DNA from: Saprospirales bacterium GYS_P2D
Lineage (GTDB): Bacteria; Bacteroidota; Bacteroidia; Chitinophagales; Saprospiraceae
Assembly (NCBI GenBank): GCA_009833045.1
Contig: WUUP01000009.1
Location: 62,001-126,000, forward strand
Direction: 5' to 3'
Length of the DNA stretch: 64,000 nt
Shown here in pieces: positions 1-64,000 of this stretch. Every line of letters starts with the position of its first letter. The first letter of the stretch is position 1. Under the pieces are notes generated by a model that was given only the letters and a program-made list of their open reading frames with translations, was not told where the DNA came from and did no database searches. The position numbers were made by a program, and so were the translations under genes.

Positions 1-1869
1 GAGCGGGAGCTGTAGTGGGCCTACACATTGCTGAGTCGCCACTTTCCCTCCTACACAGCGATCGACTTTATTAGTCAGCCAGTCTTTGCAGGCCACTGCC
101 TCGAGACGCTGTACGGCCTCTATATATTCTTTGAGCTGAGCGACATCATAGGCTGGATCAGCATAGCTGCGCTCTACTCTTGTATCATTCATGATCGTCT
201 TAGGGCTGCTGCCAAACATATCGCTAAGCGCCAAATCCATAGGCTTAGCACCCGTCTTAGATGACTCAAAAGTAAATCGATGATCACCTGTCACCTCTCC
301 GACCTGATACATAGGCGAGCGCTCACGATCAGCGATTCGCTTTAGTCCTGCTATGTCTTTCTCACCGATCACGAGCCCCATTCTCTCTTGTGATTCGTTG
401 CCAATGATTTCCTTCGCAGATAGCGTGGGATCTCCTATCGGCAGCTTGTCCAGATCTATCTTACCACCTGTCTCTTCGACAAGCTCTGAGAGACAGTTGA
501 GATGTCCTCCTGCGCCATGATCATGGATCGATACGATAGGATTGACATCATTCTCCACCATCGCTCGGATCGTATTGGCTGCCCGTTTTTGCATTTCAGG
601 ATTGGACCGCTGCACGGCATTGAGCTCCAGCCCAGAAGCAAACTCTCCAGTATCAGCAGACGACACCGCTGCGCCACCCATACCGATACGATAGTTGTCC
701 CCTCCGAGGATGACGATCTGATCTCCCTCTGACGGAGTATTCTTTTGAGCCATTTCTTTCTTGCCATAGCCGATACCTCCAGCCAGCATAATGACCTTAT
801 CAAAACCCAGTCGACGAGCATGCTCCTCGTGCTCAAAAGTCAACAACGAACCATTAATCAGCGGCTGTCCAAACTTATTACCAAAGTCAGAGGCTCCATT
901 AGATGCTTTGATCAGGATGTCCATCGGAGTCTGATAGAGCCAATCTCTCTCGGCCATAGCGTCCTCCCACGGGCGATTTTCTGCGAGTCGGCTATAGCTC
1001 GTCATATAGACAGCTGAGCCAGCTAGCGGTATAGAGCCCGTCCCTCCTGCTAATCGGTCACGGATCTCCCCACCAGATCCCGTCGCTGCACCATTAAATG
1101 GTTCGACCGTCGTCGGAAAGTTGTGCGTCTCCGCCTTGATCGAGAGGATCGAGTCAAACTCTCGGACCTCATAGTCACTCGGCTCATCGCCACGCTGCGG
1201 AGCAAACTGCTCCACTCTCGGCCCATCAATGAATGCTACGTTATCCTTGTAGGCAGACACGATGGAGTTAGGATTTTCTTGAGAGGTTTTTTTGATCATC
1301 TTGAATAGGGACGACTTTTGCTCTACCCCATCAATCACAAAGACCCCGTTAAATATTTTATGTCGGCAGTGCTCACTATTGACTTGAGAAAATCCGAATA
1401 CCTCAGAGTCTGTCAGTTTACGCCCAATACGCTCAGACATCTCCTCGAGATAGCTGACCTCTTCCTCACTTAGAGCGAGCCCTTCTGCCTTATTGTACGC
1501 TGCTATATCGTCGATCTCTTGGATCTCTTCTGGCTGGACCTGGATCGTGAAAACATCTTGCGTCAGCCCCTCATATCGCTGAGAGAGCATAGGGTCATAT
1601 TTCCCGTCTGTAGCTACTGCTGGCAGGTACTCTTCTATCCGCTCTACCCCTTCGATAGCCATGTTTTGCGTGATCTCCACAGCATTAGTGCTCCATGGGG
1701 TGATCATCGTGGCTCGGGGGCCAATATACTCACCCTCCACTGTTGTCTCTTCCAAGAGCTCTGCCCCTCCAAATAGCCATATGAGCTTATCTAAGGTCTG
1801 CGGATTAATAGGCTGAGTAGACTTAAGACCGAAGATCTTCTGCGAGGAATGGCGAAAGAAAAGTATCAT
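1..1869 (-). CDS. purL: Phosphoribosylformylglycinamidine synthase PurL, N-terminal half (runs off left edge)
   Basis: Converts FGAR to FGAM with glutamine in the cytoplasmic de novo purine pathway. The frame stays open for 623 codons from the ATG at 1869 to the window edge. Family hallmarks seen: VNSEHCRHKIF near residue 163, KAETHNFPTTVEPFNG near 245 (the ATP/substrate site) and HDHGAGGHLNCLSE near 444. The visible part ends in QQCVGPLQLPL. The gene is the single-chain large form, usually about 1200 residues, so the second AIRS-like half and the glutaminase domain lie outside the window. The start follows a TACCTTTG promoter box by about 40 nt. Identity is certain; only the 3' end is missing. 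Confidence 0.96.
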   Translation of the reverse strand, partial: MILFFRHSSQKIFGLKSTQPINPQTLDKLIWLFGGAELLEETTVEGEYIGPRATMITPWSTNAVEITQNMAIEGVERIEEYLPAVATDGKYDPMLSQRYEGLTQDVFTIQVQPEEIQEIDDIAAYNKAEGLALSEEEVSYLEEMSERIGRKLTDSEVFGFSQVNSEHCRHKIFNGVFVIDGVEQKSSLFKMIKKTSQENPNSIVSAYKDNVAFIDGPRVEQFAPQRGDEPSDYEVREFDSILSIKAETHNFPTTVEPFNGAATGSGGEIRDRLAGGTGSIPLAGSAVYMTSYSRLAENRPWEDAMAERDWLYQTPMDILIKASNGASDFGNKFGQPLINGSLLTFEHEEHARRLGFDKVIMLAGGIGYGKKEMAQKNTPSEGDQIVILGGDNYRIGMGGAAVSSADTGEFASGLELNAVQRSNPEMQKRAANTIRAMVENDVNPIVSIHDHGAGGHLNCLSELVEETGGKIDLDKLPIGDPTLSAKEIIGNESQERMGLVIGEKDIAGLKRIADRERSPMYQVGEVTGDHRFTFESSKTGAKPMDLALSDMFGSSPKTIMNDTRVERSYADPAYDVAQLKEYIEAVQRLEAVACKDWLTNKVDRCVGGKVATQQCVGPLQLPL

Positions 1870-1908
1870 GTGCGAAAGCGCTTTTAGAGTTCTGACGATA
1901 TGAAAGCG

Positions 1909-1916
1909 CAAAGGTA
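1909..1916 (-). promoter_or_regulatory. Probable purL -7 promoter box
   Basis: On the minus strand this reads TACCTTTG, matching the Bacteroidota -7 consensus TAnnTTTG, about 40 nt upstream of the purL ATG. I see no good TTTG -33 element at the usual distance. The rest of the 302-nt gap between purL and the next gene (1870-2171) holds no ORF or RNA that I recognise. Confidence 0.45.
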
Positions 1917-2056
1917 GAATATCCTCCTACGATAATGGACGATTAGAATGGCTATTTTTACTAAAATGGCACGAGCGGCAATCCAGCCATACTTATGACA
2001 GCTTCAACTAATGTCTTATTCACATTTCTTGATTATTAGTAGTTATTTCGGCTTCA

Positions 2057-2083
2057 TTGCTTTAGCAGCAAAATGTATATTTA
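2057..2083 (+). promoter_or_regulatory. Possible promoter of the SUKH-like gene
   Basis: TTG at 2057-2059 and TATATTTA at 2076-2083 are separated by 16 nt. This is one base off the TAnnTTTG consensus and at the short end of the usual spacing. It would give a leader of about 80 nt before the ATG at 2172. Confidence 0.3.
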
Positions 2084-2171
2084 CTCTCAGGAGAAAAAGG
2101 AAGTTTACAGGGGGAATAGAAGATAAGAAAAGGGAATTTGAATAGAGTTAGTATAACTAAAAACAACAACG

Positions 2172-2858
2172 ATGAATTGGAAAGACAAACTAATCGATAG
2201 ATTCTATAGGGCATTCTGGTCCATATACGGAAAAAGTCCTTACTATTTAGGATTTCATAATGACCTTCCGAATAAATCAACATTTAATAGTTACGATAAA
2301 ATTAAAGAATACTACCAATGCCAAATCGAGCCAAACTCTTATCAATTAATCGAATCTCAATACGATATAAAATATCCAAGCCTATTTAAAGAATGGCATA
2401 GTTTTCAACACTTCCATGAAGGTGACTTGAGTTTTGTTAGACTACCAGAAAATCCAATTGGGAATACAGTTCAATCCATAGCAAAATCTTTAGGCTGGAG
2501 CTTTTCAAAAGAACTCACCCAAGAGGGCATTGTTCCATTTGCTGAAGAAGGAAATAACACAGGCCCTTATGTCTTTGATCAAAGAAATGCTACTAATGTA
2601 GAAGACAGCCCTATAAGAGTTTACGATTATACATACGGAGGCGAATTAAATGGGTTAAGTGAAGTAATATTCTCAAACTTTAAAATGCTTCTCGAATGTG
2701 CAATCCATTACTTGGAAAATCTAGGCCGAATTTCAAATTCAAAACTTATGATTGATTTCTTACACATAGATCCAAATGGTGCTGGCTATACTGGCATTGA
2801 ATATTGGAAATCATGGTCTGAAAGTTACAAATACATCGAAAATAATAAACATAGTTAG
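2172..2858 (+). CDS. SMI1/KNR4 (SUKH) family-like protein, orphan
   Basis: A 228-residue soluble protein without signal peptide or membrane segment. The middle resembles the SUKH fold: a GDLSFVRLPENPIGN stretch, then PFAEEGNNTGPYVFDQR, then a helical SNFKMLLECAIHYL segment. SUKH proteins are often immunity proteins of contact-dependent or polymorphic toxins and are intracellular. Here no toxin gene, Rhs element or secretion gene is adjacent, so an immunity role is inference only. Codon use is visibly more AT-rich (many ata, aaa, tta) than in flanking purL and tilS, which suggests acquisition from elsewhere. The start is supported by an A-rich upstream stretch. The family call is moderate. Confidence 0.6.
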   Translation: MNWKDKLIDRFYRAFWSIYGKSPYYLGFHNDLPNKSTFNSYDKIKEYYQCQIEPNSYQLIESQYDIKYPSLFKEWHSFQHFHEGDLSFVRLPENPIGNTVQSIAKSLGWSFSKELTQEGIVPFAEEGNNTGPYVFDQRNATNVEDSPIRVYDYTYGGELNGLSEVIFSNFKMLLECAIHYLENLGRISNSKLMIDFLHIDPNGAGYTGIEYWKSWSESYKYIENNKHS

Positions 2859-3168
2859 TAGAGTAGCCTCTGTTATTTATTGTATTTTTTAAGGTCCAAT
2901 CCATCTACATTACTTATTCTTTAATCAATTCCCATCATAATAATTATACATCTCAATATCAAAATAGGCTCATCTGCTTGATAAAACCTCTAAATATACC
3001 AATCCAACCTCTCGATGTACTTATGATCCTACAGTTCAGCAGTTCATCTTTCAGTTTAAATAGTAAATAAGGATCAACTAAAAGATCTTCATACTCTCCC
3101 GGGCAGGAGGATAAGTTAGACGCCCGATCTAAAGCCTCGATACTCACTACTCCCCATCCTCTTCTCAC
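2859..3168. other. Intergenic stretch with one doubtful small ORF
   Basis: This 310-nt gap contains a minus-strand frame of 69 codons starting at a GTG directly after the stop of the upstream lipoprotein gene (TAAGTG). The peptide has no signal, membrane segment or family motif that I recognise. It may be a decayed gene or chance. No terminator or RNA was seen. Confidence 0.3.
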
Positions 3169-3729
3169 TTATTTCCTTCTCACTGGCTTATCATCGATCG
3201 GGAGCATCTTGATCTGCATTCCATTGTTGATGCCGAAGTCATGATTGCCCACGAGAGCCATAGCATCTCCGTTATTATTTGCAGTCCAAGACTTTGGCTC
3301 CATATCTTCATTATTATCGAGCATCAATAGGGCAAAATCGTCTAATCGGAAGTGATATCTACCACCACCTTGCGTCTTGTCATAGTAGCCATACTCATAG
3401 GTAAAGTCCTCTTTGAAGTCGATCCAGAATCCTACATATTCTGCTTCTTTGGACATTTTACCAGCATTGAATACGAATTCTGGCTCCCAGTAGCCATAGG
3501 TGATCATAGATAGTGGCTCACCGATGGTCTCTACACGATGATCTATTAGACCTCGTGCCTGCGTACGGATCTCTTGGACAGATTTATACTCTCCTCCCTT
3601 GTGTATATTAGTTGGGAAAACTAAATCCTCTCCGCTCTCAGATTTAGGTTTAGACTTAGCTCCTCCAGTGCTATCACATGCAGTCAAAAACATCATGGCT
3701 ACTCCAAAAATCAATACTAATGCTCTCAT
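3169..3729 (-). CDS. Lipoprotein of unknown function
   Basis: A 186-residue protein. It begins with a lipoprotein signal peptide ending in a lipobox (MFLTAC, Cys at about 18), followed by a charged Ser/Lys-rich linker. It is therefore expected to be a lipid-anchored envelope protein. The mature part is about 150 residues, polar and probably beta-rich, with many aromatic residues (FKEDFTYEYGYYDKTQGGGRYHF). I recognise no family and assign no function. It is divergent from tilS, with only 53 nt between the start codons. Confidence 0.75.
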   Translation of the reverse strand: MRALVLIFGVAMMFLTACDSTGGAKSKPKSESGEDLVFPTNIHKGGEYKSVQEIRTQARGLIDHRVETIGEPLSMITYGYWEPEFVFNAGKMSKEAEYVGFWIDFKEDFTYEYGYYDKTQGGGRYHFRLDDFALLMLDNNEDMEPKSWTANNNGDAMALVGNHDFGINNGMQIKMLPIDDKPVRRK

Positions 3730-3782
3730 ATTATTTATCTTACTTTTGGCTATTTAAATCTGTACCAGAAACGATACTTCTC

Positions 3783-5120
3783 ATGAGCTTATCTCAAGAG
3801 GTGGCCAAATTTATTGAAAAAGAGCATCTTTTTCTGCAATCTGATCGCTTATTGCTCGCAGTGAGTGGTGGGGTCGATAGTATGGTTATGCTACACCTCC
3901 TTCATAGTCAAGGATTTAGCGTCGGTGTTGCCCATGTTAACTATAGGTTAAGAGCGGAGGCGGCGGATCTGGATGAGCAGCTCGTACGGGACTACTGTGA
4001 GGCTCATGATATCCCTTATCATCCCTATAGAGTCAGCGACACTGAGCAGTCTGATATGAAGCAGGCAAATCTCCAAGAAAAAGCTCGAGATATTCGTCGC
4101 AGTTGGTTTAAAGAGATCCAGGCTGCGCATGACTACGCCTACATCTGTACAGCACACCATGAGGAGGATCTCGTAGAGACGATGCTACTACAGCTGATCC
4201 GAGGCACCGGTCTGACAGGCCTGGTCAACCTGAGAGCTTCATCAGATATCTATCGTAGACCTTTTTTAGCTACAGCTAAAAGAAAAATACTGCAATACGC
4301 TGAGACTTATAAGGTCCCATATCGTGATGACGAGTCGAATAATGGCACGGATTATTCTCGTAACTTCTTGCGTAACAGTATCCTCCCACAGATCGCCGAG
4401 CGGTTTCCTCAGGGTATCGATGGCTTGAAGCGATCAGCCGCTAATCTCCAGCAGGACACTGTTCTCACTCAACAGCTTATATCTAAACATCAGCAGCGCT
4501 ATGTCACTATGAGTGATTCGATCATAGCTATAGGGCCTGTATCAGATCTTAGATCTCAAGCACATGGAGCTATATTACTCTATCATTGGCTCCGGCCCTA
4601 CGGATATAATAGGTCTCAGGCGGAGCAGATATTAGAGACGGCCAGTGATGGAGCGATGTTTTATACAGAGGGATACGAGATGACTCTCCGAGCAGATCAG
4701 ATATGGATCAGTCCAAAAGATAAAACTGCCCCAATCCATCAGGAGGTATTTCTTGGCCGATATGATCTACCACATGGTCAGCTGGAGATCAGCATCACAG
4801 AGACGGCTGAGCAAAGCTCTGATCCACATGTGGAATATATCCCTGAGTCAGGAGTAGAGCTACCATTCATAGTGAGGACTTGGCAGAAGGGTGAGAAGTT
4901 TCGACCTATCGGCATGGGTGGCCGCTCCAAAAACATAAGCGATTATTATACTCACCTAAAATTCAGCCAATTTGACAAGGATCGACAGCTGTTACTTATC
5001 GACAGTCGAATGGATCAGATCATCTGGGTGATCAGCCGCAGACTAGATCATAGATACAGGATCAGCTCATCTGATATAGGGCCTTTTTATAGACTCTCAT
5101 GGAGTCCCGATCAGAGATGA
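3783..5120 (+). CDS. tilS: tRNA(Ile)-lysidine synthase TilS
   Basis: Adds lysine to C34 of tRNA-Ile(CAU), which changes decoding from AUG to AUA; an essential cytoplasmic ATP-dependent enzyme. The PP-loop motif SGGVDS lies at residues 28-33. HVNYRLR, TAHHEEDLVETMLLQLIRG and the NGTDYSRNFLRN segment are typical. The C-terminal part (WQKGEKFRPIGMGG, KISDYY-like) fits the substrate-binding domain. I chose the ATG at 3783 (445 aa). The open frame extends upstream to 3678, but those codons overlap the divergent lipoprotein gene and lie before any conserved residue. The 3' end overlaps the convergent hydrolase gene by 10 bp. Confidence 0.95.
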   Translation: MSLSQEVAKFIEKEHLFLQSDRLLLAVSGGVDSMVMLHLLHSQGFSVGVAHVNYRLRAEAADLDEQLVRDYCEAHDIPYHPYRVSDTEQSDMKQANLQEKARDIRRSWFKEIQAAHDYAYICTAHHEEDLVETMLLQLIRGTGLTGLVNLRASSDIYRRPFLATAKRKILQYAETYKVPYRDDESNNGTDYSRNFLRNSILPQIAERFPQGIDGLKRSAANLQQDTVLTQQLISKHQQRYVTMSDSIIAIGPVSDLRSQAHGAILLYHWLRPYGYNRSQAEQILETASDGAMFYTEGYEMTLRADQIWISPKDKTAPIHQEVFLGRYDLPHGQLEISITETAEQSSDPHVEYIPESGVELPFIVRTWQKGEKFRPIGMGGRSKNISDYYTHLKFSQFDKDRQLLLIDSRMDQIIWVISRRLDHRYRISSSDIGPFYRLSWSPDQR

Positions 5121-5773
5121 TCGGCCACGATGCGCTTTATGTTTTCTCGGAGAAGTTTATGCCCGCCTACATAGGGTACGAGCTTCACTTCCAGTTGATT
5201 AGTCTCGATCACGGATTTGACTTTATTGAGTTGTTCATCGTTGAGCAGTTCATCCTGATCACCATAGTATAGAAACTGTCGTAGCCCAGATAGATAGTCT
5301 GATAGATGCCCGTAAGCGATATCCTCGGGGATCCACCCTGCATAGTTGATGACGAGATCCACCTGAGGCTGTCGAGCATGTAGCCATCGATACATCGTCG
5401 CACTCCCTTGGGAGAATCCCATTACGACTACTTTGACCTGTGCTTGATTGACATGGCTCACGTACTGTGCATAGAGCTGATCAAGATAGCTACAGTAGTC
5501 ATTGATCTCATGATAACGATCCTCCTTAGTCATCCAGCAGGCTACAGGCTGATTATTAGAGTGCCAGTAAAAGCGATTGAGCCCCTCAGGTGCTATCACA
5601 AAATGATCATCGGGATCCAACACATCAAACTTCCTGATCATGTATTTAGCTAATTGGCCATAGCCATGCATCACTATCCAGATGTATTTAGTCTTTTTAG
5701 TCAGCGTACCGTATGTGGAGTAGTGAGCCGTCTTAGCGACCGTCAGATGCTGATGCTGCAGATGGGAGCTCAT
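5111..5773 (-). CDS. Alpha/beta serine hydrolase (phospholipase/carboxylesterase type)
   Basis: A 220-residue cytoplasmic alpha/beta hydrolase. The nucleophile elbow GFSQGS puts the catalytic Ser at residue 121, YGDQDELL near 172 offers the Asp and GGHKLL near 204 the His, so the triad is complete. An oxyanion-type HGYGQ motif is at about 36-40. Length and motif order match the small carboxylesterase family (YpfH/acyl-protein-thioesterase-like). The natural substrate is unknown. It is convergent with tilS, overlapping by 10 bp. Confidence 0.85.
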   Translation of the reverse strand: MSSHLQHQHLTVAKTAHYSTYGTLTKKTKYIWIVMHGYGQLAKYMIRKFDVLDPDDHFVIAPEGLNRFYWHSNNQPVACWMTKEDRYHEINDYCSYLDQLYAQYVSHVNQAQVKVVVMGFSQGSATMYRWLHARQPQVDLVINYAGWIPEDIAYGHLSDYLSGLRQFLYYGDQDELLNDEQLNKVKSVIETNQLEVKLVPYVGGHKLLRENIKRIVADHL

Positions 5774-5884
5774 AGTCTTTAGGATTTATTAAAAAGAATA
5801 GTGCGATATCTAAAAACAACAAGTTAACTAAGCCTGTTGATACCCTACTCTGCAGCGCCACCTATTATTGGCAAAAAGCAACAC

Positions 5885-6478
5885 ATGTCAACTGAGCGAG
5901 CATTTCTTATTCATCCATTGTACATCCTGATCACCTTGGTATTGGGAGCTATTACGGCTCTGTTTATTGGGTTCAGTTTTGCCTATGTGTACTCGAGGGT
6001 ACAGAATGGTCAAGCTCCTGTAGAGATCCCTCTGCTCTTCTATTTTAATACTATCCTACTATTAGCCAGTAGCTATGCACTTGTACAGACTAAGCGTGCC
6101 TATGAGACCGATCAGACAGGACGCTACAAGCTGTTACTCTGGGTGACCTTAGGCCTCAGTATTGCCTTTTTAGTCGCTCAGATCTTAGCCTGGCAGCAGC
6201 TACTCGCTATGAATATCCAGCTGACCAGTTCCAATATGTCTTCTTATTTATATGTCATCAGCGCTATGCACTTCATCCATGTGATTGGAGGCATCCCGTT
6301 TTTGATGTATTTCATCAGAGATGCGAGAAAACGACTGGTGGAGCCTGCCAGTGTATTAGTCTATTTATCAGATCCTGACAAAAAACGTAGACTCACAGTA
6401 CTCAGCATTTATTGGCACTTTCTCGATGGTCTATGGATATACTTGATTCTATTTTTCTTGATCAATCGGATGATCTGA
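5885..6478 (+). CDS. Cytochrome c oxidase subunit III-like membrane protein
   Basis: A 197-residue protein with five predicted membrane helices. The last two carry HFIHVIGGIPFL and YWHFLDGLWIYLILFF, the signatures of heme-copper oxidase subunit III. Subunit III does not bind the catalytic metals; it stabilises subunit I. No subunit I, II or assembly gene is nearby, so this is an orphan or second copy. I chose the ATG at 5885 because the upstream extension begins at a TTG and encodes no membrane segment. Confidence 0.8.
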   Translation: MSTERAFLIHPLYILITLVLGAITALFIGFSFAYVYSRVQNGQAPVEIPLLFYFNTILLLASSYALVQTKRAYETDQTGRYKLLLWVTLGLSIAFLVAQILAWQQLLAMNIQLTSSNMSSYLYVISAMHFIHVIGGIPFLMYFIRDARKRLVEPASVLVYLSDPDKKRRLTVLSIYWHFLDGLWIYLILFFLINRMI

Positions 6479-6727
6479 TCAGGCCTCTACGAAGATCTCT
6501 GAGAGGTCGATGTATTTATCAGCGGCGTCTTCTATGCTTATCGCAAAAAATCGCTCCACTTCATTAGTGAATGGATTGAAGCACACCTCCACCAGATAAC
6601 CGTTGTAATAGTACAGTGAGATCAGGCGATCACCAGAACTATTCACATCAAAGAATTCGCCTTTTTCAAAGGTTTCTTCTCTTTGAAGCTTGTACGGGGC
6701 TCTATTAAATACTCCAAGGCTCAACAT
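6479..6727 (-). CDS. Small conserved-looking protein of unknown function
   Basis: An 82-residue protein from the ATG at 6727; a TTG at 6751 would add eight residues. It looks like a compact alpha/beta polypeptide: a beta-rich middle (FDVNSSGDRLISLYYYNGYLVEVCFNP), then an acidic C-terminal helix (SIEDAADKYIDLSEIF). No signal peptide. It abuts the stop of the oxidase-like gene tail to tail. It reads like the small hypothetical proteins common in Bacteroidota, but I name no family. Confidence 0.65.
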   Translation of the reverse strand: MLSLGVFNRAPYKLQREETFEKGEFFDVNSSGDRLISLYYYNGYLVEVCFNPFTNEVERFFAISIEDAADKYIDLSEIFVEA

Positions 6728-6911
6728 AATGAGTGTGAAAATACAGCCCAAATATGGATCAAAAAAGGGTAATTATCTTATGAAGGATTAGCATAATGAA
6801 TACTCTAAATCAATGAGTTAGCTAATAAATTGTTATAATCACTCATATATATTGAGCATTCGTAGAAAATGCCAGATATTGCGAAGTCTTTAGAGTTATA
6901 GAATTGTATCG

Positions 6912-6939
6912 TTGTAGGATAACAAAAATTCTATATTTC
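6912..6939 (+). promoter_or_regulatory. Probable promoter of the TlpA-like gene
   Basis: TTG at 6912-6914, a 17-nt spacer and TATATTTC at 6932-6939 approximate the Bacteroidota consensus TTG-N17..23-TAnnTTTG, with a mismatch at the last base. The leader to the ATG at 6995 would be about 50 nt. Confidence 0.45.
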
Positions 6940-6994
6940 GTTTTAATAAGACACTATATCTCAACAATAATCAACAAAGCATAAAATAGCTATC

Positions 6995-8095
6995 ATGAGA
7001 GCTTTATTATACCTCGTCATTCTATCTACATTCTTAGCCGTATCCTGTGAAGAGAAAGGATATCACATCAAAGGACAAGTAGATAACGCCGAAAATCTCA
7101 CTGTATACTTTGACAAAGTCGATCTTATCAATAATGCCAATAGTATCGTAGCTAAAGGAGACACGGACGGCAGTGGCAAATTTGACATCCTGATGGAGAC
7201 ACCTCCCGATGCAGGCCCCTATCGTATCCGCATAGGAGCTAAGTCCGCATACCTACTCCTTGATGGACAAGAAACAGGTATCTCACTAAATGGTGATATT
7301 AATACCCTCAGCAAATACGACTATTCGGTCACAGGCTCTGAGACCTCGGCTAATTATGTCAACATGATGGGCTCATTCCTCAGAGGTGAGAAAAAAGCAG
7401 CCGATATGCAGCAGTACTTAGTAAATGAGGCAGAACCAATGACCGCATTTATGATGGCGCTACAGCTATTCGGAGGATCTCCAGAGATGGCTGACCTGCA
7501 CCTCAAGGTAGCTGAGCGTCTCAAACAAAACCATGGAGATGAAGAATTCACCACACAATATGCAGGATTCGCTGATGCTATGAATAAAGAATATCTCCGT
7601 AAGATGTCTATGGAGAAAGTCAAAATCGGAGAGAAAGCGCCAGACATAGTCCTCCCCAATCCGCAAGGAAAAAACATGAAGCTCTCTGACTTAAAAGGTA
7701 AAATCGTCCTTCTTGACTTCTGGGCGAGCTGGTGTGGACCATGCCGCCGAGAAAATCCTAATGTAGTCCGAGTATATGACAAGTATAAGGAGCAAGGATT
7801 CACGGTATTCAGCGTATCGCTTGATGGACTGGATGAGCGCACTAAGAGAAGATTTCAAGAAAATATGCTCGCTGATCAGATGAAGTCTCAGAAAAAGAGA
7901 TGGCTCGATGCTATCGCAAAAGACAATCTCAAGTGGGATACTCACGTGAGTGACCTCAAAAAATGGGATAGTGCCGCTGCAGCGACATATGGCGTGCGCA
8001 GTATACCTCGTACATTCTTGCTGGATAGAGATGGCAATATAGCCTACATCAATCCTCGTAGAAATCTCGAGCAAGCAGTACAAGCACTACTCTAA
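6995..8095 (+). CDS. TlpA-family thiol-disulfide oxidoreductase lipoprotein
   Basis: A 366-residue envelope thioredoxin. The signal peptide ends in a lipobox (FLAVSC). Residues of about 22-115 look like the DUF4369 beta domain often fused to Bacteroidota TlpA proteins. A helical linker follows. The thioredoxin fold carries FWASWCGPCRREN with the active CGPC near residue 247, and the cis-Pro motif is in SIPRTFLLD. The role is reduction of periplasmic disulfides, for example apocytochromes, or general redox stress. A small TTG-started phosphoesterase gene follows after 12 nt, so co-transcription is likely. Confidence 0.9.
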   Translation: MRALLYLVILSTFLAVSCEEKGYHIKGQVDNAENLTVYFDKVDLINNANSIVAKGDTDGSGKFDILMETPPDAGPYRIRIGAKSAYLLLDGQETGISLNGDINTLSKYDYSVTGSETSANYVNMMGSFLRGEKKAADMQQYLVNEAEPMTAFMMALQLFGGSPEMADLHLKVAERLKQNHGDEEFTTQYAGFADAMNKEYLRKMSMEKVKIGEKAPDIVLPNPQGKNMKLSDLKGKIVLLDFWASWCGPCRRENPNVVRVYDKYKEQGFTVFSVSLDGLDERTKRRFQENMLADQMKSQKKRWLDAIAKDNLKWDTHVSDLKKWDSAAAATYGVRSIPRTFLLDRDGNIAYINPRRNLEQAVQALL

Positions 8096-8107
8096 GCTCT
8101 TACATAG

Positions 8108-8626
8108 TTGAAATTAATAGGACTCATCTCAGACACGCATAGCTATCTCGGCAGTGACGTGATCAAACATCTCGCAGACTGCGATGAGATCTGGCATGCC
8201 GGGGATATTGGAGATTTCGCTACTGCCGATGCCATAGAAGATCTCGGACGACCTGTACGAATGGTATGGGGCAATATAGACGAAGGTGGGCTTCGCACTA
8301 CATATCGTAAGGATGAGATCTTCATTATAGAAGGACTCAAAGTATACATGACCCATATTGGTGGTTACCCTGGTCGATATTATAAGGGACCAGCCGCTAC
8401 AATCAGAGAAGAGCAACCTGGCTTATTCATTTGTGGACACTCTCACATACTCAAAGTGATGCCAGATCGCAAGCATGGACTCCTCCATATGAATCCCGGT
8501 GCCTGTGGCATCAAGGGCTTTCATAAGTTCAGAACAATGTTAAAATTTGAAGTAGCAGAAGGCAAAGTACGAAACCTCAGAGCCATCGAACTCGGCAAAC
8601 GAGGCGTGATCCCAGAAGAGGAATAA
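8108..8626 (+). CDS. YfcE-type metallophosphoesterase (TTG start)
   Basis: A 172-residue cytoplasmic metal-dependent phosphodiesterase/phosphatase. Metal ligands in order: SDTH (Asp9, His11), GDIGDF, WGNIDE, THIGGYPG and GHSHI. The order and spacing match YfcE/MJ0936 proteins. The TTG at 8108 must be the start, because the first metal motif begins at residue 8 and no ATG or GTG precedes it in frame. It lies 12 nt after the TlpA-like gene and 20 nt before a glycosyltransferase gene. The physiological substrate is unknown. Confidence 0.9.
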   Translation: MKLIGLISDTHSYLGSDVIKHLADCDEIWHAGDIGDFATADAIEDLGRPVRMVWGNIDEGGLRTTYRKDEIFIIEGLKVYMTHIGGYPGRYYKGPAATIREEQPGLFICGHSHILKVMPDRKHGLLHMNPGACGIKGFHKFRTMLKFEVAEGKVRNLRAIELGKRGVIPEEE

Positions 8627-8646
8627 TCTCAAAAGCTCCTCACCAG

Positions 8647-9540
8647 ATGATATCTATCCTCATCCCCGTGTACAATCGTGATATAACCCAACTGGTGACA
8701 GAGCTCCATAGGCAATGTGTCAAACTCGGAGAGCCCTTTGAGCTACTCATCTATGATGATGCCTCCACTCAGCGATACAAAGACAAAAATCGAGCAATAG
8801 AAGGTCTACTCGGTATCAACTACGTAGAACTCTCTGATAATATCGGTAGAAGTAGGATCAGAAATCGTTTGGCAAAGTATGCTCGCTATGATAATCTCAT
8901 ATTCTTAGACTGTGATAGCAAGGTGCACTATAAGACTTTCGTCAAAAGATACATTAATGCCTTAGATAGTGCTGATGTCATATACGGGGGCACTTACTAC
9001 TCACCTCGCCCACCCAAGAACGAGAAAAAGTATCTCCACTGGAAATATGGATTAAATCGAGAGTCACCTGCACCTGCTCGACGCATGAAGCGACCCTATG
9101 AGCTACTACATAGTAATAATTTCATGATCTCCAGGGATGTTATGCGGGGGTACCCGTTTGACGAGTCTATCGAGGGATATGGCTATGAAGATCTGGAGTG
9201 GGCTCAGCGATTAGCTCAGAATAATATCACGGTGTCTCATATCGATAATCCGGTAGTACATCTGGGCCTCAAAAACACCAAAGACTTCATAAAGGATATA
9301 GATCAGTCTATCGATAATCTGATAGCACTCCACCGAGAAAAAAAAATTGAACAATCTCGCCTAATCCGCAGCTATGAAAAGCTACAGAAATGGGGAATAA
9401 TGACACTGTGTCAAAAATTGTTAAATCAAAGAAAAGACCAAATCTATAATAGGTTATTTCGTGTTAACACAAAATTAATCTACCTCGATTTATATAAATT
9501 ACATTATTTTGCAGAAGCAATGACCAATGAAAGAAAATAG
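8647..9540 (+). CDS. Family 2 glycosyltransferase
   Basis: A 297-residue GT-A glycosyltransferase. ISILIPVYNR opens the nucleotide-binding fold, YDDAS follows, LDCDSKV provides the DxD-like metal site near residue 95, and EGYGYEDLEWAQRL near 178 provides the ED base motif of galactosyltransferase-like members. No membrane segments, so it is probably a cytoplasmic, membrane-associated enzyme of glycan assembly. The last 65 codons are much more AT-rich than the rest and follow a run of nine A at 9338-9346. It probably belongs to the TlpA-YfcE transcript. Donor and acceptor are unknown. Confidence 0.85.
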   Translation: MISILIPVYNRDITQLVTELHRQCVKLGEPFELLIYDDASTQRYKDKNRAIEGLLGINYVELSDNIGRSRIRNRLAKYARYDNLIFLDCDSKVHYKTFVKRYINALDSADVIYGGTYYSPRPPKNEKKYLHWKYGLNRESPAPARRMKRPYELLHSNNFMISRDVMRGYPFDESIEGYGYEDLEWAQRLAQNNITVSHIDNPVVHLGLKNTKDFIKDIDQSIDNLIALHREKKIEQSRLIRSYEKLQKWGIMTLCQKLLNQRKDQIYNRLFRVNTKLIYLDLYKLHYFAEAMTNERK

Positions 9541-9712
9541 CGCACAAAGGTTTAATTGCAAATTAAATTAGCTCACAAGAGAAAATATATAATTAAATTT
9601 TTTTGTGATTTAGCTGAAAAGTGCTCTTCTTTGTGTCATAGTTGATTACTTACGGTAAGTGAGAAGTGATGAGCTCACATATCGGAAATTATACCTTTTT
9701 CATGATGACGAC

Positions 9713-9744
9713 TGCCCGATTCCTACTGGAGTTGGGCATTTTTT
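9713..9744 (+). terminator. Intrinsic terminator
   Basis: An 11-bp stem (TGCCCGATTCC with GGAGTTGGGCA, two G-U pairs) closed by TACT is followed by six T. It works in the + direction, 170 nt after the glycosyltransferase stop, and its T-run overlaps the last codon of the convergent patatin gene. The AT-rich stretch before it (9541-9712) carries a palindrome ACTTACGGTAAGT at 9648-9660 and no ORF. Confidence 0.8.
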
Positions 9745-10831
9745 ATTTGATATAGTCGTCATAGCATATCACACGCTCTCTGATCGCTCCAGAATGTATT
9801 GATTCATGTAGCTCTGCCGCCATCTGACTACTCTGATTAGAGATAGACATCCAGTACTTTATGCGCTCCTCCTGCCGCTCTCCAAACTCATAAAAGTCCT
9901 TCATATCAGAGATCTGCCCTTTTGGTAGTGAGGCTACATACTCGGGCGTAGGACAGATGAGTAGCATATCCTGCACATGATCCGCAGGAGCATGGCGTAT
10001 CCATGGCAGCTTCTTATCAAACCAACCTGCTAATACGTATGGACTAAAATGAGGAAGCAATACAACACTACGCTCTGGCATCATCAATGGCATCCCGATA
10101 TGATAGTCAGTCAGACCTCCGTCCCAATAGTAACCTGAATCTACACCTGGTATATCCCTTATACCAGGCATGAGCATGGGTATCGCTCCAGAAGCTCTCA
10201 AAACTGGTATTAATGTATCCTCATTGAGCTGATATGATATAGTTGACAGTGGATCTCTCGCTTGGTCTATAGGTATCTCTACCCCATTATGAAAGACTGT
10301 GCGCTGCATATACCTATCAAATGCTGAGCGTCTAATACTGTGAGATATCGCCGCAGCGGCAAATGAAACTCCTAATACAAACTTATTCTCATGACTGAGC
10401 CATCCTCTACCTCTGGAGGTGATCACATGTAGATGACGCTGAGGATGCTCCAAGATGTGTGATCGATCATCACCTATCATATGAAGCAAGAAGTCTCTAC
10501 AAGCCTCAGAGATCTCCACCCCATCAGGATCATCACTGTAGATATGCCCAGCATATCCCTCTCGGAGACGATCCAGAGCTGCTCCTGGATCTGACGCACA
10601 GGCTGCCGTCATCTGCCATGAGCCCACGGAGGCACCTATCAGATGTACATTATGATCGACCTGACCCAATAGATCAGAGATGATATATCGTACTAAACCG
10701 TATGTAGTAAACCATTTAGGCCCTCCTGCAGCAGCTGCTACAGCTTTGATCATCGAAGGATGTAGGCCTTCTGACTTGATGAGCTCATAGGCACGTCTGC
10801 CAGCTATCAGTTGGATGGATGATGACATCAA
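9743..10831 (-). CDS. Patatin-like phospholipase
   Basis: A 362-residue protein with the patatin Ser-Asp dyad. The nucleophile motif GASVGSW (GxSxG) is near residue 86 and the DGG motif (DGGLTDYHIGMP) near 238. An anion-hole-like GGPKWF is at about 36. There is no signal peptide. Patatins hydrolyse phospholipid or other acyl esters; the specific substrate cannot be read from sequence. It is a single-gene unit bounded by a + strand terminator on one side and a surface-protein gene on the other. Confidence 0.88.
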   Translation of the reverse strand: MMSSSIQLIAGRRAYELIKSEGLHPSMIKAVAAAAGGPKWFTTYGLVRYIISDLLGQVDHNVHLIGASVGSWQMTAACASDPGAALDRLREGYAGHIYSDDPDGVEISEACRDFLLHMIGDDRSHILEHPQRHLHVITSRGRGWLSHENKFVLGVSFAAAAISHSIRRSAFDRYMQRTVFHNGVEIPIDQARDPLSTISYQLNEDTLIPVLRASGAIPMLMPGIRDIPGVDSGYYWDGGLTDYHIGMPLMMPERSVVLLPHFSPYVLAGWFDKKLPWIRHAPADHVQDMLLICPTPEYVASLPKGQISDMKDFYEFGERQEERIKYWMSISNQSSQMAAELHESIHSGAIRERVICYDDYIK

Positions 10832-10884
10832 TATTGATTGTTGATTTCACCAAAAGTATAGACTAAAATGAAAAGAAAAGAACC

Positions 10885-11715
10885 TTAAAATGGCACTGTA
10901 CTGAATCGACCTAAATTATTGTAAATCAACTCTTGATCTTTGATAGATACATCTCCACTGAGATCAAGATCCATCTGAAAGTAGCTACTGTTCATGCCAT
11001 TAGCCCCTTCCCATGACTTGATATCTTCTTCATCAATGAATTTGTGATCAGCAATAGAATCAGCCTTTTTAGCATTTCCAGCTATCATCGCATAGGTATT
11101 CTTGGCGATTTCCTCTTGGCCATCTTCATAGGATGTCGCATAGCGAAAATCATAGGAGAGTTTTCCATTTCTTATAGCTACTGGTTCATTTGACATGACT
11201 GCGAGATGATTGCGATGCTCGATCACGATATAGTATTTCTTATTGATATCGACTTCGCAGTTAGGCGCCCCATTGCTCAGCTGCACTAAGCCTTTCTTGT
11301 TTATGAATGCCGATTGCTGACATATGTTTTCGGTGATATTGTCTTCTGATCTGAGAGATACTAAGACCCAGTCTACTACATCTGCTGGATATTGAAAAGG
11401 ATTAGATCCTTTAGTCAGTCCTTCTTTGCCCGCATAGTTCCATGGCGCTTTACTGTATGGATGGCCAGACTGTGTCGCTGTAGCGAAAAATGCTTTTGGC
11501 TTTTGACCGGGGAGATACCCGAGATCATTCAGTTTGGTACGCATCACCCCTTCTTCAGGGATGTAGGCTCCCTGCAAAAAAGCTGCTGTAGATATCTCTA
11601 CCTCTTGCATCTCTATGTCATCATCACTGCAACAAGACTCCACTATCTCCTCGATAGCAGTACTCTCACTCACTGATAAGAACAATAAGTAGATTAGGAT
11701 TATGGGGTTTATCAT
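10885..11715 (-). CDS. Secreted protein with HRNHL-type domain and dockerin-like end
   Basis: A 276-residue exported protein with an N-terminal hydrophobic signal of about 20 residues. Residues of about 40-225 form a domain also present at the end of the neighbouring larger protein. Shared landmarks are FLQGAY, LGYLPG, APWNY, VDWVLV and IEHRNHLAVMS. The last 30 residues contain a dockerin/EF-hand-like calcium loop (DLDLSGDVSIKDQELIYNN). I recall this domain as widespread in Bacteroidota surface proteins, with function unknown. The two paralogs lie in tandem 110 bp apart, which suggests duplication. Confidence 0.75.
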   Translation of the reverse strand: MINPIILIYLLFLSVSESTAIEEIVESCCSDDDIEMQEVEISTAAFLQGAYIPEEGVMRTKLNDLGYLPGQKPKAFFATATQSGHPYSKAPWNYAGKEGLTKGSNPFQYPADVVDWVLVSLRSEDNITENICQQSAFINKKGLVQLSNGAPNCEVDINKKYYIVIEHRNHLAVMSNEPVAIRNGKLSYDFRYATSYEDGQEEIAKNTYAMIAGNAKKADSIADHKFIDEEDIKSWEGANGMNSSYFQMDLDLSGDVSIKDQELIYNNLGRFSTVPF

Positions 11716-11825
11716 TCTATGCCGATTAAAAACAGTATTGCATATAAAGTGACACCATATACCGATCCACTACCTATCGACTACAATAAATATCGGCCAA
11801 TCTGTAAAGTGGCTGACAATATCCT

Positions 11826-13940
11826 CTAATGAGAGACATCTGAGAAAGAACCGTAGTTTCTCATGATATACTGACGATCTTTGACATTGACATCTCCATT
11901 AAAATCAACGTCTCCCAACAAGTATGAACTGTGGCGCCCATTTTCTCTGTGGTAGCTATTGATATCACCATGACTGATATCTATGCGGCTCTCTCCATCT
12001 TGATAGATATTGCCACCATGCATAGCATATACGTCGTCCTCGATTTCTACTTGACCAAAGCCAATCAAGCCTCGATATGACTCCTTGTCAGAAAAATCAT
12101 AAGAGATAACTCCGTCAATAACAGGGACCTGATACTGACTCATCACAGTCAGGTGATTACGATGCTCTACAGTAATATAGTAGTACGTCGATAGATCCAG
12201 GCGTACTCCCTGAGATTCTGGAGCATATCTGATAGATCCATCCTCCATCAAGAGTACGGCTATACGAGCCACTTCAGACTCCTTAGTCGTATTCTCTCTG
12301 AAGCCTATTAATATCCAGTCTACGGTCTCCATCGGATAAGTCATCGGCCCTGCCTCAGACATGGATCCTTCGTCACCGAGATAATTCCACGGCGCTGCGC
12401 TATACGGCTGTCCTGCTGGAGTAGCTGTGCTGAATATCGTATTAGGATCCATACCTGGCAAATAACCGTTGTCACGGAGATAGGTAGTCATGAGTCCTGA
12501 AGTCTCATCATATGCTCCTTCTAATATCACTCTGATATCTATATCAACTAATAGAGCGTCGTTACATGCTGCACCTACCCCTTTGAGTTCTATTTCTTCT
12601 GTCTTCGTACAGCCATATTGGTCAGAGATCGTCACTGTATAAACACCTGCAGCGATATCATTATTGAGGGGTCCAGTAGTTCCATTCGACCATTCAATAG
12701 TATAGTCACGATTGAGGCCAGTACCATCGACTAAGATAAAGCCGTCTGCACTATTGCAAGTAGGACGTCTCAGCTCCACGATATCGATCTCCCAATCACA
12801 TACGGCAGAGTGATAAAGTCCAATCTCGATATCATTGATCTCAGATCCACTATTGACTGATACATTAGTGATTGCGCAAGTAGCATTTTCTAATTCCAAT
12901 TTATCCCATTGCTCATCAAAAGCACTCTTGTAGCATATCTTCTCTAAAAACTTGTTAGTCATACGTATCTCGTAAGTACTCGGACGTACTCTGGCGAAAG
13001 CGAATCTACCTTGAGCATCCGTGTAAGTAGTATAAGCCACTACACCTATAGCATTTACTAACTCTACTTTGAGAGCTACTTCATACTCTTCTACGGGTGT
13101 CTTATCACAGTTATTCACTTCATCATTCCATACATATCCACTGATCTCACTTACTCTGTAGAGCCCTAAGTCAATATTAGATAAATCTTGGCCTGCTGAA
13201 AGGGTAATAATATTAGTACGTCTGAATACTACATCAAAATCACTATTGCGCTGAGATTCACGCACATTGACCCTGGTCGGCAGGTACTCTGGATGAGCGA
13301 TCATCTCGATATAATAATCCCCGCTGGGCACCTCTTCAAAAGAATATGAACCATCAGGCTGACTGAATGTGGTCAATATCAGATTTCTGGATCTGTCGTA
13401 TAGGGCTAAATATATATCACCGACGCCTGGCTCTGTTTCATCCTGAAGTCCATTACCATTGAGATCTTCCCAAACAAAATCACCAATACTTCCCAATCCA
13501 TCCTTTTCATCAGATAGAGGAATAAGTCCTAAGTCAATATCATTTTCGATTTCACCTTCTGAAAGAGTGACCAAATTCGAGCGCTTGAATACCAAATCAA
13601 AATCACTGTTAACCTCTTTATTACTATAATACTGACGAGTAGTTTTATATAAGGTGTCAGGAGTGTACTCTACATAGTAATCACCAGCAGCGAGTCCCAC
13701 AAATGAATAGTGTCCCTCAGCATCAGTATTCGTCTGAGCGACTTGTATACGAGCATTCGTGTAAAGAGTCATCTCGATACCTTCGACCCCATGCTCATCT
13801 TCATCTTGAAAACCATTTTCATTGGCATCCAGCCATACATAATTTCCTATGGTAGCTGACTGCGACATACCCAGTACAGTCATGCATATAATCATACTCA
13901 TCATCCCAAGACGGATCCATTGATAGTCTTTCATCTTCAT
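11826..13940 (-). CDS. Multidomain surface protein: SdrD-like B repeats, SprB repeat, HRNHL domain, dockerin-like end
   Basis: A 704-residue exported protein. After the signal peptide come two SdrD B-like calcium-binding Ig modules (about 28-125, IGNYVWLDANENGFQDEDE; about 145-245, IGDFVWEDLNGNGLQDETE) and a third diverged one (about 258-365). An SprB-type repeat follows (about 385-455, PTCNSADGF...YTVTISDQYGCTKTEEI). Then comes the same HRNHL domain as in the neighbour, and a dockerin-like loop (DVDFNGDVNVKDRQYIMRN). It is a probable adhesin or surface-layer component. I see no clear type IX sorting domain at the C-terminus. Domain calls are by motif and borders are approximate. Confidence 0.8.
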   Translation of the reverse strand: MKMKDYQWIRLGMMSMIICMTVLGMSQSATIGNYVWLDANENGFQDEDEHGVEGIEMTLYTNARIQVAQTNTDAEGHYSFVGLAAGDYYVEYTPDTLYKTTRQYYSNKEVNSDFDLVFKRSNLVTLSEGEIENDIDLGLIPLSDEKDGLGSIGDFVWEDLNGNGLQDETEPGVGDIYLALYDRSRNLILTTFSQPDGSYSFEEVPSGDYYIEMIAHPEYLPTRVNVRESQRNSDFDVVFRRTNIITLSAGQDLSNIDLGLYRVSEISGYVWNDEVNNCDKTPVEEYEVALKVELVNAIGVVAYTTYTDAQGRFAFARVRPSTYEIRMTNKFLEKICYKSAFDEQWDKLELENATCAITNVSVNSGSEINDIEIGLYHSAVCDWEIDIVELRRPTCNSADGFILVDGTGLNRDYTIEWSNGTTGPLNNDIAAGVYTVTISDQYGCTKTEEIELKGVGAACNDALLVDIDIRVILEGAYDETSGLMTTYLRDNGYLPGMDPNTIFSTATPAGQPYSAAPWNYLGDEGSMSEAGPMTYPMETVDWILIGFRENTTKESEVARIAVLLMEDGSIRYAPESQGVRLDLSTYYYITVEHRNHLTVMSQYQVPVIDGVISYDFSDKESYRGLIGFGQVEIEDDVYAMHGGNIYQDGESRIDISHGDINSYHRENGRHSSYLLGDVDFNGDVNVKDRQYIMRNYGSFSDVSH

Positions 13941-14196
13941 TTCGTTACTCTTATGCGATCAAGTGGTGAGCCTGATCAGATTATCATTCTCAAGAGTCAG
14001 ACGAAATGTAGTGTTATAAAAAGGTAGATATATGGTGTTATCCGTCTACAGACTCTTGGTATTTCAAAAAATCAGCTTTCGATAAATTGCATAAAATGCG
14101 GGGAAAACTGTAGTCACAATGGGTATCTCTGCAATTAAGACATTACAAAGATCCCACTACCACATAAAAGTCTGTAGACATAAGAGCTACGGGTAT

Positions 14197-15249
14197 TTAC
14201 AAAGACTCTACACGAGTGATCCAGCCGTATGGATCAGCGACAGATCCTGTCCGCATGCCGTCAATTGTAGCCTTGAGCATAGGGGCTATTTTATAAGTAG
14301 ACGGATCTATATTGATGATAGTATCACCTGCAGCGATTTTATTCACTGTCGATATGACAGCAGCAGTCCCTGTACCAAATACCTCTTGGAGAGTACCTGA
14401 CTCATAGGCATCGACCACAAAATCTAATGACAGTTTTTCTGCAATCACTTTATAACCCTTATCCTCTAAGAGTTGTATCATACTTTTTCGTGTGATACCA
14501 TGTAGGATGGCACCATTGAGACCTGGGGTATAAACCTTGCCATCGATCACAAAGAAAATGTTCATGGTGCCTACCTCCTGGATATATTTAAACTCATACG
14601 GATCCATCCACATCACCTGATCATATCCCGCTTCTTTAGCTTTCATCGCTGGATATAGTGAGGCCGCATAGTTACCACAGGTTTTAGCTTCGCCGACACC
14701 TCCTGGAGTGGCTCGTACATATTTATCTTCCGCTCTGAGGCTGACAGGCTTTGAGTAGTAAGGGCCTACCGGACAGGTAAAAATGACAAACTTATACTCT
14801 TCTGAAGGTCTCACACCGACGAACTCCTCAGTAGCGAACATGAATGGACGAATATACAGAGCGCTACCCTCTTGAGGTGGTATCCATGCACTCTCCAGTC
14901 CTACGATAGCGGAGATCGCCTCGACAAACATGTCTACCGGTATCGTCGGCATACACATACGCTCCGCAGATGCATTGATCCGGTGAGCATGCTCCTCTAC
15001 TCTGAATAGTAAAGGCGTACCGTCGTGATGCTTTGATGCCTTCATCCCTTCAAATATGGACTGGCCATAGTGCAAGGCCAGATTGGCAGGGTGAATACTA
15101 AAGTTTTGTAGCGGCATTATTTCTCCTTCTTCCCATTTTCCATTACGGTAGTCAGCTACATACATATGATCTGTGCATATCTGACCAAATGGGAGATTAT
15201 TGAAGTCAATAGTGCTGACTCTTGAGGTTTCGACGGTAGTTATTTTCAT
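14197..15249 (-). CDS. ilvE: Branched-chain amino acid aminotransferase
   Basis: A PLP-dependent transaminase for Leu, Ile and Val, cytoplasmic, 350 residues from the ATG at 15249. The class IV/BCAT-II signature is clear: GGVGEAKTCGNYAASL contains the PLP lysine, followed by YIQEVGTMNIFFV and EVFGTGTAAVIS. The open frame extends to 15303, but a TACTTTTG promoter box lies inside that extension (15278-15285) and conserved sequence begins after 15249, so the shorter start is preferred. It is monocistronic by spacing. Confidence 0.95.
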   Translation of the reverse strand: MKITTVETSRVSTIDFNNLPFGQICTDHMYVADYRNGKWEEGEIMPLQNFSIHPANLALHYGQSIFEGMKASKHHDGTPLLFRVEEHAHRINASAERMCMPTIPVDMFVEAISAIVGLESAWIPPQEGSALYIRPFMFATEEFVGVRPSEEYKFVIFTCPVGPYYSKPVSLRAEDKYVRATPGGVGEAKTCGNYAASLYPAMKAKEAGYDQVMWMDPYEFKYIQEVGTMNIFFVIDGKVYTPGLNGAILHGITRKSMIQLLEDKGYKVIAEKLSLDFVVDAYESGTLQEVFGTGTAAVISTVNKIAAGDTIINIDPSTYKIAPMLKATIDGMRTGSVADPYGWITRVESL

Positions 15250-15277
15250 AGGACAAGATTTGTATAAAATGCTACTG

Positions 15278-15285
15278 CAAAAGTA
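15278..15285 (-). promoter_or_regulatory. Probable ilvE -7 promoter box
   Basis: The minus strand reads TACTTTTG, a full TAnnTTTG match about 30 nt upstream of the chosen ilvE ATG. A TTTG lies 15 nt further upstream, slightly too close for an ideal -33 element. Confidence 0.5.
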
Positions 15286-15427
15286 GCTAAATATTGATCT
15301 CAAATATCATAAGGAAAAGCTGTAAAATCAAATAATTGAGCAGAAATTCAATTTTATTGGTCACTTTCTCAATTAATAAAATTACAGATCAACTTTGCCC
15401 TTATTCAGAAGTCCATATCTTGGCTCT

Positions 15428-15877
15428 ATGATTGCAGATGGATTTTACGATTTTCGGCGTTATGATCTTATTGAGGATCAGTGTGATCGCAGCTTTTATC
15501 CTGATCTAAGAGAGCAGTCAGTATTAGTCCTCTGCAAGTCAGATGACCTCTCGGGCCCTAACAAAGAGCTACTCACTAAAATCCTCGCTGCTATCGGCCA
15601 AAACTTTGACAATACACAGATCGTCGGTGTCAGGCCCGATCAAAAAATCAATGTCACAGAGATACTCAATATCGTCAAACCCAGTACCCTTCTGAGCTTT
15701 CATATCAATCTCAATACACATGGTCTCAAGCTGGAGCAAAAGCTCTATCGTATAATTGGGCTGATGGATACATCTATCATCATATCAGAGGCGCTTACCA
15801 TCTTGCAAGACAAGATCGAATCCAAGAAAAGGCTGTGGAATGAACTACAGACACAGTTTAACATAAATAAGAAATAG
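15428..15877 (+). CDS. Small protein upstream of rdgB, possibly DNA polymerase III psi-like
   Basis: A 149-residue soluble protein from the ATG at 15428 (a TTG at 15395 would add 11). The pattern VLVLCKSDDLSGPNKELLTKIL, then a C-terminal helix SKKRLWNELQTQF, recalls the HolD/psi subunit layout (VANDLP...LLxxVLxAL ... xLWxxI). The similarity is weak and judged by eye only. Its stop codon TAG shares the G with the GTG start of rdgB, so the two genes are translationally coupled. Function otherwise unknown. Confidence 0.7.
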   Translation: MIADGFYDFRRYDLIEDQCDRSFYPDLREQSVLVLCKSDDLSGPNKELLTKILAAIGQNFDNTQIVGVRPDQKINVTEILNIVKPSTLLSFHINLNTHGLKLEQKLYRIIGLMDTSIIISEALTILQDKIESKKRLWNELQTQFNINKK

Positions 15878-16464
15878 TGAAATTCATATTTGCTACCCAA
15901 AACCAGAACAAAGTAAAAGAGGTCTCCAAAATCTTAGACAATAAGGAAGCGATCTTAATCTCCTTAGCGGAAATAGGCTATACAGATGATATTGCAGAGA
16001 CAGGGACCACCCTCAATGAAAATGCTTGGATCAAGGCGGATACTATACATACTACCCTTGGCGGGAATGTAATCGCAGAAGATACAGGACTGGAGGTCAC
16101 GGCTATCGATATGGCGCCTGGAGTATATAGCGCTCGCTATGCAGGCCCACAAAAAAATGATCAAGACAACATCAATAAGCTACTCGATACCCTGAAAGAC
16201 AAGGAGGATAGATCTGCCAGATTCAGGACAGTAGTCGCTGTATGGCTTGATGGTGAGCGACATACATTTGAGGGTATAGTGAATGGAACGATCGCACATG
16301 AGCGCATGGGCACCGGTGGCTTTGGATATGATCCAGTATTTATCCCAGAAGGACATGATCAGTCTTTTGGCATCCTGAGCGCTAAGATAAAGAATAGTAT
16401 CAGTCACAGAGGCAGAGCATTCACTGCCGTAAAAGAATTCTTAGCTAAAATCAGCGAATCGTAA
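15877..16464 (+). CDS. rdgB: Non-canonical purine NTP pyrophosphatase RdgB/HAM1 (GTG start)
   Basis: Hydrolyses XTP, ITP and dITP to monophosphates and so keeps deaminated purines out of DNA and RNA; cytoplasmic. 195 residues. The substrate motif FATQNQNKVKE is at residues 4-14, AEDTGLEV and GVYSARYAG follow, and GFGYDPVF plus SHRGRAF complete the HAM1 signature. The GTG at 15877 is fixed by the conserved motif only four residues later. The last 14 bp overlap the convergent TonB-receptor gene. Confidence 0.95.
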   Translation: MKFIFATQNQNKVKEVSKILDNKEAILISLAEIGYTDDIAETGTTLNENAWIKADTIHTTLGGNVIAEDTGLEVTAIDMAPGVYSARYAGPQKNDQDNINKLLDTLKDKEDRSARFRTVVAVWLDGERHTFEGIVNGTIAHERMGTGGFGYDPVFIPEGHDQSFGILSAKIKNSISHRGRAFTAVKEFLAKISES

Positions 16465-18511
16465 ATCTCGCTCCTGCATATACTTGAGCAGTAGGTCCCG
16501 CTTCGTAAAACCTACTACCAAAGGCATTGATCCGGATGTTACTGTAGTAGTCCGTACCGAGCAGATTATTGACCCCGATGACAGGATGTATGTCTATGCG
16601 CTTAGTCTCGATGGTATAGCTCGCACTTAGATTGATGAGATGCACCGGCTCTATCTCTACGGCATTGCGATCATTTGCGTATATACGCCCCGTATAGAGA
16701 CTCTGGATTGAGATCATAGCATCATCCACGGGACTGACTTTCAGCGAGTTAGTTAATCTGTGAATTGGTATTCCTGGAAGCTTATTACCCGCCAAATCCG
16801 TACCACTTAATACATAGTCATCGTAGCTAAAATCAGAAAAACTATAGCTACTTGCCCAAGTCACGTAATTTCCTACAGTCATATCATTATCTATCTCAAC
16901 ACCCCAGCGCTCTGTGGAGCCTGCATTGCGAAAGAAATCACGACCAGGAAAAGCTTCTAATTCATAGGGAATAATCTCGTCTTCTGTCTTTATCCTAAAT
17001 GCCGCAATAGACACCGCTCCAAATCCATATGACTGACGGAAACCCAACTCCAATGATAGAGCCTTTTGTGGGGCCAACTCCTCATTAAAGCCCTCAGTAC
17101 CGCTTGGGTCTGCAGATAGCTCACTTAAAGTAGGGGTTTCAAAGCTCGTAGCTAACTGAAAATAGATTGAAGACTTATCACTCAGCTGCCTTAGCACACC
17201 GATATTGGGATTTAGTTGGTGATATTCGAGTTGATCACTACCATCACCATTGGTCAGTATGTGATCCTCCGCTTCGAGTCTATTATCATCATATCGTAGT
17301 CCAATATCCAACGACCATTTTTGCCAATCTATATGATCATAGAGATAGACACCCACCGCATTAAATCTCTCTTGCTGATCAAAGACTAATCCTCCGATAC
17401 TCCCTTGTAGATTATCATATCGCTCTCGATCGTCATATTGCCATCCGATATCATAGCCGATTTGGAGATTATTGACCGCTTGGCCATATATTTTTTGATA
17501 GGACAGGTTGATACCCGCTCCTCCGTAGGATCTATAGAGGTCGATGTATCCACTATTTTCAAATGGCAAATAGCCCTTGAAATCTCTAATACTGAAAAAC
17601 CCATAAGAGCTGAGTGTCCAGTCGTTAAATAGTTTTTTAGTATATCTCCCTGATATTTTGAACTGCTCAATAGACTCACCTGCATCGTAAAAGAGATTAG
17701 CATCTCTCGCAGTAGTCGGCATTGTGGTAGCTTGTTCGAGATTAACACCTCCAGGATCATTTGCCTCCGGACTATTGGTATAGTTGACTAATATATCAAA
17801 CTCTCCATCCTCCACATAGCGTAGCCATCGTGCGGACCAATTAGTCTGCTTTGCCTCAGAGTGCTCTCTATATCCTTCAAAAGTTTGATGATTAGCTCTG
17901 AGGAGGATACGATTTTGACCTTCTTTGAGTCCCGCCGAAACATCCACTTTATTCATGCCAAATGAACCCATCTGAAAGTTAGCAGTTGCGAAAGTCTCAT
18001 CGAAATCTTTCATCGTATTGATCGCTAAAACTCCACCTGAAGCATTGCCATATAGACTGGACGCTGCCCCTCGCAAGGACTCCACTCGAGTGATAGCCGA
18101 TATATCGATATTGTCTACTTGACCTTGACCATCCGGTGTAGTCTCGGGTATCCCATCCACTATGAGCTTGACACCTCTGATACCAAAAGCAGATCTGGCA
18201 CCAAAGCCTCTAATGCTCAATCGCATATCCTGGGCATAGTTGTACCCATTAGTCGCAAAGACTCCGGGTATTTCTTCGAGATATTGATTGATATTGACAG
18301 GATTCAGATCATTCGTCAAAGGATCATAGCTATCTACGTGCACAGATCTCGGCGTACGTGATAGTTCTTGACCTATCCGTGTGGACTTGATGAGCACTTT
18401 GGAGAGCGTATCCCGAGTGACTTCTGATATCTGTGTATGAGCCGTATAGCCCAAAAAAAAGCAGAACCCTAAGAGCCCTGCTTTTATAAGTTTTTTACTT
18501 TCTAAGTTCAT
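16451..18511 (-). CDS. TonB-dependent outer-membrane receptor
   Basis: A 686-residue outer-membrane beta-barrel. After a signal peptide the plug domain carries RTPRSVHVDSYDP, IRGFGARSAFGIRGVKLIVD and the NASGGVLAINT segment. The barrel ends in VYAGARFTIR with the usual terminal aromatic pattern. It lacks the N-terminal carboxypeptidase-regulatory domain and the SusD partner of glycan-type receptors, so a metal-chelate (FecA-like siderophore or dicitrate) substrate is more likely. I chose the ATG at 18511; it overlaps the end of the upstream cytochrome gene by 17 bp, while the alternative at 18547 would overlap by 53. Confidence 0.88.
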   Translation of the reverse strand: MNLESKKLIKAGLLGFCFFLGYTAHTQISEVTRDTLSKVLIKSTRIGQELSRTPRSVHVDSYDPLTNDLNPVNINQYLEEIPGVFATNGYNYAQDMRLSIRGFGARSAFGIRGVKLIVDGIPETTPDGQGQVDNIDISAITRVESLRGAASSLYGNASGGVLAINTMKDFDETFATANFQMGSFGMNKVDVSAGLKEGQNRILLRANHQTFEGYREHSEAKQTNWSARWLRYVEDGEFDILVNYTNSPEANDPGGVNLEQATTMPTTARDANLFYDAGESIEQFKISGRYTKKLFNDWTLSSYGFFSIRDFKGYLPFENSGYIDLYRSYGGAGINLSYQKIYGQAVNNLQIGYDIGWQYDDRERYDNLQGSIGGLVFDQQERFNAVGVYLYDHIDWQKWSLDIGLRYDDNRLEAEDHILTNGDGSDQLEYHQLNPNIGVLRQLSDKSSIYFQLATSFETPTLSELSADPSGTEGFNEELAPQKALSLELGFRQSYGFGAVSIAAFRIKTEDEIIPYELEAFPGRDFFRNAGSTERWGVEIDNDMTVGNYVTWASSYSFSDFSYDDYVLSGTDLAGNKLPGIPIHRLTNSLKVSPVDDAMISIQSLYTGRIYANDRNAVEIEPVHLINLSASYTIETKRIDIHPVIGVNNLLGTDYYSNIRINAFGSRFYEAGPTAQVYAGARFTIR

Positions 18512-18872
18512 CGAGATACTCTGCGACCGATTGTATTTGGTCTTCACTTAATATGTCTTTGTATGGTGTCATGAGACCTTTACCATTAGTGATTTGATTG
18601 ATACGCTCTTCGAGTGTGATGGTGGAGGCAGAGAGGTCCTTAGCGCCACTCACTCCGAGCTTACCATCTGCTCCATGACAGATTACACAATACTGCTTAT
18701 AGATGAGTCTACCCTTACGATTAGACTTAGCAGCCGTCTCAGTAGCTTCCTTTTTTACTTCTTCTTTAGCTGGTGTATTACTACTTGCAGAAGGCTCTGC
18801 AGGCTTCTCACCTCCACATGCGATCAACGTCATGAGGCCCAGCGCACTAATTATAATGACAAATTTTTTCAT
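18495..18872 (-). CDS. Cytochrome c lipoprotein, single heme
   Basis: A 125-residue protein from the ATG at 18872. The lipoprotein signal peptide (LMTLIACGG) is followed by an Ala/Ser/Pro/Lys-rich linker and a class I cytochrome c domain with CVICH as the heme site and TPYKDILSE supplying the distal Met region (GLMTPY). It is expected in the periplasm, lipid-anchored. Its 3' end overlaps the TonB-receptor start by 17 bp, so the two are probably co-expressed. That hints at redox chemistry connected to uptake of the receptor's substrate; this link is inference. Confidence 0.88.
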   Translation of the reverse strand: MKKFVIIISALGLMTLIACGGEKPAEPSASSNTPAKEEVKKEATETAAKSNRKGRLIYKQYCVICHGADGKLGVSGAKDLSASTITLEERINQITNGKGLMTPYKDILSEDQIQSVAEYLDELRK

Positions 18873-18961
18873 ACTATATACTTTATTCATGTAAAAACGA
18901 ATCAGCAAAGTAATAATCTCAAATCATATTCTCCCCTCCGCCGATACGTCTTTTTCTGATT

Positions 18962-19897
18962 TTATATGATTCCTTGCTCTACGAGATAGCGCTCGGCATC
19001 GAGTGCGGCCATACAGCCTGTACCAGCAGCAGTGACTGCCTGTCGATATACATTATCTGCGGCGTCACCAGAGGCGAATACTCCTGGACGATTAGTGTAG
19101 CTCGTACCAGCCTTGACTGTCAGATATCCTGTCTGATCCATATCTATCCACCCTTTAAAGATGTCAGTATTGGGCTTATGTCCAATCGCTACGAAAAAAC
19201 CAGATACATCGATATCTTTAATCTCTGAGGTGATTCTATTTTTCACTTTCACTCCCGTGACCTCTGTATCACCTAATACTTCTACTGTCTCCGTATTCCA
19301 ATGTATCTGAATATTTGGAGTATCAATCACACGCTGCTGCATAATCTTCGAAGCACGCATCTCATCACGACGTACGAGCATATGCACAGTTGGGCAGAGT
19401 TTTGACAGATAGGTCGCCTCTTCTGCAGCAGTATCACCGCCTCCGACTAATGCTACATCTTTACCTCTGAAGAAAAAGCCATCACATACTGCACAAGCTG
19501 AGACACCCTGATTCATGAGACGTTGCTCTGACTCGAGACCCAGCCACTTTGCACTTGCCCCTGTAGAGATGATGACAGTATGAGCTTTCACCTCTTCGCC
19601 TGACTCCGTCCATATCCTATGCACAGGACCAGTAAAATCGACTTTACCTATCATCTCATACTTGACCTCAGTACCAAATCTCTCTGCCTGCTTTCTGAAC
19701 TCATCCATCATCTGAGGACCTCCTATGCCATCTGGATATCCAGGATAGTTTTCGACATCTGTGGTGATCATGAGCTGACCTCCCGGCTCTGGTCCGGTAT
19801 ACACTACTGGCTTCATTCCCGCACGAGCTGCATATATAGCTGCTGTATATCCCGCAGGTCCAGATCCGATTATTACGCAGTTTAATACTTCTGCCAT
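18962..19897 (-). CDS. trxB: Thioredoxin reductase
   Basis: A 311-residue FAD/NADPH enzyme that reduces thioredoxin in the cytoplasm. The FAD-binding GSGPAGYTAAIYAARAG is at about 12-28, the redox disulfide CAVCDG at about 136-141, the NADPH site GGGDTAAEEA at about 151-160, and the C-terminal FAD motif FASGDAADNVYRQAVTAAG near 280. Length is typical. Monocistronic, with its own promoter box at 19970-19977. Confidence 0.97.
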   Translation of the reverse strand: MAEVLNCVIIGSGPAGYTAAIYAARAGMKPVVYTGPEPGGQLMITTDVENYPGYPDGIGGPQMMDEFRKQAERFGTEVKYEMIGKVDFTGPVHRIWTESGEEVKAHTVIISTGASAKWLGLESEQRLMNQGVSACAVCDGFFFRGKDVALVGGGDTAAEEATYLSKLCPTVHMLVRRDEMRASKIMQQRVIDTPNIQIHWNTETVEVLGDTEVTGVKVKNRITSEIKDIDVSGFFVAIGHKPNTDIFKGWIDMDQTGYLTVKAGTSYTNRPGVFASGDAADNVYRQAVTAAGTGCMAALDAERYLVEQGII

Positions 19898-19969
19898 ATT
19901 ATTCTTTTGATCTATGATTAGTTATTTTCAATATTATATGTCTATAACACGTATGATTAAACGAGGTTG

Positions 19970-19977
19970 CAAAAGTA
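19970..19977 (-). promoter_or_regulatory. Probable trxB -7 promoter box
   Basis: The minus strand reads TACTTTTG, a TAnnTTTG match about 73 nt upstream of trxB. The nearest TTTG lies 25 nt further upstream, beyond the ideal spacing. Confidence 0.45.
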
Positions 19978-20071
19978 ATTTTTTAATACCGCTTCACCTA
20001 CCCAAACTGTCCGTATCACGGCAGTTTTATACATAGAGAATAAAATAATATAAATTTTTATGGAATTGATA

Positions 20072-20102
20072 TTTGTCAATTTCATGTATTGCCCTATATT
20101 TG
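20072..20102 (+). promoter_or_regulatory. Consensus Bacteroidota promoter of the small RNA
   Basis: TTTG at 20072-20075, a 19-nt spacer and TATATTTG at 20095-20102 match both the -33 and -7 consensus and the preferred spacing. Transcription should begin near 20108. This is the best promoter match in the window. Confidence 0.8.
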
Positions 20103-20107
20103 TACTC

Positions 20108-20176
20108 AGACGGCGCCCTGCCGTCTCTCATTCATACCCTTGTAACGTTTGGCCCATCGAAGGATGGGCTTTTTTT
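20108..20176 (+). ncRNA. Candidate small RNA, about 68 nt
   Basis: It starts just after a consensus promoter and ends in an intrinsic terminator. Hairpin 1 (20108-20126) has a perfect 7-bp stem AGACGGC/GCCGTCT with loop GCCCT. A single-stranded linker of 25 nt (20127-20151) follows. Hairpin 2 (20152-20169) is the terminator stem. No start codon with a sensible peptide is present. It lies between divergent trxB and the secreted protein at 20292. It could be a free regulatory RNA, or the attenuated leader of the 20292 gene, whose ATG is 116 nt beyond the terminator. No known RNA family was recognised. Confidence 0.6.
20152..20176 (+). terminator. Intrinsic terminator of the small RNA
   Basis: A perfect 7-bp stem GCCCATC/GATGGGC with a GAAG tetraloop is followed directly by seven T. 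Confidence 0.85.
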
Positions 20177-20291
20177 ATGCCCATACTTTCCAGCCCCAGT
20201 AAATACCCTTATAGGTAGTCCAACAGACCTTATTATATTGGCTATTCAAGTCCAGTTGTCATATTTGATGCTTTTGGGTAACTTTATAAGC

Positions 20292-22274
20292 ATGAAAAAT
20301 TCTGTCACCATCCTTATGCTATTCCTAACCATAGGAATATGCGACATACACCTTGCCTTTGGGCAGTCATGGACGCATATGGACGTGGCCCCAGGCATCA
20401 AGCCTACCTTAGCACTCGACACAGCAGATCAAGTACACATAGCATTTGTCAACGAAGCTAACTCTGGATGGCTCAAGCATGCTACTCGAGCTGACTCTTC
20501 TTGGGACATCTCGACGCCCGCCGAAGGATACTTCTATGGTCCTATAGATATAGCTATCAACCAAAACAATCATCTATATATCGCCTATCACGATCATAAT
20601 ACTATGGGTGGCAATGAGGCTATCGTCAGCTACATTGATGGCGCATGGACTAATACCGTCATTGATGACAATGGGCACGATGGCTGGGACAATAGTATTG
20701 CATTTGATAGCCAAGGCGTACCGCATACAGCAAGTATCGATCCAAATGGTGGAGGCACTGAATATGCTACGATCATAGATGGCAACTGGGTCAAGCAAAG
20801 CCTTGGCACACCGAGCACCTTTTATCAATACGCTACAGATATCGTCATAGGTTCTGATGATCAACCACACATTTGCTTTTATTATGATGACGACAATACA
20901 CTATTCTATATGAAGAGAGACTCCATTGGCTGGCAAAGTGGAAAAGTGGATGAAGCTGGTGGTTTATTTCCATCTATGATCCTCGACGATCAAGACTTAC
21001 CTCACATCGCCTACTTCACAGAAGGCGATGAAGAGGATACTGGAGAAGTAAAATATGCTTTTTTTAACGGATCAGAATGGAACATCTCTACTGTAGCCAA
21101 TCTCTCTAATGCCCCACTGGGTCGTACAGGGAGTCGCCGTATTACTTCGCTTCAGCGAGATCATCAGGGACAGTTGCATATGACTTATTGCGATAGAGAT
21201 GTCTTAGTATTTGCTACGCTGACCGGAGATGGCTCATGGCTACAGGATACTATCTTAGATGCCAAGAGTAATGCTATGACACTCGGAGCACAGAGTTCTT
21301 TGGAGTTTGATAGAGAGGGTACCCCACATGTCACTTACTATCAGGTCACTTCTACCTCTCCCTTGTCGGGAATGATCAGATATACCTATCGCTCAGAACT
21401 GGATGACAAGGACAATGATGGATATAATGAGGCTGTAGACTGCAATGATCTGGACGCCAGTATCAATCCTGGAGCAGAAGAAATACCCAACAACGGAATC
21501 GATGAAAACTGTGATGGTGAGGTTTTATTTATTGATGCAGATATGGATGGCTTTCATGAAGGCATAGATTGTGATGATTCCGACCCTGACATCAATCCAA
21601 TGGCTGAAGAAATAGCGAATAATGATATAGATGAAAACTGCGATGGAGATACACTCTACATAGATCTCGACATGGATGGATATCATGGTGGCATCGACTG
21701 CGATGATAATAATCCAAATATCAATCCTGGTGCAGAAGAAATAGAAGGCAATAGCATCGATGAAAACTGTGATGGCGACATCATAGGCGATCCGGCTATC
21801 ATAGTATCAGGTACTATTACAAATAGAGGAGGATTTCCTATCTCAGGTGTGACCGTCCTATTAAGCCAAGACAGTAGTGTCTCTATGATCACTGATAGTA
21901 CAGGTACATTCAGTTTTGGTCCGCTCGATGTGGATGATGATGCGGTACTGACCTTATTCAAAAATACAAATGCTGCCAATGGTGTATCATCAATAGATCT
22001 CATAGCAGTCACCAATCATATCCTCGCTAAAGTGCCCATCACTGATGACATACTCCTCCAAGCAGCAGACGTCACTGGGGACAATCGTATCTCATCCATC
22101 GATCTGGTCGAAATGACTAATGTCATACTCGAAAAATGGGATGGATTCAACAATAAAGACTCGTGGGAATTTATCCCGAACGCTATAAATCTAAACAGTA
22201 CCGAAAACCAAACTCTCAGCATCACTGCCTACAAAGTGGGAGACCTCAATGGCAATGCTGACCCAAATCGATAA
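20292..22274 (+). CDS. Secreted beta-propeller-like protein with three MopE-type repeats and dockerin-like end
   Basis: 660 residues from the ATG at 20292, which opens a good signal peptide ([24 protein letters not shown]). The frame is open back to 20073, but that part spans the small-RNA locus. Residues of about 25-370 repeat a pattern of bladed beta sheets ([46 protein letters not shown]) like sialidase/propeller folds. Three MopE-like metal-binding repeats follow at about 375-495 (DCDDxDPxINPxAEEI, IDENCDG), then a carboxypeptidase-regulatory-like Ig module. Two dockerin-like loops ([30 protein letters not shown]) and GDLNGNADP end the protein. A paralogous gene follows after 3 nt. Binding role unknown. 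Confidence 0.8.
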
Positions 22275-22277
22275 ATC

Positions 22278-23588
22278 ATGAGTACTCAAAAAATAGTCTG
22301 GGGGGCCATCATAGCTGCCATCATCCTCCTGTCATTCAGCAGTGCACCTCCTATCGGACGGACAGGCGCCCCAGATCAAGGCTCATGCGCAGATAGCGGG
22401 TGTCACGAGATGAGTGATACTGATATCAATGGAGAGATAACCCTGCTCGGACTACCAGAGAGCTATCAGACAGATAGTATTTATAGCTTGATTCTCCAGC
22501 TTAGCGCTACTGCAGGTTCTCCTCGTAGTGCGGGATTTCAGATGACAGCACTTCGACCTAACAATAACGGCATCGGCACATTCAGAAATGCTGGTGAGCA
22601 GGTCACGATCGTATCGACCAGCAGAGAGCGAGCATTTGCTCAGCATAGTCCTGTAAAAGATTTTGATGGAGAGAGCTCGCTAAGCTACGAAGTAGAATGG
22701 GTAGCTCCCGATAGTAGTGAGATAGACTCGGTGATCTTTTATATAGCGACTAATTTTGTCAATGGGGATGGTGGCCGAAACGGAGACAAGGTCATCCTAC
22801 ATCAAGTAGTAACCATACCTGATACGAGCAGCACTGCTGTAGACATGGACAATGATGGCTACGATAGCACGGTAGACTGTGATGATACAGATCCTACTAT
22901 TAATCCTGATGCCACCGAAATCGCAAACAACAACATCGATGAAAACTGCGACGGCATAGCCGAAATGATAGATATGGACAATGATGGCTGGAACTCTGAT
23001 CTCGACTGTGACGATACAGATCCCACAATCAATCCCAATGCAATGGAAATATTGGACAATGATATCGACGAAAACTGTGATGGTCGGATCGAGCAGTCTC
23101 CTGACTCTACCCTATCTATCGCTGGGCTCATAGCCAATGCTGGCGGTGTAGGCATTCAAAATGTTGACATCATTTTACTACCTTCAGGTGATACTATAAA
23201 ATCTGACGCCTTTGGACTCTTTGACATCACTGACATAGATACTGAAGTCACAGAGATACAATTCAGCAAAAGAAACAATCCAGGTAACGGAGTATCAAGT
23301 CTCGATCTCATCAATATGACCAATCATATACTTGGGAGAAATATCATCGATGATCAAGATGTACTGCTGGCGGCTGATGTCAATCAAGATAGTCGCATAT
23401 CGTCTCAAGATATCGTGATCAGTACTAATGTCATTTTGGGTCGTAATGAAGATTTCGCAGGTATACCTTCTTGGATATTTGCCCCAGAGAGCATCTCTCT
23501 GAGTGATACTACCCTCAATCTGCAAAACATCCGCATCAAAGGTTTAAAAATCGGAGATCTCACAGGAGATGCTGACCCTAAGCAGTAG
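22278..23588 (+). CDS. Choice-of-anchor V-like exported protein with two MopE-type repeats and dockerin-like end
   Basis: 436 residues. An N-terminal membrane/signal segment is followed by PIGRTGAPDQGSCADSGCH, the opening of the choice-of-anchor V domain, here with a CX4CH rather than the usual CXXCH spacing (Cys37, Cys42, His43). That domain runs to about 175. Two MopE-like repeats (about 187-274), an Ig-like regulatory module and dockerin-like loops (SSLDLINMTNHILGR, SSQDIVISTNVILGR) follow. The end, KIGDLTGDADP, mirrors the preceding protein, so the pair share a duplicated C-terminal half. They are co-transcribed, with 3 nt between genes. A 7-bp hairpin overlaps the stop (23586-23611). Confidence 0.78.
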   Translation: MSTQKIVWGAIIAAIILLSFSSAPPIGRTGAPDQGSCADSGCHEMSDTDINGEITLLGLPESYQTDSIYSLILQLSATAGSPRSAGFQMTALRPNNNGIGTFRNAGEQVTIVSTSRERAFAQHSPVKDFDGESSLSYEVEWVAPDSSEIDSVIFYIATNFVNGDGGRNGDKVILHQVVTIPDTSSTAVDMDNDGYDSTVDCDDTDPTINPDATEIANNNIDENCDGIAEMIDMDNDGWNSDLDCDDTDPTINPNAMEILDNDIDENCDGRIEQSPDSTLSIAGLIANAGGVGIQNVDIILLPSGDTIKSDAFGLFDITDIDTEVTEIQFSKRNNPGNGVSSLDLINMTNHILGRNIIDDQDVLLAADVNQDSRISSQDIVISTNVILGRNEDFAGIPSWIFAPESISLSDTTLNLQNIRIKGLKIGDLTGDADPKQ

Positions 23589-23631
23589 GTGAAAGCAAAT
23601 CCAATCACCTAATAGCAAAGCGAATAAGATC

Positions 23632-24354
23632 TTACGCCAGATTATGGAAGACTTTCTGTACGTCTTCTTCTTCTTCCATCTTAGCGATGAGCTTGAGCAC
23701 CTCTTCTTCTGCCTCGCCAGTGACCTCTACCATATTCATGGGTATCCACTCGAGTTCTGATGATTTCACTTCGAGTCCTTTCTCCTCGAGAGCGCTCTGC
23801 ATCGTACCAAACTCTGAGAATGGCACTCGGATGACTATTCGTTCATTGCCATCGTCATCGGTACCTTCTCCCATCTCTTCCAGACCATAGTCGATCAGCT
23901 CCAGCTCCATCTCTTCAGGGTCGAGACCTTCAGGATCCAATTTGAATACTCCCATTTTATTAAATTGGAAAGAGACACTATTCTGAGTGCCGAGACTCCC
24001 ATTGCATTTATTGAATACGGCTCTGACTTTCGCAACGGTCCTAACAGGATTGTCCGTAGCCGTCTCAACGAGTATCGCCACTCCATGAGGAGCGTAGCCT
24101 TCATATAGAATCTCCTCATAGTCCGAGGTATCCTTTCCCATAGCACGCTTGATCGCTGCTTCGACTTTATCCTTAGGCATGTTGACACCTTTGGCATTCT
24201 GCATAGCACGACGGAGCGCAGGATTATTATCTGGATCAGGGCCACCAGCTTTGACAGCGATATTTATGTCCTTACCGATTCTCGAAAACTGTTTCGCCAT
24301 TCTGTCATAGCGAGCGAACATGCTGGCCTTTCTTACCTCAAATATTCTTCCCAT
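23632..24354 (-). CDS. yebC: YebC/PmpR family protein
   Basis: 240 residues, a full-length member: [27 protein letters not shown] at the N-terminus (the family's usual GHSKW start region is diverged), [43 protein letters not shown] and the [18 protein letters not shown] segment. Family members act as transcriptional regulators or, in some bacteria, relieve ribosome pausing at proline stretches; the role here is not resolved by sequence. Cytoplasmic. A TATTTTTG promoter box lies about 20 nt upstream. Confidence 0.93.
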
Positions 24355-24373
24355 GGATATTTAGATTTGGCTG

Positions 24374-24381
24374 CAAAAATA
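24374..24381 (-). promoter_or_regulatory. Probable yebC -7 promoter box
   Basis: The minus strand reads TATTTTTG (TAnnTTTG) between the exonuclease stop and the yebC ATG, suggesting yebC has its own promoter. Confidence 0.4.
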
Positions 24382-24412
24382 ATCGACTTTAGGCTTTTTA
24401 GAAATCTGGAGA

Positions 24413-25177
24413 TTATTCTTCTTTATCTAAGGGCGTCACATAGACTACTGACTCATCTGAGAAAGGGTCCGTCTCGATGAGTCTGAGGTATACTCGAGCT
24501 GTAGCTATCAGATCATACTCACAGTATGCCACGATCTCTGGGAGGCGTCCTTCCCAGTAAGCTTGATTAACATCTTTACCACTCATTTCCATCTTTGGAC
24601 TGGGCACCCCGAGGACATGGCAGAGCATATTCAGTGAGCTGTAGTGCTTATAGTCACCAAACTTCCACATATCCATAGTATCGAGTAGATGATGGACCTG
24701 CCATGGCTTAGTCCCTGCGATATTGAGCAGATTAGGTAGCTTGATCTTATTGATCACGTAGCGGCGAGCCAAGAATGGAATGTCAAACTCCTTAATATTG
24801 TGTCCACACAAAAAATGATAATAGCTATCATAATAATGGTCATACAGCAATGCAGAAAAACGAGTCAACACATCGACCTCATCGTCACCTGCTATCGACA
24901 TCACTCTGAACTGACCCTCTGGCCCATCTTTATCCAGGTACCCTACTGATATACAGATCACCTTAGCATACTCTGCATAGATCGCAGACTTATCTTGATA
25001 GTATTGAGCGACTTTTTCATCATCCATTTCTACTGATCGTTGCTCAAAATATCGTCGTGCACGAGTGTCCCAAAGCCTCTGAAATTCAACAGACATCTCC
25101 TCATAGCTCGACACCTGACTGGCGGTCTCAATATCTAAAAAGAGGATTCTTCTGAGTTTTTCTTTAGGAAATGTCAT
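24413..25177 (-). CDS. Predicted 3'-5' DEDD exonuclease (PolB-like exonuclease domain)
   Basis: 254 residues. Exo I motif LFLDIETA (about 13-20) supplies Asp and Glu, Exo II is CGHNIKEFDIPFLARRYV (about 124-141), and Exo III is YCEYDLIATARVYLRL near 220. This is the stand-alone exonuclease related to the B-family DNA polymerase proofreading domain (PF10108 type). It probably acts in nucleic acid repair or turnover in the cytoplasm; the substrate is unknown. It lies upstream of yebC on the same strand, 58 bp apart. Confidence 0.88.
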   Translation of the reverse strand: MTFPKEKLRRILFLDIETASQVSSYEEMSVEFQRLWDTRARRYFEQRSVEMDDEKVAQYYQDKSAIYAEYAKVICISVGYLDKDGPEGQFRVMSIAGDDEVDVLTRFSALLYDHYYDSYYHFLCGHNIKEFDIPFLARRYVINKIKLPNLLNIAGTKPWQVHHLLDTMDMWKFGDYKHYSSLNMLCHVLGVPSPKMEMSGKDVNQAYWEGRLPEIVAYCEYDLIATARVYLRLIETDPFSDESVVYVTPLDKEE

Positions 25178-25284
25178 ACCATTACAACAAATTAAGGTAA
25201 TACCCTAATGAATCACGGACGAGTCAGGGTACATCTTTATCTCAAATTATAAACTTACACCTTTACCTAATTAAAACAAAGCAA

Positions 25285-26241
25285 ATGTCATCTCGTGTAA
25301 TTTCAGGAATAGCAATCGCATTACTTCTCCTACTTTCAGGTTACTTGTGGTACCAAAATACCGAACTCAAAAAAGGAATGAATACTCAGAAAACTGAGTT
25401 ATTAGAATTAGAAAAAGTACAGGCGGAATTGGACGCTGACTACCAAGCTGCTCTCGAGAGCATCGAAGGTCTCAGATCTGATAATATGGAGCTCAATAGC
25501 CTCATCGACAATCAAAAAGAGGAGCTCAAAGCTCAAAAAACTAAGATCGACGGACTCATCTGGACTCGTAGAGAGCTGGACAAAGCAAGAGAAGAGATAG
25601 CCCAGTTTGAGACACTCACAGCTACCTATCTCGCTCAGATCAGCGAACTCAAGAGTCAGACTGAGCAGCTCACAGCTGCTAATGCTACACTCACTACACA
25701 AAACGCTACGCTAAATCAAAACCTAACGGTTGAGAAAGAAGCCAACTCAAAACTTCAAGAAGTAAGAGCTGTCCTCGTGAGCGAAAAAGACGAACTCATC
25801 ACTAACAATAAAGCTCTCGCTGATAAGGTAGAGATCGGATCTGCTATCAAAATCAACTGGATGAGCTTTGACGGAGGTGAAGTAAAAGATGATGGCGAAT
25901 GGAAGTCACGTAAGAGAAATAAGAAAATGGAAACGCTCCGTACTTGCTTCCGCACAGAGACTAACGTAGTAGTACCTGCTGGAGAGGAGACTTTCTACCT
26001 ACGTATCATCACGCCTAATGGAGAGACGCTCGCATCTGACGATATGGGCTCAGGGGAGATCACTGACAAAATCTCTGGAAAATCTATGAGATATACGATC
26101 TCAGGCACACTCACATATAACAATGAGGATACTGAAGCATGCATGGACTGGAAGCCGGCTACGGAGCCAATCGATGGAGAGTATTCAGTAGAAATCTATA
26201 ACAAAGGATATAAAGTCGGCCAAGGAGTATTTGAGCTATAA
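25285..26241 (+). CDS. Membrane-anchored coiled-coil protein
   Basis: 318 residues. A single N-terminal membrane helix (IAIALLLLLSGYLWYQ) is followed by a long coiled coil from about 30 to 185, rich in Glu, Lys, Gln, Leu and Ala with repeats such as LTAANATLTTQNATLNQNL. A globular C-terminal domain of about 120 residues follows (MSFDGGEVKDDGEWKSRKRNKKMETLRTC ... YTISGTLTYNN). The topology suggests the inner membrane with the rest in the periplasm. Such proteins are common in Bacteroidota next to no fixed partner. Function unknown. A strong terminator follows. Confidence 0.8.
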   Translation: MSSRVISGIAIALLLLLSGYLWYQNTELKKGMNTQKTELLELEKVQAELDADYQAALESIEGLRSDNMELNSLIDNQKEELKAQKTKIDGLIWTRRELDKAREEIAQFETLTATYLAQISELKSQTEQLTAANATLTTQNATLNQNLTVEKEANSKLQEVRAVLVSEKDELITNNKALADKVEIGSAIKINWMSFDGGEVKDDGEWKSRKRNKKMETLRTCFRTETNVVVPAGEETFYLRIITPNGETLASDDMGSGEITDKISGKSMRYTISGTLTYNNEDTEACMDWKPATEPIDGEYSVEIYNKGYKVGQGVFEL

Positions 26242-26290
26242 TAGGCTCACCTTTTAGAGGAAATCAACTTATCCCTAAAACCGATTTAAG

Positions 26291-26328
26291 AAAAACCTTG
26301 TTGAGTCTATCAGCAAGGTTTTTTCTTT
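26291..26328 (+). terminator. Intrinsic terminator
   Basis: A 10-bp inverted repeat AAAAACCTTG/CAAGGTTTTT around a 13-nt loop is followed by more T (TTTTTTCTTTT), 49 nt after the coiled-coil gene. Confidence 0.8.
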
Positions 26329-26350
26329 TACCCTTTAAATCATAATCACA

Positions 26351-26719
26351 TTGCCTAAATCTGAAAAAGTCTTAGTCCTCGGAGCATCTCCAAATCCCGA
26401 TCGATACTCTCATATCGCCAGTAATATGCTCGCCAAGTACGGGCATCAAGTGGTCGCTGTAGGACGTCGCAGAGGGCAAATTGGAGATATAGACATCCTT
26501 CCTGAAATGTCTACTGCCGAAGACATCGACACGCTGACGCTCTATCTCAATCCTAAAGTCCAAGAATCGTATATAGACGATATAATAGAGCTAAAACCCA
26601 AACGGGTAATCTTCAATCCTGGTACAGAAAACCAAGAATCAGTATACAGGCTGCAAGAAGCGGGTATAGATACCATAGATGCCTGCACATTGGTGATGCT
26701 CAGGACAGGGCAGTTTTAG
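26351..26719 (+). CDS. CoA-binding domain protein (TTG start)
   Basis: 122 residues with the Rossmann-type CoA_binding_2 fold. KVLVLGASPNPDRYSHIASNML is the nucleotide-binding beginning, and the ending AGIDTIDACTLVMLRTGQF is typical of the YccU-type family. Cytoplasmic; the biological role of the family is unclear. TTG at 26351 is the only sensible start, because the GASPNPDRYS motif begins at about residue 11. It sits just after a terminator and overlaps the convergent proline dehydrogenase stop by 4 bp. Confidence 0.85.
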   Translation: MPKSEKVLVLGASPNPDRYSHIASNMLAKYGHQVVAVGRRRGQIGDIDILPEMSTAEDIDTLTLYLNPKVQESYIDDIIELKPKRVIFNPGTENQESVYRLQEAGIDTIDACTLVMLRTGQF

Positions 26720-27912
26720 CAGATACCTCTGCGATCCATTTCGGACTGAATCAGACGCAGCTCTCTACTCGCTTCACCTGTCACCGAGGTATTTTCTTCT
26801 GCTCTTCGTATGAGATACTCTGTCACTTCATGGACGGGTCCATAGACGATATATTTAGCTACGTTAAATCCTTTTTTGGCCAGATTAAATGTCAGGTAGT
26901 CACTCATGCCCTGTAGCTGAGAAAAATTGAGATGTGGATGATCCATCGGCAGTCCACGACTGATGATCTCTTGCGCCATCATCGCAGTACTTTTGACATT
27001 GTGAGTAGCACAGATGAGCGAGATCTGCTCATAGTGCTCTAAACAAAAACTGATGGCCGCATCAAAATCTCGATCAGTATCCTCCTTAGTGTCTTGTATA
27101 GGTGACGGGTAGCCCATCTCTTTAGCTCGCTCTCGCTCTTTGTCCATATAGGCTCCTCGGACACACTTGGCGCCCAGCATATAGCCTGCTTCTTGAGCTA
27201 TAGCAAAATCAGATTTCAACTTCGCTAATCTATCCTTGCGATATAGCTGATAGGTATTATATACGGTGACTCTTTCTTTGTTGTAGAGGCTCATCATCTC
27301 AGCTGCTGCCTCATCCATAGGGTCTTGCATCCAGCTCTCCTCTGCATCGAGCAGGATCCCTACCTCACGCTCGCAGGCTCGCTGACAGGCTGTATCGAGC
27401 CTCTCCCTGAATCTCGCATAGGCCTCCTCCTCTTCAGCAGTGAATGTTTCTGCTCGCTGTTTTTTCGCTAATAAACCATTGGGCACGAGAGCGGTAAGCT
27501 TACATACAGCAGCTGGCACACTATGATTAGATGCTGCGAAGTCGATCGCATTGATCAGTTCGTCCAAGGCATTTTCGAGATCTACTTCCTCAGTTTTCGC
27601 TTCTACTCCGTAGTCGAGTAGAGAGAGCACATTGTACTTATAGAGCTCATCGATTACCTCTTGACAGTCCAAGAGATTAAGTCCTCCGCAAAACTGTTTA
27701 AAGATCGTCTGTTTGATAATTGTCTTGACAAAAGGGAGTCTCAGTCTTAAGGCTGTCTTAGCTAAAGACTCTCCCACTTTGACTACTGCGGGATTATTCA
27801 TCACTTGAAAAAGTCGGGCAGTTTGTCTCAATTCTGCATCTGACTTATTCTGAAAAGCAATCTCAGTATTCGTAAAATCTGGGATGCTTAAAGGCTCAGT
27901 TTCTATTGCCAT
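26716..27912 (-). CDS. Proline dehydrogenase
   Basis: 398 residues, an FAD-dependent TIM barrel that oxidises proline to pyrroline-5-carboxylate and passes electrons to quinone. Family marks: LGAKCVRGAYMDKERERA, CATHNVKS, NFSQLQGMSDYLTFNLAKKGFNVAKYIVYGP and the C-terminal YLIRRAEENTSV. It is the single-function form typical of Bacteroidota; the P5C dehydrogenase partner is not in the window. It heads toward a convergent CoA-binding gene and lies 7 nt after aroE, so it is probably in the aroE transcript. Confidence 0.93.
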   Translation of the reverse strand: MAIETEPLSIPDFTNTEIAFQNKSDAELRQTARLFQVMNNPAVVKVGESLAKTALRLRLPFVKTIIKQTIFKQFCGGLNLLDCQEVIDELYKYNVLSLLDYGVEAKTEEVDLENALDELINAIDFAASNHSVPAAVCKLTALVPNGLLAKKQRAETFTAEEEEAYARFRERLDTACQRACEREVGILLDAEESWMQDPMDEAAAEMMSLYNKERVTVYNTYQLYRKDRLAKLKSDFAIAQEAGYMLGAKCVRGAYMDKERERAKEMGYPSPIQDTKEDTDRDFDAAISFCLEHYEQISLICATHNVKSTAMMAQEIISRGLPMDHPHLNFSQLQGMSDYLTFNLAKKGFNVAKYIVYGPVHEVTEYLIRRAEENTSVTGEASRELRLIQSEMDRRGIC

Positions 27913-27919
27913 TCGCTAT

Positions 27920-28669
27920 TCACGATTCGATTGTGTTGCACCATATTTCCCAAGCTCTTTCAGCTTGGAGGATAAGCATATCATGTCCATTTTTGACAGT
28001 GGATCCTTTCTCCTGACCACGAGTCAAAAATAGTGTTTTTTCAGGATTATAAACCAAGTCATAAAGTATATGATCTGGCGTCAAATAATCATAAGGTAAG
28101 TGAGGACAGGTATCTACTTTGGGATACATCCCGAGAGGAGTCGTATTGACTATGAGATGATGCTCAGCGATGACCTCCGGTGTAATTTCATCATAGGTCA
28201 GATCGCCTTTTGTCCTTGAGACCATTTGATAGGAGATCCCCAGTCTATTGAGCACGTATTTGACAGCTTTTGATGCGCCTCCTGTACCCAGTATTAGGGC
28301 CCTTTCTGGCAACACATCTCCAAAGCAGGGTTTCAAAGAATTTTCAAAACCATCAACATCAGTATTGTAGCCTGTAGTATGTCCACCTACTATAGTAATC
28401 GTATTGACTGCTCCGATCTGCTCTGCCTCATCACTTAGTTCATCAAGATACGGGATTACCTGTTCCTTATACGGGATCGTGACATTGAGTCCTGTCATAT
28501 CCCCGTCCAATAGCTCTCTCACCATCTCAATCCGCTCTATAGGATAGGCTTGATAGTCAGCATCTGTCAGCCCCAAGGTGCAAAACTTATCAGCAAAATA
28601 TCCTGGACTGAATGAATGAGAAAGTGGATAGCCTATCAGGCCCAGTTTGATGCGTGTTTCTTTTGTCAT
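27920..28669 (-). CDS. aroE: Shikimate dehydrogenase
   Basis: 249 residues, NADPH-dependent reduction of 3-dehydroshikimate in the aromatic amino acid pathway, cytoplasmic. The shikimate site GYPLSHSFSPGYF is at about 13-25, NVTIPYKEQVIPYLDELS near 59 holds the catalytic Lys, NTDVDGFENSL follows, and LGTGGASKAVKYVL is the nucleotide-binding loop. Its start overlaps the end of the sugar transferase gene by 4 bp, so the genes are coupled. Confidence 0.95.
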   Translation of the reverse strand: MTKETRIKLGLIGYPLSHSFSPGYFADKFCTLGLTDADYQAYPIERIEMVRELLDGDMTGLNVTIPYKEQVIPYLDELSDEAEQIGAVNTITIVGGHTTGYNTDVDGFENSLKPCFGDVLPERALILGTGGASKAVKYVLNRLGISYQMVSRTKGDLTYDEITPEVIAEHHLIVNTTPLGMYPKVDTCPHLPYDYLTPDHILYDLVYNPEKTLFLTRGQEKGSTVKNGHDMLILQAERAWEIWCNTIES

Positions 28670-29991
28670 CTTCCTTCTCCTTTTATGAGTACACTTAGTG
28701 TGAAAAGCATGATTTTAAAATCTAAAAATAGAGATCGATTCTGCAGGTAAAGTATATCAAAACGTAATCTTTTGATCATCTGAGCTACATCCGATGCATA
28801 GCCATACTTGACCTGCCCCCAAGAAGTAATACCTGGACGTACTAAAAAGATGCGATTATAGTGCATAATTTCTAATCTGAGTCGCTCCGTGTAGTATGGG
28901 CGCTCAGGCCTTGGTCCGACTATCGACATATCCCCTCTTAGGACATTCCAAAACTGTGGCAACTCATCCAGTCGGTACCTCCGCATCCATCTTCCCACCT
29001 CAGTCACTCGATCATCTCCAATATAAGAGAGCTCAGGACCATCCCGCTCAGCCTCATTTATCATTGTCCTAAATTTCAAAATATGAAAAGACTCTGCTCT
29101 CCTGCCCAATCTGACTTGACGATAAATCACCGGACCTGACGAGCCCTTCTTGACCAAGAAAGCTAATACTACATATAGTGGTGAGAGTAGGACCAGCGCT
29201 ACGATCGATATCAGGACATCAATGACACGCTTACTATGCTGCTGCCAATACGGCATCCTATCAATGATCATTAAAAGTCGATCTCCCATGACATTGTAGC
29301 TGACGCTATCGCTCCCTATCAGTGTAGAAATATCATCTCCTCTGAGCTCAACGATCACTTCGGGAGCGCATCTATAGAGATGCTCATAAAGCTGTTTGAC
29401 ATTATGATCGGTGGCGTCATCGAGCACGACCTCTTCGATCTGAGAGAGATCCGTGATATCATAGAGCTGATCGATGCTCGACAGGTGATAAAGTTGATTC
29501 TGATAAGGACGCTGTACAGAACGGTCTCCGATAAGAATGGTATTTAGCGTCAAGCGACCACTCTCCCTCATAGCATGAATGATAGATAAATAGACAAATC
29601 GAAATGCAACAAAGCAGACCAAACTATAACTCAGCACTCTCACAAAACTCCAGACATAACTCGTATAGCCCAAAGTGTCGTCATCAGCCACTACTAAAAG
29701 CAAAACCACTATAGCTCCAATCACCATAGCTACGACCGTCTCATACAGCATGCTCAGTCGTCCGGCCTGAATGACCGATCGATAGCTTCCCACGAATGCC
29801 ATGATAGCTACCCACATCATCGAGATCACTATCAATCCAATAGCATACCGATCATCTGCGAAAACATCCGTCCAGCTCGTATCAGGTATGACCACTTGTT
29901 TTCTCCATCTGAAAAACAAGGACCATGAAAGCATCGCAGCGATGACATCTGTCAAAACATAGCAAATCGTAACTATGGGGTGACGATGCAT
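28666..29991 (-). CDS. Exopolysaccharide polyprenyl-phosphate sugar phosphotransferase
   Basis: 441 residues. Four N-terminal membrane helices and a cytoplasmic middle region (TILIGDRSVQR) are followed by a fifth helix in KRVIDVLISIVALVLLSPLYVVLAFLV and the catalytic bacterial sugar transferase domain: IYRQVRLGRRAESFHILKFRTM, YRLDELPQFWNVLRGDMSIVGPRPE. It transfers a sugar-1-phosphate to undecaprenyl phosphate at the inner membrane to start capsule or exopolysaccharide synthesis (WbaP/CpsE type). It lies in a minus-strand unit with aroE and proline dehydrogenase, an unusual setting away from other capsule genes. Confidence 0.92.
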   Translation of the reverse strand: MHRHPIVTICYVLTDVIAAMLSWSLFFRWRKQVVIPDTSWTDVFADDRYAIGLIVISMMWVAIMAFVGSYRSVIQAGRLSMLYETVVAMVIGAIVVLLLVVADDDTLGYTSYVWSFVRVLSYSLVCFVAFRFVYLSIIHAMRESGRLTLNTILIGDRSVQRPYQNQLYHLSSIDQLYDITDLSQIEEVVLDDATDHNVKQLYEHLYRCAPEVIVELRGDDISTLIGSDSVSYNVMGDRLLMIIDRMPYWQQHSKRVIDVLISIVALVLLSPLYVVLAFLVKKGSSGPVIYRQVRLGRRAESFHILKFRTMINEAERDGPELSYIGDDRVTEVGRWMRRYRLDELPQFWNVLRGDMSIVGPRPERPYYTERLRLEIMHYNRIFLVRPGITSWGQVKYGYASDVAQMIKRLRFDILYLQNRSLFLDFKIMLFTLSVLIKGEGR

Positions 29992-29996
29992 CTATC

Positions 29997-30296
29997 TTAT
30001 CTAAACTTCATCAATAAATAGCCTAAGGCCAAGATCAAGAGCACCAATACACTCGCCAACTGCACAGATCGCTTAATCAACGAGACAAATCTACGAATCT
30101 GCTCTTCATGCTGCGGATACCGACTGATCACCTCCGCCTCCATCCGTGTCTCGTTTAGAAATTGAGATACACTGAACTCAACTTTATTTTGGACTAAATA
30201 CTTGTATACTTTGAATATTTTGACTCTGAAAAAGAGATTCACAAATAACATTGCCACGAAAATCGCTATGATCAAGATGTAAAATAATTGAAACAT
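29997..30296 (-). CDS. Small membrane protein of unknown function
   Basis: 99 residues with two membrane helices: one at the N-terminus (FYILIIAIFVAMLFVNLFF) and one at the C-terminus (VQLASVLVLLILALGYLLM). Between them is a polar loop of about 50 residues. It lies 5 nt before the sugar transferase, so it is probably co-transcribed and might be an accessory of that membrane enzyme. No family recognised. Confidence 0.65.
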   Translation of the reverse strand: MFQLFYILIIAIFVAMLFVNLFFRVKIFKVYKYLVQNKVEFSVSQFLNETRMEAEVISRYPQHEEQIRRFVSLIKRSVQLASVLVLLILALGYLLMKFR

Positions 30297-30391
30297 ATCT
30301 GTTAAGTTCTCAGAACAAATGTGAATATTTAAACAGGTAAATCATAACAATAATCGTAAACAATAAATCGCAGGACAAGAAATACACGAGC

Positions 30392-32935
30392 ATGCACAGA
30401 ATAATACTCCTCCTCTTACTACTCACTACTATCCATCTCAGCGCCCAAGAATACGGTATAGACTACTATCTACCAGCTGATATCAGCTATGACCCAACTA
30501 TCACTACCCCAGCAGAATTCCTCGGACACGAGATCGGCGAATGGCACGCTACTCACGATAAACTATACTACTATATGAGGCAGCTGGCCATGGAGTCGGA
30601 ACGCATTATTCTGCGAGAACATGCCCGATCACATGAGGATCGTCCCCTGATCCATCTCATCGTGACCTCCACTGAAAATCACAAAAATCTCGAAGAAATC
30701 CGCATCGAGCATAAAAAGCTTACAGATCCCGAAGTCAGCCCCGAAGTGAATATCGACGAGCTGCCAGTAGTCATCTATCAAGGCAGCACTATACATGGCA
30801 ATGAAGCCAGCGGCGCCAATGGAGCGATAGCGACTGCCTACTATCTTGCTGCTGCGCAGGGACCAGAGATAGATCGCCTACTTGACGAAGCGATCATATT
30901 ATTTGATCCTGTCTTTAATCCTGATGGTATGCAGCGTTTTTCTACTTGGGTCAATACGCATAAAGGGGATAACCTCATCACCGACCCTGACAGCCGAGAG
31001 TATAATGAAGTATGGCCTCGAGGACGTACTAATCACTATTGGTTTGACCTCAATCGTGACTGGCTCCTCCTCACTCATCCCGAGAGCCAGGGCCGGATCA
31101 AGACTTTTCATGAGTGGAAGCCTGATATACTAACTGATCATCACGAGATGGGTAGTAATAGTACCTTCTTTTTTCAGCCGGGTATCCCGAGCCGCACTAA
31201 CCCCAATACACCTGCGCTCAATCAAGAACTCACTGCGGCTATCGGCAGATATCACGCAGCGGCACTCGATGAGATCGGTAGTCTCTACTACACCAAAGAA
31301 AGCTATGACGACTACTACTATGGGAAGGGATCTACCTATCCAGACATACAGGGATGCATAGGTATCTTATTTGAGCAGGCCAGTAGTAGAGGTCATCTAC
31401 AGGAGACAGATCACGGACTCTTGAGTTTCCCATTCACCATCAGGAATCAAGTACGCACCATGCTCTCTACTCAAAAAGCAGGAGTAGAGCTCCGAAAAGA
31501 GCTACTCGAGTACAAACGTAGGAGCTTTCTCGAGGCAGAGGAACTCGCTAAAAAGAACAATACTAAGGCCTACGTATTCGGTGAGCCAAGTGATCCTGCT
31601 CGAGTCAATCGATTCATCGATATCATGAGACAACATCAGATCGAGATCTATGAATTAGCTAAGGATCATGGCCAATTCAAAAAAGGAGAAGCCTATGTGG
31701 TACCGATGCAGGCAGCTCAATATCGGTTGATCAAGACCATATTTGAGCCTGTGAGAGAATATCAAGACAGCTTATTTTATGATGTATCAGCATGGACGAT
31801 GCCATTTGCATTTGACATACCATATACTACAGTGTCTGGTAGTATAGGTAGCCTACAAGGCGATATACTAAGTGGTACACCGAGCTATGAAGCTGCGATC
31901 AAGGGAGATACAAAGGCCTATGCATATCTCATACCTTGGCAACAGTATTATGCGCCCAATCTCCTATCCGACCTACTTGAAGAGGACGTAATCGTCAAAT
32001 TAGCCAATGAGCCCTTTGATGCCTATGTATCAGGTGAGTTGATGTCTTTTAGTAGAGGCACCATCATCGTGCCCGTGGGCAATAACCAAGGACTCGAGGC
32101 AGAGGCTCTCAGAGACAAATTAGCGAAAGCGGGCAAAGCGTATGCCGTAGATATCTATGCCACACAGACAGGAGAAGTAGGCAATGGTGTCAATCTCGGT
32201 AGTCGATCATCAGATCGGCTCTACGATCCGCAGGTCGCTATGATCATCGGCAGTGGTATCAACTCATACGATGCTGGCGAAATCTGGCACCACTTTGATC
32301 AGGTCATGGATATGGCTGTACCAATGCTCGATATCACTGATATGCGTGGTATTGATCTCAACAAATACAAAACACTCATATTCCCAGATGGCAACTATAA
32401 CGCCCTCAATAGCAGAGTAAATGATCTAAAAGACTGGTGTAGAGCCGGAGGTACGATTATCGCTATGAAAGGCTCAATCAATTGGCTCAAGCAACAAGGC
32501 TTATTAAGCACTAACTACAAAGAAATTGACAGCAAAAAAGATGGTGAGCGCCTACCTTATCATCGTCAAAACGAAGATCAAGGAGCTAAGCGCACAGGAG
32601 GCATGATCGCTAACGTCCATATCGACACCTCTCACCCACTCTACTATGGCTATGAGAGAGATCAAAGCTATGTGTTCAAGCGAGGCAATGACTACTTTGA
32701 GTATAGCAAGGATGCTTATGATACGCCAGCTGCCTATACAGGCTCCCCTGTCGCCAGTGGCTACATGCATCCTGACAATGTCGAGCTCCTCAGCAATAGT
32801 GCTGCAGTGTGGACTGAGAATGTAGGTAAAGGTCGAGTAATCGCCATCACTCACAATCCTGTCTTCAGAGGATATTGGTGGGGAGGTAGTAAGTTTTTCG
32901 CAAATGCCGTGTTCTTTGGTCAAATAATCAACTAA
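30392..32935 (+). CDS. Secreted M14 family zinc carboxypeptidase-like protein
   Basis: 847 residues with a clear signal peptide (LLLLLTTIHLSAQ). The M14 zinc site is HGNEAS (His135, Glu138) with the third ligand in TDHHEMGSN near 250. DLNRDWLLLTHPES and GILFEQASSRG (about 327) add substrate and catalytic residues. The C-terminal half (about 450-847) carries a Rossmann-like class I glutamine-amidotransferase-like domain (YKTLIFPDGNYNAL) often found in this subfamily. It is expected in the periplasm or secreted, acting on peptides. Single-gene unit. Confidence 0.87.
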   Translation: MHRIILLLLLLTTIHLSAQEYGIDYYLPADISYDPTITTPAEFLGHEIGEWHATHDKLYYYMRQLAMESERIILREHARSHEDRPLIHLIVTSTENHKNLEEIRIEHKKLTDPEVSPEVNIDELPVVIYQGSTIHGNEASGANGAIATAYYLAAAQGPEIDRLLDEAIILFDPVFNPDGMQRFSTWVNTHKGDNLITDPDSREYNEVWPRGRTNHYWFDLNRDWLLLTHPESQGRIKTFHEWKPDILTDHHEMGSNSTFFFQPGIPSRTNPNTPALNQELTAAIGRYHAAALDEIGSLYYTKESYDDYYYGKGSTYPDIQGCIGILFEQASSRGHLQETDHGLLSFPFTIRNQVRTMLSTQKAGVELRKELLEYKRRSFLEAEELAKKNNTKAYVFGEPSDPARVNRFIDIMRQHQIEIYELAKDHGQFKKGEAYVVPMQAAQYRLIKTIFEPVREYQDSLFYDVSAWTMPFAFDIPYTTVSGSIGSLQGDILSGTPSYEAAIKGDTKAYAYLIPWQQYYAPNLLSDLLEEDVIVKLANEPFDAYVSGELMSFSRGTIIVPVGNNQGLEAEALRDKLAKAGKAYAVDIYATQTGEVGNGVNLGSRSSDRLYDPQVAMIIGSGINSYDAGEIWHHFDQVMDMAVPMLDITDMRGIDLNKYKTLIFPDGNYNALNSRVNDLKDWCRAGGTIIAMKGSINWLKQQGLLSTNYKEIDSKKDGERLPYHRQNEDQGAKRTGGMIANVHIDTSHPLYYGYERDQSYVFKRGNDYFEYSKDAYDTPAAYTGSPVASGYMHPDNVELLSNSAAVWTENVGKGRVIAITHNPVFRGYWWGGSKFFANAVFFGQIIN

Positions 32936-33057
32936 TATTTAACAATCAACACTTAACATATTACGATTTGGTATAATGTTTGTAGATTTGAAGTAGTAGA
33001 ATAAATAAAGAAATCAACTACCTTAATACCTCAAATCTAAATAGAACCAAAGTAATC

Positions 33058-33456
33058 ATGAAGAACTTCTTAACTTCCACAGCGATAGCCCTCTGTTTAG
33101 GGACATTTTCATTCACCTGTCTGAAAGATCCAGCTATGGTAAACAATGAAGCTATGGTACATACCGTGTACTTTTGGCTACAAGAAGACATATCCGAAGA
33201 GGATAAATTAGCTTTTGAAGAAGCAATACAAAAGCTTGGTACAGTGCCTACTATCAAGCATTATTATTGGGGACCTCCTGCACCGACAGAAGCACGTGGT
33301 GTCGTCGATAATAGCTACGACTATGCCCTCAATGTTTTCTTTGAAAAATTAGAAGATCACGATGTGTATCAGACACATCCGATACATCTCGACTTCATAG
33401 AAAAAAACCAAGATAAGTGGACTACTGTCAAAGTCTATGATAACAATATCAAATGA
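33058..33456 (+). CDS. Dabb family (stress-responsive A/B barrel) exported protein
   Basis: 132 residues. A signal peptide with a lipobox-like Cys (FSFTCLKD) is followed by a dimeric alpha-beta barrel domain: MVHTVYFWLQEDISEEDKLAF opens it and FFEKLEDHDVYQTHPIHLDFI closes it. The His-containing HPIHLDF end is typical. Members occur in stress response or as small enzymes; the role here is unknown. A TAGATTTG box at 32983-32990 is a possible promoter, and a strong terminator follows. Confidence 0.85.
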   Translation: MKNFLTSTAIALCLGTFSFTCLKDPAMVNNEAMVHTVYFWLQEDISEEDKLAFEEAIQKLGTVPTIKHYYWGPPAPTEARGVVDNSYDYALNVFFEKLEDHDVYQTHPIHLDFIEKNQDKWTTVKVYDNNIK

Positions 33457-33491
33457 AAACAATAACTGTCACAAGCAGTTAAGAAATTAGG

Positions 33492-33514
33492 AGCCGCTTT
33501 TTGCGGCTTTTTTT
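33492..33514 (+). terminator. Intrinsic terminator
   Basis: AGCCGC/GCGGCT stem of 6 bp with a loop of five T, followed by six more T, 36 nt after the Dabb gene stop. Confidence 0.85.
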
Positions 33515-33521
33515 ATATCAA

Positions 33522-33689
33522 ATAATGAAGTGATTTAAGAGTGCTGGTTAAAATTAGTAAATGCTTGGTTTTCAAGATGAAGGTCTTGTTTAAGCTCCAA
33601 AGCCCAAGCGGGACGCAAAAAAGCTGAAATTATTGAAAATCAATGGCTTGCAAATAAATTATCATTGTATTCTTAAATCACTTCAATAA
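33522..33689. mobile_element. MITE-like element with 15-bp terminal inverted repeats
   Basis: Perfect 15-bp terminal inverted repeats TGAAGTGATTTAAGA (33526-33540) and TCTTAAATCACTTCA (33671-33685) bound a non-coding 160-bp segment. Both outer flanks carry ATAA (33522-33525, 33686-33689), which looks like a 4-bp target duplication. There is no transposase ORF. It lies between a terminator and the GTG of the AspT-like transporter gene, only 14 bp upstream of that start, so it may influence its expression. Only one copy is visible in this window, which limits the claim. Confidence 0.5.
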
Positions 33690-33699
33690 CTAACTATTC

Positions 33700-35325
33700 G
33701 TGATCGACCTTCTCAGCAAAAATCCAGTTTTACTGCTATTCTTAGTAGCGGCGGCGGGTTATCTCATCGGCACTATCAAGATCGGGAGCAATAGACTCGG
33801 AGTAGCGGCCATTCTTTTTGTAGGTTTAGCCGTAGGCGCATTTGACTCACGGCTCATCATCCCAGAGATCGTATTTCTCATGGGACTGACGATATATGTC
33901 TACTCTATCGGACTGAGCTCTGGGCCCGTATTCTTTAAGTCCTATAAGCAGAACGGATTTCGTGATATTGGTTTTATCATATCTATGCTCATGCTATCGG
34001 GTGTCGTAGCTGTGGGAGTAGCGTATTTATTCCATTTCACAGCTGGCACTATCACTGGTATATACACTGGCAGCACGACCAATACACCCGCCATGGCTGG
34101 CGTCATAGACTACATTAATGGTCATGACAGTTCAGCTGGCCTGACTAATATCGAAGATCTCGTAGTGGGCTATTCATTCTCTTATCCTATGGGTGTACTC
34201 GGAGGCATGATCGCCATAGCCCTCTGTGAGAAATGGCTCAAAATCGACTATCGCAAAGAACAAGAAAAACTCAAGCAAGACTACCCAGTAGGCGATGATC
34301 TCACCAGTAAAACGATCATAATCAGGTCTTCCAAAGTCGAAAACAGGACACTAAGAGACTTATTCAAAGACTATAATTGGAACGTAGTTTTTGGTAGATT
34401 AGAAAAGCAAGGGAAGATAACACTGGTCAATTGGGATACCTCATTTAATCAAGGTGACCGGGTCATGATAGCGGGTAGCGAGGCAGATATCCTCAGCGCA
34501 TCAAGAGTACTCGGTGATATAGATGATGATAAGCTCTCTCACGACCGATCAGAGTATGATGTGCGTCGCATATTTGTGTCAAATCCTATGGTGGCAGGGC
34601 ATACCCTCTCATCACTTAATCTACATGAAAAATATAACTGCATCATTTCTCGTATCCGTCGAGGAGACATGGAGATGCTGGCCAAAGGCGATACCATACT
34701 CGAGCTGGGTGATAGGATTCGTTTTGTAGCGAGGAGAGAGGATCTCAGAGAGCTTTCAAAGTTCTTTGGCGATAGCTATCGTGAGAGTGCTCGTGTCAAT
34801 CTGTTTTCCTTTGGACTTGGGATTGGCTTAGGACTATTATTGGGCAATATTGAACTATCCCTGCCTGGTGCAATCTCATTTAAGCTGGGATATGCCGGCG
34901 GACCCCTGATCATTGGACTGATATTAGGATCGCTCCGTCGGACTGGTGCGATCGTATGGTCACTCCCCTACAGTGCCAATGTCACCCTACAGCAGTTGGG
35001 ATTAATCTTAGTATTAGCGACCATCGGAGTACGATCGGGACAGTCATTCATACAGTCAGTATCACTCGAGGGTATGTGGATATTTTTGGCGAGTGCGATC
35101 ATCAGTCTGACTACGGCCTTTGCGACATTGATCATAGGCTATAAGATCATTAAGATACCATTCAGCTTACTGATGGGTATGGTGTCTAATCAGCCAGCTA
35201 TTTTAGACTTTGCGTTATCTAAGACCGGCAATCGGCTTCCAACATTCGGGTACACGATGATGTTTCCTATTGGGCTTATCGCCAAAATAGTCATCGCTCA
35301 AATCTTGTACTTGGTACTTAGTTAA
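33700..35325 (+). CDS. AspT/YidE-type transporter with two RCK_C domains (GTG start)
   Basis: 541 residues. Two membrane blocks (about 10-185 and 370-541) flank two TrkA-C regulatory domains (about 205-285, SKVENRTLRDLFKDYNWNV; 290-365, NPMVAGHTLSSLNL). The repeated family signatures GSTTNTPAMAGVI (first half) and MVSNQPAILDFALSK (second half) identify the aspartate:alanine exchanger family. The substrate is unknown; family members exchange dicarboxylates or amino acids. The GTG at 33700 begins right at the first helix. It lies upstream of cysE with a 59-bp gap. Confidence 0.9.
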   Translation: MIDLLSKNPVLLLFLVAAAGYLIGTIKIGSNRLGVAAILFVGLAVGAFDSRLIIPEIVFLMGLTIYVYSIGLSSGPVFFKSYKQNGFRDIGFIISMLMLSGVVAVGVAYLFHFTAGTITGIYTGSTTNTPAMAGVIDYINGHDSSAGLTNIEDLVVGYSFSYPMGVLGGMIAIALCEKWLKIDYRKEQEKLKQDYPVGDDLTSKTIIIRSSKVENRTLRDLFKDYNWNVVFGRLEKQGKITLVNWDTSFNQGDRVMIAGSEADILSASRVLGDIDDDKLSHDRSEYDVRRIFVSNPMVAGHTLSSLNLHEKYNCIISRIRRGDMEMLAKGDTILELGDRIRFVARREDLRELSKFFGDSYRESARVNLFSFGLGIGLGLLLGNIELSLPGAISFKLGYAGGPLIIGLILGSLRRTGAIVWSLPYSANVTLQQLGLILVLATIGVRSGQSFIQSVSLEGMWIFLASAIISLTTAFATLIIGYKIIKIPFSLLMGMVSNQPAILDFALSKTGNRLPTFGYTMMFPIGLIAKIVIAQILYLVLS

Positions 35326-35384
35326 GCATTTGTTCACAAAACTTATCGATATCCCATCCGTTCAGACCTTATATTTGGATTATC

Positions 35385-36224
35385 ATGAATAAAGAATTTA
35401 TCGATCAATTAGTCTCAGAGCATTCCATCTGCGAAACCTGTCCCTCACCTAAAGAAGTGGCTGATTTCTTCATCGAAGTATTGGGCACACTCTATTTAGA
35501 CTTTGCAACAGAGGAGCTAAAGACATCTGATGCGATCAGAGACAAGATAGAGCGACTCAAGGTCAATCTCGAAGATCTACTGAGTAGGAATCCGATGAAT
35601 GCCATCCTCGGCACCAAGCAGATATGCACCGATTTTTTCGCAGAGCTGCCTAAGATCTATGAGATGCTCAATAAAGACATCATGGCCATCTATGAAGGTG
35701 ACCCCGCATGTAATAGTCGCCGAGAGGTTATCAGGAGTTACCCTGGATTTTACGCTATAGCAGCCTATCGAGTGGCTAATGTACTCGAGCGACTCAAGGT
35801 CGAAGATTTACCTCGTATCATCACTGAGCATGCTCATAGCCTGACAGGAGTAGATATACATCCTGGGGCCACGATCGGCCATTCATTTTGTATAGATCAC
35901 GGTACAGGTATCGTGATCGGTGAGACGACACATATACATGATCATGTCAAGATCTATCAGGGAGTGACTCTCGGAGCACTGAGCGTTCAAAAATCTGATG
36001 CTGATAATAAGCGTCATCCTACTATCGAGAGTAATGTGGTCCTCTATGCTGGTAGTACCATACTCGGAGGTGAAACGGTCATAGGACACGATAGTGTGAT
36101 AGGTGGTAATGTCTGGATCACTCGTAGCGTACCTCCTCACTCTAAGATCTATTATCAAGCCAAGATGAACATCAATGACAAAGACGATCATGATGTCATG
36201 GTATTCAAAGAATACGCTAAATAA
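35385..36224 (+). CDS. cysE: Serine O-acetyltransferase
   Basis: 279 residues. Transfers acetyl from acetyl-CoA to serine, giving O-acetylserine for cysteine synthesis. A long helical N-terminal domain (1-135) precedes a left-handed beta-helix: GVDIHPGATIGHSFCIDHGTGIVIGE, then HIHDHVKIYQGVTLGAL and GGNVWITRSVPPHSKIYY. The catalytic His and Asp are in the CIDHGTG segment. It is followed 24 nt later by cysM, so both steps of cysteine synthesis are encoded together. Confidence 0.94.
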   Translation: MNKEFIDQLVSEHSICETCPSPKEVADFFIEVLGTLYLDFATEELKTSDAIRDKIERLKVNLEDLLSRNPMNAILGTKQICTDFFAELPKIYEMLNKDIMAIYEGDPACNSRREVIRSYPGFYAIAAYRVANVLERLKVEDLPRIITEHAHSLTGVDIHPGATIGHSFCIDHGTGIVIGETTHIHDHVKIYQGVTLGALSVQKSDADNKRHPTIESNVVLYAGSTILGGETVIGHDSVIGGNVWITRSVPPHSKIYYQAKMNINDKDDHDVMVFKEYAK

Positions 36225-36248
36225 TCATCCCAAATACTGACGACTATA

Positions 36249-37133
36249 GTGAAAAGCATAACTGAACTGATCGGCAATACGCCACTATTCAAAGTAGAAA
36301 ATATATATCGCAAAGAAGGTATACAGCTCTATGGCAAGCTCGAAGGAAACAATCCTGGTGGCAGTGTCAAGGATAGAGCTGCCTATGGCATGATCACTGG
36401 AGCGCTCGAAAGAGGTGAGATCAAGATCGGCGACAAATTAGTCGAGGCGACCAGTGGCAATACAGGTATTGCTCTGGCTATGATCGCTCAGCTCAAAGGA
36501 CTCAACATGACCCTGCTTATGCCAGAGAGCGCTACAAGAGAGCGAGTATTAGCGATGAAGGCATATGGAGCCGAGGTCATACTCACCCCTGCCGAGAAGA
36601 CGATCGAGTACTCCCGTGAGCTCGCAGAACAAATGGCTCGAGAGGATGGATATGTAATGCTCAATCAATTTGCTAATCCTGACAACTACGGTATGCACTA
36701 TCGCAGTACGGGCCCTGAGATCTGGAGAGATACAAAAGGACAGGTCACGCACTTCGTCTCTGCCATGGGCACGACAGGCACTATCATGGGCGTCTCGAGG
36801 TATCTCAAAGAACAAAATCCTGATGTCCAAATAGTCGGTACACAGCCATCAGATGGATCTCGCATACCTGGCATCAGGAGATGGTCCCCAGAGTTTTTGC
36901 CAAAGATATTTGAGCCAGAGCGTGTAGATCAAGTGATCGACGTATCCGAGGACGAAGCCCGTGAGATGGCTCGTAGACTCGCTAAAGAAGAAGGTGTACT
37001 CAGCGGCATGAGTAGTGGAGGTGCTCTCACCGCAGCTATTAAGCTCGCAAAGACACTGACTCAACCTGCGCTGATCGTATTCATCGTATGTGATCGAGGA
37101 GATCGCTATCTTAGCACCGACCTATTCGAATAA
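36249..37133 (+). CDS. cysM: Cysteine synthase (GTG start)
   Basis: 294 residues. PLP enzyme condensing O-acetylserine with sulfide (or thiosulfate for the CysM type). ELIGNTPLFKV opens the fold, NPGGSVKDRAAYGMI carries the PLP lysine, EATSGNTGIALA the substrate loop, and AMGTTGTIMGVSRYL the phosphate-binding loop. The C-terminal RIPGIRRWSPEFLPKIFE and a short CDRGDRYLS ending fit the B-type enzyme. The GTG at 36249 is fixed by the conserved start SITELIGNTPL. It lies between cysE and a phosphatase gene. Confidence 0.94.
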   Translation: MKSITELIGNTPLFKVENIYRKEGIQLYGKLEGNNPGGSVKDRAAYGMITGALERGEIKIGDKLVEATSGNTGIALAMIAQLKGLNMTLLMPESATRERVLAMKAYGAEVILTPAEKTIEYSRELAEQMAREDGYVMLNQFANPDNYGMHYRSTGPEIWRDTKGQVTHFVSAMGTTGTIMGVSRYLKEQNPDVQIVGTQPSDGSRIPGIRRWSPEFLPKIFEPERVDQVIDVSEDEAREMARRLAKEEGVLSGMSSGGALTAAIKLAKTLTQPALIVFIVCDRGDRYLSTDLFE

Positions 37134-37137
37134 GACT

Positions 37138-37641
37138 ATGAAAAATTTTCTGCTACTCTTTCTTCTTTCAGTCACACTGTATAGCTGTCAATCGACTAAA
37201 AATCTATATCAAGAAGAGACCACACTATATCTCGTCAGGCACGCTGAGAAAGTCGGTGATGGCACTCGAGATCCTGATCTGACTGATGAAGGAAGGGCAA
37301 GAGCTGAGCGATTAGCTGATCTCTTGGAGGAGGCAGATGTAGACTACATATTTTCTTCAGACTATCGAAGGACTCGCTTTACAGCGGCACCGTTAGCTGA
37401 GCGTCTTGAGCAAAAAATACTCATCTACAATCCTAAAAGCTATGAAGAACTCACAGCTCATATCGATAGTCATCCCGGTAGTACCTATCTCGTGATAGGC
37501 CACTCTAATAGCACTCCTGCTCTCGCTAATAAACTCCTGAAAAAGGAGAAGTACTCTCAATATGATGAGAAAGACTATAGCAACATCATCATGGTGACAC
37601 TTAGCGAGGATAGTGGACGATCTCGCATGCTGCACTTCTAA
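37138..37641 (+). CDS. Histidine phosphatase superfamily lipoprotein
   Basis: 167 residues from the ATG at 37138, 4 nt after the cysM stop. The lipoprotein signal ends LYSCQST. The RHG-type catalytic motif LVRHAEK is near residue 34, and the second His lies in VIGHSNSTP near 120. It is a SixA/phosphoglycerate-mutase-like phosphatase anchored in the envelope. It is likely co-transcribed with cysE-cysM. The substrate is unknown, and any link to cysteine synthesis is unproved. Confidence 0.85.
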   Translation: MKNFLLLFLLSVTLYSCQSTKNLYQEETTLYLVRHAEKVGDGTRDPDLTDEGRARAERLADLLEEADVDYIFSSDYRRTRFTAAPLAERLEQKILIYNPKSYEELTAHIDSHPGSTYLVIGHSNSTPALANKLLKKEKYSQYDEKDYSNIIMVTLSEDSGRSRMLHF

Positions 37642-37676
37642 CGCAAGAAGACATATTATTTGGCGATAAGGGCATA

Positions 37677-37703
37677 TTGGAATTTATCATTTTAGTATAT
37701 TCG
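37677..37703 (+). promoter_or_regulatory. Probable promoter of the acyl-CoA synthetase gene
   Basis: TTG at 37677-37679, a 16-nt spacer and TATATTCG at 37696-37703; one mismatch to TAnnTTTG. The leader would be short, about 15 nt before the ATG at 37726. Confidence 0.4.
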
Positions 37704-37725
37704 TACTAATCGAAACAAGTCTAAA

Positions 37726-39288
37726 ATGATCTATCTCACTCAGAGTATTCATCGCAATGCACAGATATATGCTAATCAAACAGCTACCGTTTGCAATGGT
37801 CGCACTCACACTTGGTCACAGTTCAGAGATAGAATTAGCCGAGCTGCTGGCGGTCTACAATCACTCGGAGTCAAAGAAGGTGATCGCTGCGCTATACTTT
37901 CTCTCAACTCAGATTACTACTTAGAATACTACTATCTCATACCTTGGTCTGGTGCTTGTCTGGTACCACTCAACATCCGATGGACGGCCAAAGAAAATGC
38001 TTATTCGCTCACAGACGCTGGCACTAAAGTCTTATTCGTAGATGATACATTCGCTCCTATGGTAGCTGCTTTAAAGGCAGAAGGTGTCGAGCTCAATCAT
38101 ATCATTTATATCGGAGAGAAAACTTGTCCAGAAGATATGATATCCTATGAAAGTCTCATCGCAGATCATGAACCTGTGGAGGATAGTTATAGGCACAATG
38201 ATGATTTGGCAGGTATTTTTTACACAGGAGGAACTACTGGTTTTCCAAAAGGAGTAATGCTCACCCACACCAGCCTATGGACGAGTGCAGTGAGCCTTAT
38301 CGCCTCTATGTCCATAGGAGCGAGTACTAAGTATCTACACGCTGCTCCTATGTTCCATCTGGCAGATAATGCTATGACCCAGGCATCAGTCATAGCCGGC
38401 GCATCTCACTACTTCATTCCTGCATTCACCCCTGAGGGAGTAATAAAGGCTATCAGCATTCATGATATCACACATACACTATTGGTACCTGTGATGATAC
38501 AGATGGTCGTCGACACGCTCGATAAGAACCCTGCGGATATGTCAAGCCTACAACGTCTGCTGTACGGAGCTTCTCCGATTTCAGAGTCTGTTTTAGTAAG
38601 AGCTATGGCAGCCCTTCCTAATACTAAATTTTCGCAAGGATATGGTCAGACCGAACTATCCCCTCTGGCGACAATGCTCGGAGAAGAATATCACACTACT
38701 AATGGCCCTTATGCTGGAAAACTAAAATCAGCAGGCCGTGCTATAGCCTGTGTAGAAATAAAAATAGTTGATGAAAATAACAACCGTCTTGGCGTCAATG
38801 AAATAGGAGAAGTAGCGGTCAAAGGACCCAATGCAATGGTAGCCTACTGGAATAAACCAGAAGAAACCGCTAAAACACTTAAAGATGGGTGGGTCCATAC
38901 TGGTGATGCTGGGTATTTGGACGAAGACGGCTTTTTATTCTTAGTAGACAGAGTAAAGGATATGATCGTATCTGGAGGTGAAAATGTATACTCTACAGAG
39001 GTCGAAAATGCCCTCATGAAGCACCCTGACATCGCTCAAGCAGTGGTCATAGGCATCCCTCATGATAAATGGGGTGAGCAGGTACATGCAGAAATCATCT
39101 TAAAAGAAGGATCTGTCGCTACAGAAAGTGAAATAAAAATCCACTGTCAAGAATATATCGCTAACTATAAATGTCCACGAAGTATTACATTCAGATCTAA
39201 GCCTTTTCCAATATCTGGCGCTGGAAAATTGCTAAAACGAGAAGTCCGAAAGCCCTATTGGGAAGGTACTGAAAGAGGAATTAGTTAA
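37726..39288 (+). CDS. AMP-binding acyl-CoA synthetase
   Basis: 520 residues. Activates a carboxylic acid with ATP to an acyl-adenylate, then to acyl-CoA, in the cytoplasm. The ATP loop YTGGTTGFPKGVML is near 170, the adenylate motif YGQTELSP near 308, the hinge GDAGYLDEDGFLFLVDRVKDMIVSGGENV near 395, and the C-terminal catalytic Lys in SGAGKLLKREV near 505. It is of the medium/long-chain type by overall pattern; the exact acid is not resolved. It is convergent with the HAD gene, 10 bp apart. Confidence 0.92.
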   Translation: MIYLTQSIHRNAQIYANQTATVCNGRTHTWSQFRDRISRAAGGLQSLGVKEGDRCAILSLNSDYYLEYYYLIPWSGACLVPLNIRWTAKENAYSLTDAGTKVLFVDDTFAPMVAALKAEGVELNHIIYIGEKTCPEDMISYESLIADHEPVEDSYRHNDDLAGIFYTGGTTGFPKGVMLTHTSLWTSAVSLIASMSIGASTKYLHAAPMFHLADNAMTQASVIAGASHYFIPAFTPEGVIKAISIHDITHTLLVPVMIQMVVDTLDKNPADMSSLQRLLYGASPISESVLVRAMAALPNTKFSQGYGQTELSPLATMLGEEYHTTNGPYAGKLKSAGRAIACVEIKIVDENNNRLGVNEIGEVAVKGPNAMVAYWNKPEETAKTLKDGWVHTGDAGYLDEDGFLFLVDRVKDMIVSGGENVYSTEVENALMKHPDIAQAVVIGIPHDKWGEQVHAEIILKEGSVATESEIKIHCQEYIANYKCPRSITFRSKPFPISGAGKLLKREVRKPYWEGTERGIS

Positions 39289-39298
39289 ACTACTGATA

Positions 39299-40147
39299 CT
39301 ACTCTATCAAGATACTATCGCAAATATAGTCTGGTGAGATACCCGTCGCTTCTATAGCGACATTCACATTTTGCTCTCGAGTATTGCCAGATAAGACGAG
39401 TGCTGTATTAATACCAAATTTCACGCCCCCGAGTATATCCGTATGTAGCGTATCACCTACCATTAGGATGTTTTGCTTCTGCAGACTCGGATCATCACGC
39501 AGGAGGTCATCATAGGCATACATGAACATCTGGACATCCGGCTTACCAAAATGAATGAAATTTCGCCCAAGTACACTCTCTACTAACTGCGCAATTGCTC
39601 CAGTCGCTATACTCACATCATTCTTTGATACAGGATAGATCATATCGCTATTGGCTACGACGACAGGGACCGTACGCTTTCTTAGAAAATTTAGCACCTT
39701 ATTGATATCGATGCTCCAGTCATAGCCCTCGTCATCGAGAAAGACTACACAGCCGATCTCATCTATCATATTCTCATGATAGTCACAGATCGATACACTT
39801 TCCTTGTTCGCTTTGAGTATATAGTCCGAGGAGTTAGCGGTCCCGAGGTAGAGTACTTTGCCGTCTATTTTCTTAGTCTCGAGAAAATTGCGAGCCATCA
39901 TACCTGAGGTGATGATACGATGTGGTCGTATGGTGAGTCCACCTCGAGCAAACTTCTCCGAAAGGATCTCCTGACTCGACGAAGCGTCATTTGTCAATAC
40001 TCTATATCGTGTCTTTTTCTTCTTGAGGATCTTCAGTGTGTCCTGAGCCCCATCGATGATACCTTGATAGTTTTTGAGCACTCCAAAGGAATCAAAAAGA
40101 ATCACATCATACTTCTCAGCTAACATTTCAAACTTTACCTTTTCCAT
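39299..40147 (-). CDS. HAD-IIA family (NagD-like) protein with altered motif I
   Basis: 282 residues. HAD order with a C2 cap: motif I is FDSFGVL (about 18-24), motif II has T in VLTNDAS (about 52-58), motif III the Lys in HFGKPDVQMF, and motif IV VGDTLHTDILGG. In motif I the usual DxDG reads DSFG, so the second Asp, the general acid/base of phosphatases, is Phe. I recall a HAD-IIA subgroup with an aromatic residue there. Normal phosphatase activity is therefore doubtful. It pairs with a kinase-like gene 15 bp upstream on the same strand. Confidence 0.82.
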   Translation of the reverse strand: MEKVKFEMLAEKYDVILFDSFGVLKNYQGIIDGAQDTLKILKKKKTRYRVLTNDASSSQEILSEKFARGGLTIRPHRIITSGMMARNFLETKKIDGKVLYLGTANSSDYILKANKESVSICDYHENMIDEIGCVVFLDDEGYDWSIDINKVLNFLRKRTVPVVVANSDMIYPVSKNDVSIATGAIAQLVESVLGRNFIHFGKPDVQMFMYAYDDLLRDDPSLQKQNILMVGDTLHTDILGGVKFGINTALVLSGNTREQNVNVAIEATGISPDYICDSILIE

Positions 40148-40162
40148 CTATCGTCACTTATT

Positions 40163-41206
40163 CTATAGGTTTAATGCTAATTTAATCTTATCGGTACTAA
40201 AGCTATCTATCGACCCCAAGTGTGTCTCGTAGGCTTCTTGTTTCAGCTTATTGGCATATACCTCATGGAAGAAGTATCGGCCAAATTTCACCACATAATT
40301 TAATAAAAAGAAGCGATACATCTCCGGAAGCATATCTATCTCCAGTGCCGTGAGTGGATAATGCTTATGATATTCTTGAAGGAATAGGATGAATCTATCT
40401 TCTCCCAGCACATCGATATTATAAGTAAAAACAGTCCTATCTCCCACATCAGATACGATACGACTCAAGAAATAAAAGTCCATCATACGAGTACTCATCC
40501 TGAACCAGTCATAGTCCCAGCGAGAGAATAGCTTTCCACTTTTAGTGATGGAGAAGTTCCCAATATTCCAATCCATAAATACCGGAATCACAGGGAGATC
40601 ATGGCCTCGAGTCTCATCATAAAAACTCAAGAATCTCTGACAGTGCTCCTCCAGCTGATCTCTGACGACTCCATATTCATAGTATCCTTCAGGACTCTTG
40701 AGCTCTGCTAAAAGTGCCTGTATGTCAGTCTTTGTATTCTTAGATGAAGTGGGCAATGTACCTCTCACAGAAGTGCATGCCTTATGAAAAAGGGCAAACT
40801 GATGCGCCAACTTTTGGATATGGGTTTCATCAAGTCTCCGAGGTAATTTTGTTTTAATGGATATGGGTCTATAGAACACGACCCAAGCATCGAGTAAATC
40901 ATTTTGAAATCTATGAACATAGAGCTTATTCCCTTTGAAAAGGGAGCGAGCTAAGAAATTTTCGAAAGGTGCTGGGAGATTATTGCTCAGGGCATTGATG
41001 ATGGTATGATCTTCCACGAAATGTTCAAACTTGCCAAAATAACTGATCTTAGCTATGATAAAACTCTTATCGATAAAGGTGATACGGTATACATGATTAG
41101 TAGATACCATGGCACTGATGTCGACGATCTTCTTGATCTCTCTGCTACTATCATACGATAGCCATGCATAGCGCACGATCGTATGAAAATCTATTACACT
41201 CGTCAT
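40163..41206 (-). CDS. APH-fold phosphotransferase-like protein with altered Brenner motif
   Basis: 347 residues from the ATG at 41206. The overall pattern fits the aminoglycoside phosphotransferase/choline kinase fold. The catalytic loop reads FMDWNIGN where the family has HxDxxxxN: Asp and Asn are kept but the His position is Phe. FSRWDYDWFRMSTRMMDF corresponds to the IDWE-type metal loop. No membrane part. It is probably co-transcribed with the HAD gene downstream. The substrate is unknown. Because metal ligands remain, it may be active on an unusual substrate. Confidence 0.72.
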   Translation of the reverse strand: MTSVIDFHTIVRYAWLSYDSSREIKKIVDISAMVSTNHVYRITFIDKSFIIAKISYFGKFEHFVEDHTIINALSNNLPAPFENFLARSLFKGNKLYVHRFQNDLLDAWVVFYRPISIKTKLPRRLDETHIQKLAHQFALFHKACTSVRGTLPTSSKNTKTDIQALLAELKSPEGYYEYGVVRDQLEEHCQRFLSFYDETRGHDLPVIPVFMDWNIGNFSITKSGKLFSRWDYDWFRMSTRMMDFYFLSRIVSDVGDRTVFTYNIDVLGEDRFILFLQEYHKHYPLTALEIDMLPEMYRFFLLNYVVKFGRYFFHEVYANKLKQEAYETHLGSIDSFSTDKIKLALNL

Positions 41207-41353
41207 TAATATTTTTGTTTTTCTTACTGACACACAAGATAAGTCGATTCTTTATTCAGAGACATCAATTCATGTGTATTCGAGTAATTCTACATGTCAA
41301 TTTTCATACAGAAAACACCATTGTGTTATATTCACGCATAGAAAGTCAAGCCT

Positions 41354-43696
41354 ATGAAAAAATATATCATAACTATCTCAGCTTTGCTATTCATAGTGGC
41401 ATGTAAAGTACAGATCAATCAAGACGCCCCAGATGTAGGCACCAGCCCTCTCTGGACTCAGGTCAACAAAGGATCGCATACAGAAATCAACAACCCCAAC
41501 GGAAAGACTATCGGATACAGCTCCGAGTCCGGTGTACGTATTTTGACGGTAGATGGATTAGCATTCAAAGATCTAAATAGGAATGGCCAACTCGACACCT
41601 ATGAAGACTGGAGAGCGGACTATAGCACGAGAGCACAGGATCTGGCCTCTCAGCTAACGATCGCTGAGATAGCGGGCCTAATGCTATACTCCTCACATCA
41701 GTCTATACCTGCTCGATCCAGAGGTTATTTCGCTGGCACATATGATGGACAGCCCTATGAAGAAGGAGTCACTGACCCAAGCCTACTGACGGACCAACAA
41801 AAGAAATTTCTCGCAGAGGATCACCTGCGACATGTCCTACTCACATCTGTGAAAAGTCCCGCTATCGCAGCCCAATGGACGAATCGAGTACAAGCTTTTT
41901 GTGAAGGTGTCGGCAAAGGTATCCCCGCAAACAATAGCTCTGATCCACGACATGGCACGAGAGCTAAAGCAGAATTTGATGCAGCAGCGGGAGGAGAGAT
42001 CTCAATGTGGCCGAATTCGCTGGGCATGGCGGCTACATTTGACCCGGAGATAGTCCGCCAGTTTGGAGAGATCGCCTCTATAGAATACAGAAATCTCGGA
42101 ATAGCCACCGCCCTATCACCTCAGGTAGATATCGCAACGGACCCCAGATGGAGTCGATTTAGCGGGACATTCGGCGAAAGCCCAACGCTCTCAGCAGCTA
42201 TGGCTAAAGCTTACTGCGATGGATTTCAGACGAGTGGCAGCAGTGGCTGGGGAGCACATAGTGTGAATGCAATGGTGAAACATTGGCCAGGAGGAGGATC
42301 TGGAGAGGCCGGTCGAGATGCACACTATGGTTTTGGCAAATATGCCGTTTACCCAGGCAATAACTTTGACGAGCATTTGACACCCTTTACTGAGGGAGCA
42401 TTTGTGCTGGATGGAGGTACAGAGATGGCCTCTGCTATCATGCCCTACTACACCATATCGTGGGAGCAAGATCCTAAATACGGTGAGAATGTAGGCAACG
42501 CCTATAGCAAGTATATGATCACGGATCTACTAAGAGAAAATTATGGCTACGATGGAGTGGTATGTACTGACTGGGGAGTCACAGCTGATCATAATGTGAT
42601 TGATCGATTCGTCGATGGACATAGCTGGGGAGCTGAGCTCATGACGGAGGCAGAGCGCCACTATAAGCTGATCAAAGCGGGTGTTGATCAGTTTGGTGGC
42701 AACAATGCTGCTCAACCTATCCTCGATGCCTATGATATGGGAGTAGCGGAAATGGGAGAATCGGTCATGAGAGTCAGAATGGAAAAGTCCGCAGTTAGAC
42801 TTTTGAAAAATATATTCAGGACTGGACTATTCGAAAATCCATATCTGGACGTAGAGAACACTGAGCAAACTGTCGGTAAACCAGAATATATGACCGCTGG
42901 CTACCAGGCTCAACTGAAATCAGTCGTCATGCTAAAAAATGTCAACAACTCCCTACCACTGAAAGCAAAAACTAAGGTCTACGTACCACAGCGATATGTC
43001 CCTGCGAGCGTTAATTTCCTCGGGATGGAGACACCTGCATCTACTGACTATCCTGTCAATATAGATCTGGTCAAAAAATACTATGATGTAGTAGATAGTC
43101 CAGAGCAAGCTGATGTGGCATTAGTATTCTTCGAGGGACCTACTGAGGGTACTGGATATGATCATAAGCTTACAGAGTCAGGAGACAATGGCTATCTACC
43201 CATCAGCCTGCAGTATGAAGACTATACAGCATCTGAAGCACGTGCTGAGAGTATAGCGGGTGGTGATCCATTAGAAGATTTCACTAATCGGACCTACAGA
43301 GACAAAACCGTCAAAACTCCCAACATCACGGACGCCGAGCTCGTCAGAGAGACGAAAAAATTAATGGGAGCCAAGCCTGTGATCGTATCCATCAATACGG
43401 GTAATCCAATGGTATTCAGCGAGATAGAACCATCAGCAGATGCGATTTTAGTCAATTTCAATATCCAAGATCAAGCGATCCTCGACGTCACGGCAGGACG
43501 CCACGAGCCATCAGGTCTACTACCGATGCAGATGCCATCAAATATGGCGACTGTCGAGCAGCAAGCAGAGGATGTCCCATTTGACATGGAAGTACATAAG
43601 GATAGCGAAGGACATGCATATGACTTCGGATATGGGTTAAATTGGGCTGGTGTCATCATGGATGCTCGAGTCAAAAAATACAAACCAAAAATGTAA
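41354..43696 (+). CDS. Glycoside hydrolase family 3 lipoprotein
   Basis: 780 residues. The lipoprotein signal ends LFIVAC. The GH3 N-terminal barrel holds TLSPQVDIATDPRWSRFSGTFGE-like substrate residues, VKHWPGGGSGEAGRDAHYG near 310, and the nucleophile in GVVCTDWG (Asp406). The C-terminal alpha/beta sandwich (about 520-740) and an ending without a fibronectin-like tail follow. Members are exo-acting beta-glucosidases or beta-xylosidases; which one is unknown, though xylose or glucose from a sulfated algal glycan would fit the neighbours. It leads a + strand unit with an esterase and a sulfatase. Confidence 0.9.
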   Translation: MKKYIITISALLFIVACKVQINQDAPDVGTSPLWTQVNKGSHTEINNPNGKTIGYSSESGVRILTVDGLAFKDLNRNGQLDTYEDWRADYSTRAQDLASQLTIAEIAGLMLYSSHQSIPARSRGYFAGTYDGQPYEEGVTDPSLLTDQQKKFLAEDHLRHVLLTSVKSPAIAAQWTNRVQAFCEGVGKGIPANNSSDPRHGTRAKAEFDAAAGGEISMWPNSLGMAATFDPEIVRQFGEIASIEYRNLGIATALSPQVDIATDPRWSRFSGTFGESPTLSAAMAKAYCDGFQTSGSSGWGAHSVNAMVKHWPGGGSGEAGRDAHYGFGKYAVYPGNNFDEHLTPFTEGAFVLDGGTEMASAIMPYYTISWEQDPKYGENVGNAYSKYMITDLLRENYGYDGVVCTDWGVTADHNVIDRFVDGHSWGAELMTEAERHYKLIKAGVDQFGGNNAAQPILDAYDMGVAEMGESVMRVRMEKSAVRLLKNIFRTGLFENPYLDVENTEQTVGKPEYMTAGYQAQLKSVVMLKNVNNSLPLKAKTKVYVPQRYVPASVNFLGMETPASTDYPVNIDLVKKYYDVVDSPEQADVALVFFEGPTEGTGYDHKLTESGDNGYLPISLQYEDYTASEARAESIAGGDPLEDFTNRTYRDKTVKTPNITDAELVRETKKLMGAKPVIVSINTGNPMVFSEIEPSADAILVNFNIQDQAILDVTAGRHEPSGLLPMQMPSNMATVEQQAEDVPFDMEVHKDSEGHAYDFGYGLNWAGVIMDARVKKYKPKM

Positions 43697-43733
43697 ATGT
43701 CCTAACTAACACTAAGTCGTAAAACCTAAATAC

Positions 43734-45338
43734 ATGAAAAACTATCTATTAATACTAAGCTGTCTGTGCTGCTGGGCCCTGGGCTCTGCGCAGCTCGTCA
43801 CAGGTACAGATGTCGCTGTAGCGAATACTACCACTGGGCAAGTGAGAGGCTATATCAACAATGCTATCTATACATATAAAGGGATCCCCTATGCGAAGGC
43901 TCAAAGATTCAAAGCTCCAGAACCTGCAGACTCATGGGAAGGAGTGCGTAGCTCGATGACCTATGGACCAGTAGCTCCTCTGATTACTCCTACTACCTCT
44001 GTCAATGATGAGTCGGAGTTTGTATTTGATCATGACTGGGGCTATCCAAATGAAGACTGCCTTGTGCTCAATATCTGGACGCCCAGCATAGATGATGGTA
44101 AGAAGCGTCCAGTCATGTTTTGGATACATGGTGGTGGCTATACAGCAGGATCTTCACAGGAGCTACCATCCTATCATGGCGAAAATCTGGCAAAAAAGGG
44201 TGACGTAGTAGTCGTATCTATCAATCATCGACTGAACATCTTAGGATTCTTAGATCTATCAGCCTACGGAGATGAATACAAGACCTCTGCTAATAATAGT
44301 CTCCTCGATATGCAGGCAGCTCTACAATGGGTACAAGACAACATCAGCAACTTTGGCGGGGATCCTGACAATGTCATGATATTTGGCCAGTCTGGTGGCG
44401 GTGCCAAAGTCAATAATCTCATGGCCATGCCCTCTGCCAAAGGTTTATTTCACAAAGCGGTCAATCAATCAGGCTCTTTCAGGACGGCAGTATTAGAAAA
44501 AGAAACTACACAAGAGATCACAGCTGAGCTCATCAAAGAACTGGATATAGCCGATGATCCTATCGGGCATCTCACAGAGATGCCTTTTGAGCAGTTAGCA
44601 GAGGCGGGGACCAAAGCGCTCAAAACAGTAGAAGAAAGAATGCAAGAGCGTGGAGAAGAGGTCCCTGGATTTGGTCTTGGCTGGGGCCCAAGTGTAGATG
44701 GAGAGGTCTTACCCTATCAGATGTTTTCGGACGACGCATTCGCACTTTCAAAAGACATCCCACTAATGATAGGCACTACTAAAAATGAATTCATGGGAAG
44801 TATCTTCTCAGGCATGAGCATAGAGACAGAGGAGACCGCTAAGATGGTACTACAATATCAGCATGGAGACAAAACAGATCAAATCATAGATGCTATCAGA
44901 AATGCCTATCCTGCTGATACACACCCTTCTGATTTAGTAGATGTAGATCTGATATTCAGACCAGGCGCAGTTATCCAAGCTGACAAAAAAAGTATGCTCT
45001 CCGATGGAGCTCCTGTCTATATGTATCTATTTACCTGGCAGTCACCTGTTTTGGACGGCAAGTACAAAGCATTTCATTGCATGGAGTTGCCATTCGTATT
45101 TGACAATATCGAAAGATGTAAGAGAATGACTGGTGGTGGTAGAGAGGCTCACATCCTCGCTGATAAAATGAGTCAAGCATGGATAAATTTTGCTCGATAT
45201 GGCGATCCGAATCATGCTGGTCTTCCTACGTGGGAGCCTTATACTGCTGAGGGTGGAACTACCCTATTTTTTGATAATCATATTCATATACAACATCACC
45301 ATGACAAGGAGCTTATGGCGATTATGAATGAAGATTAA
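43734..45338 (+). CDS. Type-B carboxylesterase, exported
   Basis: 534 residues with a signal peptide (CLCCWALGSAQ). The carboxylesterase B signature is in MFWIHGGGYTAGSS (oxyanion hole) and FGQSGGGAKV (catalytic Ser220). EDCLVLNIW is the second family motif. The fold suggests ester hydrolysis, perhaps of acylated sugar residues, but type-B enzymes have varied substrates. It lies 37 nt after the GH3 gene and shares its transcript by spacing. A hairpin follows the stop. Confidence 0.9.
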   Translation: MKNYLLILSCLCCWALGSAQLVTGTDVAVANTTTGQVRGYINNAIYTYKGIPYAKAQRFKAPEPADSWEGVRSSMTYGPVAPLITPTTSVNDESEFVFDHDWGYPNEDCLVLNIWTPSIDDGKKRPVMFWIHGGGYTAGSSQELPSYHGENLAKKGDVVVVSINHRLNILGFLDLSAYGDEYKTSANNSLLDMQAALQWVQDNISNFGGDPDNVMIFGQSGGGAKVNNLMAMPSAKGLFHKAVNQSGSFRTAVLEKETTQEITAELIKELDIADDPIGHLTEMPFEQLAEAGTKALKTVEERMQERGEEVPGFGLGWGPSVDGEVLPYQMFSDDAFALSKDIPLMIGTTKNEFMGSIFSGMSIETEETAKMVLQYQHGDKTDQIIDAIRNAYPADTHPSDLVDVDLIFRPGAVIQADKKSMLSDGAPVYMYLFTWQSPVLDGKYKAFHCMELPFVFDNIERCKRMTGGGREAHILADKMSQAWINFARYGDPNHAGLPTWEPYTAEGGTTLFFDNHIHIQHHHDKELMAIMNED

Positions 45339-45349
45339 GATCCATTGAT

Positions 45350-45399
45350 GATAAGACTTATATTCTATCAAATTGGGATATTAGTCTTATCTTTCTTTT
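45350..45399 (+). terminator. Long hairpin ending beside the sulfatase start codon
   Basis: A 9-bp stem GATAAGACT/AGTCTTATC (45350-45358, 45383-45391) continues after one T-T mismatch with six more pairs (45360-45365, 45376-45381, one G-U), loop of 10 nt. The tail TTTCTTTTC runs straight into the next ATG at 45401. It can act as a leaky terminator after the esterase gene or as a structure controlling sulfatase translation. Confidence 0.55.
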
Positions 45400-45400
45400 C

Positions 45401-47092
45401 ATGAAAAGCATCTATCTATACTGTATCTGCATTCTACTCTATAGCTGTGCATCCAGCGAAAATAGCGGCCTCTCCACTCAGAATGACATATCCCATCCCG
45501 AGCTACCTGACCGACCCAACATACTGTGGATCGTAGCAGAAGATTTAGGTCCGTATATACCGTCATTTGGTGACTCTACGATCGAGACACCTCACCTGAG
45601 CTGGCTGGCTTCAGAGGGAGTCTGCTATGATCATTTTTATACACCCTCTCCAGTCTGCGCCCCTGCAAGATCAGCAATAGCCACTGGCATGTATCCTACT
45701 GCTATCGGGACTAATCATATGCGTACAGGTCCATGGTATGCTGCTCAGCTACCACCAGCCTATCAAGCTGTCATCGATCAACAGATTGCTGATGGTGCTA
45801 AATTTTATGAAGCCATACCTCCTAAAGAAGTGAAGATGTTCAGCGAATACTTGCGTAAAGCCGGCTACTACTGCACTAATAATGCTAAGGAGGATTATCA
45901 ATTTAAGCGTCCAGTGACTGCTTGGGATGAATGCGGTAGGACAGCACACTGGCAAAACGCTCCAGTTGGTCAGCCGTTTTTCTCCATGATGACTCTGGAA
46001 GTGACCCATGAATCTCGCATCTGGCAAAAGGCTGAAGACTCTCTCTGGGTAGATACCAATCTCGAAGTCCCTGTGCCTCCCTATCTACCAAATACAGAAG
46101 TCGCTAAAAACGACATCAGAAGGATGTACTCCAATATCAAAGAAATGGATCATCAGGTGGGAGAAATCATCCAAGAGCTCAAAGATGCTGGAGAGTTAGA
46201 AAATACAATCATATTCTGGTATACTGATCATGGAGGACCACTACCCCGACAAAAGCGACTACTCTACGACTCAGGTCTCAAAGTCCCTATGATCGTCCGA
46301 TATCCCAAGGCTCAATATGCTGGTCAGCGAGATGAGCGCCTCATCAGCTTCATCGATCTGGCGCCTACTGCCATGTCCATCGCTGGTCTGAATATACCGA
46401 GCTACATGAACGGTCAGAGCTTTATAGGTGATGGTCAAAAAGCAGCCAGAGACTATATATACGCAGCAGCTGATAGATTTGACGAGACGACGGATACAGA
46501 TCGTGCAGTGAGAGATCATCGATATAAGTATATCAAGCATTACAAACCAGAGTTGCCGATGTTTCTACATGTAGCCTATAGAGATCAGATGCCTATCATG
46601 AGAGAACTATATCGCCTCAGAGATGCTGGGGAGCTCACCACTGAGCAGGCGTTATGGTTTGCCGAGACTAAGCCTGAGGAAGAGCTCTATGACACTCAGA
46701 CTGACCCACATGAAGTCAATAATATCGCAGATGATCCAAACTATCAAGATAAACTGATCGAGCTGAGGGAGGCTTGCGCCGAATGGATCGAGTCGACCAA
46801 CGATCGAAATATCATCCCCGAAGAAGAGCTGCTTCAGCAAATATTGCCTGATGGCATTCAGCCAGTCACTGCTGACCCGACCTACTCTATCTCTGATGGA
46901 CAGGTCACTCTCACATCAAATACCGCCGGAGCATCTATCGGGTATAAATACGTCGAAACAGACAGTCTACCTGGTATGAACAATTGGAGTGTTTATGATG
47001 GGCCATTTACGATCTCATCCGACAAAGAACTCGTCACCATCGCTCATAGAATCGGATACAAACCAAGTGAAATAGTGAGCGTAGAACGCTAA
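45401..47092 (+). CDS. Sulfatase lipoprotein (family S1, formylglycine type)
   Basis: 563 residues. The lipoprotein signal ends LLYSCASS. The sulfatase signature SPVCAPARSAIATG has its Cys at residue 86, converted to formylglycine by a separate enzyme, then NILWIVAEDLG metal residues upstream and YTDHGGPLPRQKRLLYDSGLKVPMI near 270. The C-terminal ~90 residues after the sulfatase fold (PTYSISDGQVTLTSNTAGASIGYKY) look like a small beta domain. It probably removes sulfate from a glycan in the periplasm. Substrate position is not predictable by eye. Confidence 0.92.
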   Translation: MKSIYLYCICILLYSCASSENSGLSTQNDISHPELPDRPNILWIVAEDLGPYIPSFGDSTIETPHLSWLASEGVCYDHFYTPSPVCAPARSAIATGMYPTAIGTNHMRTGPWYAAQLPPAYQAVIDQQIADGAKFYEAIPPKEVKMFSEYLRKAGYYCTNNAKEDYQFKRPVTAWDECGRTAHWQNAPVGQPFFSMMTLEVTHESRIWQKAEDSLWVDTNLEVPVPPYLPNTEVAKNDIRRMYSNIKEMDHQVGEIIQELKDAGELENTIIFWYTDHGGPLPRQKRLLYDSGLKVPMIVRYPKAQYAGQRDERLISFIDLAPTAMSIAGLNIPSYMNGQSFIGDGQKAARDYIYAAADRFDETTDTDRAVRDHRYKYIKHYKPELPMFLHVAYRDQMPIMRELYRLRDAGELTTEQALWFAETKPEEELYDTQTDPHEVNNIADDPNYQDKLIELREACAEWIESTNDRNIIPEEELLQQILPDGIQPVTADPTYSISDGQVTLTSNTAGASIGYKYVETDSLPGMNNWSVYDGPFTISSDKELVTIAHRIGYKPSEIVSVER

Positions 47093-47107
47093 TAAAATTG
47101 TATTATT

Positions 47108-47137
47108 CACCGTGTTATTCAGTCGAATAATACGGTG
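47108..47137. terminator. Hairpin between convergent sulfatase genes
   Basis: A 13-bp stem (CACCGTGTTATTC with GAATAATACGGTG, one G-T pair) and an AGTC loop lie at the junction of the two sulfatase genes and overlap the last codons of the minus-strand one. There is no good T-run on either side, so it may act as a bidirectional RNA-end structure rather than a classical terminator. Confidence 0.5.
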
Positions 47138-48494
47138 ACTCGACATGCTCTTGCTCTGCATACTCTGAGATTTCTTGGACGATATCCGGATGTTGTGAAG
47201 CAATATTATTTTGTTCAGTAGGATCCTGAGTCAAGTCGTAAAGCTCCCATTCTTTGGCATTTACACCGAGCATAGCTTTCCATAGGCCAATTCTGACAGC
47301 CTGCTGATATCCTCCTTCGTAAAACTCCCAATAAAATCTCCTATCATCAGAAAGCTCTGGATTATCATTAAAAAATATCTCCGAGATATCTATACCATCG
47401 ACATCTGGACTCTCAGCCCCACCAACGGAAGCCAGAGTAGGCAGAAAGTCAGCAAAACTCAGCGGGTAGTCGCTCATGCGATCTGAGGAAATCTGTAGTG
47501 GATAGGATATGATCAAGGGCACTCTCAACCCTCCTTCATAGAGGTCTCTTTTTCTTCCTCTCAATGAGCCAGAGCTGTTAAATCTACCTTCCCATCTGCG
47601 TGCAGCACCATTGTCAGAGGTGAAAATGATCATCGTATTATCGAAAATACCGTGCTCTTTGAGAGCTGTGCTAATCAAGCCTACGCTCACGTCAAGTCGC
47701 TCGACCATAGCAGCATAGACTCGCTCTTCATAAGTCCAATCTATACTATCTACATACTTACCGAGATCATCTATTTCGTAGTCATCATGAGGCAAGGTAT
47801 AGGGCAGATAAAGAAAGAAAGGCTCATCATCCATCTGCTCGATGAAGCTGATAGTTTCTTCCATGAATAGATCATGGATATATTGACCATGTCTCTCTTC
47901 ATGATTCGCAGGAAGATCAACTTTTTCTTTGTTTCGCCAGATGTATTCTGGATAGTAGGTGTGAGCACGTCGTTGATTTAAAAATCCATAGAAGTAATCA
48001 AATCCTTGATCATTGGGCAGTCCTGTGGTCCCAGGCTCTCCCAGTCCCCATTTACCAATCATTGCAGTCTGATAACCCTCCTCCGATAATAACTCTGCGA
48101 TGGTTATATCTTCTTTGGCTAATGGGATGCGGCCCTCTCCACCTCCAAGACCTGTGACTCCGCCTTTCCCAAAATTTCCACGGACAGTGGTATGCCCCGT
48201 ATGCAGACCTGTCATCAGGACAGATCGTGAGGGAGCACAAACTGGAGATCCTGCATAGCACTGAGAAAACTGAATCCCAGACTTCGCCAGCGCATCAATA
48301 TGAGGCGTCTGGATGACTTTCTGACCATAGCATCCCACATCTGCATACCCGAGATCATCTGCCATGATAAAAATGATATTCGGTTTGATAGCCGGCTCCT
48401 CTTTAGCTATAGCTACCCGACCCTGACAGCTCCAAAAAGAGATACAGAGAAACAGCGCAAATAGCGGAAGATATGCTTTGAGTAATTGTATCAC
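47115..48494 (-). CDS. Arylsulfatase (family S1), exported
   Basis: 459 residues with an N-terminal signal peptide and a Cys at about 23 (FWSCQG, probable lipobox). The active site AGSPVCAPSRSVLMTG again has its Cys at residue 86. NIIFIMADDLGYADVGCYG gives the calcium ligands, GKWGLGEPG the Lys, and IIFTSDNGAARRWEG the later ones. The gene is the last of the rhamnose operon, overlapping the permease gene by 4 bp (48491-48494), so desulfation is regulated together with rhamnose use. It probably acts on rhamnose-sulfate, by context only. Confidence 0.92.
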   Translation of the reverse strand: MIQLLKAYLPLFALFLCISFWSCQGRVAIAKEEPAIKPNIIFIMADDLGYADVGCYGQKVIQTPHIDALAKSGIQFSQCYAGSPVCAPSRSVLMTGLHTGHTTVRGNFGKGGVTGLGGGEGRIPLAKEDITIAELLSEEGYQTAMIGKWGLGEPGTTGLPNDQGFDYFYGFLNQRRAHTYYPEYIWRNKEKVDLPANHEERHGQYIHDLFMEETISFIEQMDDEPFFLYLPYTLPHDDYEIDDLGKYVDSIDWTYEERVYAAMVERLDVSVGLISTALKEHGIFDNTMIIFTSDNGAARRWEGRFNSSGSLRGRKRDLYEGGLRVPLIISYPLQISSDRMSDYPLSFADFLPTLASVGGAESPDVDGIDISEIFFNDNPELSDDRRFYWEFYEGGYQQAVRIGLWKAMLGVNAKEWELYDLTQDPTEQNNIASQHPDIVQEISEYAEQEHVESPYYSTE

Positions 48495-49891
48495 TTAGAC
48501 TGTAGCTGCCGGCTGAGCAATAAGAATAGCACTCCACAGCTCAGCCATGCCGGCAATGTCAAGAAAGATAAAAAGATCCCCTGACTGACTGATAGCAGGT
48601 AAAATCCACCCGAACTAATCAGCCAAGCCAAGAGTACAGCCATATTGAAATTAACTCCTCGCTGCTCAGCATAGTCCTTGATCACACCCCACCGTTCAGC
48701 AAAGAAATGCTGAAAGACGATCACAGCTCCCATAGGTGCCAAGATGAATCCATATAAAGCTACGAAGTCGAGTAGTTTCATCGCAAAGGCGGGAAACATC
48801 CCTGCTATCGTAGCAACTGTACCGGCTAAGATCGTTACCCAAAAAGTATTAGCTTTTGGTATGATCGCCTGAAAGGCTAATCCCGCCCTATATATCGTAG
48901 GGTTAGCAGTGGTCCAGCCAGCGATGATCACTGCGATGATACCAAATACGCCGATAGCATTGTACGCTAATGGTCCCGGCGCCACAGATGGTGCCGTACC
49001 TCCTGCGAGCAATTGCTGTGCCTCGGGTGACTGCAAATACACAGCATAAAGCAGAGCTGCAGCGATCCAAGCCATATAGTGCCCGATGTACAGGCCTGCT
49101 GCGGTAGTCCAACCCACAGAGGGCTTATCAGCATAGCGGAGTACGCTGAGGTCGGACATCCCGATATGCATAGCTGCATTGCAAAACCAAGACCATATCA
49201 TGACATGCCAAAAAGTATATTTTATCTGTCCTGGAAAGGGCTCACTACCCTCGCCCCATATATTCCAAAAATCACTCACACTACCTACTCCGAGCTGTCC
49301 CATCGCTACTATCCCAGCTATCAAAAAAGCAAGCACTATGAATGGAGACATTACATTAGCAGCTTTCGCTACAGTATCATAGCCTCGAGCAGCGATGATA
49401 GAGATGACGGCGCCAATAGCTATTACGATGATCACAAATAATCCACTATTGGGCATCGTATCCGTCAGCTTAGGCATCTCCATATCAAATGGAATCCCCA
49501 CCGCTGTGGCTGACACTGTGATCATCGCTCCTGCCAAAAAGCAGAACAAGATCCCATTTGCCAGATTGTAAAATGTCACTAAGCGCTTACCACAGATTTT
49601 TTCAAGCTGATAGTAGAGCGTGAGTCTATATTTCACCGCTATCTCCGCTGTCAAAAATCGCCAACTCAACACGGCCAAAAGATTACCCAAGAGAAGGCCG
49701 ACAATGAGGTCAAAGGCACTCACTCCTGTCGTCAAAAATAAGGGCCCGATCACAAACTCGGTACCTGCGGCATGCTCTCCGGCATACATCCCAAGGAAGC
49801 TTTTCCAGTCTTTCAGCTTACTGGTTGGGACAGGTTGGCGCTCATATTCTTCATTTTGTGAGCTTTGGTTTTCTATAGTGTAGTCAGACAT
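48491..49891 (-). CDS. NCS1-like permease, candidate rhamnose transporter
   Basis: 466 residues with about 12 membrane helices. The layout resembles the purine-cytosine permease (NCS1) family: an N-terminal WKSFLGMYAGEHAAGTEFVIGPLFLTTG region and a repeated five-helix inverted plan. It lies inside the rhamnose operon, 29 nt after lldD and overlapping the sulfatase gene, and no other transporter is present in the cluster. Nucleobase transport would make no sense here, so import of rhamnose or another product is inferred from context. That is a hypothesis; the family call is moderate. Confidence 0.75.
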   Translation of the reverse strand: MSDYTIENQSSQNEEYERQPVPTSKLKDWKSFLGMYAGEHAAGTEFVIGPLFLTTGVSAFDLIVGLLLGNLLAVLSWRFLTAEIAVKYRLTLYYQLEKICGKRLVTFYNLANGILFCFLAGAMITVSATAVGIPFDMEMPKLTDTMPNSGLFVIIVIAIGAVISIIAARGYDTVAKAANVMSPFIVLAFLIAGIVAMGQLGVGSVSDFWNIWGEGSEPFPGQIKYTFWHVMIWSWFCNAAMHIGMSDLSVLRYADKPSVGWTTAAGLYIGHYMAWIAAALLYAVYLQSPEAQQLLAGGTAPSVAPGPLAYNAIGVFGIIAVIIAGWTTANPTIYRAGLAFQAIIPKANTFWVTILAGTVATIAGMFPAFAMKLLDFVALYGFILAPMGAVIVFQHFFAERWGVIKDYAEQRGVNFNMAVLLAWLISSGGFYLLSVSQGIFLSFLTLPAWLSCGVLFLLLSRQLQSK

Positions 49892-49920
49892 AGCGATAGA
49901 TAGTTTTATTGTTCAGTTAT

Positions 49921-51069
49921 TTAAATGAGGTGCTTGGGGAGGTCAGTCACTCGCTCACAGCAGAGCTGTTCCATGACTTGTTGAAACTGCCTCTTCAGTA
50001 CAGATATAGTATGATCACCTCCTGAGCTACCGAGTGCAGATACTCCATACATGAATGATCTACCTAAGAAGGTAAACTCTGCCCCTGATGCTATAGATGC
50101 GGCTATATCGGGTCCATTTCTGATTCCACTATCCATCATGATTTTGATCTGCCCTTTGTACTTTTCAGCTATACGAGATACAGGCTTGATGGTTGACTCG
50201 CCATAGTCGAGCTGACGGCCACCATGATTGGACACGATGATGCCGTCGAGTCCCAGTTTGATACACTTCTCAGCATCTTCTTCGGTGGCCACGCCTTTCA
50301 TCACGAGGTTCCCTTTCCATTTATCACGGAGGATTTTTACTTTTTCTTCACTGAGTCGCCCTGAGAAAGTCATATTCATGAATAATCCCAAATGTCTCAG
50401 GCTCAATCCTTTAGGAATGTAGGGCTTCACTGTCTTAAACTCTGGCTGTCCAGCTATCAGCGTACTCAGCGCCCAGTATGGATGTGTAGCGATCTGAAAG
50501 ATATTACTCAGTGTCATCTTGGGCGGGATCGACAGCCCATTCTTGATTTCTTTGGCTCTATAACCAAATGATGGCACATCTGATAGGATGACTAAAGTCT
50601 CATATCCAGCCTCCTCAAGACGTCTCAAGATATCATCTCGGAGCTCATCCTCGACAGGATGATATAGCTGAAACCAAGCCCGACCATGTGTGATATCGGC
50701 GATCGTCTCCAGACTCGCAGTACCTACTGTACTGAGTATATATGGGATATTATGATCATAGGCGGCTTTCGCCAAAATCTCAGAGGCTCGAGGCCACATC
50801 AGTCCCTGCAGACCGATCGGAGAGACCCCAAATGGAGCGTCGTAAGTATGACCAAATAACTCCGCCTGAGTACTGATCTCATCATAGTCACGGAGATAAT
50901 ATGGCCGAAGCTGTACCTCTCGTATCTCTGCTGTATTTCGCTTAAGATTGACTCCTTCATTGCAGCCTCCATCGAGGTACTCAAAAGCGAATTTTGGTAT
51001 ACGCTGCATTGCTCGCTCTCGGAGGAAGCTGATATCTGGATATTTGGGATTTATATTGATTTCTGCCAT
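49921..51069 (-). CDS. lldD: FMN-dependent L-lactate dehydrogenase
   Basis: 382 residues. Oxidises L-lactate to pyruvate and passes electrons to the respiratory chain. FMN alpha-hydroxyacid dehydrogenase marks: FEYLDGGCNEG, PFGVSPIGLQGLMWP, the FMN Lys258 in LVMKGV, catalytic His282 in VSNHGGRQLDYG, and DSGIRNGPDIAASIASGAEFTFLGR. It lies between the kinase and permease genes. It completes rhamnose breakdown, since lactaldehyde from the aldolase fusion is oxidised to lactate, its likely substrate. Other short hydroxyacids are possible. Confidence 0.9.
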   Translation of the reverse strand: MAEININPKYPDISFLRERAMQRIPKFAFEYLDGGCNEGVNLKRNTAEIREVQLRPYYLRDYDEISTQAELFGHTYDAPFGVSPIGLQGLMWPRASEILAKAAYDHNIPYILSTVGTASLETIADITHGRAWFQLYHPVEDELRDDILRRLEEAGYETLVILSDVPSFGYRAKEIKNGLSIPPKMTLSNIFQIATHPYWALSTLIAGQPEFKTVKPYIPKGLSLRHLGLFMNMTFSGRLSEEKVKILRDKWKGNLVMKGVATEEDAEKCIKLGLDGIIVSNHGGRQLDYGESTIKPVSRIAEKYKGQIKIMMDSGIRNGPDIAASIASGAEFTFLGRSFMYGVSALGSSGGDHTISVLKRQFQQVMEQLCCERVTDLPKHLI

Positions 51070-51082
51070 TTCTTTCTTGTTA

Positions 51083-52429
51083 TTAGACTTGATCTCGGGA
51101 GTTTACTGTTGTCTTGTTTTCTACAGGCATATTCACCACCATAGCAGCCCCGAGTGCGGACCCTATCGGAGACTGAGAGACATAAATCTTAGCTGTTGGA
51201 TATCGCATTTTCATCATCTCTACGAAAACCTCATTATCCGCAAATCCCCCATCGATGAAAATGATCGGTGGTACTTCCCCAGCTATTGCTAAAGAGATGC
51301 TCTTTTCTTGCTCTGCCATGAGATCCCATATCAGCTGATGATATGCGTAGATATAATCAGGAAAAATACTCAAGTCAGCTCCATATTCTTCTGTCTCGTG
51401 ATGGACAAAATACTTAAACTTAAAATGGTGAACTCCTCGCTTCTGTAGCTGATTATAGATCCCTTTATCAAATGCGATGGACCTGTGATGATCTCTTCCC
51501 AGCTGATAGTGAAGATTGAGTTTTTCTACTTGAATCTTATACTCTTCCCCTAAAAATAGTCGAGAGGCACGTACGGCATCACCATTGATGCTCATATAGT
51601 TAAGACAGTCCTGCTGGATTTCTTCATCAGACAGCAGGTCTTGATTATTAGGATCGAGCACTATGCTCCAGGTACCTGTAGATATCAAGATGAACTCTCC
51701 TGAAGCTCTGTCAAAATATGGTAGCAATGCAGCGGAACTATCATGTATCCCTACACCTATCTGCACATTACGTCCAGCGATCTGAGTCGCTACGCTGTGA
51801 GTAGATGGCACTATAGGCGCTAATAGCTGATCTATACCTTCTTCATGAACCCATGAATGATACTGTCCACTATCAAAGTCCCAAAGCATGGTGTGGCAGC
51901 CTATGCTGGTATAGTCGGAATATTGCTCTACAGTCAATAGGTAGCTCAGGTACTGCGGTAGATGTAGCGCATGTGTGACACGAGCGTATAGCTCTGGACG
52001 CATATGCTTGAGCCAATAGATCTGCAGACCACTATTGAGCATATCAAGCGCAGGAGATGCGGTCTCTCTCGAGAGCTGTCCTACCGCTCCATATCTCTGA
52101 TAAAACTGCTGCCGCAACTCATCAGGCATAGGCTTCAGATAGTTATACAAAGGTCCGACCCGCTGACCATCAGCGTCAATATAGACAAAGCTCGCTCCAT
52201 AGGTGGAAAAATTGATATGTGTGATATCACGGTCTGGATCTGAGCAATACTTATGACTGGTCGATATGATCCACTCACTCAGTGCATCTATATCATCACA
52301 TGGCACTCCATCTTCATCAGTGATCTCGTCAAAAGCAACATACTCCTGATCGATGACCTGATAGTCATGACTGAAGACAAAGACCTTTTTATTAGTCTTA
52401 CCAATATCAAATATGAGCGACTCTGACAT
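51083..52429 (-). CDS. FGGY-family carbohydrate kinase, probable rhamnulokinase
   Basis: 448 residues. ATP-dependent sugar kinase of the acetate/sugar kinase fold. The N-terminal phosphate motif LIFDIGKTNKKVFVF is at 4-18, GVGIHDSSAALLPYF near 224 holds the catalytic Asp, ISTGTWSIVLD is the adenosine-phosphate region, and FIDGGFADNEVFVEMM comes near the end. Gene order after an isomerase and before lldD, with an aldolase in the same operon, points to L-rhamnulose as substrate. L-fuculose is the main alternative. Confidence 0.88.
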   Translation of the reverse strand: MSESLIFDIGKTNKKVFVFSHDYQVIDQEYVAFDEITDEDGVPCDDIDALSEWIISTSHKYCSDPDRDITHINFSTYGASFVYIDADGQRVGPLYNYLKPMPDELRQQFYQRYGAVGQLSRETASPALDMLNSGLQIYWLKHMRPELYARVTHALHLPQYLSYLLTVEQYSDYTSIGCHTMLWDFDSGQYHSWVHEEGIDQLLAPIVPSTHSVATQIAGRNVQIGVGIHDSSAALLPYFDRASGEFILISTGTWSIVLDPNNQDLLSDEEIQQDCLNYMSINGDAVRASRLFLGEEYKIQVEKLNLHYQLGRDHHRSIAFDKGIYNQLQKRGVHHFKFKYFVHHETEEYGADLSIFPDYIYAYHQLIWDLMAEQEKSISLAIAGEVPPIIFIDGGFADNEVFVEMMKMRYPTAKIYVSQSPIGSALGAAMVVNMPVENKTTVNSRDQV

Positions 52430-52441
52430 CTGTATCTGATA

Positions 52442-53725
52442 TTATAATCCTGTAGCTGTCACATGCAGACCTCGTGTATCAATGAGCTGATCACGCAGTC
52501 GCATAGATCTATAGGCTGCGACCGGATCTATAGCAGCACCAGCCCGTAGTCTTGACTCAGCTACTATCGCCCTCACATCAGTACGATAGGCCTGCTGCAA
52601 GATATCTTGACAGGCAGCCACATTGCTCGCCTCTTGAGCCTGCTCCAGCGCTACACGATCTATCAGTAGCGCCTGCGCATAGGCGACTAATATCGCATCA
52701 AGACTCTGCATCAAGTCCTCTAATGGGTCTTTGAGATTGTGACTGGCATCTATCATCCAAGCCAATGGAGGATTGTCAGCGACATTATTCTCCATACCAT
52801 AGACTAATTCATTGAATATCAAGAAAAGCTGGTAGGGCTTGATACTACCTACTGTCAGATCGTCGTCACCATATTTACTGTCATTAAAATGAAACCCACC
52901 TAATCTACCCTTGGTCATCAGGATGGCTACGATCTGCTCAATATTAGTATTAGGCAGGTGATGCCCGAGGTCTACCAGCGTATGCGCTCGAGGTCCACAC
53001 TCCTGAGCAAATGCTAATGAAGTACCCCAATCAGGGATGACCATAGAGTAAAAGTTGGGCTCATAAGGTTTATACTCTATATAGAGCTTCCAGTCATCTG
53101 GCATGGCATTATAAATCTCTTTGAGCGAAGACTGCGTATGCTGATGTGCCTTACGGAAGTTATGTTGACCCGGAAAAGAGGTCCCATCTGCCAACCATAC
53201 TGTGAGTGACTTGGAGCCCAATGCTTCGCCGTACTCCACCACCTGTATGTTGTGATCGATGGCTTGACGTCGCACCTTCGCATCTACATGGCAGAGAGAG
53301 CCATACTTATAGCTGTATTCTTGATCAGATTGATCTTGAAAAGTATTTGAATTGACCGCATCAAATACAAGACCTCGATCTGCTGCACGCTCTCTGATAG
53401 CTGCTGCATCTGATGGTATATCCCAAGGGATGTGTAGAGAGATCGCTCCAGCTGTATGTGTCAAGGCATGTATCAATCCGACATCATCGATTTTCTCCTC
53501 GAGAGTAGAAGGCTCCCCACCAAAAGAAAAACGTCCAAACCTTGTCCCTCCAGCACCTAAAGCCCAGCTCGGCACCGCTACCTGAAAATCCGATAGCGTC
53601 TGTACTATAGCATCTACATCTATCGATCGATCACTCAGCTCTGACGAGATGAAATCAAATCGATTTTTATGCTTGATGATATGCTTTTGATTGAATTCTT
53701 GTATGTTTTGTTGTGCTATTTTCAT
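52442..53725 (-). CDS. rhaI: L-rhamnose isomerase (RhaI type)
   Basis: 427 residues, a metal-dependent TIM-barrel isomerase turning L-rhamnose into L-rhamnulose. Pattern like the Pseudomonas stutzeri/rhizobial type rather than E. coli RhaA: ALGAGGTRFGRFSFGGEPSTLEEKIDD, HIPWDIPSDAAAIRERAADRGLVFDAVNSNTFQD, IEYKPYEPNFY, VDLGHHLPNTNIEQIVA and GGFHFNDSKYGDDDL (metal-site Glu, Asp and His). 12 nt before the kinase gene and 3 nt after the rhamnosidase gene. Identity is strong because of both motifs and context. Confidence 0.9.
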   Translation of the reverse strand: MKIAQQNIQEFNQKHIIKHKNRFDFISSELSDRSIDVDAIVQTLSDFQVAVPSWALGAGGTRFGRFSFGGEPSTLEEKIDDVGLIHALTHTAGAISLHIPWDIPSDAAAIRERAADRGLVFDAVNSNTFQDQSDQEYSYKYGSLCHVDAKVRRQAIDHNIQVVEYGEALGSKSLTVWLADGTSFPGQHNFRKAHQHTQSSLKEIYNAMPDDWKLYIEYKPYEPNFYSMVIPDWGTSLAFAQECGPRAHTLVDLGHHLPNTNIEQIVAILMTKGRLGGFHFNDSKYGDDDLTVGSIKPYQLFLIFNELVYGMENNVADNPPLAWMIDASHNLKDPLEDLMQSLDAILVAYAQALLIDRVALEQAQEASNVAACQDILQQAYRTDVRAIVAESRLRAGAAIDPVAAYRSMRLRDQLIDTRGLHVTATGL

Positions 53726-53728
53726 TGA

Positions 53729-56700
53729 CTATTTTTCTACAGTGATTTGATACTGCCCAGACTGGATATTCATGATTTCTACTTCACCAGACCTGCCGAT
53801 ATAGCTTACCCCTTTGGCTTTTTTTACTTTTTTCCCATTGATTCGGATATCCTTGCTCTCAGTGGCGATCAGCTGGAGCGTAGCAGTGGTATTTGCTGGT
53901 ACGGTGATCTCATATCGATCTACAACTGTACGAGTGTCCCAGCTACTCGATATTCGCCCGTACATGGAGTCATAGTATCCTGTGGCGTAGCTCATCTTAC
54001 CAGTGGGATCTGGTACTGGAGCCAGTACAAATTGCTTAAATCCAGGATGCTCCTCATCTCTTTGGATACCCAATGAATAATTGTACATCCAAGAAGCGAC
54101 AGCACCGAAGGCATAATGGTTAAAAGAATTCATGCTGTTATTGCCCCCAAAACCATTTTCAATGGTATATGAATTAAGTCGCTCCCAGATAGAGGTAGCG
54201 CCATTCTTGACAGGATAAAGCCATGATGGATAGGTCTCCTGCTGTAGCAGTCGATAGGCTGTCTCATGAGCGCCATGCTCAGAGAGTGCATCTCCTATGC
54301 TCGCTGTACCGATGAATCCTGTCATCAGCGAATATGCTGGACGCTTGATTCCCTGATCGTCCTTTTTTTCATTTTGGATGCTATTGACAAGATGCTGCGT
54401 GATTACTCCTTCTTGTGATTCACTGATCGCACCGAGCGCTAAGGGGACAGCATAAGACGCCTGAGTCCCTATCACATCTCCTCGACTTGGGCCCTGCGAT
54501 GCAGGTGGGCCAAATATCGGTAGTGCTACACCTGAGTGAATACTCTCTCCTGTCTGCTCATCAAAGTAGTATTCATTGAAGTCTGCTTTATGTTTTTCAT
54601 ACAGTCTCAAATACTTTTCATGATCATCTTGATTGCCCAAATAAAGAGCGGATTTGCACAAAATCTCAAGATCATAGATCAGGTATGCCTTCCAAAGTTG
54701 AGAGTTGTCATTCTGTGCATTTTCCGAGCTGAGCCAATCTCCCAATGGCCCCTCCTTCAGAATACCGTTCTTATCAATTTTAGAGATTAAGAAGTCCACA
54801 TATTTTCGCATAGCAGGATAGTGCTCCCTCAGTAGATTGATATCTCCATACTGCTGATAAGCCTGCCATGGTACTGTCAGGCCTGCACTGCCCCATAGTG
54901 TCCCTCCAAAACCATTGCCTACAGGCGCTACATCAGAAAATCGTCCTGCCTCACTCTGCATATCTCGCATAGCTATAGTATGCCTGTACAAGAATGGATT
55001 CATATTAGCCAACCAAGTCGAAGCCTTAGCGAAGACGCTGATATCGCCATTCCATCCCATACGCTCATTGCGCTGTGGGCAGTCGGTCGGTATGGATAGA
55101 AAATTCCCCTTCAGCGACCATGTTATGTTTTCCCATAGTTTATTCACTAATTCATTAGAGCACTCATAGCTCGAGGCTAAGCCCTTCACCGAACTAATAA
55201 CTAATCCTCTGACATCTTCAATGGGTAGCGCCGCATCTATGCCAGTGATCTCCAGATACCGATATCCATGAAAAGTAAAGCTCGGTGAGATTAGATCATT
55301 GGCGCCTTTAGCTATATATAGATCTTGGGCCAATGCAGCCCTAATATTCTCTAACATGATCATACCCACATTTGCCCCATATTCTGGCAAGTCAGGATAC
55401 AATACCTCAGCATATCGGAGTCGTATCTGATCCCCCTCATCTACATCCATGAGCGGTATCGATGGTACTCCGACCATATTTTGACCCATATCATAGACAA
55501 AGACTCTAGGTCTCACCTCGCTGACACTGATGGCTGTCAGCGTGTCTACTACCTGTACATTGCCTCCTATCTGTCCTATCAAGCTGAAATCATCATAATC
55601 CAATGACATCGGAAGGCCTAAAAAATTAGTATAAAAATCAGTGATCGAAGTACCCTCCAGACCCACGGAGACAGCAGTAGACCAACTTGAGTCATCATAT
55701 GACGATGTAGACCAGCCATCTATACTCTCTTCAGCGCCAGCATCATAGACCTCGCCCTGAAAGAAACTGCCGACTTTGATCGGGCCATCATTATAGAATT
55801 TCCAACTTTCTGGCTGAGTACTGACGATGTCCTGTGTACCGTCCTCATAGTCAATGACCAACTGAGCTAATAGCGACTGTCGATCTCCAAAAAAATTCCA
55901 ATGTTCTCCTTTGAAAGTAGCATTTCCACTCCACCAACCTTCGCCGAGCATCGCTCCCCAAGCATTTTTACCTTTTTTGATCAGATCAGTCACGTCATAG
56001 GTCTGATACATGTGGGTCTTGTTATATTGAGTCAGTCCTGGATTGAAGTAATCCACTCCTACTCTGTAACCGTTCAGATAGAGCTCATAGATACCTCGAG
56101 CTGTCGCATAGATACGAGCCTTTTTTATTTCTTTGTTTTGACTGACGTCGAATGTATTCCTGAGCATAGGCACCCCATTCTTAGAGGGATCTCTGGTGAT
56201 TATTTTGCCCGAGCTACCACCTGAGACTATATATGCACCATCTACGATCTCCACATCATCAGAAAAGATACTTTCCTCCTCTGGATGCTTCTCAGAGAAG
56301 ATGACATTACCAGGTTTACGATAGTTTTTCACCTCGAGTGCTGAAAAAGCAGCAGTCTGCCCTGCACCCATCATATATCCTATCTCTGACAGCATAGGAT
56401 AACTGATAAAATCACCACCACGACCACTTGGATTGAGATTAGTTCCTTTAGCACCAAAACCTGCTCCGTCATCCAGTGTAGTGACTTTATGTTTTGACTC
56501 ATGCCCCCCGACATATATTTCGGTTGATCCAAATACACTTTCTATGACGATTTGATGCGCAGCGTGAGCATTTTCACTATCGATGATAGACTGAGCAATA
56601 TCGTAAGATCTATATGGCATATCTGCCTGATCAGTCGGAGTATATCCCACTCTATATACATGTATCTGGGCTACACCTCCTCTATCTAATCCCCTGATAT

Positions 56701-57334
56701 CCAGCTCTATAGCTACATAGGATTCATCCTGAGCATTAGCCACATTGAGAATATTGAGATTGGGGTCCATGAGGCGATCATCATTAGCTCCATAGACTAT
56801 CGCCGCCCGATCACTCCCCTCAGCTATACTCAGCTCATATGACAGTGCGAATACTGATAGATAATCTGAATACAATACCATATCATCATCTGATCCTCCG
56901 ATCCACTGCGCCCCATGCCAGGGGGTATAACTACTATCCATCAGCCCGGTCTCAAACCAAGACTCATTCTGTAGTTTTTTACCCTCATTAGTCTCAATAG
57001 TCACTCGCCAGTGATATTTCATAGTCGGCTGTAGAGCCTCTCCTCTGTATGGTATAGCAAGTGATCTATCCGAGTCGACCCATCCAGAAGACCAGACTAC
57101 TTGGCCCAGCTCGGAGGTCACTTCGATCTGATATCGCTCTTGATATAGTCCTATGTTATGATCGGGGTCCTCAATTCTCCAGCTAAATAATATCTCCTCT
57201 GCATCAGTGCCGAGTAGCTCTGTCTGATAGTTAGCTTGTAGATCGACTATACGCTGCTGAGCATATAGGCTCACTACGCAGCCCCACAAAAGGCTGATTA
57301 TCAAGCATTTTAAAGAATAGATAGATAGTCCCAT
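53729..57334 (-). CDS. GH78 alpha-L-rhamnosidase, exported
   Basis: 1201 residues with a signal peptide (IISLLWGCVVSLYAQ). Layout of the larger Bacteroidota GH78 enzymes: N-terminal Ig-like domain (FSWRIEDPDHNIGLYQERYQI), inserted beta-sandwich, Bac_rhamnosid N-domain near 420 (ARGIYELYLNGYRVGVDYFNPGLTQYNK), then the (alpha/alpha)6 catalytic barrel with IPTDCPQRNERMGWNGDISVFAKAS near 780 and GDWLSSENAQ, and a C-terminal beta domain (YEITVPANTTATLQL). It releases L-rhamnose from glycans in the periplasm. 3 nt before rhaI. Confidence 0.92.
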   Translation of the reverse strand: MGLSIYSLKCLIISLLWGCVVSLYAQQRIVDLQANYQTELLGTDAEEILFSWRIEDPDHNIGLYQERYQIEVTSELGQVVWSSGWVDSDRSLAIPYRGEALQPTMKYHWRVTIETNEGKKLQNESWFETGLMDSSYTPWHGAQWIGGSDDDMVLYSDYLSVFALSYELSIAEGSDRAAIVYGANDDRLMDPNLNILNVANAQDESYVAIELDIRGLDRGGVAQIHVYRVGYTPTDQADMPYRSYDIAQSIIDSENAHAAHQIVIESVFGSTEIYVGGHESKHKVTTLDDGAGFGAKGTNLNPSGRGGDFISYPMLSEIGYMMGAGQTAAFSALEVKNYRKPGNVIFSEKHPEEESIFSDDVEIVDGAYIVSGGSSGKIITRDPSKNGVPMLRNTFDVSQNKEIKKARIYATARGIYELYLNGYRVGVDYFNPGLTQYNKTHMYQTYDVTDLIKKGKNAWGAMLGEGWWSGNATFKGEHWNFFGDRQSLLAQLVIDYEDGTQDIVSTQPESWKFYNDGPIKVGSFFQGEVYDAGAEESIDGWSTSSYDDSSWSTAVSVGLEGTSITDFYTNFLGLPMSLDYDDFSLIGQIGGNVQVVDTLTAISVSEVRPRVFVYDMGQNMVGVPSIPLMDVDEGDQIRLRYAEVLYPDLPEYGANVGMIMLENIRAALAQDLYIAKGANDLISPSFTFHGYRYLEITGIDAALPIEDVRGLVISSVKGLASSYECSNELVNKLWENITWSLKGNFLSIPTDCPQRNERMGWNGDISVFAKASTWLANMNPFLYRHTIAMRDMQSEAGRFSDVAPVGNGFGGTLWGSAGLTVPWQAYQQYGDINLLREHYPAMRKYVDFLISKIDKNGILKEGPLGDWLSSENAQNDNSQLWKAYLIYDLEILCKSALYLGNQDDHEKYLRLYEKHKADFNEYYFDEQTGESIHSGVALPIFGPPASQGPSRGDVIGTQASYAVPLALGAISESQEGVITQHLVNSIQNEKKDDQGIKRPAYSLMTGFIGTASIGDALSEHGAHETAYRLLQQETYPSWLYPVKNGATSIWERLNSYTIENGFGGNNSMNSFNHYAFGAVASWMYNYSLGIQRDEEHPGFKQFVLAPVPDPTGKMSYATGYYDSMYGRISSSWDTRTVVDRYEITVPANTTATLQLIATESKDIRINGKKVKKAKGVSYIGRSGEVEIMNIQSGQYQITVEK

Positions 57335-57387
57335 ACTTCAATATCTCTAAGTCTGAGACCCGATCACAGGCCACAGACTTACATTAC

Positions 57388-59487
57388 TTATCTTACGAAG
57401 GCGTTAGCCATACCTCCATCGACATTGATGATATTGCCAGTACTCTTGTCGAGTATAGCCGTCAGTGCATATACGGCATTGGCAATATCCTCAGGCCTTA
57501 TGATTTCGTTTAGCAGATTTCGTTTAGCGTAAAATGCTGGCAGCTCCTCGACAGTGATACCATATGCCTTAGCTCGGCCTTCTGCCCAGGCCCCTTCCCA
57601 GATTTTACTACCCACGATTACTCCATCTGGGTTCACAGTATTCACTCTTATTTTCTCAGGGCCGAGCTCAGCGGCAAGCAGTCGAGTCATATGTTGCTGT
57701 GCAGCTTTAGCAGTGCCATAGCCCACATTGTTAGGACCCGCTACGAGACCATTCTTACTGGCGATATTGATGATATCACCACCGAGTCCTTGTTTTCTGA
57801 ATATTTCTGTACCGATTTTCGATAGAGAGAATTGTCCTTTGACTAATACATCTTGAAGCAGATCCCAATCTTTGATCGAAGTATCAGCGATCGGCTTAGA
57901 AATCGCTAAACCTGCCGAGTGTATCACTATATCCACTCCTCCAAACTCCAAACAAGCCTTATCAAAAGCTGACCGAATAGAATCAGTACTGGATACATCA
58001 CAGACGGCATAGCTAGAGACATCACGCTTATAGGTCTCATGGGCGGACTTTGCTCGAGTCTCATCGAGGTCGGTCACTACGATATTCGCACCTTCTTCAG
58101 CGAGTTTATCAGCTATGGCTTTGCCTATACCTCCCCCCGCTCCGCTGATCAGAGCGACTTTTCTGGATAGTGGTTTTTCTTTTGGCATACGCTGCAGTTT
58201 GGCTTCTTCCAGTAGCCAATATTCGATATCGAACGCCTCTTGCCGTGGCAGTGCTGTATACTCCGAGATAGCCTCCGCTCCTCTCATGACATTGATCGCA
58301 TTAATATAAAATTCTGAAGCTACTCTCGCTGTCTGTTTATTCTTAGCAAATGAGAACATCCCCACTCCAGGGTACAAGATCACTACTGGATTAGTATCCC
58401 TGATCGCTGGGCTATTTGAATGCTTACATGACTCGTAGTACTCTGTATACTCCTTACGATATTGCTCAAAAGATGGAAGCAATTTAGCCTTGACAGCCTC
58501 GGCATCACTGAGATCCTCATCAGCCCTAAGCTCCAACACCAATGGCTGTATCTTAGTCCTCAAGAAATGATCTGGACAAGAGGTGCCAAGTGGGGCTAAA
58601 CGGCCCAAGTCTTCACTATTAATAAACTGAAGTACTCGCTCATCATCAGTGAAGTGGCCGATCATACGCTGGTAGGAGGAGCAAAGTCCTCTCAAGATAG
58701 GCGCTATAGTACTTGCTTGACTTTTTCTTTGTTCTGCTGGTAGGCTTTCCATCCGAGCACCCCCAAAAACTGGTCGATCCTTACCCTCTCGCTCAGCGAT
58801 ATACTCAGATGCCTGCTCGATGACCTCGAGACTATTGATATAGCACTCATAGGATGTGTCGCCCCAAGTGAATAGGCCATGCCCTCCGAGGACGATCCCT
58901 TTGATAGTTGGATTATCATTGAGGCATTTTTCAAGCTGGAGTCCGAGATCAAAACCTGGACGCTGCCATGGCACCCAGCCCATTTTATCACCCCATATTT
59001 CTTTTGTGATCGCTTGACTATCTTTCGCTGCAGCGATAGAGATCAATGCGTCTGGATGGAGGTGATCGATATGCTTAAATGGTAATAAACCATGCAAAGC
59101 TGTATCAATAGATGGGGCACGGCTATCCAGATCATAGAGGCAATGATAATAGAGCGGTACTATCTCGTCTTCATGCTCTATACCACGATACACATTTTTG
59201 AGATCCCGTAGACGCTTAGTGTATAGACCAGCTATACCTTGACGAGTCAGCGTCCCTATATCTCCTCCTGAGCCTTTGACCCACATGACTTCTACTTCTT
59301 CGCCAGTGAGGGGATCTATCTCTATTGTTTTGCAGGAGGTATTCCCCCCGCCATAATTAGTGATACGGAGATCGGCTCCGAGTATATTAGATCTATATAA
59401 AAAAAGGCTGACCTCATCCCCTGATAGCTCTGCAGCTTTAGCTTCGTCCCATAGATAGTTTACGTGCTGGTATACGACAGTTTGCAT
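57388..59487 (-). CDS. rhaEW: Fused rhamnulose-1-phosphate aldolase / L-lactaldehyde dehydrogenase
   Basis: 699 residues, bifunctional. Residues 1-430: class II aldolase with SGGDIGTLTRQGIAGLY, FKHIDHLHPDALISI (zinc His) and GGHGLFTWGDTSYECY; splits rhamnulose-1-P into DHAP and L-lactaldehyde. Residues 435-699: SDR fold with VALISGAGGGIGKAIADKL (NAD site), YGTAKAAQQH (Tyr/Lys catalytic) and NVDGGMANAF; oxidises lactaldehyde to lactate. The same fusion is known from Bacillus RhaEW. First gene of the operon, with a TAGATTTG box and tandem repeats upstream. Confidence 0.93.
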   Translation of the reverse strand: MQTVVYQHVNYLWDEAKAAELSGDEVSLFLYRSNILGADLRITNYGGGNTSCKTIEIDPLTGEEVEVMWVKGSGGDIGTLTRQGIAGLYTKRLRDLKNVYRGIEHEDEIVPLYYHCLYDLDSRAPSIDTALHGLLPFKHIDHLHPDALISIAAAKDSQAITKEIWGDKMGWVPWQRPGFDLGLQLEKCLNDNPTIKGIVLGGHGLFTWGDTSYECYINSLEVIEQASEYIAEREGKDRPVFGGARMESLPAEQRKSQASTIAPILRGLCSSYQRMIGHFTDDERVLQFINSEDLGRLAPLGTSCPDHFLRTKIQPLVLELRADEDLSDAEAVKAKLLPSFEQYRKEYTEYYESCKHSNSPAIRDTNPVVILYPGVGMFSFAKNKQTARVASEFYINAINVMRGAEAISEYTALPRQEAFDIEYWLLEEAKLQRMPKEKPLSRKVALISGAGGGIGKAIADKLAEEGANIVVTDLDETRAKSAHETYKRDVSSYAVCDVSSTDSIRSAFDKACLEFGGVDIVIHSAGLAISKPIADTSIKDWDLLQDVLVKGQFSLSKIGTEIFRKQGLGGDIINIASKNGLVAGPNNVGYGTAKAAQQHMTRLLAAELGPEKIRVNTVNPDGVIVGSKIWEGAWAEGRAKAYGITVEELPAFYAKRNLLNEIIRPEDIANAVYALTAILDKSTGNIINVDGGMANAFVR

Positions 59488-59523
59488 GGTTTATTTTTTA
59501 GCAATATTCGTTTTCTAATACTC

Positions 59524-59570
59524 CAAATCTAAAGCCCACTAATTTCACTTCCGTTCTGTACCATTCTGTA
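59524..59570 (-). promoter_or_regulatory. Rhamnose operon promoter with tandem 10-bp operator repeats
   Basis: On the minus strand, TACAGAATGGTACAGAACGG (59570-59551) is two copies of a 10-bp repeat; 19 nt later is the -7 box TAGATTTG (59531-59524). No TTTG -33 element exists; the repeats take its place, as expected for an activator-dependent promoter. The same arrangement and spacing recur at 62049-62095. The ATG of rhaEW is about 30 nt beyond the expected start. Confidence 0.65.
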
Positions 59571-59649
59571 ATGATCGGGTGACAGGATAGCGATATATTT
59601 TATATCATTATGGCCGGATGTACTTGAGATAAGTAAGATAAGTCCCTCA

Positions 59650-59670
59650 CTCAGAAATAGTATATCTGAG
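59650..59670 (+). promoter_or_regulatory. Inverted repeat before the GntR gene
   Basis: CTCAGA/TCTGAG with 9 nt between, 27 nt upstream of the regulator ATG. It might be an autoregulation site or chance. A single half-site resembling the operator (CAGGATAG, 59583-59590) lies further upstream. Confidence 0.2.
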
Positions 59671-59697
59671 ACTAAAAGGAAGAAAAATGAAGTAAAC

Positions 59698-60714
59698 ATG
59701 AGTCTGATCAAAATCATAGAACACTCCAAGACACCTAAGTACAAACAAATCATCAACTCTATCATCTCTGCTGTAGAAAATGGTGTCATCGAGGACGGCG
59801 CTCAGCTCCCATCCGTCAATAAACTACTCAACAAATACGACATATCCAGAGACACCATAGTCAAGGCCTATCAACGACTGAAAGAACTAGAAATAATCGA
59901 CTCCGTACCGGGTAAAGGATATTATGTCAAGCGCACCAATTTCAAGCAAAAGGCCAAAGTGTTCTTACTTTTCAACAAGTTAAGTCAGCACAAAAAAATA
60001 ATATATGATGCCTTCTCTCAGCGACTCGGGGATGATGCGACTATAGACTTCTTCATATACAATAATGACTTTCAATTTTTCAAACAACTGATCACTACTA
60101 ATAAGAATGAAAACTATACGCACTTTGTCATCATTCCGCATTTTTTGGAGGGAGGTTTTGGCGCTGCTGACTTTATCAATCAGATACCTAAATCCAAACT
60201 AATCATACTGGACAAACTGATCTACGGCATCACAGAAGACTATGCTGCTGTCTATCAAGACTTCAAAAATGACATATACGAAGTCCTGATAAAAGCACTT
60301 CCTCTTTTGCAAAAATATTCTAAGCTCAAAATCATTTTTCCACCTTACAGCTATCATCCACATGAGATATTAGCAGGTTTTAGGTTATTCTGTGCGGAAT
60401 ATGCTTTTGAGCATAGTATCGTCCATGACATCAATACGGAAGGGATATCACCTGATGAGGTCTATATCAATCTCATGGAAGACGATCTGGTCACACTGAT
60501 CAAAAGAATAAAAAGTCTGGATCTCGAGGTCGGCAAAGACGTGGGAATCATCTCTTACAACGAGACTCCGCTAAAGGAGGTCCTACTCGATGGGATCACG
60601 ATAATATCTACGGATTTTGAGCAGCTCGGACAGACTGCTGCCGAGTTAGTCCTACACCCGAGTACAGAGCACATCAAGAACCCATTCAAACTGGTCGTAA
60701 GAAACTCTCTCTAA
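59698..60714 (+). CDS. GntR-family regulator with LacI-like sugar-binding domain
   Basis: 338 residues. The N-terminal winged helix (about 10-80: YKQIINSIISAVENGVIEDGAQLPSVNKLL, DTIVKAYQRLKELEIIDSVPGKGYYV) is GntR type. The C-terminal 250 residues have a periplasmic-binding-protein fold as in LacI (DVGIISYNETPLKEVLLDGITIISTDFEQLG), which binds a sugar signal. It lies divergent from the rhamnose operon and upstream of an esterase and GH105 genes, so it is very likely their regulator, with rhamnose or a derivative as inducer (inference). Confidence 0.9.
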   Translation: MSLIKIIEHSKTPKYKQIINSIISAVENGVIEDGAQLPSVNKLLNKYDISRDTIVKAYQRLKELEIIDSVPGKGYYVKRTNFKQKAKVFLLFNKLSQHKKIIYDAFSQRLGDDATIDFFIYNNDFQFFKQLITTNKNENYTHFVIIPHFLEGGFGAADFINQIPKSKLIILDKLIYGITEDYAAVYQDFKNDIYEVLIKALPLLQKYSKLKIIFPPYSYHPHEILAGFRLFCAEYAFEHSIVHDINTEGISPDEVYINLMEDDLVTLIKRIKSLDLEVGKDVGIISYNETPLKEVLLDGITIISTDFEQLGQTAAELVLHPSTEHIKNPFKLVVRNSL

Positions 60715-60746
60715 GAATAACTATCTAAACAACAAATCTATCTACA

Positions 60747-61731
60747 ATGACTTTCAGCAAACTACAAGCATCAATTCTTTTTTTCTTTCTGCTTACTGCT
60801 ATTTTGGCTCATGGCCAAAAAACTAACTCATCCGAAAATGGACAAACCATATCGATATATCCAGAAGGTGCTATACCAAATGCAAAACCAAACTCAATAG
60901 ATGAAATAGTATATAATCCACCTCCACAAAATCGATTTATCATAAAAACCTCTAAGCCTGAACTGAGTATCTGGCTGCCACCCAAGGATATAAACACGGG
61001 TATAGCTGTGCTCATCTGTCCAGGTGGTGGATACACAGGTACAGCCATAGATCATGAAGGTCATCACATCGCCCAAAAACTAAATGAACATGGTATAGCT
61101 GGATTCGTGCTAAAATATCGGACACCACACACTGACCTGGTAGAAAATAAAAAAATAGTCCCTCTCCAAGATGCTCAGCGAGCGCTACAGATAATCAAAG
61201 AAAATGCAACAAAAAGGGTCTATTTCAACAGAAAAAATCGGTGTGCTGGGTAGCTCTGCTGGCGGTCATTTGGCTTCTACACTGGGTACACATTATGAAG
61301 ACATTGTCATAGAAAATCCCCACAATATGAGTCTACGTCCAGACTTTATGATACTCAATTATCCCGTGATCAGTTTCGCTGATAGCCTCACACATTATGG
61401 ATCTCGCTTCAATCTCATAGGGACCCTACCTAATGATAAGCTCCATGAGGCTAACTCAGATCAGCTCCCAGTGGATCGAGACTTGATCAGCTATTACTCT
61501 AATGAGCTGCATGTCAATGATAGAACACCACCAACATTCATCACGCATGCCTATGACGATGATGGCGTGAAAGTGCAGAACTCCATCTTGTTTATCGCTG
61601 CTCTGCAGCAGCATGGAGTACCTGTGACATCATTCTTTTATGCTAATGGTGGACATGGCTATGGCATGGATAATCCTACAAGTGATATAGAATGGATAGA
61701 CTCCTGTATCAAATGGATCAAATCACTCTAG
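60747..61731 (+). pseudogene. Alpha/beta hydrolase (acetyl-xylan/BD-FAE-like esterase), frameshifted
   Basis: Two overlapping frames carry one protein. Frame 1 (60747-61253): signal peptide, then IAVLICPGGGYTGTAIDHEGH (oxyanion motif) to QRALQIIKENATK. Frame 2 (to 61731): SISTEKIGVLGSSAGGHLASTLG (nucleophile GSSAGG), then THAYDDDGVKV (Asp) and GGHGYGM (His). Joining needs a +1 shift near A5G3 at 61211-61218, so one extra base is present. It is either a recent inactivating mutation or a sequencing error in the homopolymer. All triad residues are otherwise intact. It lies 32 nt after the GntR gene. Probable ester removal from glycans. Confidence 0.75.
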
Positions 61732-62048
61732 GTACTTATCTTCCTATCTCCGAATGCTCACCTAACTAATGAATGCAAAACTCAACTCTCCTTTGTTTGG
61801 CCACACTATCAGTTTTTATCATCCATCTGTGCCCATTCCTCACGTTGAAGCAGATATATCAGTGGACTATTAATTGATACCTGGTGAGTGGTAAATACAA
61901 ATAGATCTACAAGAAAAGCTCAGTGATACTTTCATCTGGTATGGTATAAAATATTATATCCATACAGGAAAAAACAAGCTAAATCCCCCATACACTGATT
62001 AATCATAATCCCTAAAAAAGTAGAAAGCCCGTACACTAATCGATGATT
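61732..62048. other. Intergenic stretch before the GH105 promoter
   Basis: A 317-nt AT-rich region with no credible gene. It has one imperfect palindrome (GTATGG at 61939-61944, CCATAC at 61960-61965, AT-rich centre). I see no terminator, RNA gene or mobile element. Confidence 0.4.
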
Positions 62049-62095
62049 ATCAGAATAGTACAGAATAGATGTGCTTATAGCAAAAGTTACATTTG
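62049..62095 (+). promoter_or_regulatory. GH105 promoter with tandem 10-bp operator repeats
   Basis: ATCAGAATAGTACAGAATAG (62049-62068) contains CAGAATAG twice at a 10-bp period. After exactly 19 nt comes the -7 box TACATTTG (62088-62095). Orientation and spacing match the rhamnose operon promoter, with 15 of 20 bases identical. There is no TTTG -33 element. Predicted start near 62101. Confidence 0.65.
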
Positions 62096-62100
62096 AATAT

Positions 62101-62117
62101 CTCGACCTCAGGTCGAG
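62101..62117 (+). other. 5'-terminal mRNA hairpin of the GH105 transcript
   Basis: Perfect 7-bp inverted repeat CTCGACC/GGTCGAG with a TCA loop, beginning five bases after the -7 box, that is, at the expected first nucleotides of the mRNA. It could stabilise the message end or be an operator. The rhamnose operon leader has no such structure. Confidence 0.5.
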
Positions 62118-62163
62118 TAGCCTGATGGGGCATGTCCTATTCAGCAAATGAAAAACAAACTCT

Positions 62164-63555
62164 ATGAGACTTACTACTCTATGCTTACTACTCTCAATCA
62201 TAGTAAGCCACTCAGTCACCGCACAAGAAAAGGTAGATGCTGGCACTAAGCTATACCTCAGTCAAGCTGACTACAAAACTCCCTATGGTCCAACGACTCC
62301 TGATGCTGTCAAAGAGGTCATAGATCGAGTTTACACATTCATAGATCAGTCGACTCCTATGGGAGTGATCGATACTAAAACACAAGATCCAATCACCGAT
62401 TACTCTCAAATCGATAAAAACTCAGGTCTGGAGAAAGGCATATTCTCATTAACTAATTATACCTGGGGAGTCACCTATAGTGCCATGCTACAGGCATACG
62501 AGATTACGGGCGATGAGAGATATAAAGCTTACGTCTCCGATCGATTTCAGTTCTTAACGGAGGTATCACCCTATTTTGAGGCACATCTGCCAGAGTCAGA
62601 TGAGGAGGCCGATCCACAGCTGAGACAGCTGCTGCGCCCAAAAGCGCTGGATGACGCTGGCGCTATTTATACCTCCATGATCAAGGCCCAATTAGCCGAT
62701 GTTCCCTTTGACGGGAAAGCAATAATGGATAGATATTGGGACTTCATTTACTACAAAGAGCATCGTTTAGCAGATGGCACTTTTGCGAGAAATCGCCCAC
62801 AAAGAAATACCCTATGGCTCGACGATATGTTTATGGGTATACCATCTTTAGCCTATCATGGTCGCCTGACTGGAGATCACTCCTACTATGACGAAGCTAT
62901 ACAGCAGGTGATGCAGTTTGCTGAACGAATGTTTTTACCAGAGAAAGGGCTCTATCGTCATGGATGGGTCGAGGAGATGAATCCACATCCCAACTTTCAC
63001 TGGGGACGTGCTAACGGATGGGCACTCATGACTAAGGTGGAAGTACTTGATGCGATACCAGAGGGCTACCCAGGTCGTGAGAAAGTCCTCGACCTACTCA
63101 AAGCACATATCGCTGGTCTTACAGCTCTCCAGAGTGGTGACGGATTTTGGCATCAGCTACTCGATCGCAATGACTCTTACTATGAAACCTCCTGCACCGC
63201 CATATACGCATACTGCATGGCACATGCGATCAATGAAGGATGGATAGATCCACTGGCCTATGGCTCACAGACGATGCTGGCGTGGCATGCTGTGACTACT
63301 CAAGTCAATAATGCTGGCGAGGTAGAAGGCACCTGTGTCGGTACTGGCATGGGATACGATCCTGCATTCTACTACTACCGTCCCATCAATAAGTATGCAG
63401 GTCATGGATATGGCCCTGTCATATTAGCTGGAGCTGAAATATACCGACTACTCAAAAATGAGAATGTCAAAATGAATGATAGTGCCTTACTCTTCTATCG
63501 AGAGGCCGTCGATACAGACGAGCCTATATTTTATCTGGAGTCAAAGGATGAATAA
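62164..63555 (+). CDS. GH105 unsaturated uronyl hydrolase, exported
   Basis: 463 residues with a signal peptide (LLSIIVSHSVTAQ). The (alpha/alpha)6 barrel of family GH105 is shown by TNYTWGVTYSAMLQAYEITGDERY, WLDDMFMGIPSLAYHGRLTGD (catalytic Asp near 220), NFHWGRANGWALMTKVEVLD and EGTCVGTGMGYDPAFYYYRP. It hydrolyses the unsaturated uronic acid left by a polysaccharide lyase, here probably linked to rhamnose. It has its own promoter with the shared repeats. The next gene overlaps its stop by 8 bp. Confidence 0.92.
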   Translation: MRLTTLCLLLSIIVSHSVTAQEKVDAGTKLYLSQADYKTPYGPTTPDAVKEVIDRVYTFIDQSTPMGVIDTKTQDPITDYSQIDKNSGLEKGIFSLTNYTWGVTYSAMLQAYEITGDERYKAYVSDRFQFLTEVSPYFEAHLPESDEEADPQLRQLLRPKALDDAGAIYTSMIKAQLADVPFDGKAIMDRYWDFIYYKEHRLADGTFARNRPQRNTLWLDDMFMGIPSLAYHGRLTGDHSYYDEAIQQVMQFAERMFLPEKGLYRHGWVEEMNPHPNFHWGRANGWALMTKVEVLDAIPEGYPGREKVLDLLKAHIAGLTALQSGDGFWHQLLDRNDSYYETSCTAIYAYCMAHAINEGWIDPLAYGSQTMLAWHAVTTQVNNAGEVEGTCVGTGMGYDPAFYYYRPINKYAGHGYGPVILAGAEIYRLLKNENVKMNDSALLFYREAVDTDEPIFYLESKDE

Positions 63556-64000
63556 GCCTACTCAATATATCACTCTATCGACTATTATACTGTCTATCTC
63601 TTGGATAGCATCGCTTAGTCTATTTTGCTCATGTACTACCACAAAGCAAAAGTCAAATCAAACTAATCAAAGCATAGAGAAGCTCGATTGGCGATTAGTA
63701 TTCGAAGATGATATGACCGAGGACTATGAGCAGTACTATCATATGGATGGTACTCGATCTACGATAGAGCAATCACCAAATGGACTGACACTCACCGCTG
63801 GACCAGAAGCTCACAATGATACCTGTCACACTGTGCTCTGGACTAAAGAACGTTATAGCTCTCCGGTCCAGATCGAGTATGATTACACTCGACTCGACAG
63901 CTCACAGGTGGGCGTGAATATATTGTATCTGCTGGCCTCTGGCATGGGCGACCCGCAGCATCCCATCAATCTCATGGATTGGAACGAAGGGCGACAAATC
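63548..64000 (+). CDS. DUF1961-like exported protein, N-terminal part (cut by right edge)
   Basis: The first 151 codons are visible. The N-terminal hydrophobic signal ends in a Cys (LFCSC), a probable lipobox. Then comes a beta-rich domain of concanavalin-like type: WRLVFEDDMTEDYEQYYHMDGTRS, TAGPEAHNDTCHTVLWTKERY, IEYDYTRLDSSQVGVNILYL. From memory this fits the DUF1961 family, frequent in glycan clusters, probably glycan-binding or a lyase/hydrolase. The start ATG lies inside the end of the GH105 gene, so they are translationally coupled. The remaining part is outside the window. Confidence 0.7.
   Translation, partial: MNKPTQYITLSTIILSISWIASLSLFCSCTTTKQKSNQTNQSIEKLDWRLVFEDDMTEDYEQYYHMDGTRSTIEQSPNGLTLTAGPEAHNDTCHTVLWTKERYSSPVQIEYDYTRLDSSQVGVNILYLLASGMGDPQHPINLMDWNEGRQI

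Follow-up and report, generated by a model that had tools for sequence, protein, structure and literature searches.

Paralogous small RNAs (sRNAs) are known in the Bacteroidota from FopS of Bacteroides thetaiotaomicron. According to the available text of PMC11697453, FopS comprises 14 paralogous sRNAs that share a 5' seed and fall by length into clusters at about 65 nt and about 70 nt; they bind susC-like mRNAs close to the start codon, thereby repressing them, and associate with the RRM-1 protein RbpB. The same text describes a second paralogous sRNA family, whose six members lie beside transposases or invertases. LhrC of Listeria (LhrC1-7) and other sibling sRNAs likewise occur in several copies per genome, as described in the accessible parts of PMC4132741, PMC4211561 and PMC11697453; LhrC belongs to another phylum and is set apart from the family reported here by description, no Rfam family having reached its threshold in our searches. 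Rfp18 of Flavobacterium psychrophilum is likewise a Bacteroidota sRNA conserved within one genus, but unlike the present family it is not described as multicopy in the available portion of PMC9723704; this likeness too is one of description. The literature we found on sRNAs of the phylum concerns Bacteroides and, once, Flavobacterium, and the titles and opening lines of abstracts retrieved for Saprospiraceae together with small RNA contained nothing on such RNAs.

The window analysed here is a 64,000-nt stretch of a Saprospiraceae contig. Its segment 20072-20176 appears, judging from sequence, to be one member of a new and well-conserved multicopy sRNA gene family, of a kind already known. For the promoter we used the consensus given in the accessible text of PMC7366714 and PMC9723704, the former of which reports that a -33 motif went undetected in Flavobacterium johnsoniae. 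A promoter of the Bacteroidota sigma-A type, TTTG-N19-TATATTTG, lies at 20072-20102 on the + strand and is the only such match in the window; its -33 TTTG (20072-20075) and -7 box TATATTTG (20095-20102) are separated by a 19-nt spacer, and the discriminator TACTC follows. The RNA start was set 5-6 nt past the -7 box, PMC9723704 placing the box at -12 to -5 in the part of the paper available. The predicted RNA thus runs on the + strand from 20107/20108 to the end of the T-tract at 20176, and with 69-70 nt it is close to, though slightly longer than, the approximately 68 nt of the initial annotation. It folds into a 5' hairpin, AGACGGC-GCCCT-GCCGTCT, with 7 bp and a 5-nt loop (20108-20126, +), an unpaired linker CUCAUUCAUACCCUUGUAACGUUU (20127-20150, +), and an intrinsic terminator with an 8-bp stem, a GAAG loop and T7 (20151-20176, +). 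The terminator is seen in the letters, in the fold and in a terminator scan, its hairpin GGCCCATC-GAAG-GATGGGCT spanning 20151-20170 and T7 20170-20176. Promoter, 7-bp hairpin and terminator agree letter by letter with what had been annotated, and the linker is present as described except that it measures 24 nt and not 25. RNAfold returned exactly two hairpins for the window copy (-26.2 kcal/mol, z = -2.0).

The locus had also been described as far more regular than expected by chance. The strict promoter pattern TTTG-N17..21-TATATTTG occurs once in the 64 kb, both strands included, against 0.07 expected from 30 first-order Markov simulations. The looser pattern TTTG-N17..21-TAnnTTTG was found twice against 0.6 expected, with up to 3 occurrences in one simulation. 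The terminator scan of 15000-25000 gave 6 against 5.7 expected, which is chance level, and the fold z-score is modest both here and across the family (-0.8 to -3.8). Single-sequence statistics alone are not decisive for an RNA gene at this position; it is recurrence and conservation that lift the locus above chance. The statement that it overlaps no credible gene has to be qualified, as a TTG-started frame (20073-22274) covers the RNA locus and runs on into the surface protein downstream. The loop of the first hairpin is 1 nt longer in a second species, however, which argues against a conserved reading frame. At the level of sequence, the window copy combines its own promoter and intrinsic terminator with the lack of a conserved reading frame, as expected of a trans-acting intergenic sRNA.

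Within the genus, we compared the own genome (G000, 99% complete) with two others, G002 (97%) and G001 (58%). The 18-nt motif TCATTCATACCCTTGTAA, which occupies 20128-20145 (+) within the linker, was found exactly at 11 loci, five each in G000 and G002 and one in G001, the loci beyond the nearer copies being reached by using the linker alone as query. Two scaffolds could be distinguished among them, sharing only the motif. Scaffold A, consisting of hairpin, motif as linker, and terminator, comprises the window copy, L041, L038, L035 and L036, and the full 24-nt linker is identical in all five. The 5' hairpin is complete in L041 and L038, and its left arm is missing in L035. Scaffold B comprises L045, L042, L037, L039, L046 and L044; here the motif supplies the 5' arm of a hairpin, CATTCA/TGAATG, along with a portion of its loop. 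The inner hairpin of L039 and L046 differs in sequence, and the folds of all scaffold B members other than L044 contain a terminator-like hairpin with a T-rich tail. L044 fits scaffold B poorly (E 0.04 with model R1, a different fold and a weak P1 stem); it is counted among the 11 loci and, because it was misaligned, was excluded from model R1. One further candidate, L040, was dropped from the family, having 3 mismatches to the motif and no matching structure by eye.

Four of the scaffold A copies, the window copy included, lie in the own genome. With five loci of the family there and a predicted length of 69-70 nt for the window copy, the genome has paralogous copies in the size range of FopS, about 65-70 nt. 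The three other own-genome matches cover 93, 81 and 60 nt: C23:269595-269687 (97%, with the -7 box), C7:19490-19570 (L038, 94%) and C5:50394-50453 (100%, lacking the left arm of hairpin 1). Past the matched parts, their flanks showed no similarity to the window or to one another. Their neighbours are a weak, below cut-off match to DUF6090 together with an alpha/beta-hydrolase gene, a resolvase gene, and a gene whose product carries the type IX secretion domain CHU_C. The copy next to the resolvase gene, L038, has no recognisable -7 box, is on a 31-kb contig and may be the cargo of a mobile element.

Promoter geometry was conserved at several of the family loci. The distance from the start of the -7 box to the motif is 33 nt for the scaffold A members L041, L036 and the window copy; for L045, L042 and L037, all of scaffold B, it is 21-23 nt. 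TTTG at N19 with a TAnnTTTG or TAnnTTTA box was observed for the window copy, L045, L042 and L037, and at N18 for L041, so that the spacing is kept at five loci. L036 has the -7 box and no TTTG upstream, and in L044 the box lies merely 13 nt ahead of the motif. A scan for the -7 box gave no match at L038 and L035 of scaffold A or at L039 and L046 of scaffold B.

Evidence of selective conservation comes from L036 in G002, which is syntenic with the window copy, having trxB on one side and the surface gene on the other. The RNA block (-20 to +50 relative to the motif) is 89% identical between the two species (z = 14), and the other blocks gave z of -0.2 to 2.4; the highest-scoring flanking block, -120 to -20, holds the promoter. 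An absence of conservation in close relatives, one half of what had been named beforehand as speaking against an RNA, is thus contradicted. These blocks were anchored on the motif without re-anchoring for length differences. From the first base of the motif to the surface-gene ATG the distance is 164 nt in the window copy and 99 nt in L036, so that the blocks past +95 set non-equivalent positions against each other; the same island of conservation was seen in one gapped alignment of the two loci. For the neighbours, identity is 83% for TrxB and 49% over 466 aligned residues of the first part of the surface protein. In L036 the stem of hairpin 1 is kept and its loop is changed as well as lengthened; the terminator loop is GAAA, and the two outer pairs of the stem are changed and still paired. 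Compensatory double changes, which had been suggested as a check, were absent from the 5' hairpin. The second scaffold, too, recurs in three genomes at one orthologous position, where it is flanked by alr and a patatin gene. Here the RNA is kept from its 5' tail to the terminator, of which the loop half varies. At this locus z lay between 13 and 17 for the RNA block and between -0.4 and 2.0 for the 100-nt blocks that precede position -20; the downstream blocks, which extend into the alr gene, scored 8.5 to 14.

Among the genomes searched, the family is restricted to this genus of Saprospiraceae. A blastn search of 40 genomes with a 131-nt query returned the RNA, beyond the own genome, in G002 only among the matches listed; a 27-nt match in G004 (E 2.8e-4) spans just the AT-rich upstream stretch and was set aside. 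Model R1, run under stricter filters on 60 genomes, gave 4 weak matches in the 57 relatives outside the genus (E 0.19-0.91), which by eye are not members, and three more weak matches within the three genus genomes (L102, L104 and L106; E 0.6-3.1). For the motif itself we scanned a family set of 398 genomes, drawn from a larger group and including the genus. In the 395 genomes outside the genus, 6 sites with at most one mismatch were found, equal to the 6 of the reversed control, and 5 of them lie inside open frames of more than 200 codons. The remaining one, L132 (G080:C144:62610-62627), is an intergenic single-mismatch copy in another genus of the family. In a collection of 84,980 species the exact motif was present in 10 records, 6 being contigs of the two sister genomes; the other 4 were judged unrelated by eye and left uncounted, as were two viral contigs likewise inspected by eye. 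The plasmids and phages searched gave no match. An Rfam search, one of the checks proposed with the initial annotation, produced no match at gathering score in the window, and for the 11 loci at E up to 5 it produced 11 matches, all below gathering. The best was sbrA (E 0.036, 28.9 bits against a gathering score of 45), and Ysr49 recurred on all five scaffold A loci with 24-27 bits against 95; these matches were taken as chance or as likeness between terminators. We found no published description of the family in literature that omits most subscription papers, and 15 letters of the motif, written as RNA, were absent from it.

If the RNA acts on mRNAs through the linker, complementary sites might be recognisable, and several searches for them yielded nothing convincing. 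With up to 2 mismatches, the complement of a 15-mer of the motif has 40 sites, of which 11 are the RNAs themselves and 29 are others, against 37 for the reversed control. One near-complement was common to two species among the 18 of these 29 sites that were inspected, and falls on the LQGC lipobox of a lipoprotein, which from its sequence looks like a metalloprotease. This site (L096, G000:C22:53139-53153; L094, G002:C41:42015-42029) is a weak candidate target. The two lipoproteins are 74% identical and have four runs of 5-6 identical codons, the site being one of these, and in a gene so conserved the sharing of the site is not significant; in the relative in G022, a genome without the RNA, the site is absent. 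A duplex scan of start regions with the seed 20128-20147 found 2 of 325 below -14 kcal/mol, a lower fraction than for 19 of 20 shuffled seeds. The 325 regions represent about 9% of the genome and rest on crude starts (the first ATG of frames of at least 130 aa), and the shuffles preserve base composition only. Inside genes the corresponding figure was 9 of 325, lower than for all 20 shuffled seeds, a scarcity of strong complements that perhaps reflects avoidance. Exact 11-mer complements occurred at 4 sites outside the RNA genes, against 6 for the control, in different genes and without an orthologous pair. The want of a convincing mRNA target leaves room for the motif to bind a protein. One RRM_1 protein each was found in G000 and G002 (77 bits), that is, in two of the three genus genomes, and none in G001, which is 58% complete. 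These proteins, L107 and L108 respectively, are glycine-rich with a single RRM and are possible partners of the RNA.

Taken together, we favour, with a probability of about 0.7, a free-standing gene for a trans-acting sRNA of about 69 nt, with its own sigma-A promoter, an exposed seed in the linker and a probable RRM partner, belonging to a multicopy family confined to the genus. The RNA would be transcribed from its own promoter, with the 5' hairpin covering the 5' end and the terminator hairpin making the 3' end. The linker would remain exposed and act as a seed that pairs with target mRNAs, probably, as in FopS, aided by an RNA-binding protein of the RRM type; its location in the exposed linker makes the motif the natural candidate for such a seed. 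That the locus encodes a regulatory small RNA, as was first proposed, is supported by the conserved promoter geometry and RNA body and by the paralogous copies. The other reading offered at that time, an attenuated leader in which the surface-protein mRNA would begin with this RNA, whose terminator would control read-through into 20292-23588, we consider improbable. At the window locus and the syntenic L036, the surface gene does lie downstream in the same orientation. A leader would have a same-strand gene downstream at every copy, and with minimum reading-frame lengths of 60 or 90 aa this is so at only 3 of the 11 loci (window, L036 and L039); at the other 8, including the three remaining scaffold A copies of the own genome, the next gene has the opposite orientation. 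The surface gene may, moreover, start from its own promoter, for in both species a promoter-like sequence precedes its ATG. In the window this is a separate TTG-N20-TAACTTTA (20256-20286, +), recognised by eye and ending 5 nt before the ATG at 20292, and in L036, likewise by eye, TTTG-N19-TACTTTTA sits 7 nt ahead of the ATG. On both grounds, the strand of the neighbours and the possible separate promoter, a free trans-acting sRNA is preferred. Within 20292-23588 itself lie two neighbouring genes, both encoding MopE-type metal-binding motifs together with dockerin-like domains, the second dockerin match being just below cut-off; with the promoter-like box so close to its ATG, the first gene may be almost leaderless.

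A somewhat more serious competitor, still unlikely in our view, is a role of the motif in protein binding or as a sponge, by which the RNA would titrate an RNA-binding protein (the RRM_1 protein, for instance) and not pair with mRNAs. The identity of the motif in two different scaffolds with no detectable targets would be explained in this way, and the RRM_1 gene is at hand in two of three genomes; yet in FopS, as far as the accessible text of PMC11697453 goes, the 5' part bound by RbpB also carries the pairing seed. The two roles may coexist, so that titration overlaps with the free sRNA and their odds need not sum to one. Slightly less probable than the leader is a MITE- or REP-like nature of the repeats, which would then be small dispersed pieces of DNA that do not function as RNA. 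Such an element would account for four copies so alike amid unrelated flanks, two of them without a recognisable promoter and one adjoining a resolvase gene on a 31-kb contig, but the copy ends differ, the promoter spacing is conserved, an island of conservation stands out at the syntenic locus, and the two scaffolds have the motif alone in common. A chance pairing of promoter and terminator would agree with the regional terminator count, and can be practically discounted in view of the conservation, at the syntenic locus among others, and the multiple copies. A further reading is conceivable, which we put forward as speculation a little better placed than titration. An 18-nt motif that stays exactly the same on two or more unrelated RNA scaffolds, themselves multiplying inside one genus, could be a transplantable module for seed pairing or protein recognition, one that would define a Saprospiraceae RNA regulon with its own binding partner.

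FopS is the closest known analogue of the family, with its size of about 65-70 nt, multiple copies, sigma-A promoters, a shared seed in the 5' part and diverging downstream parts, and RRM_1 proteins occur both in the FopS lineage and in this genus. The resemblance, drawn from the available text on FopS, rests on description and not on a comparison of letters, and Bacteroides is not represented among the 10 records that contain the exact motif. FopS has 14 copies, against 5 in each of the two near-complete genomes here, and unlike FopS the Saprospiraceae family has two different scaffolds and consists of predicted sRNAs known from sequence alone. The six-member family beside transposases or invertases may also be set next to L038, which adjoins a resolvase gene. 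The Saprospiraceae family, multicopy, invariant in its core across two scaffolds and accompanied by an RRM protein gene in its genome, would offer a second case for testing whether the combination of paralogous sRNAs and an RRM protein is a regulatory arrangement general to the phylum.
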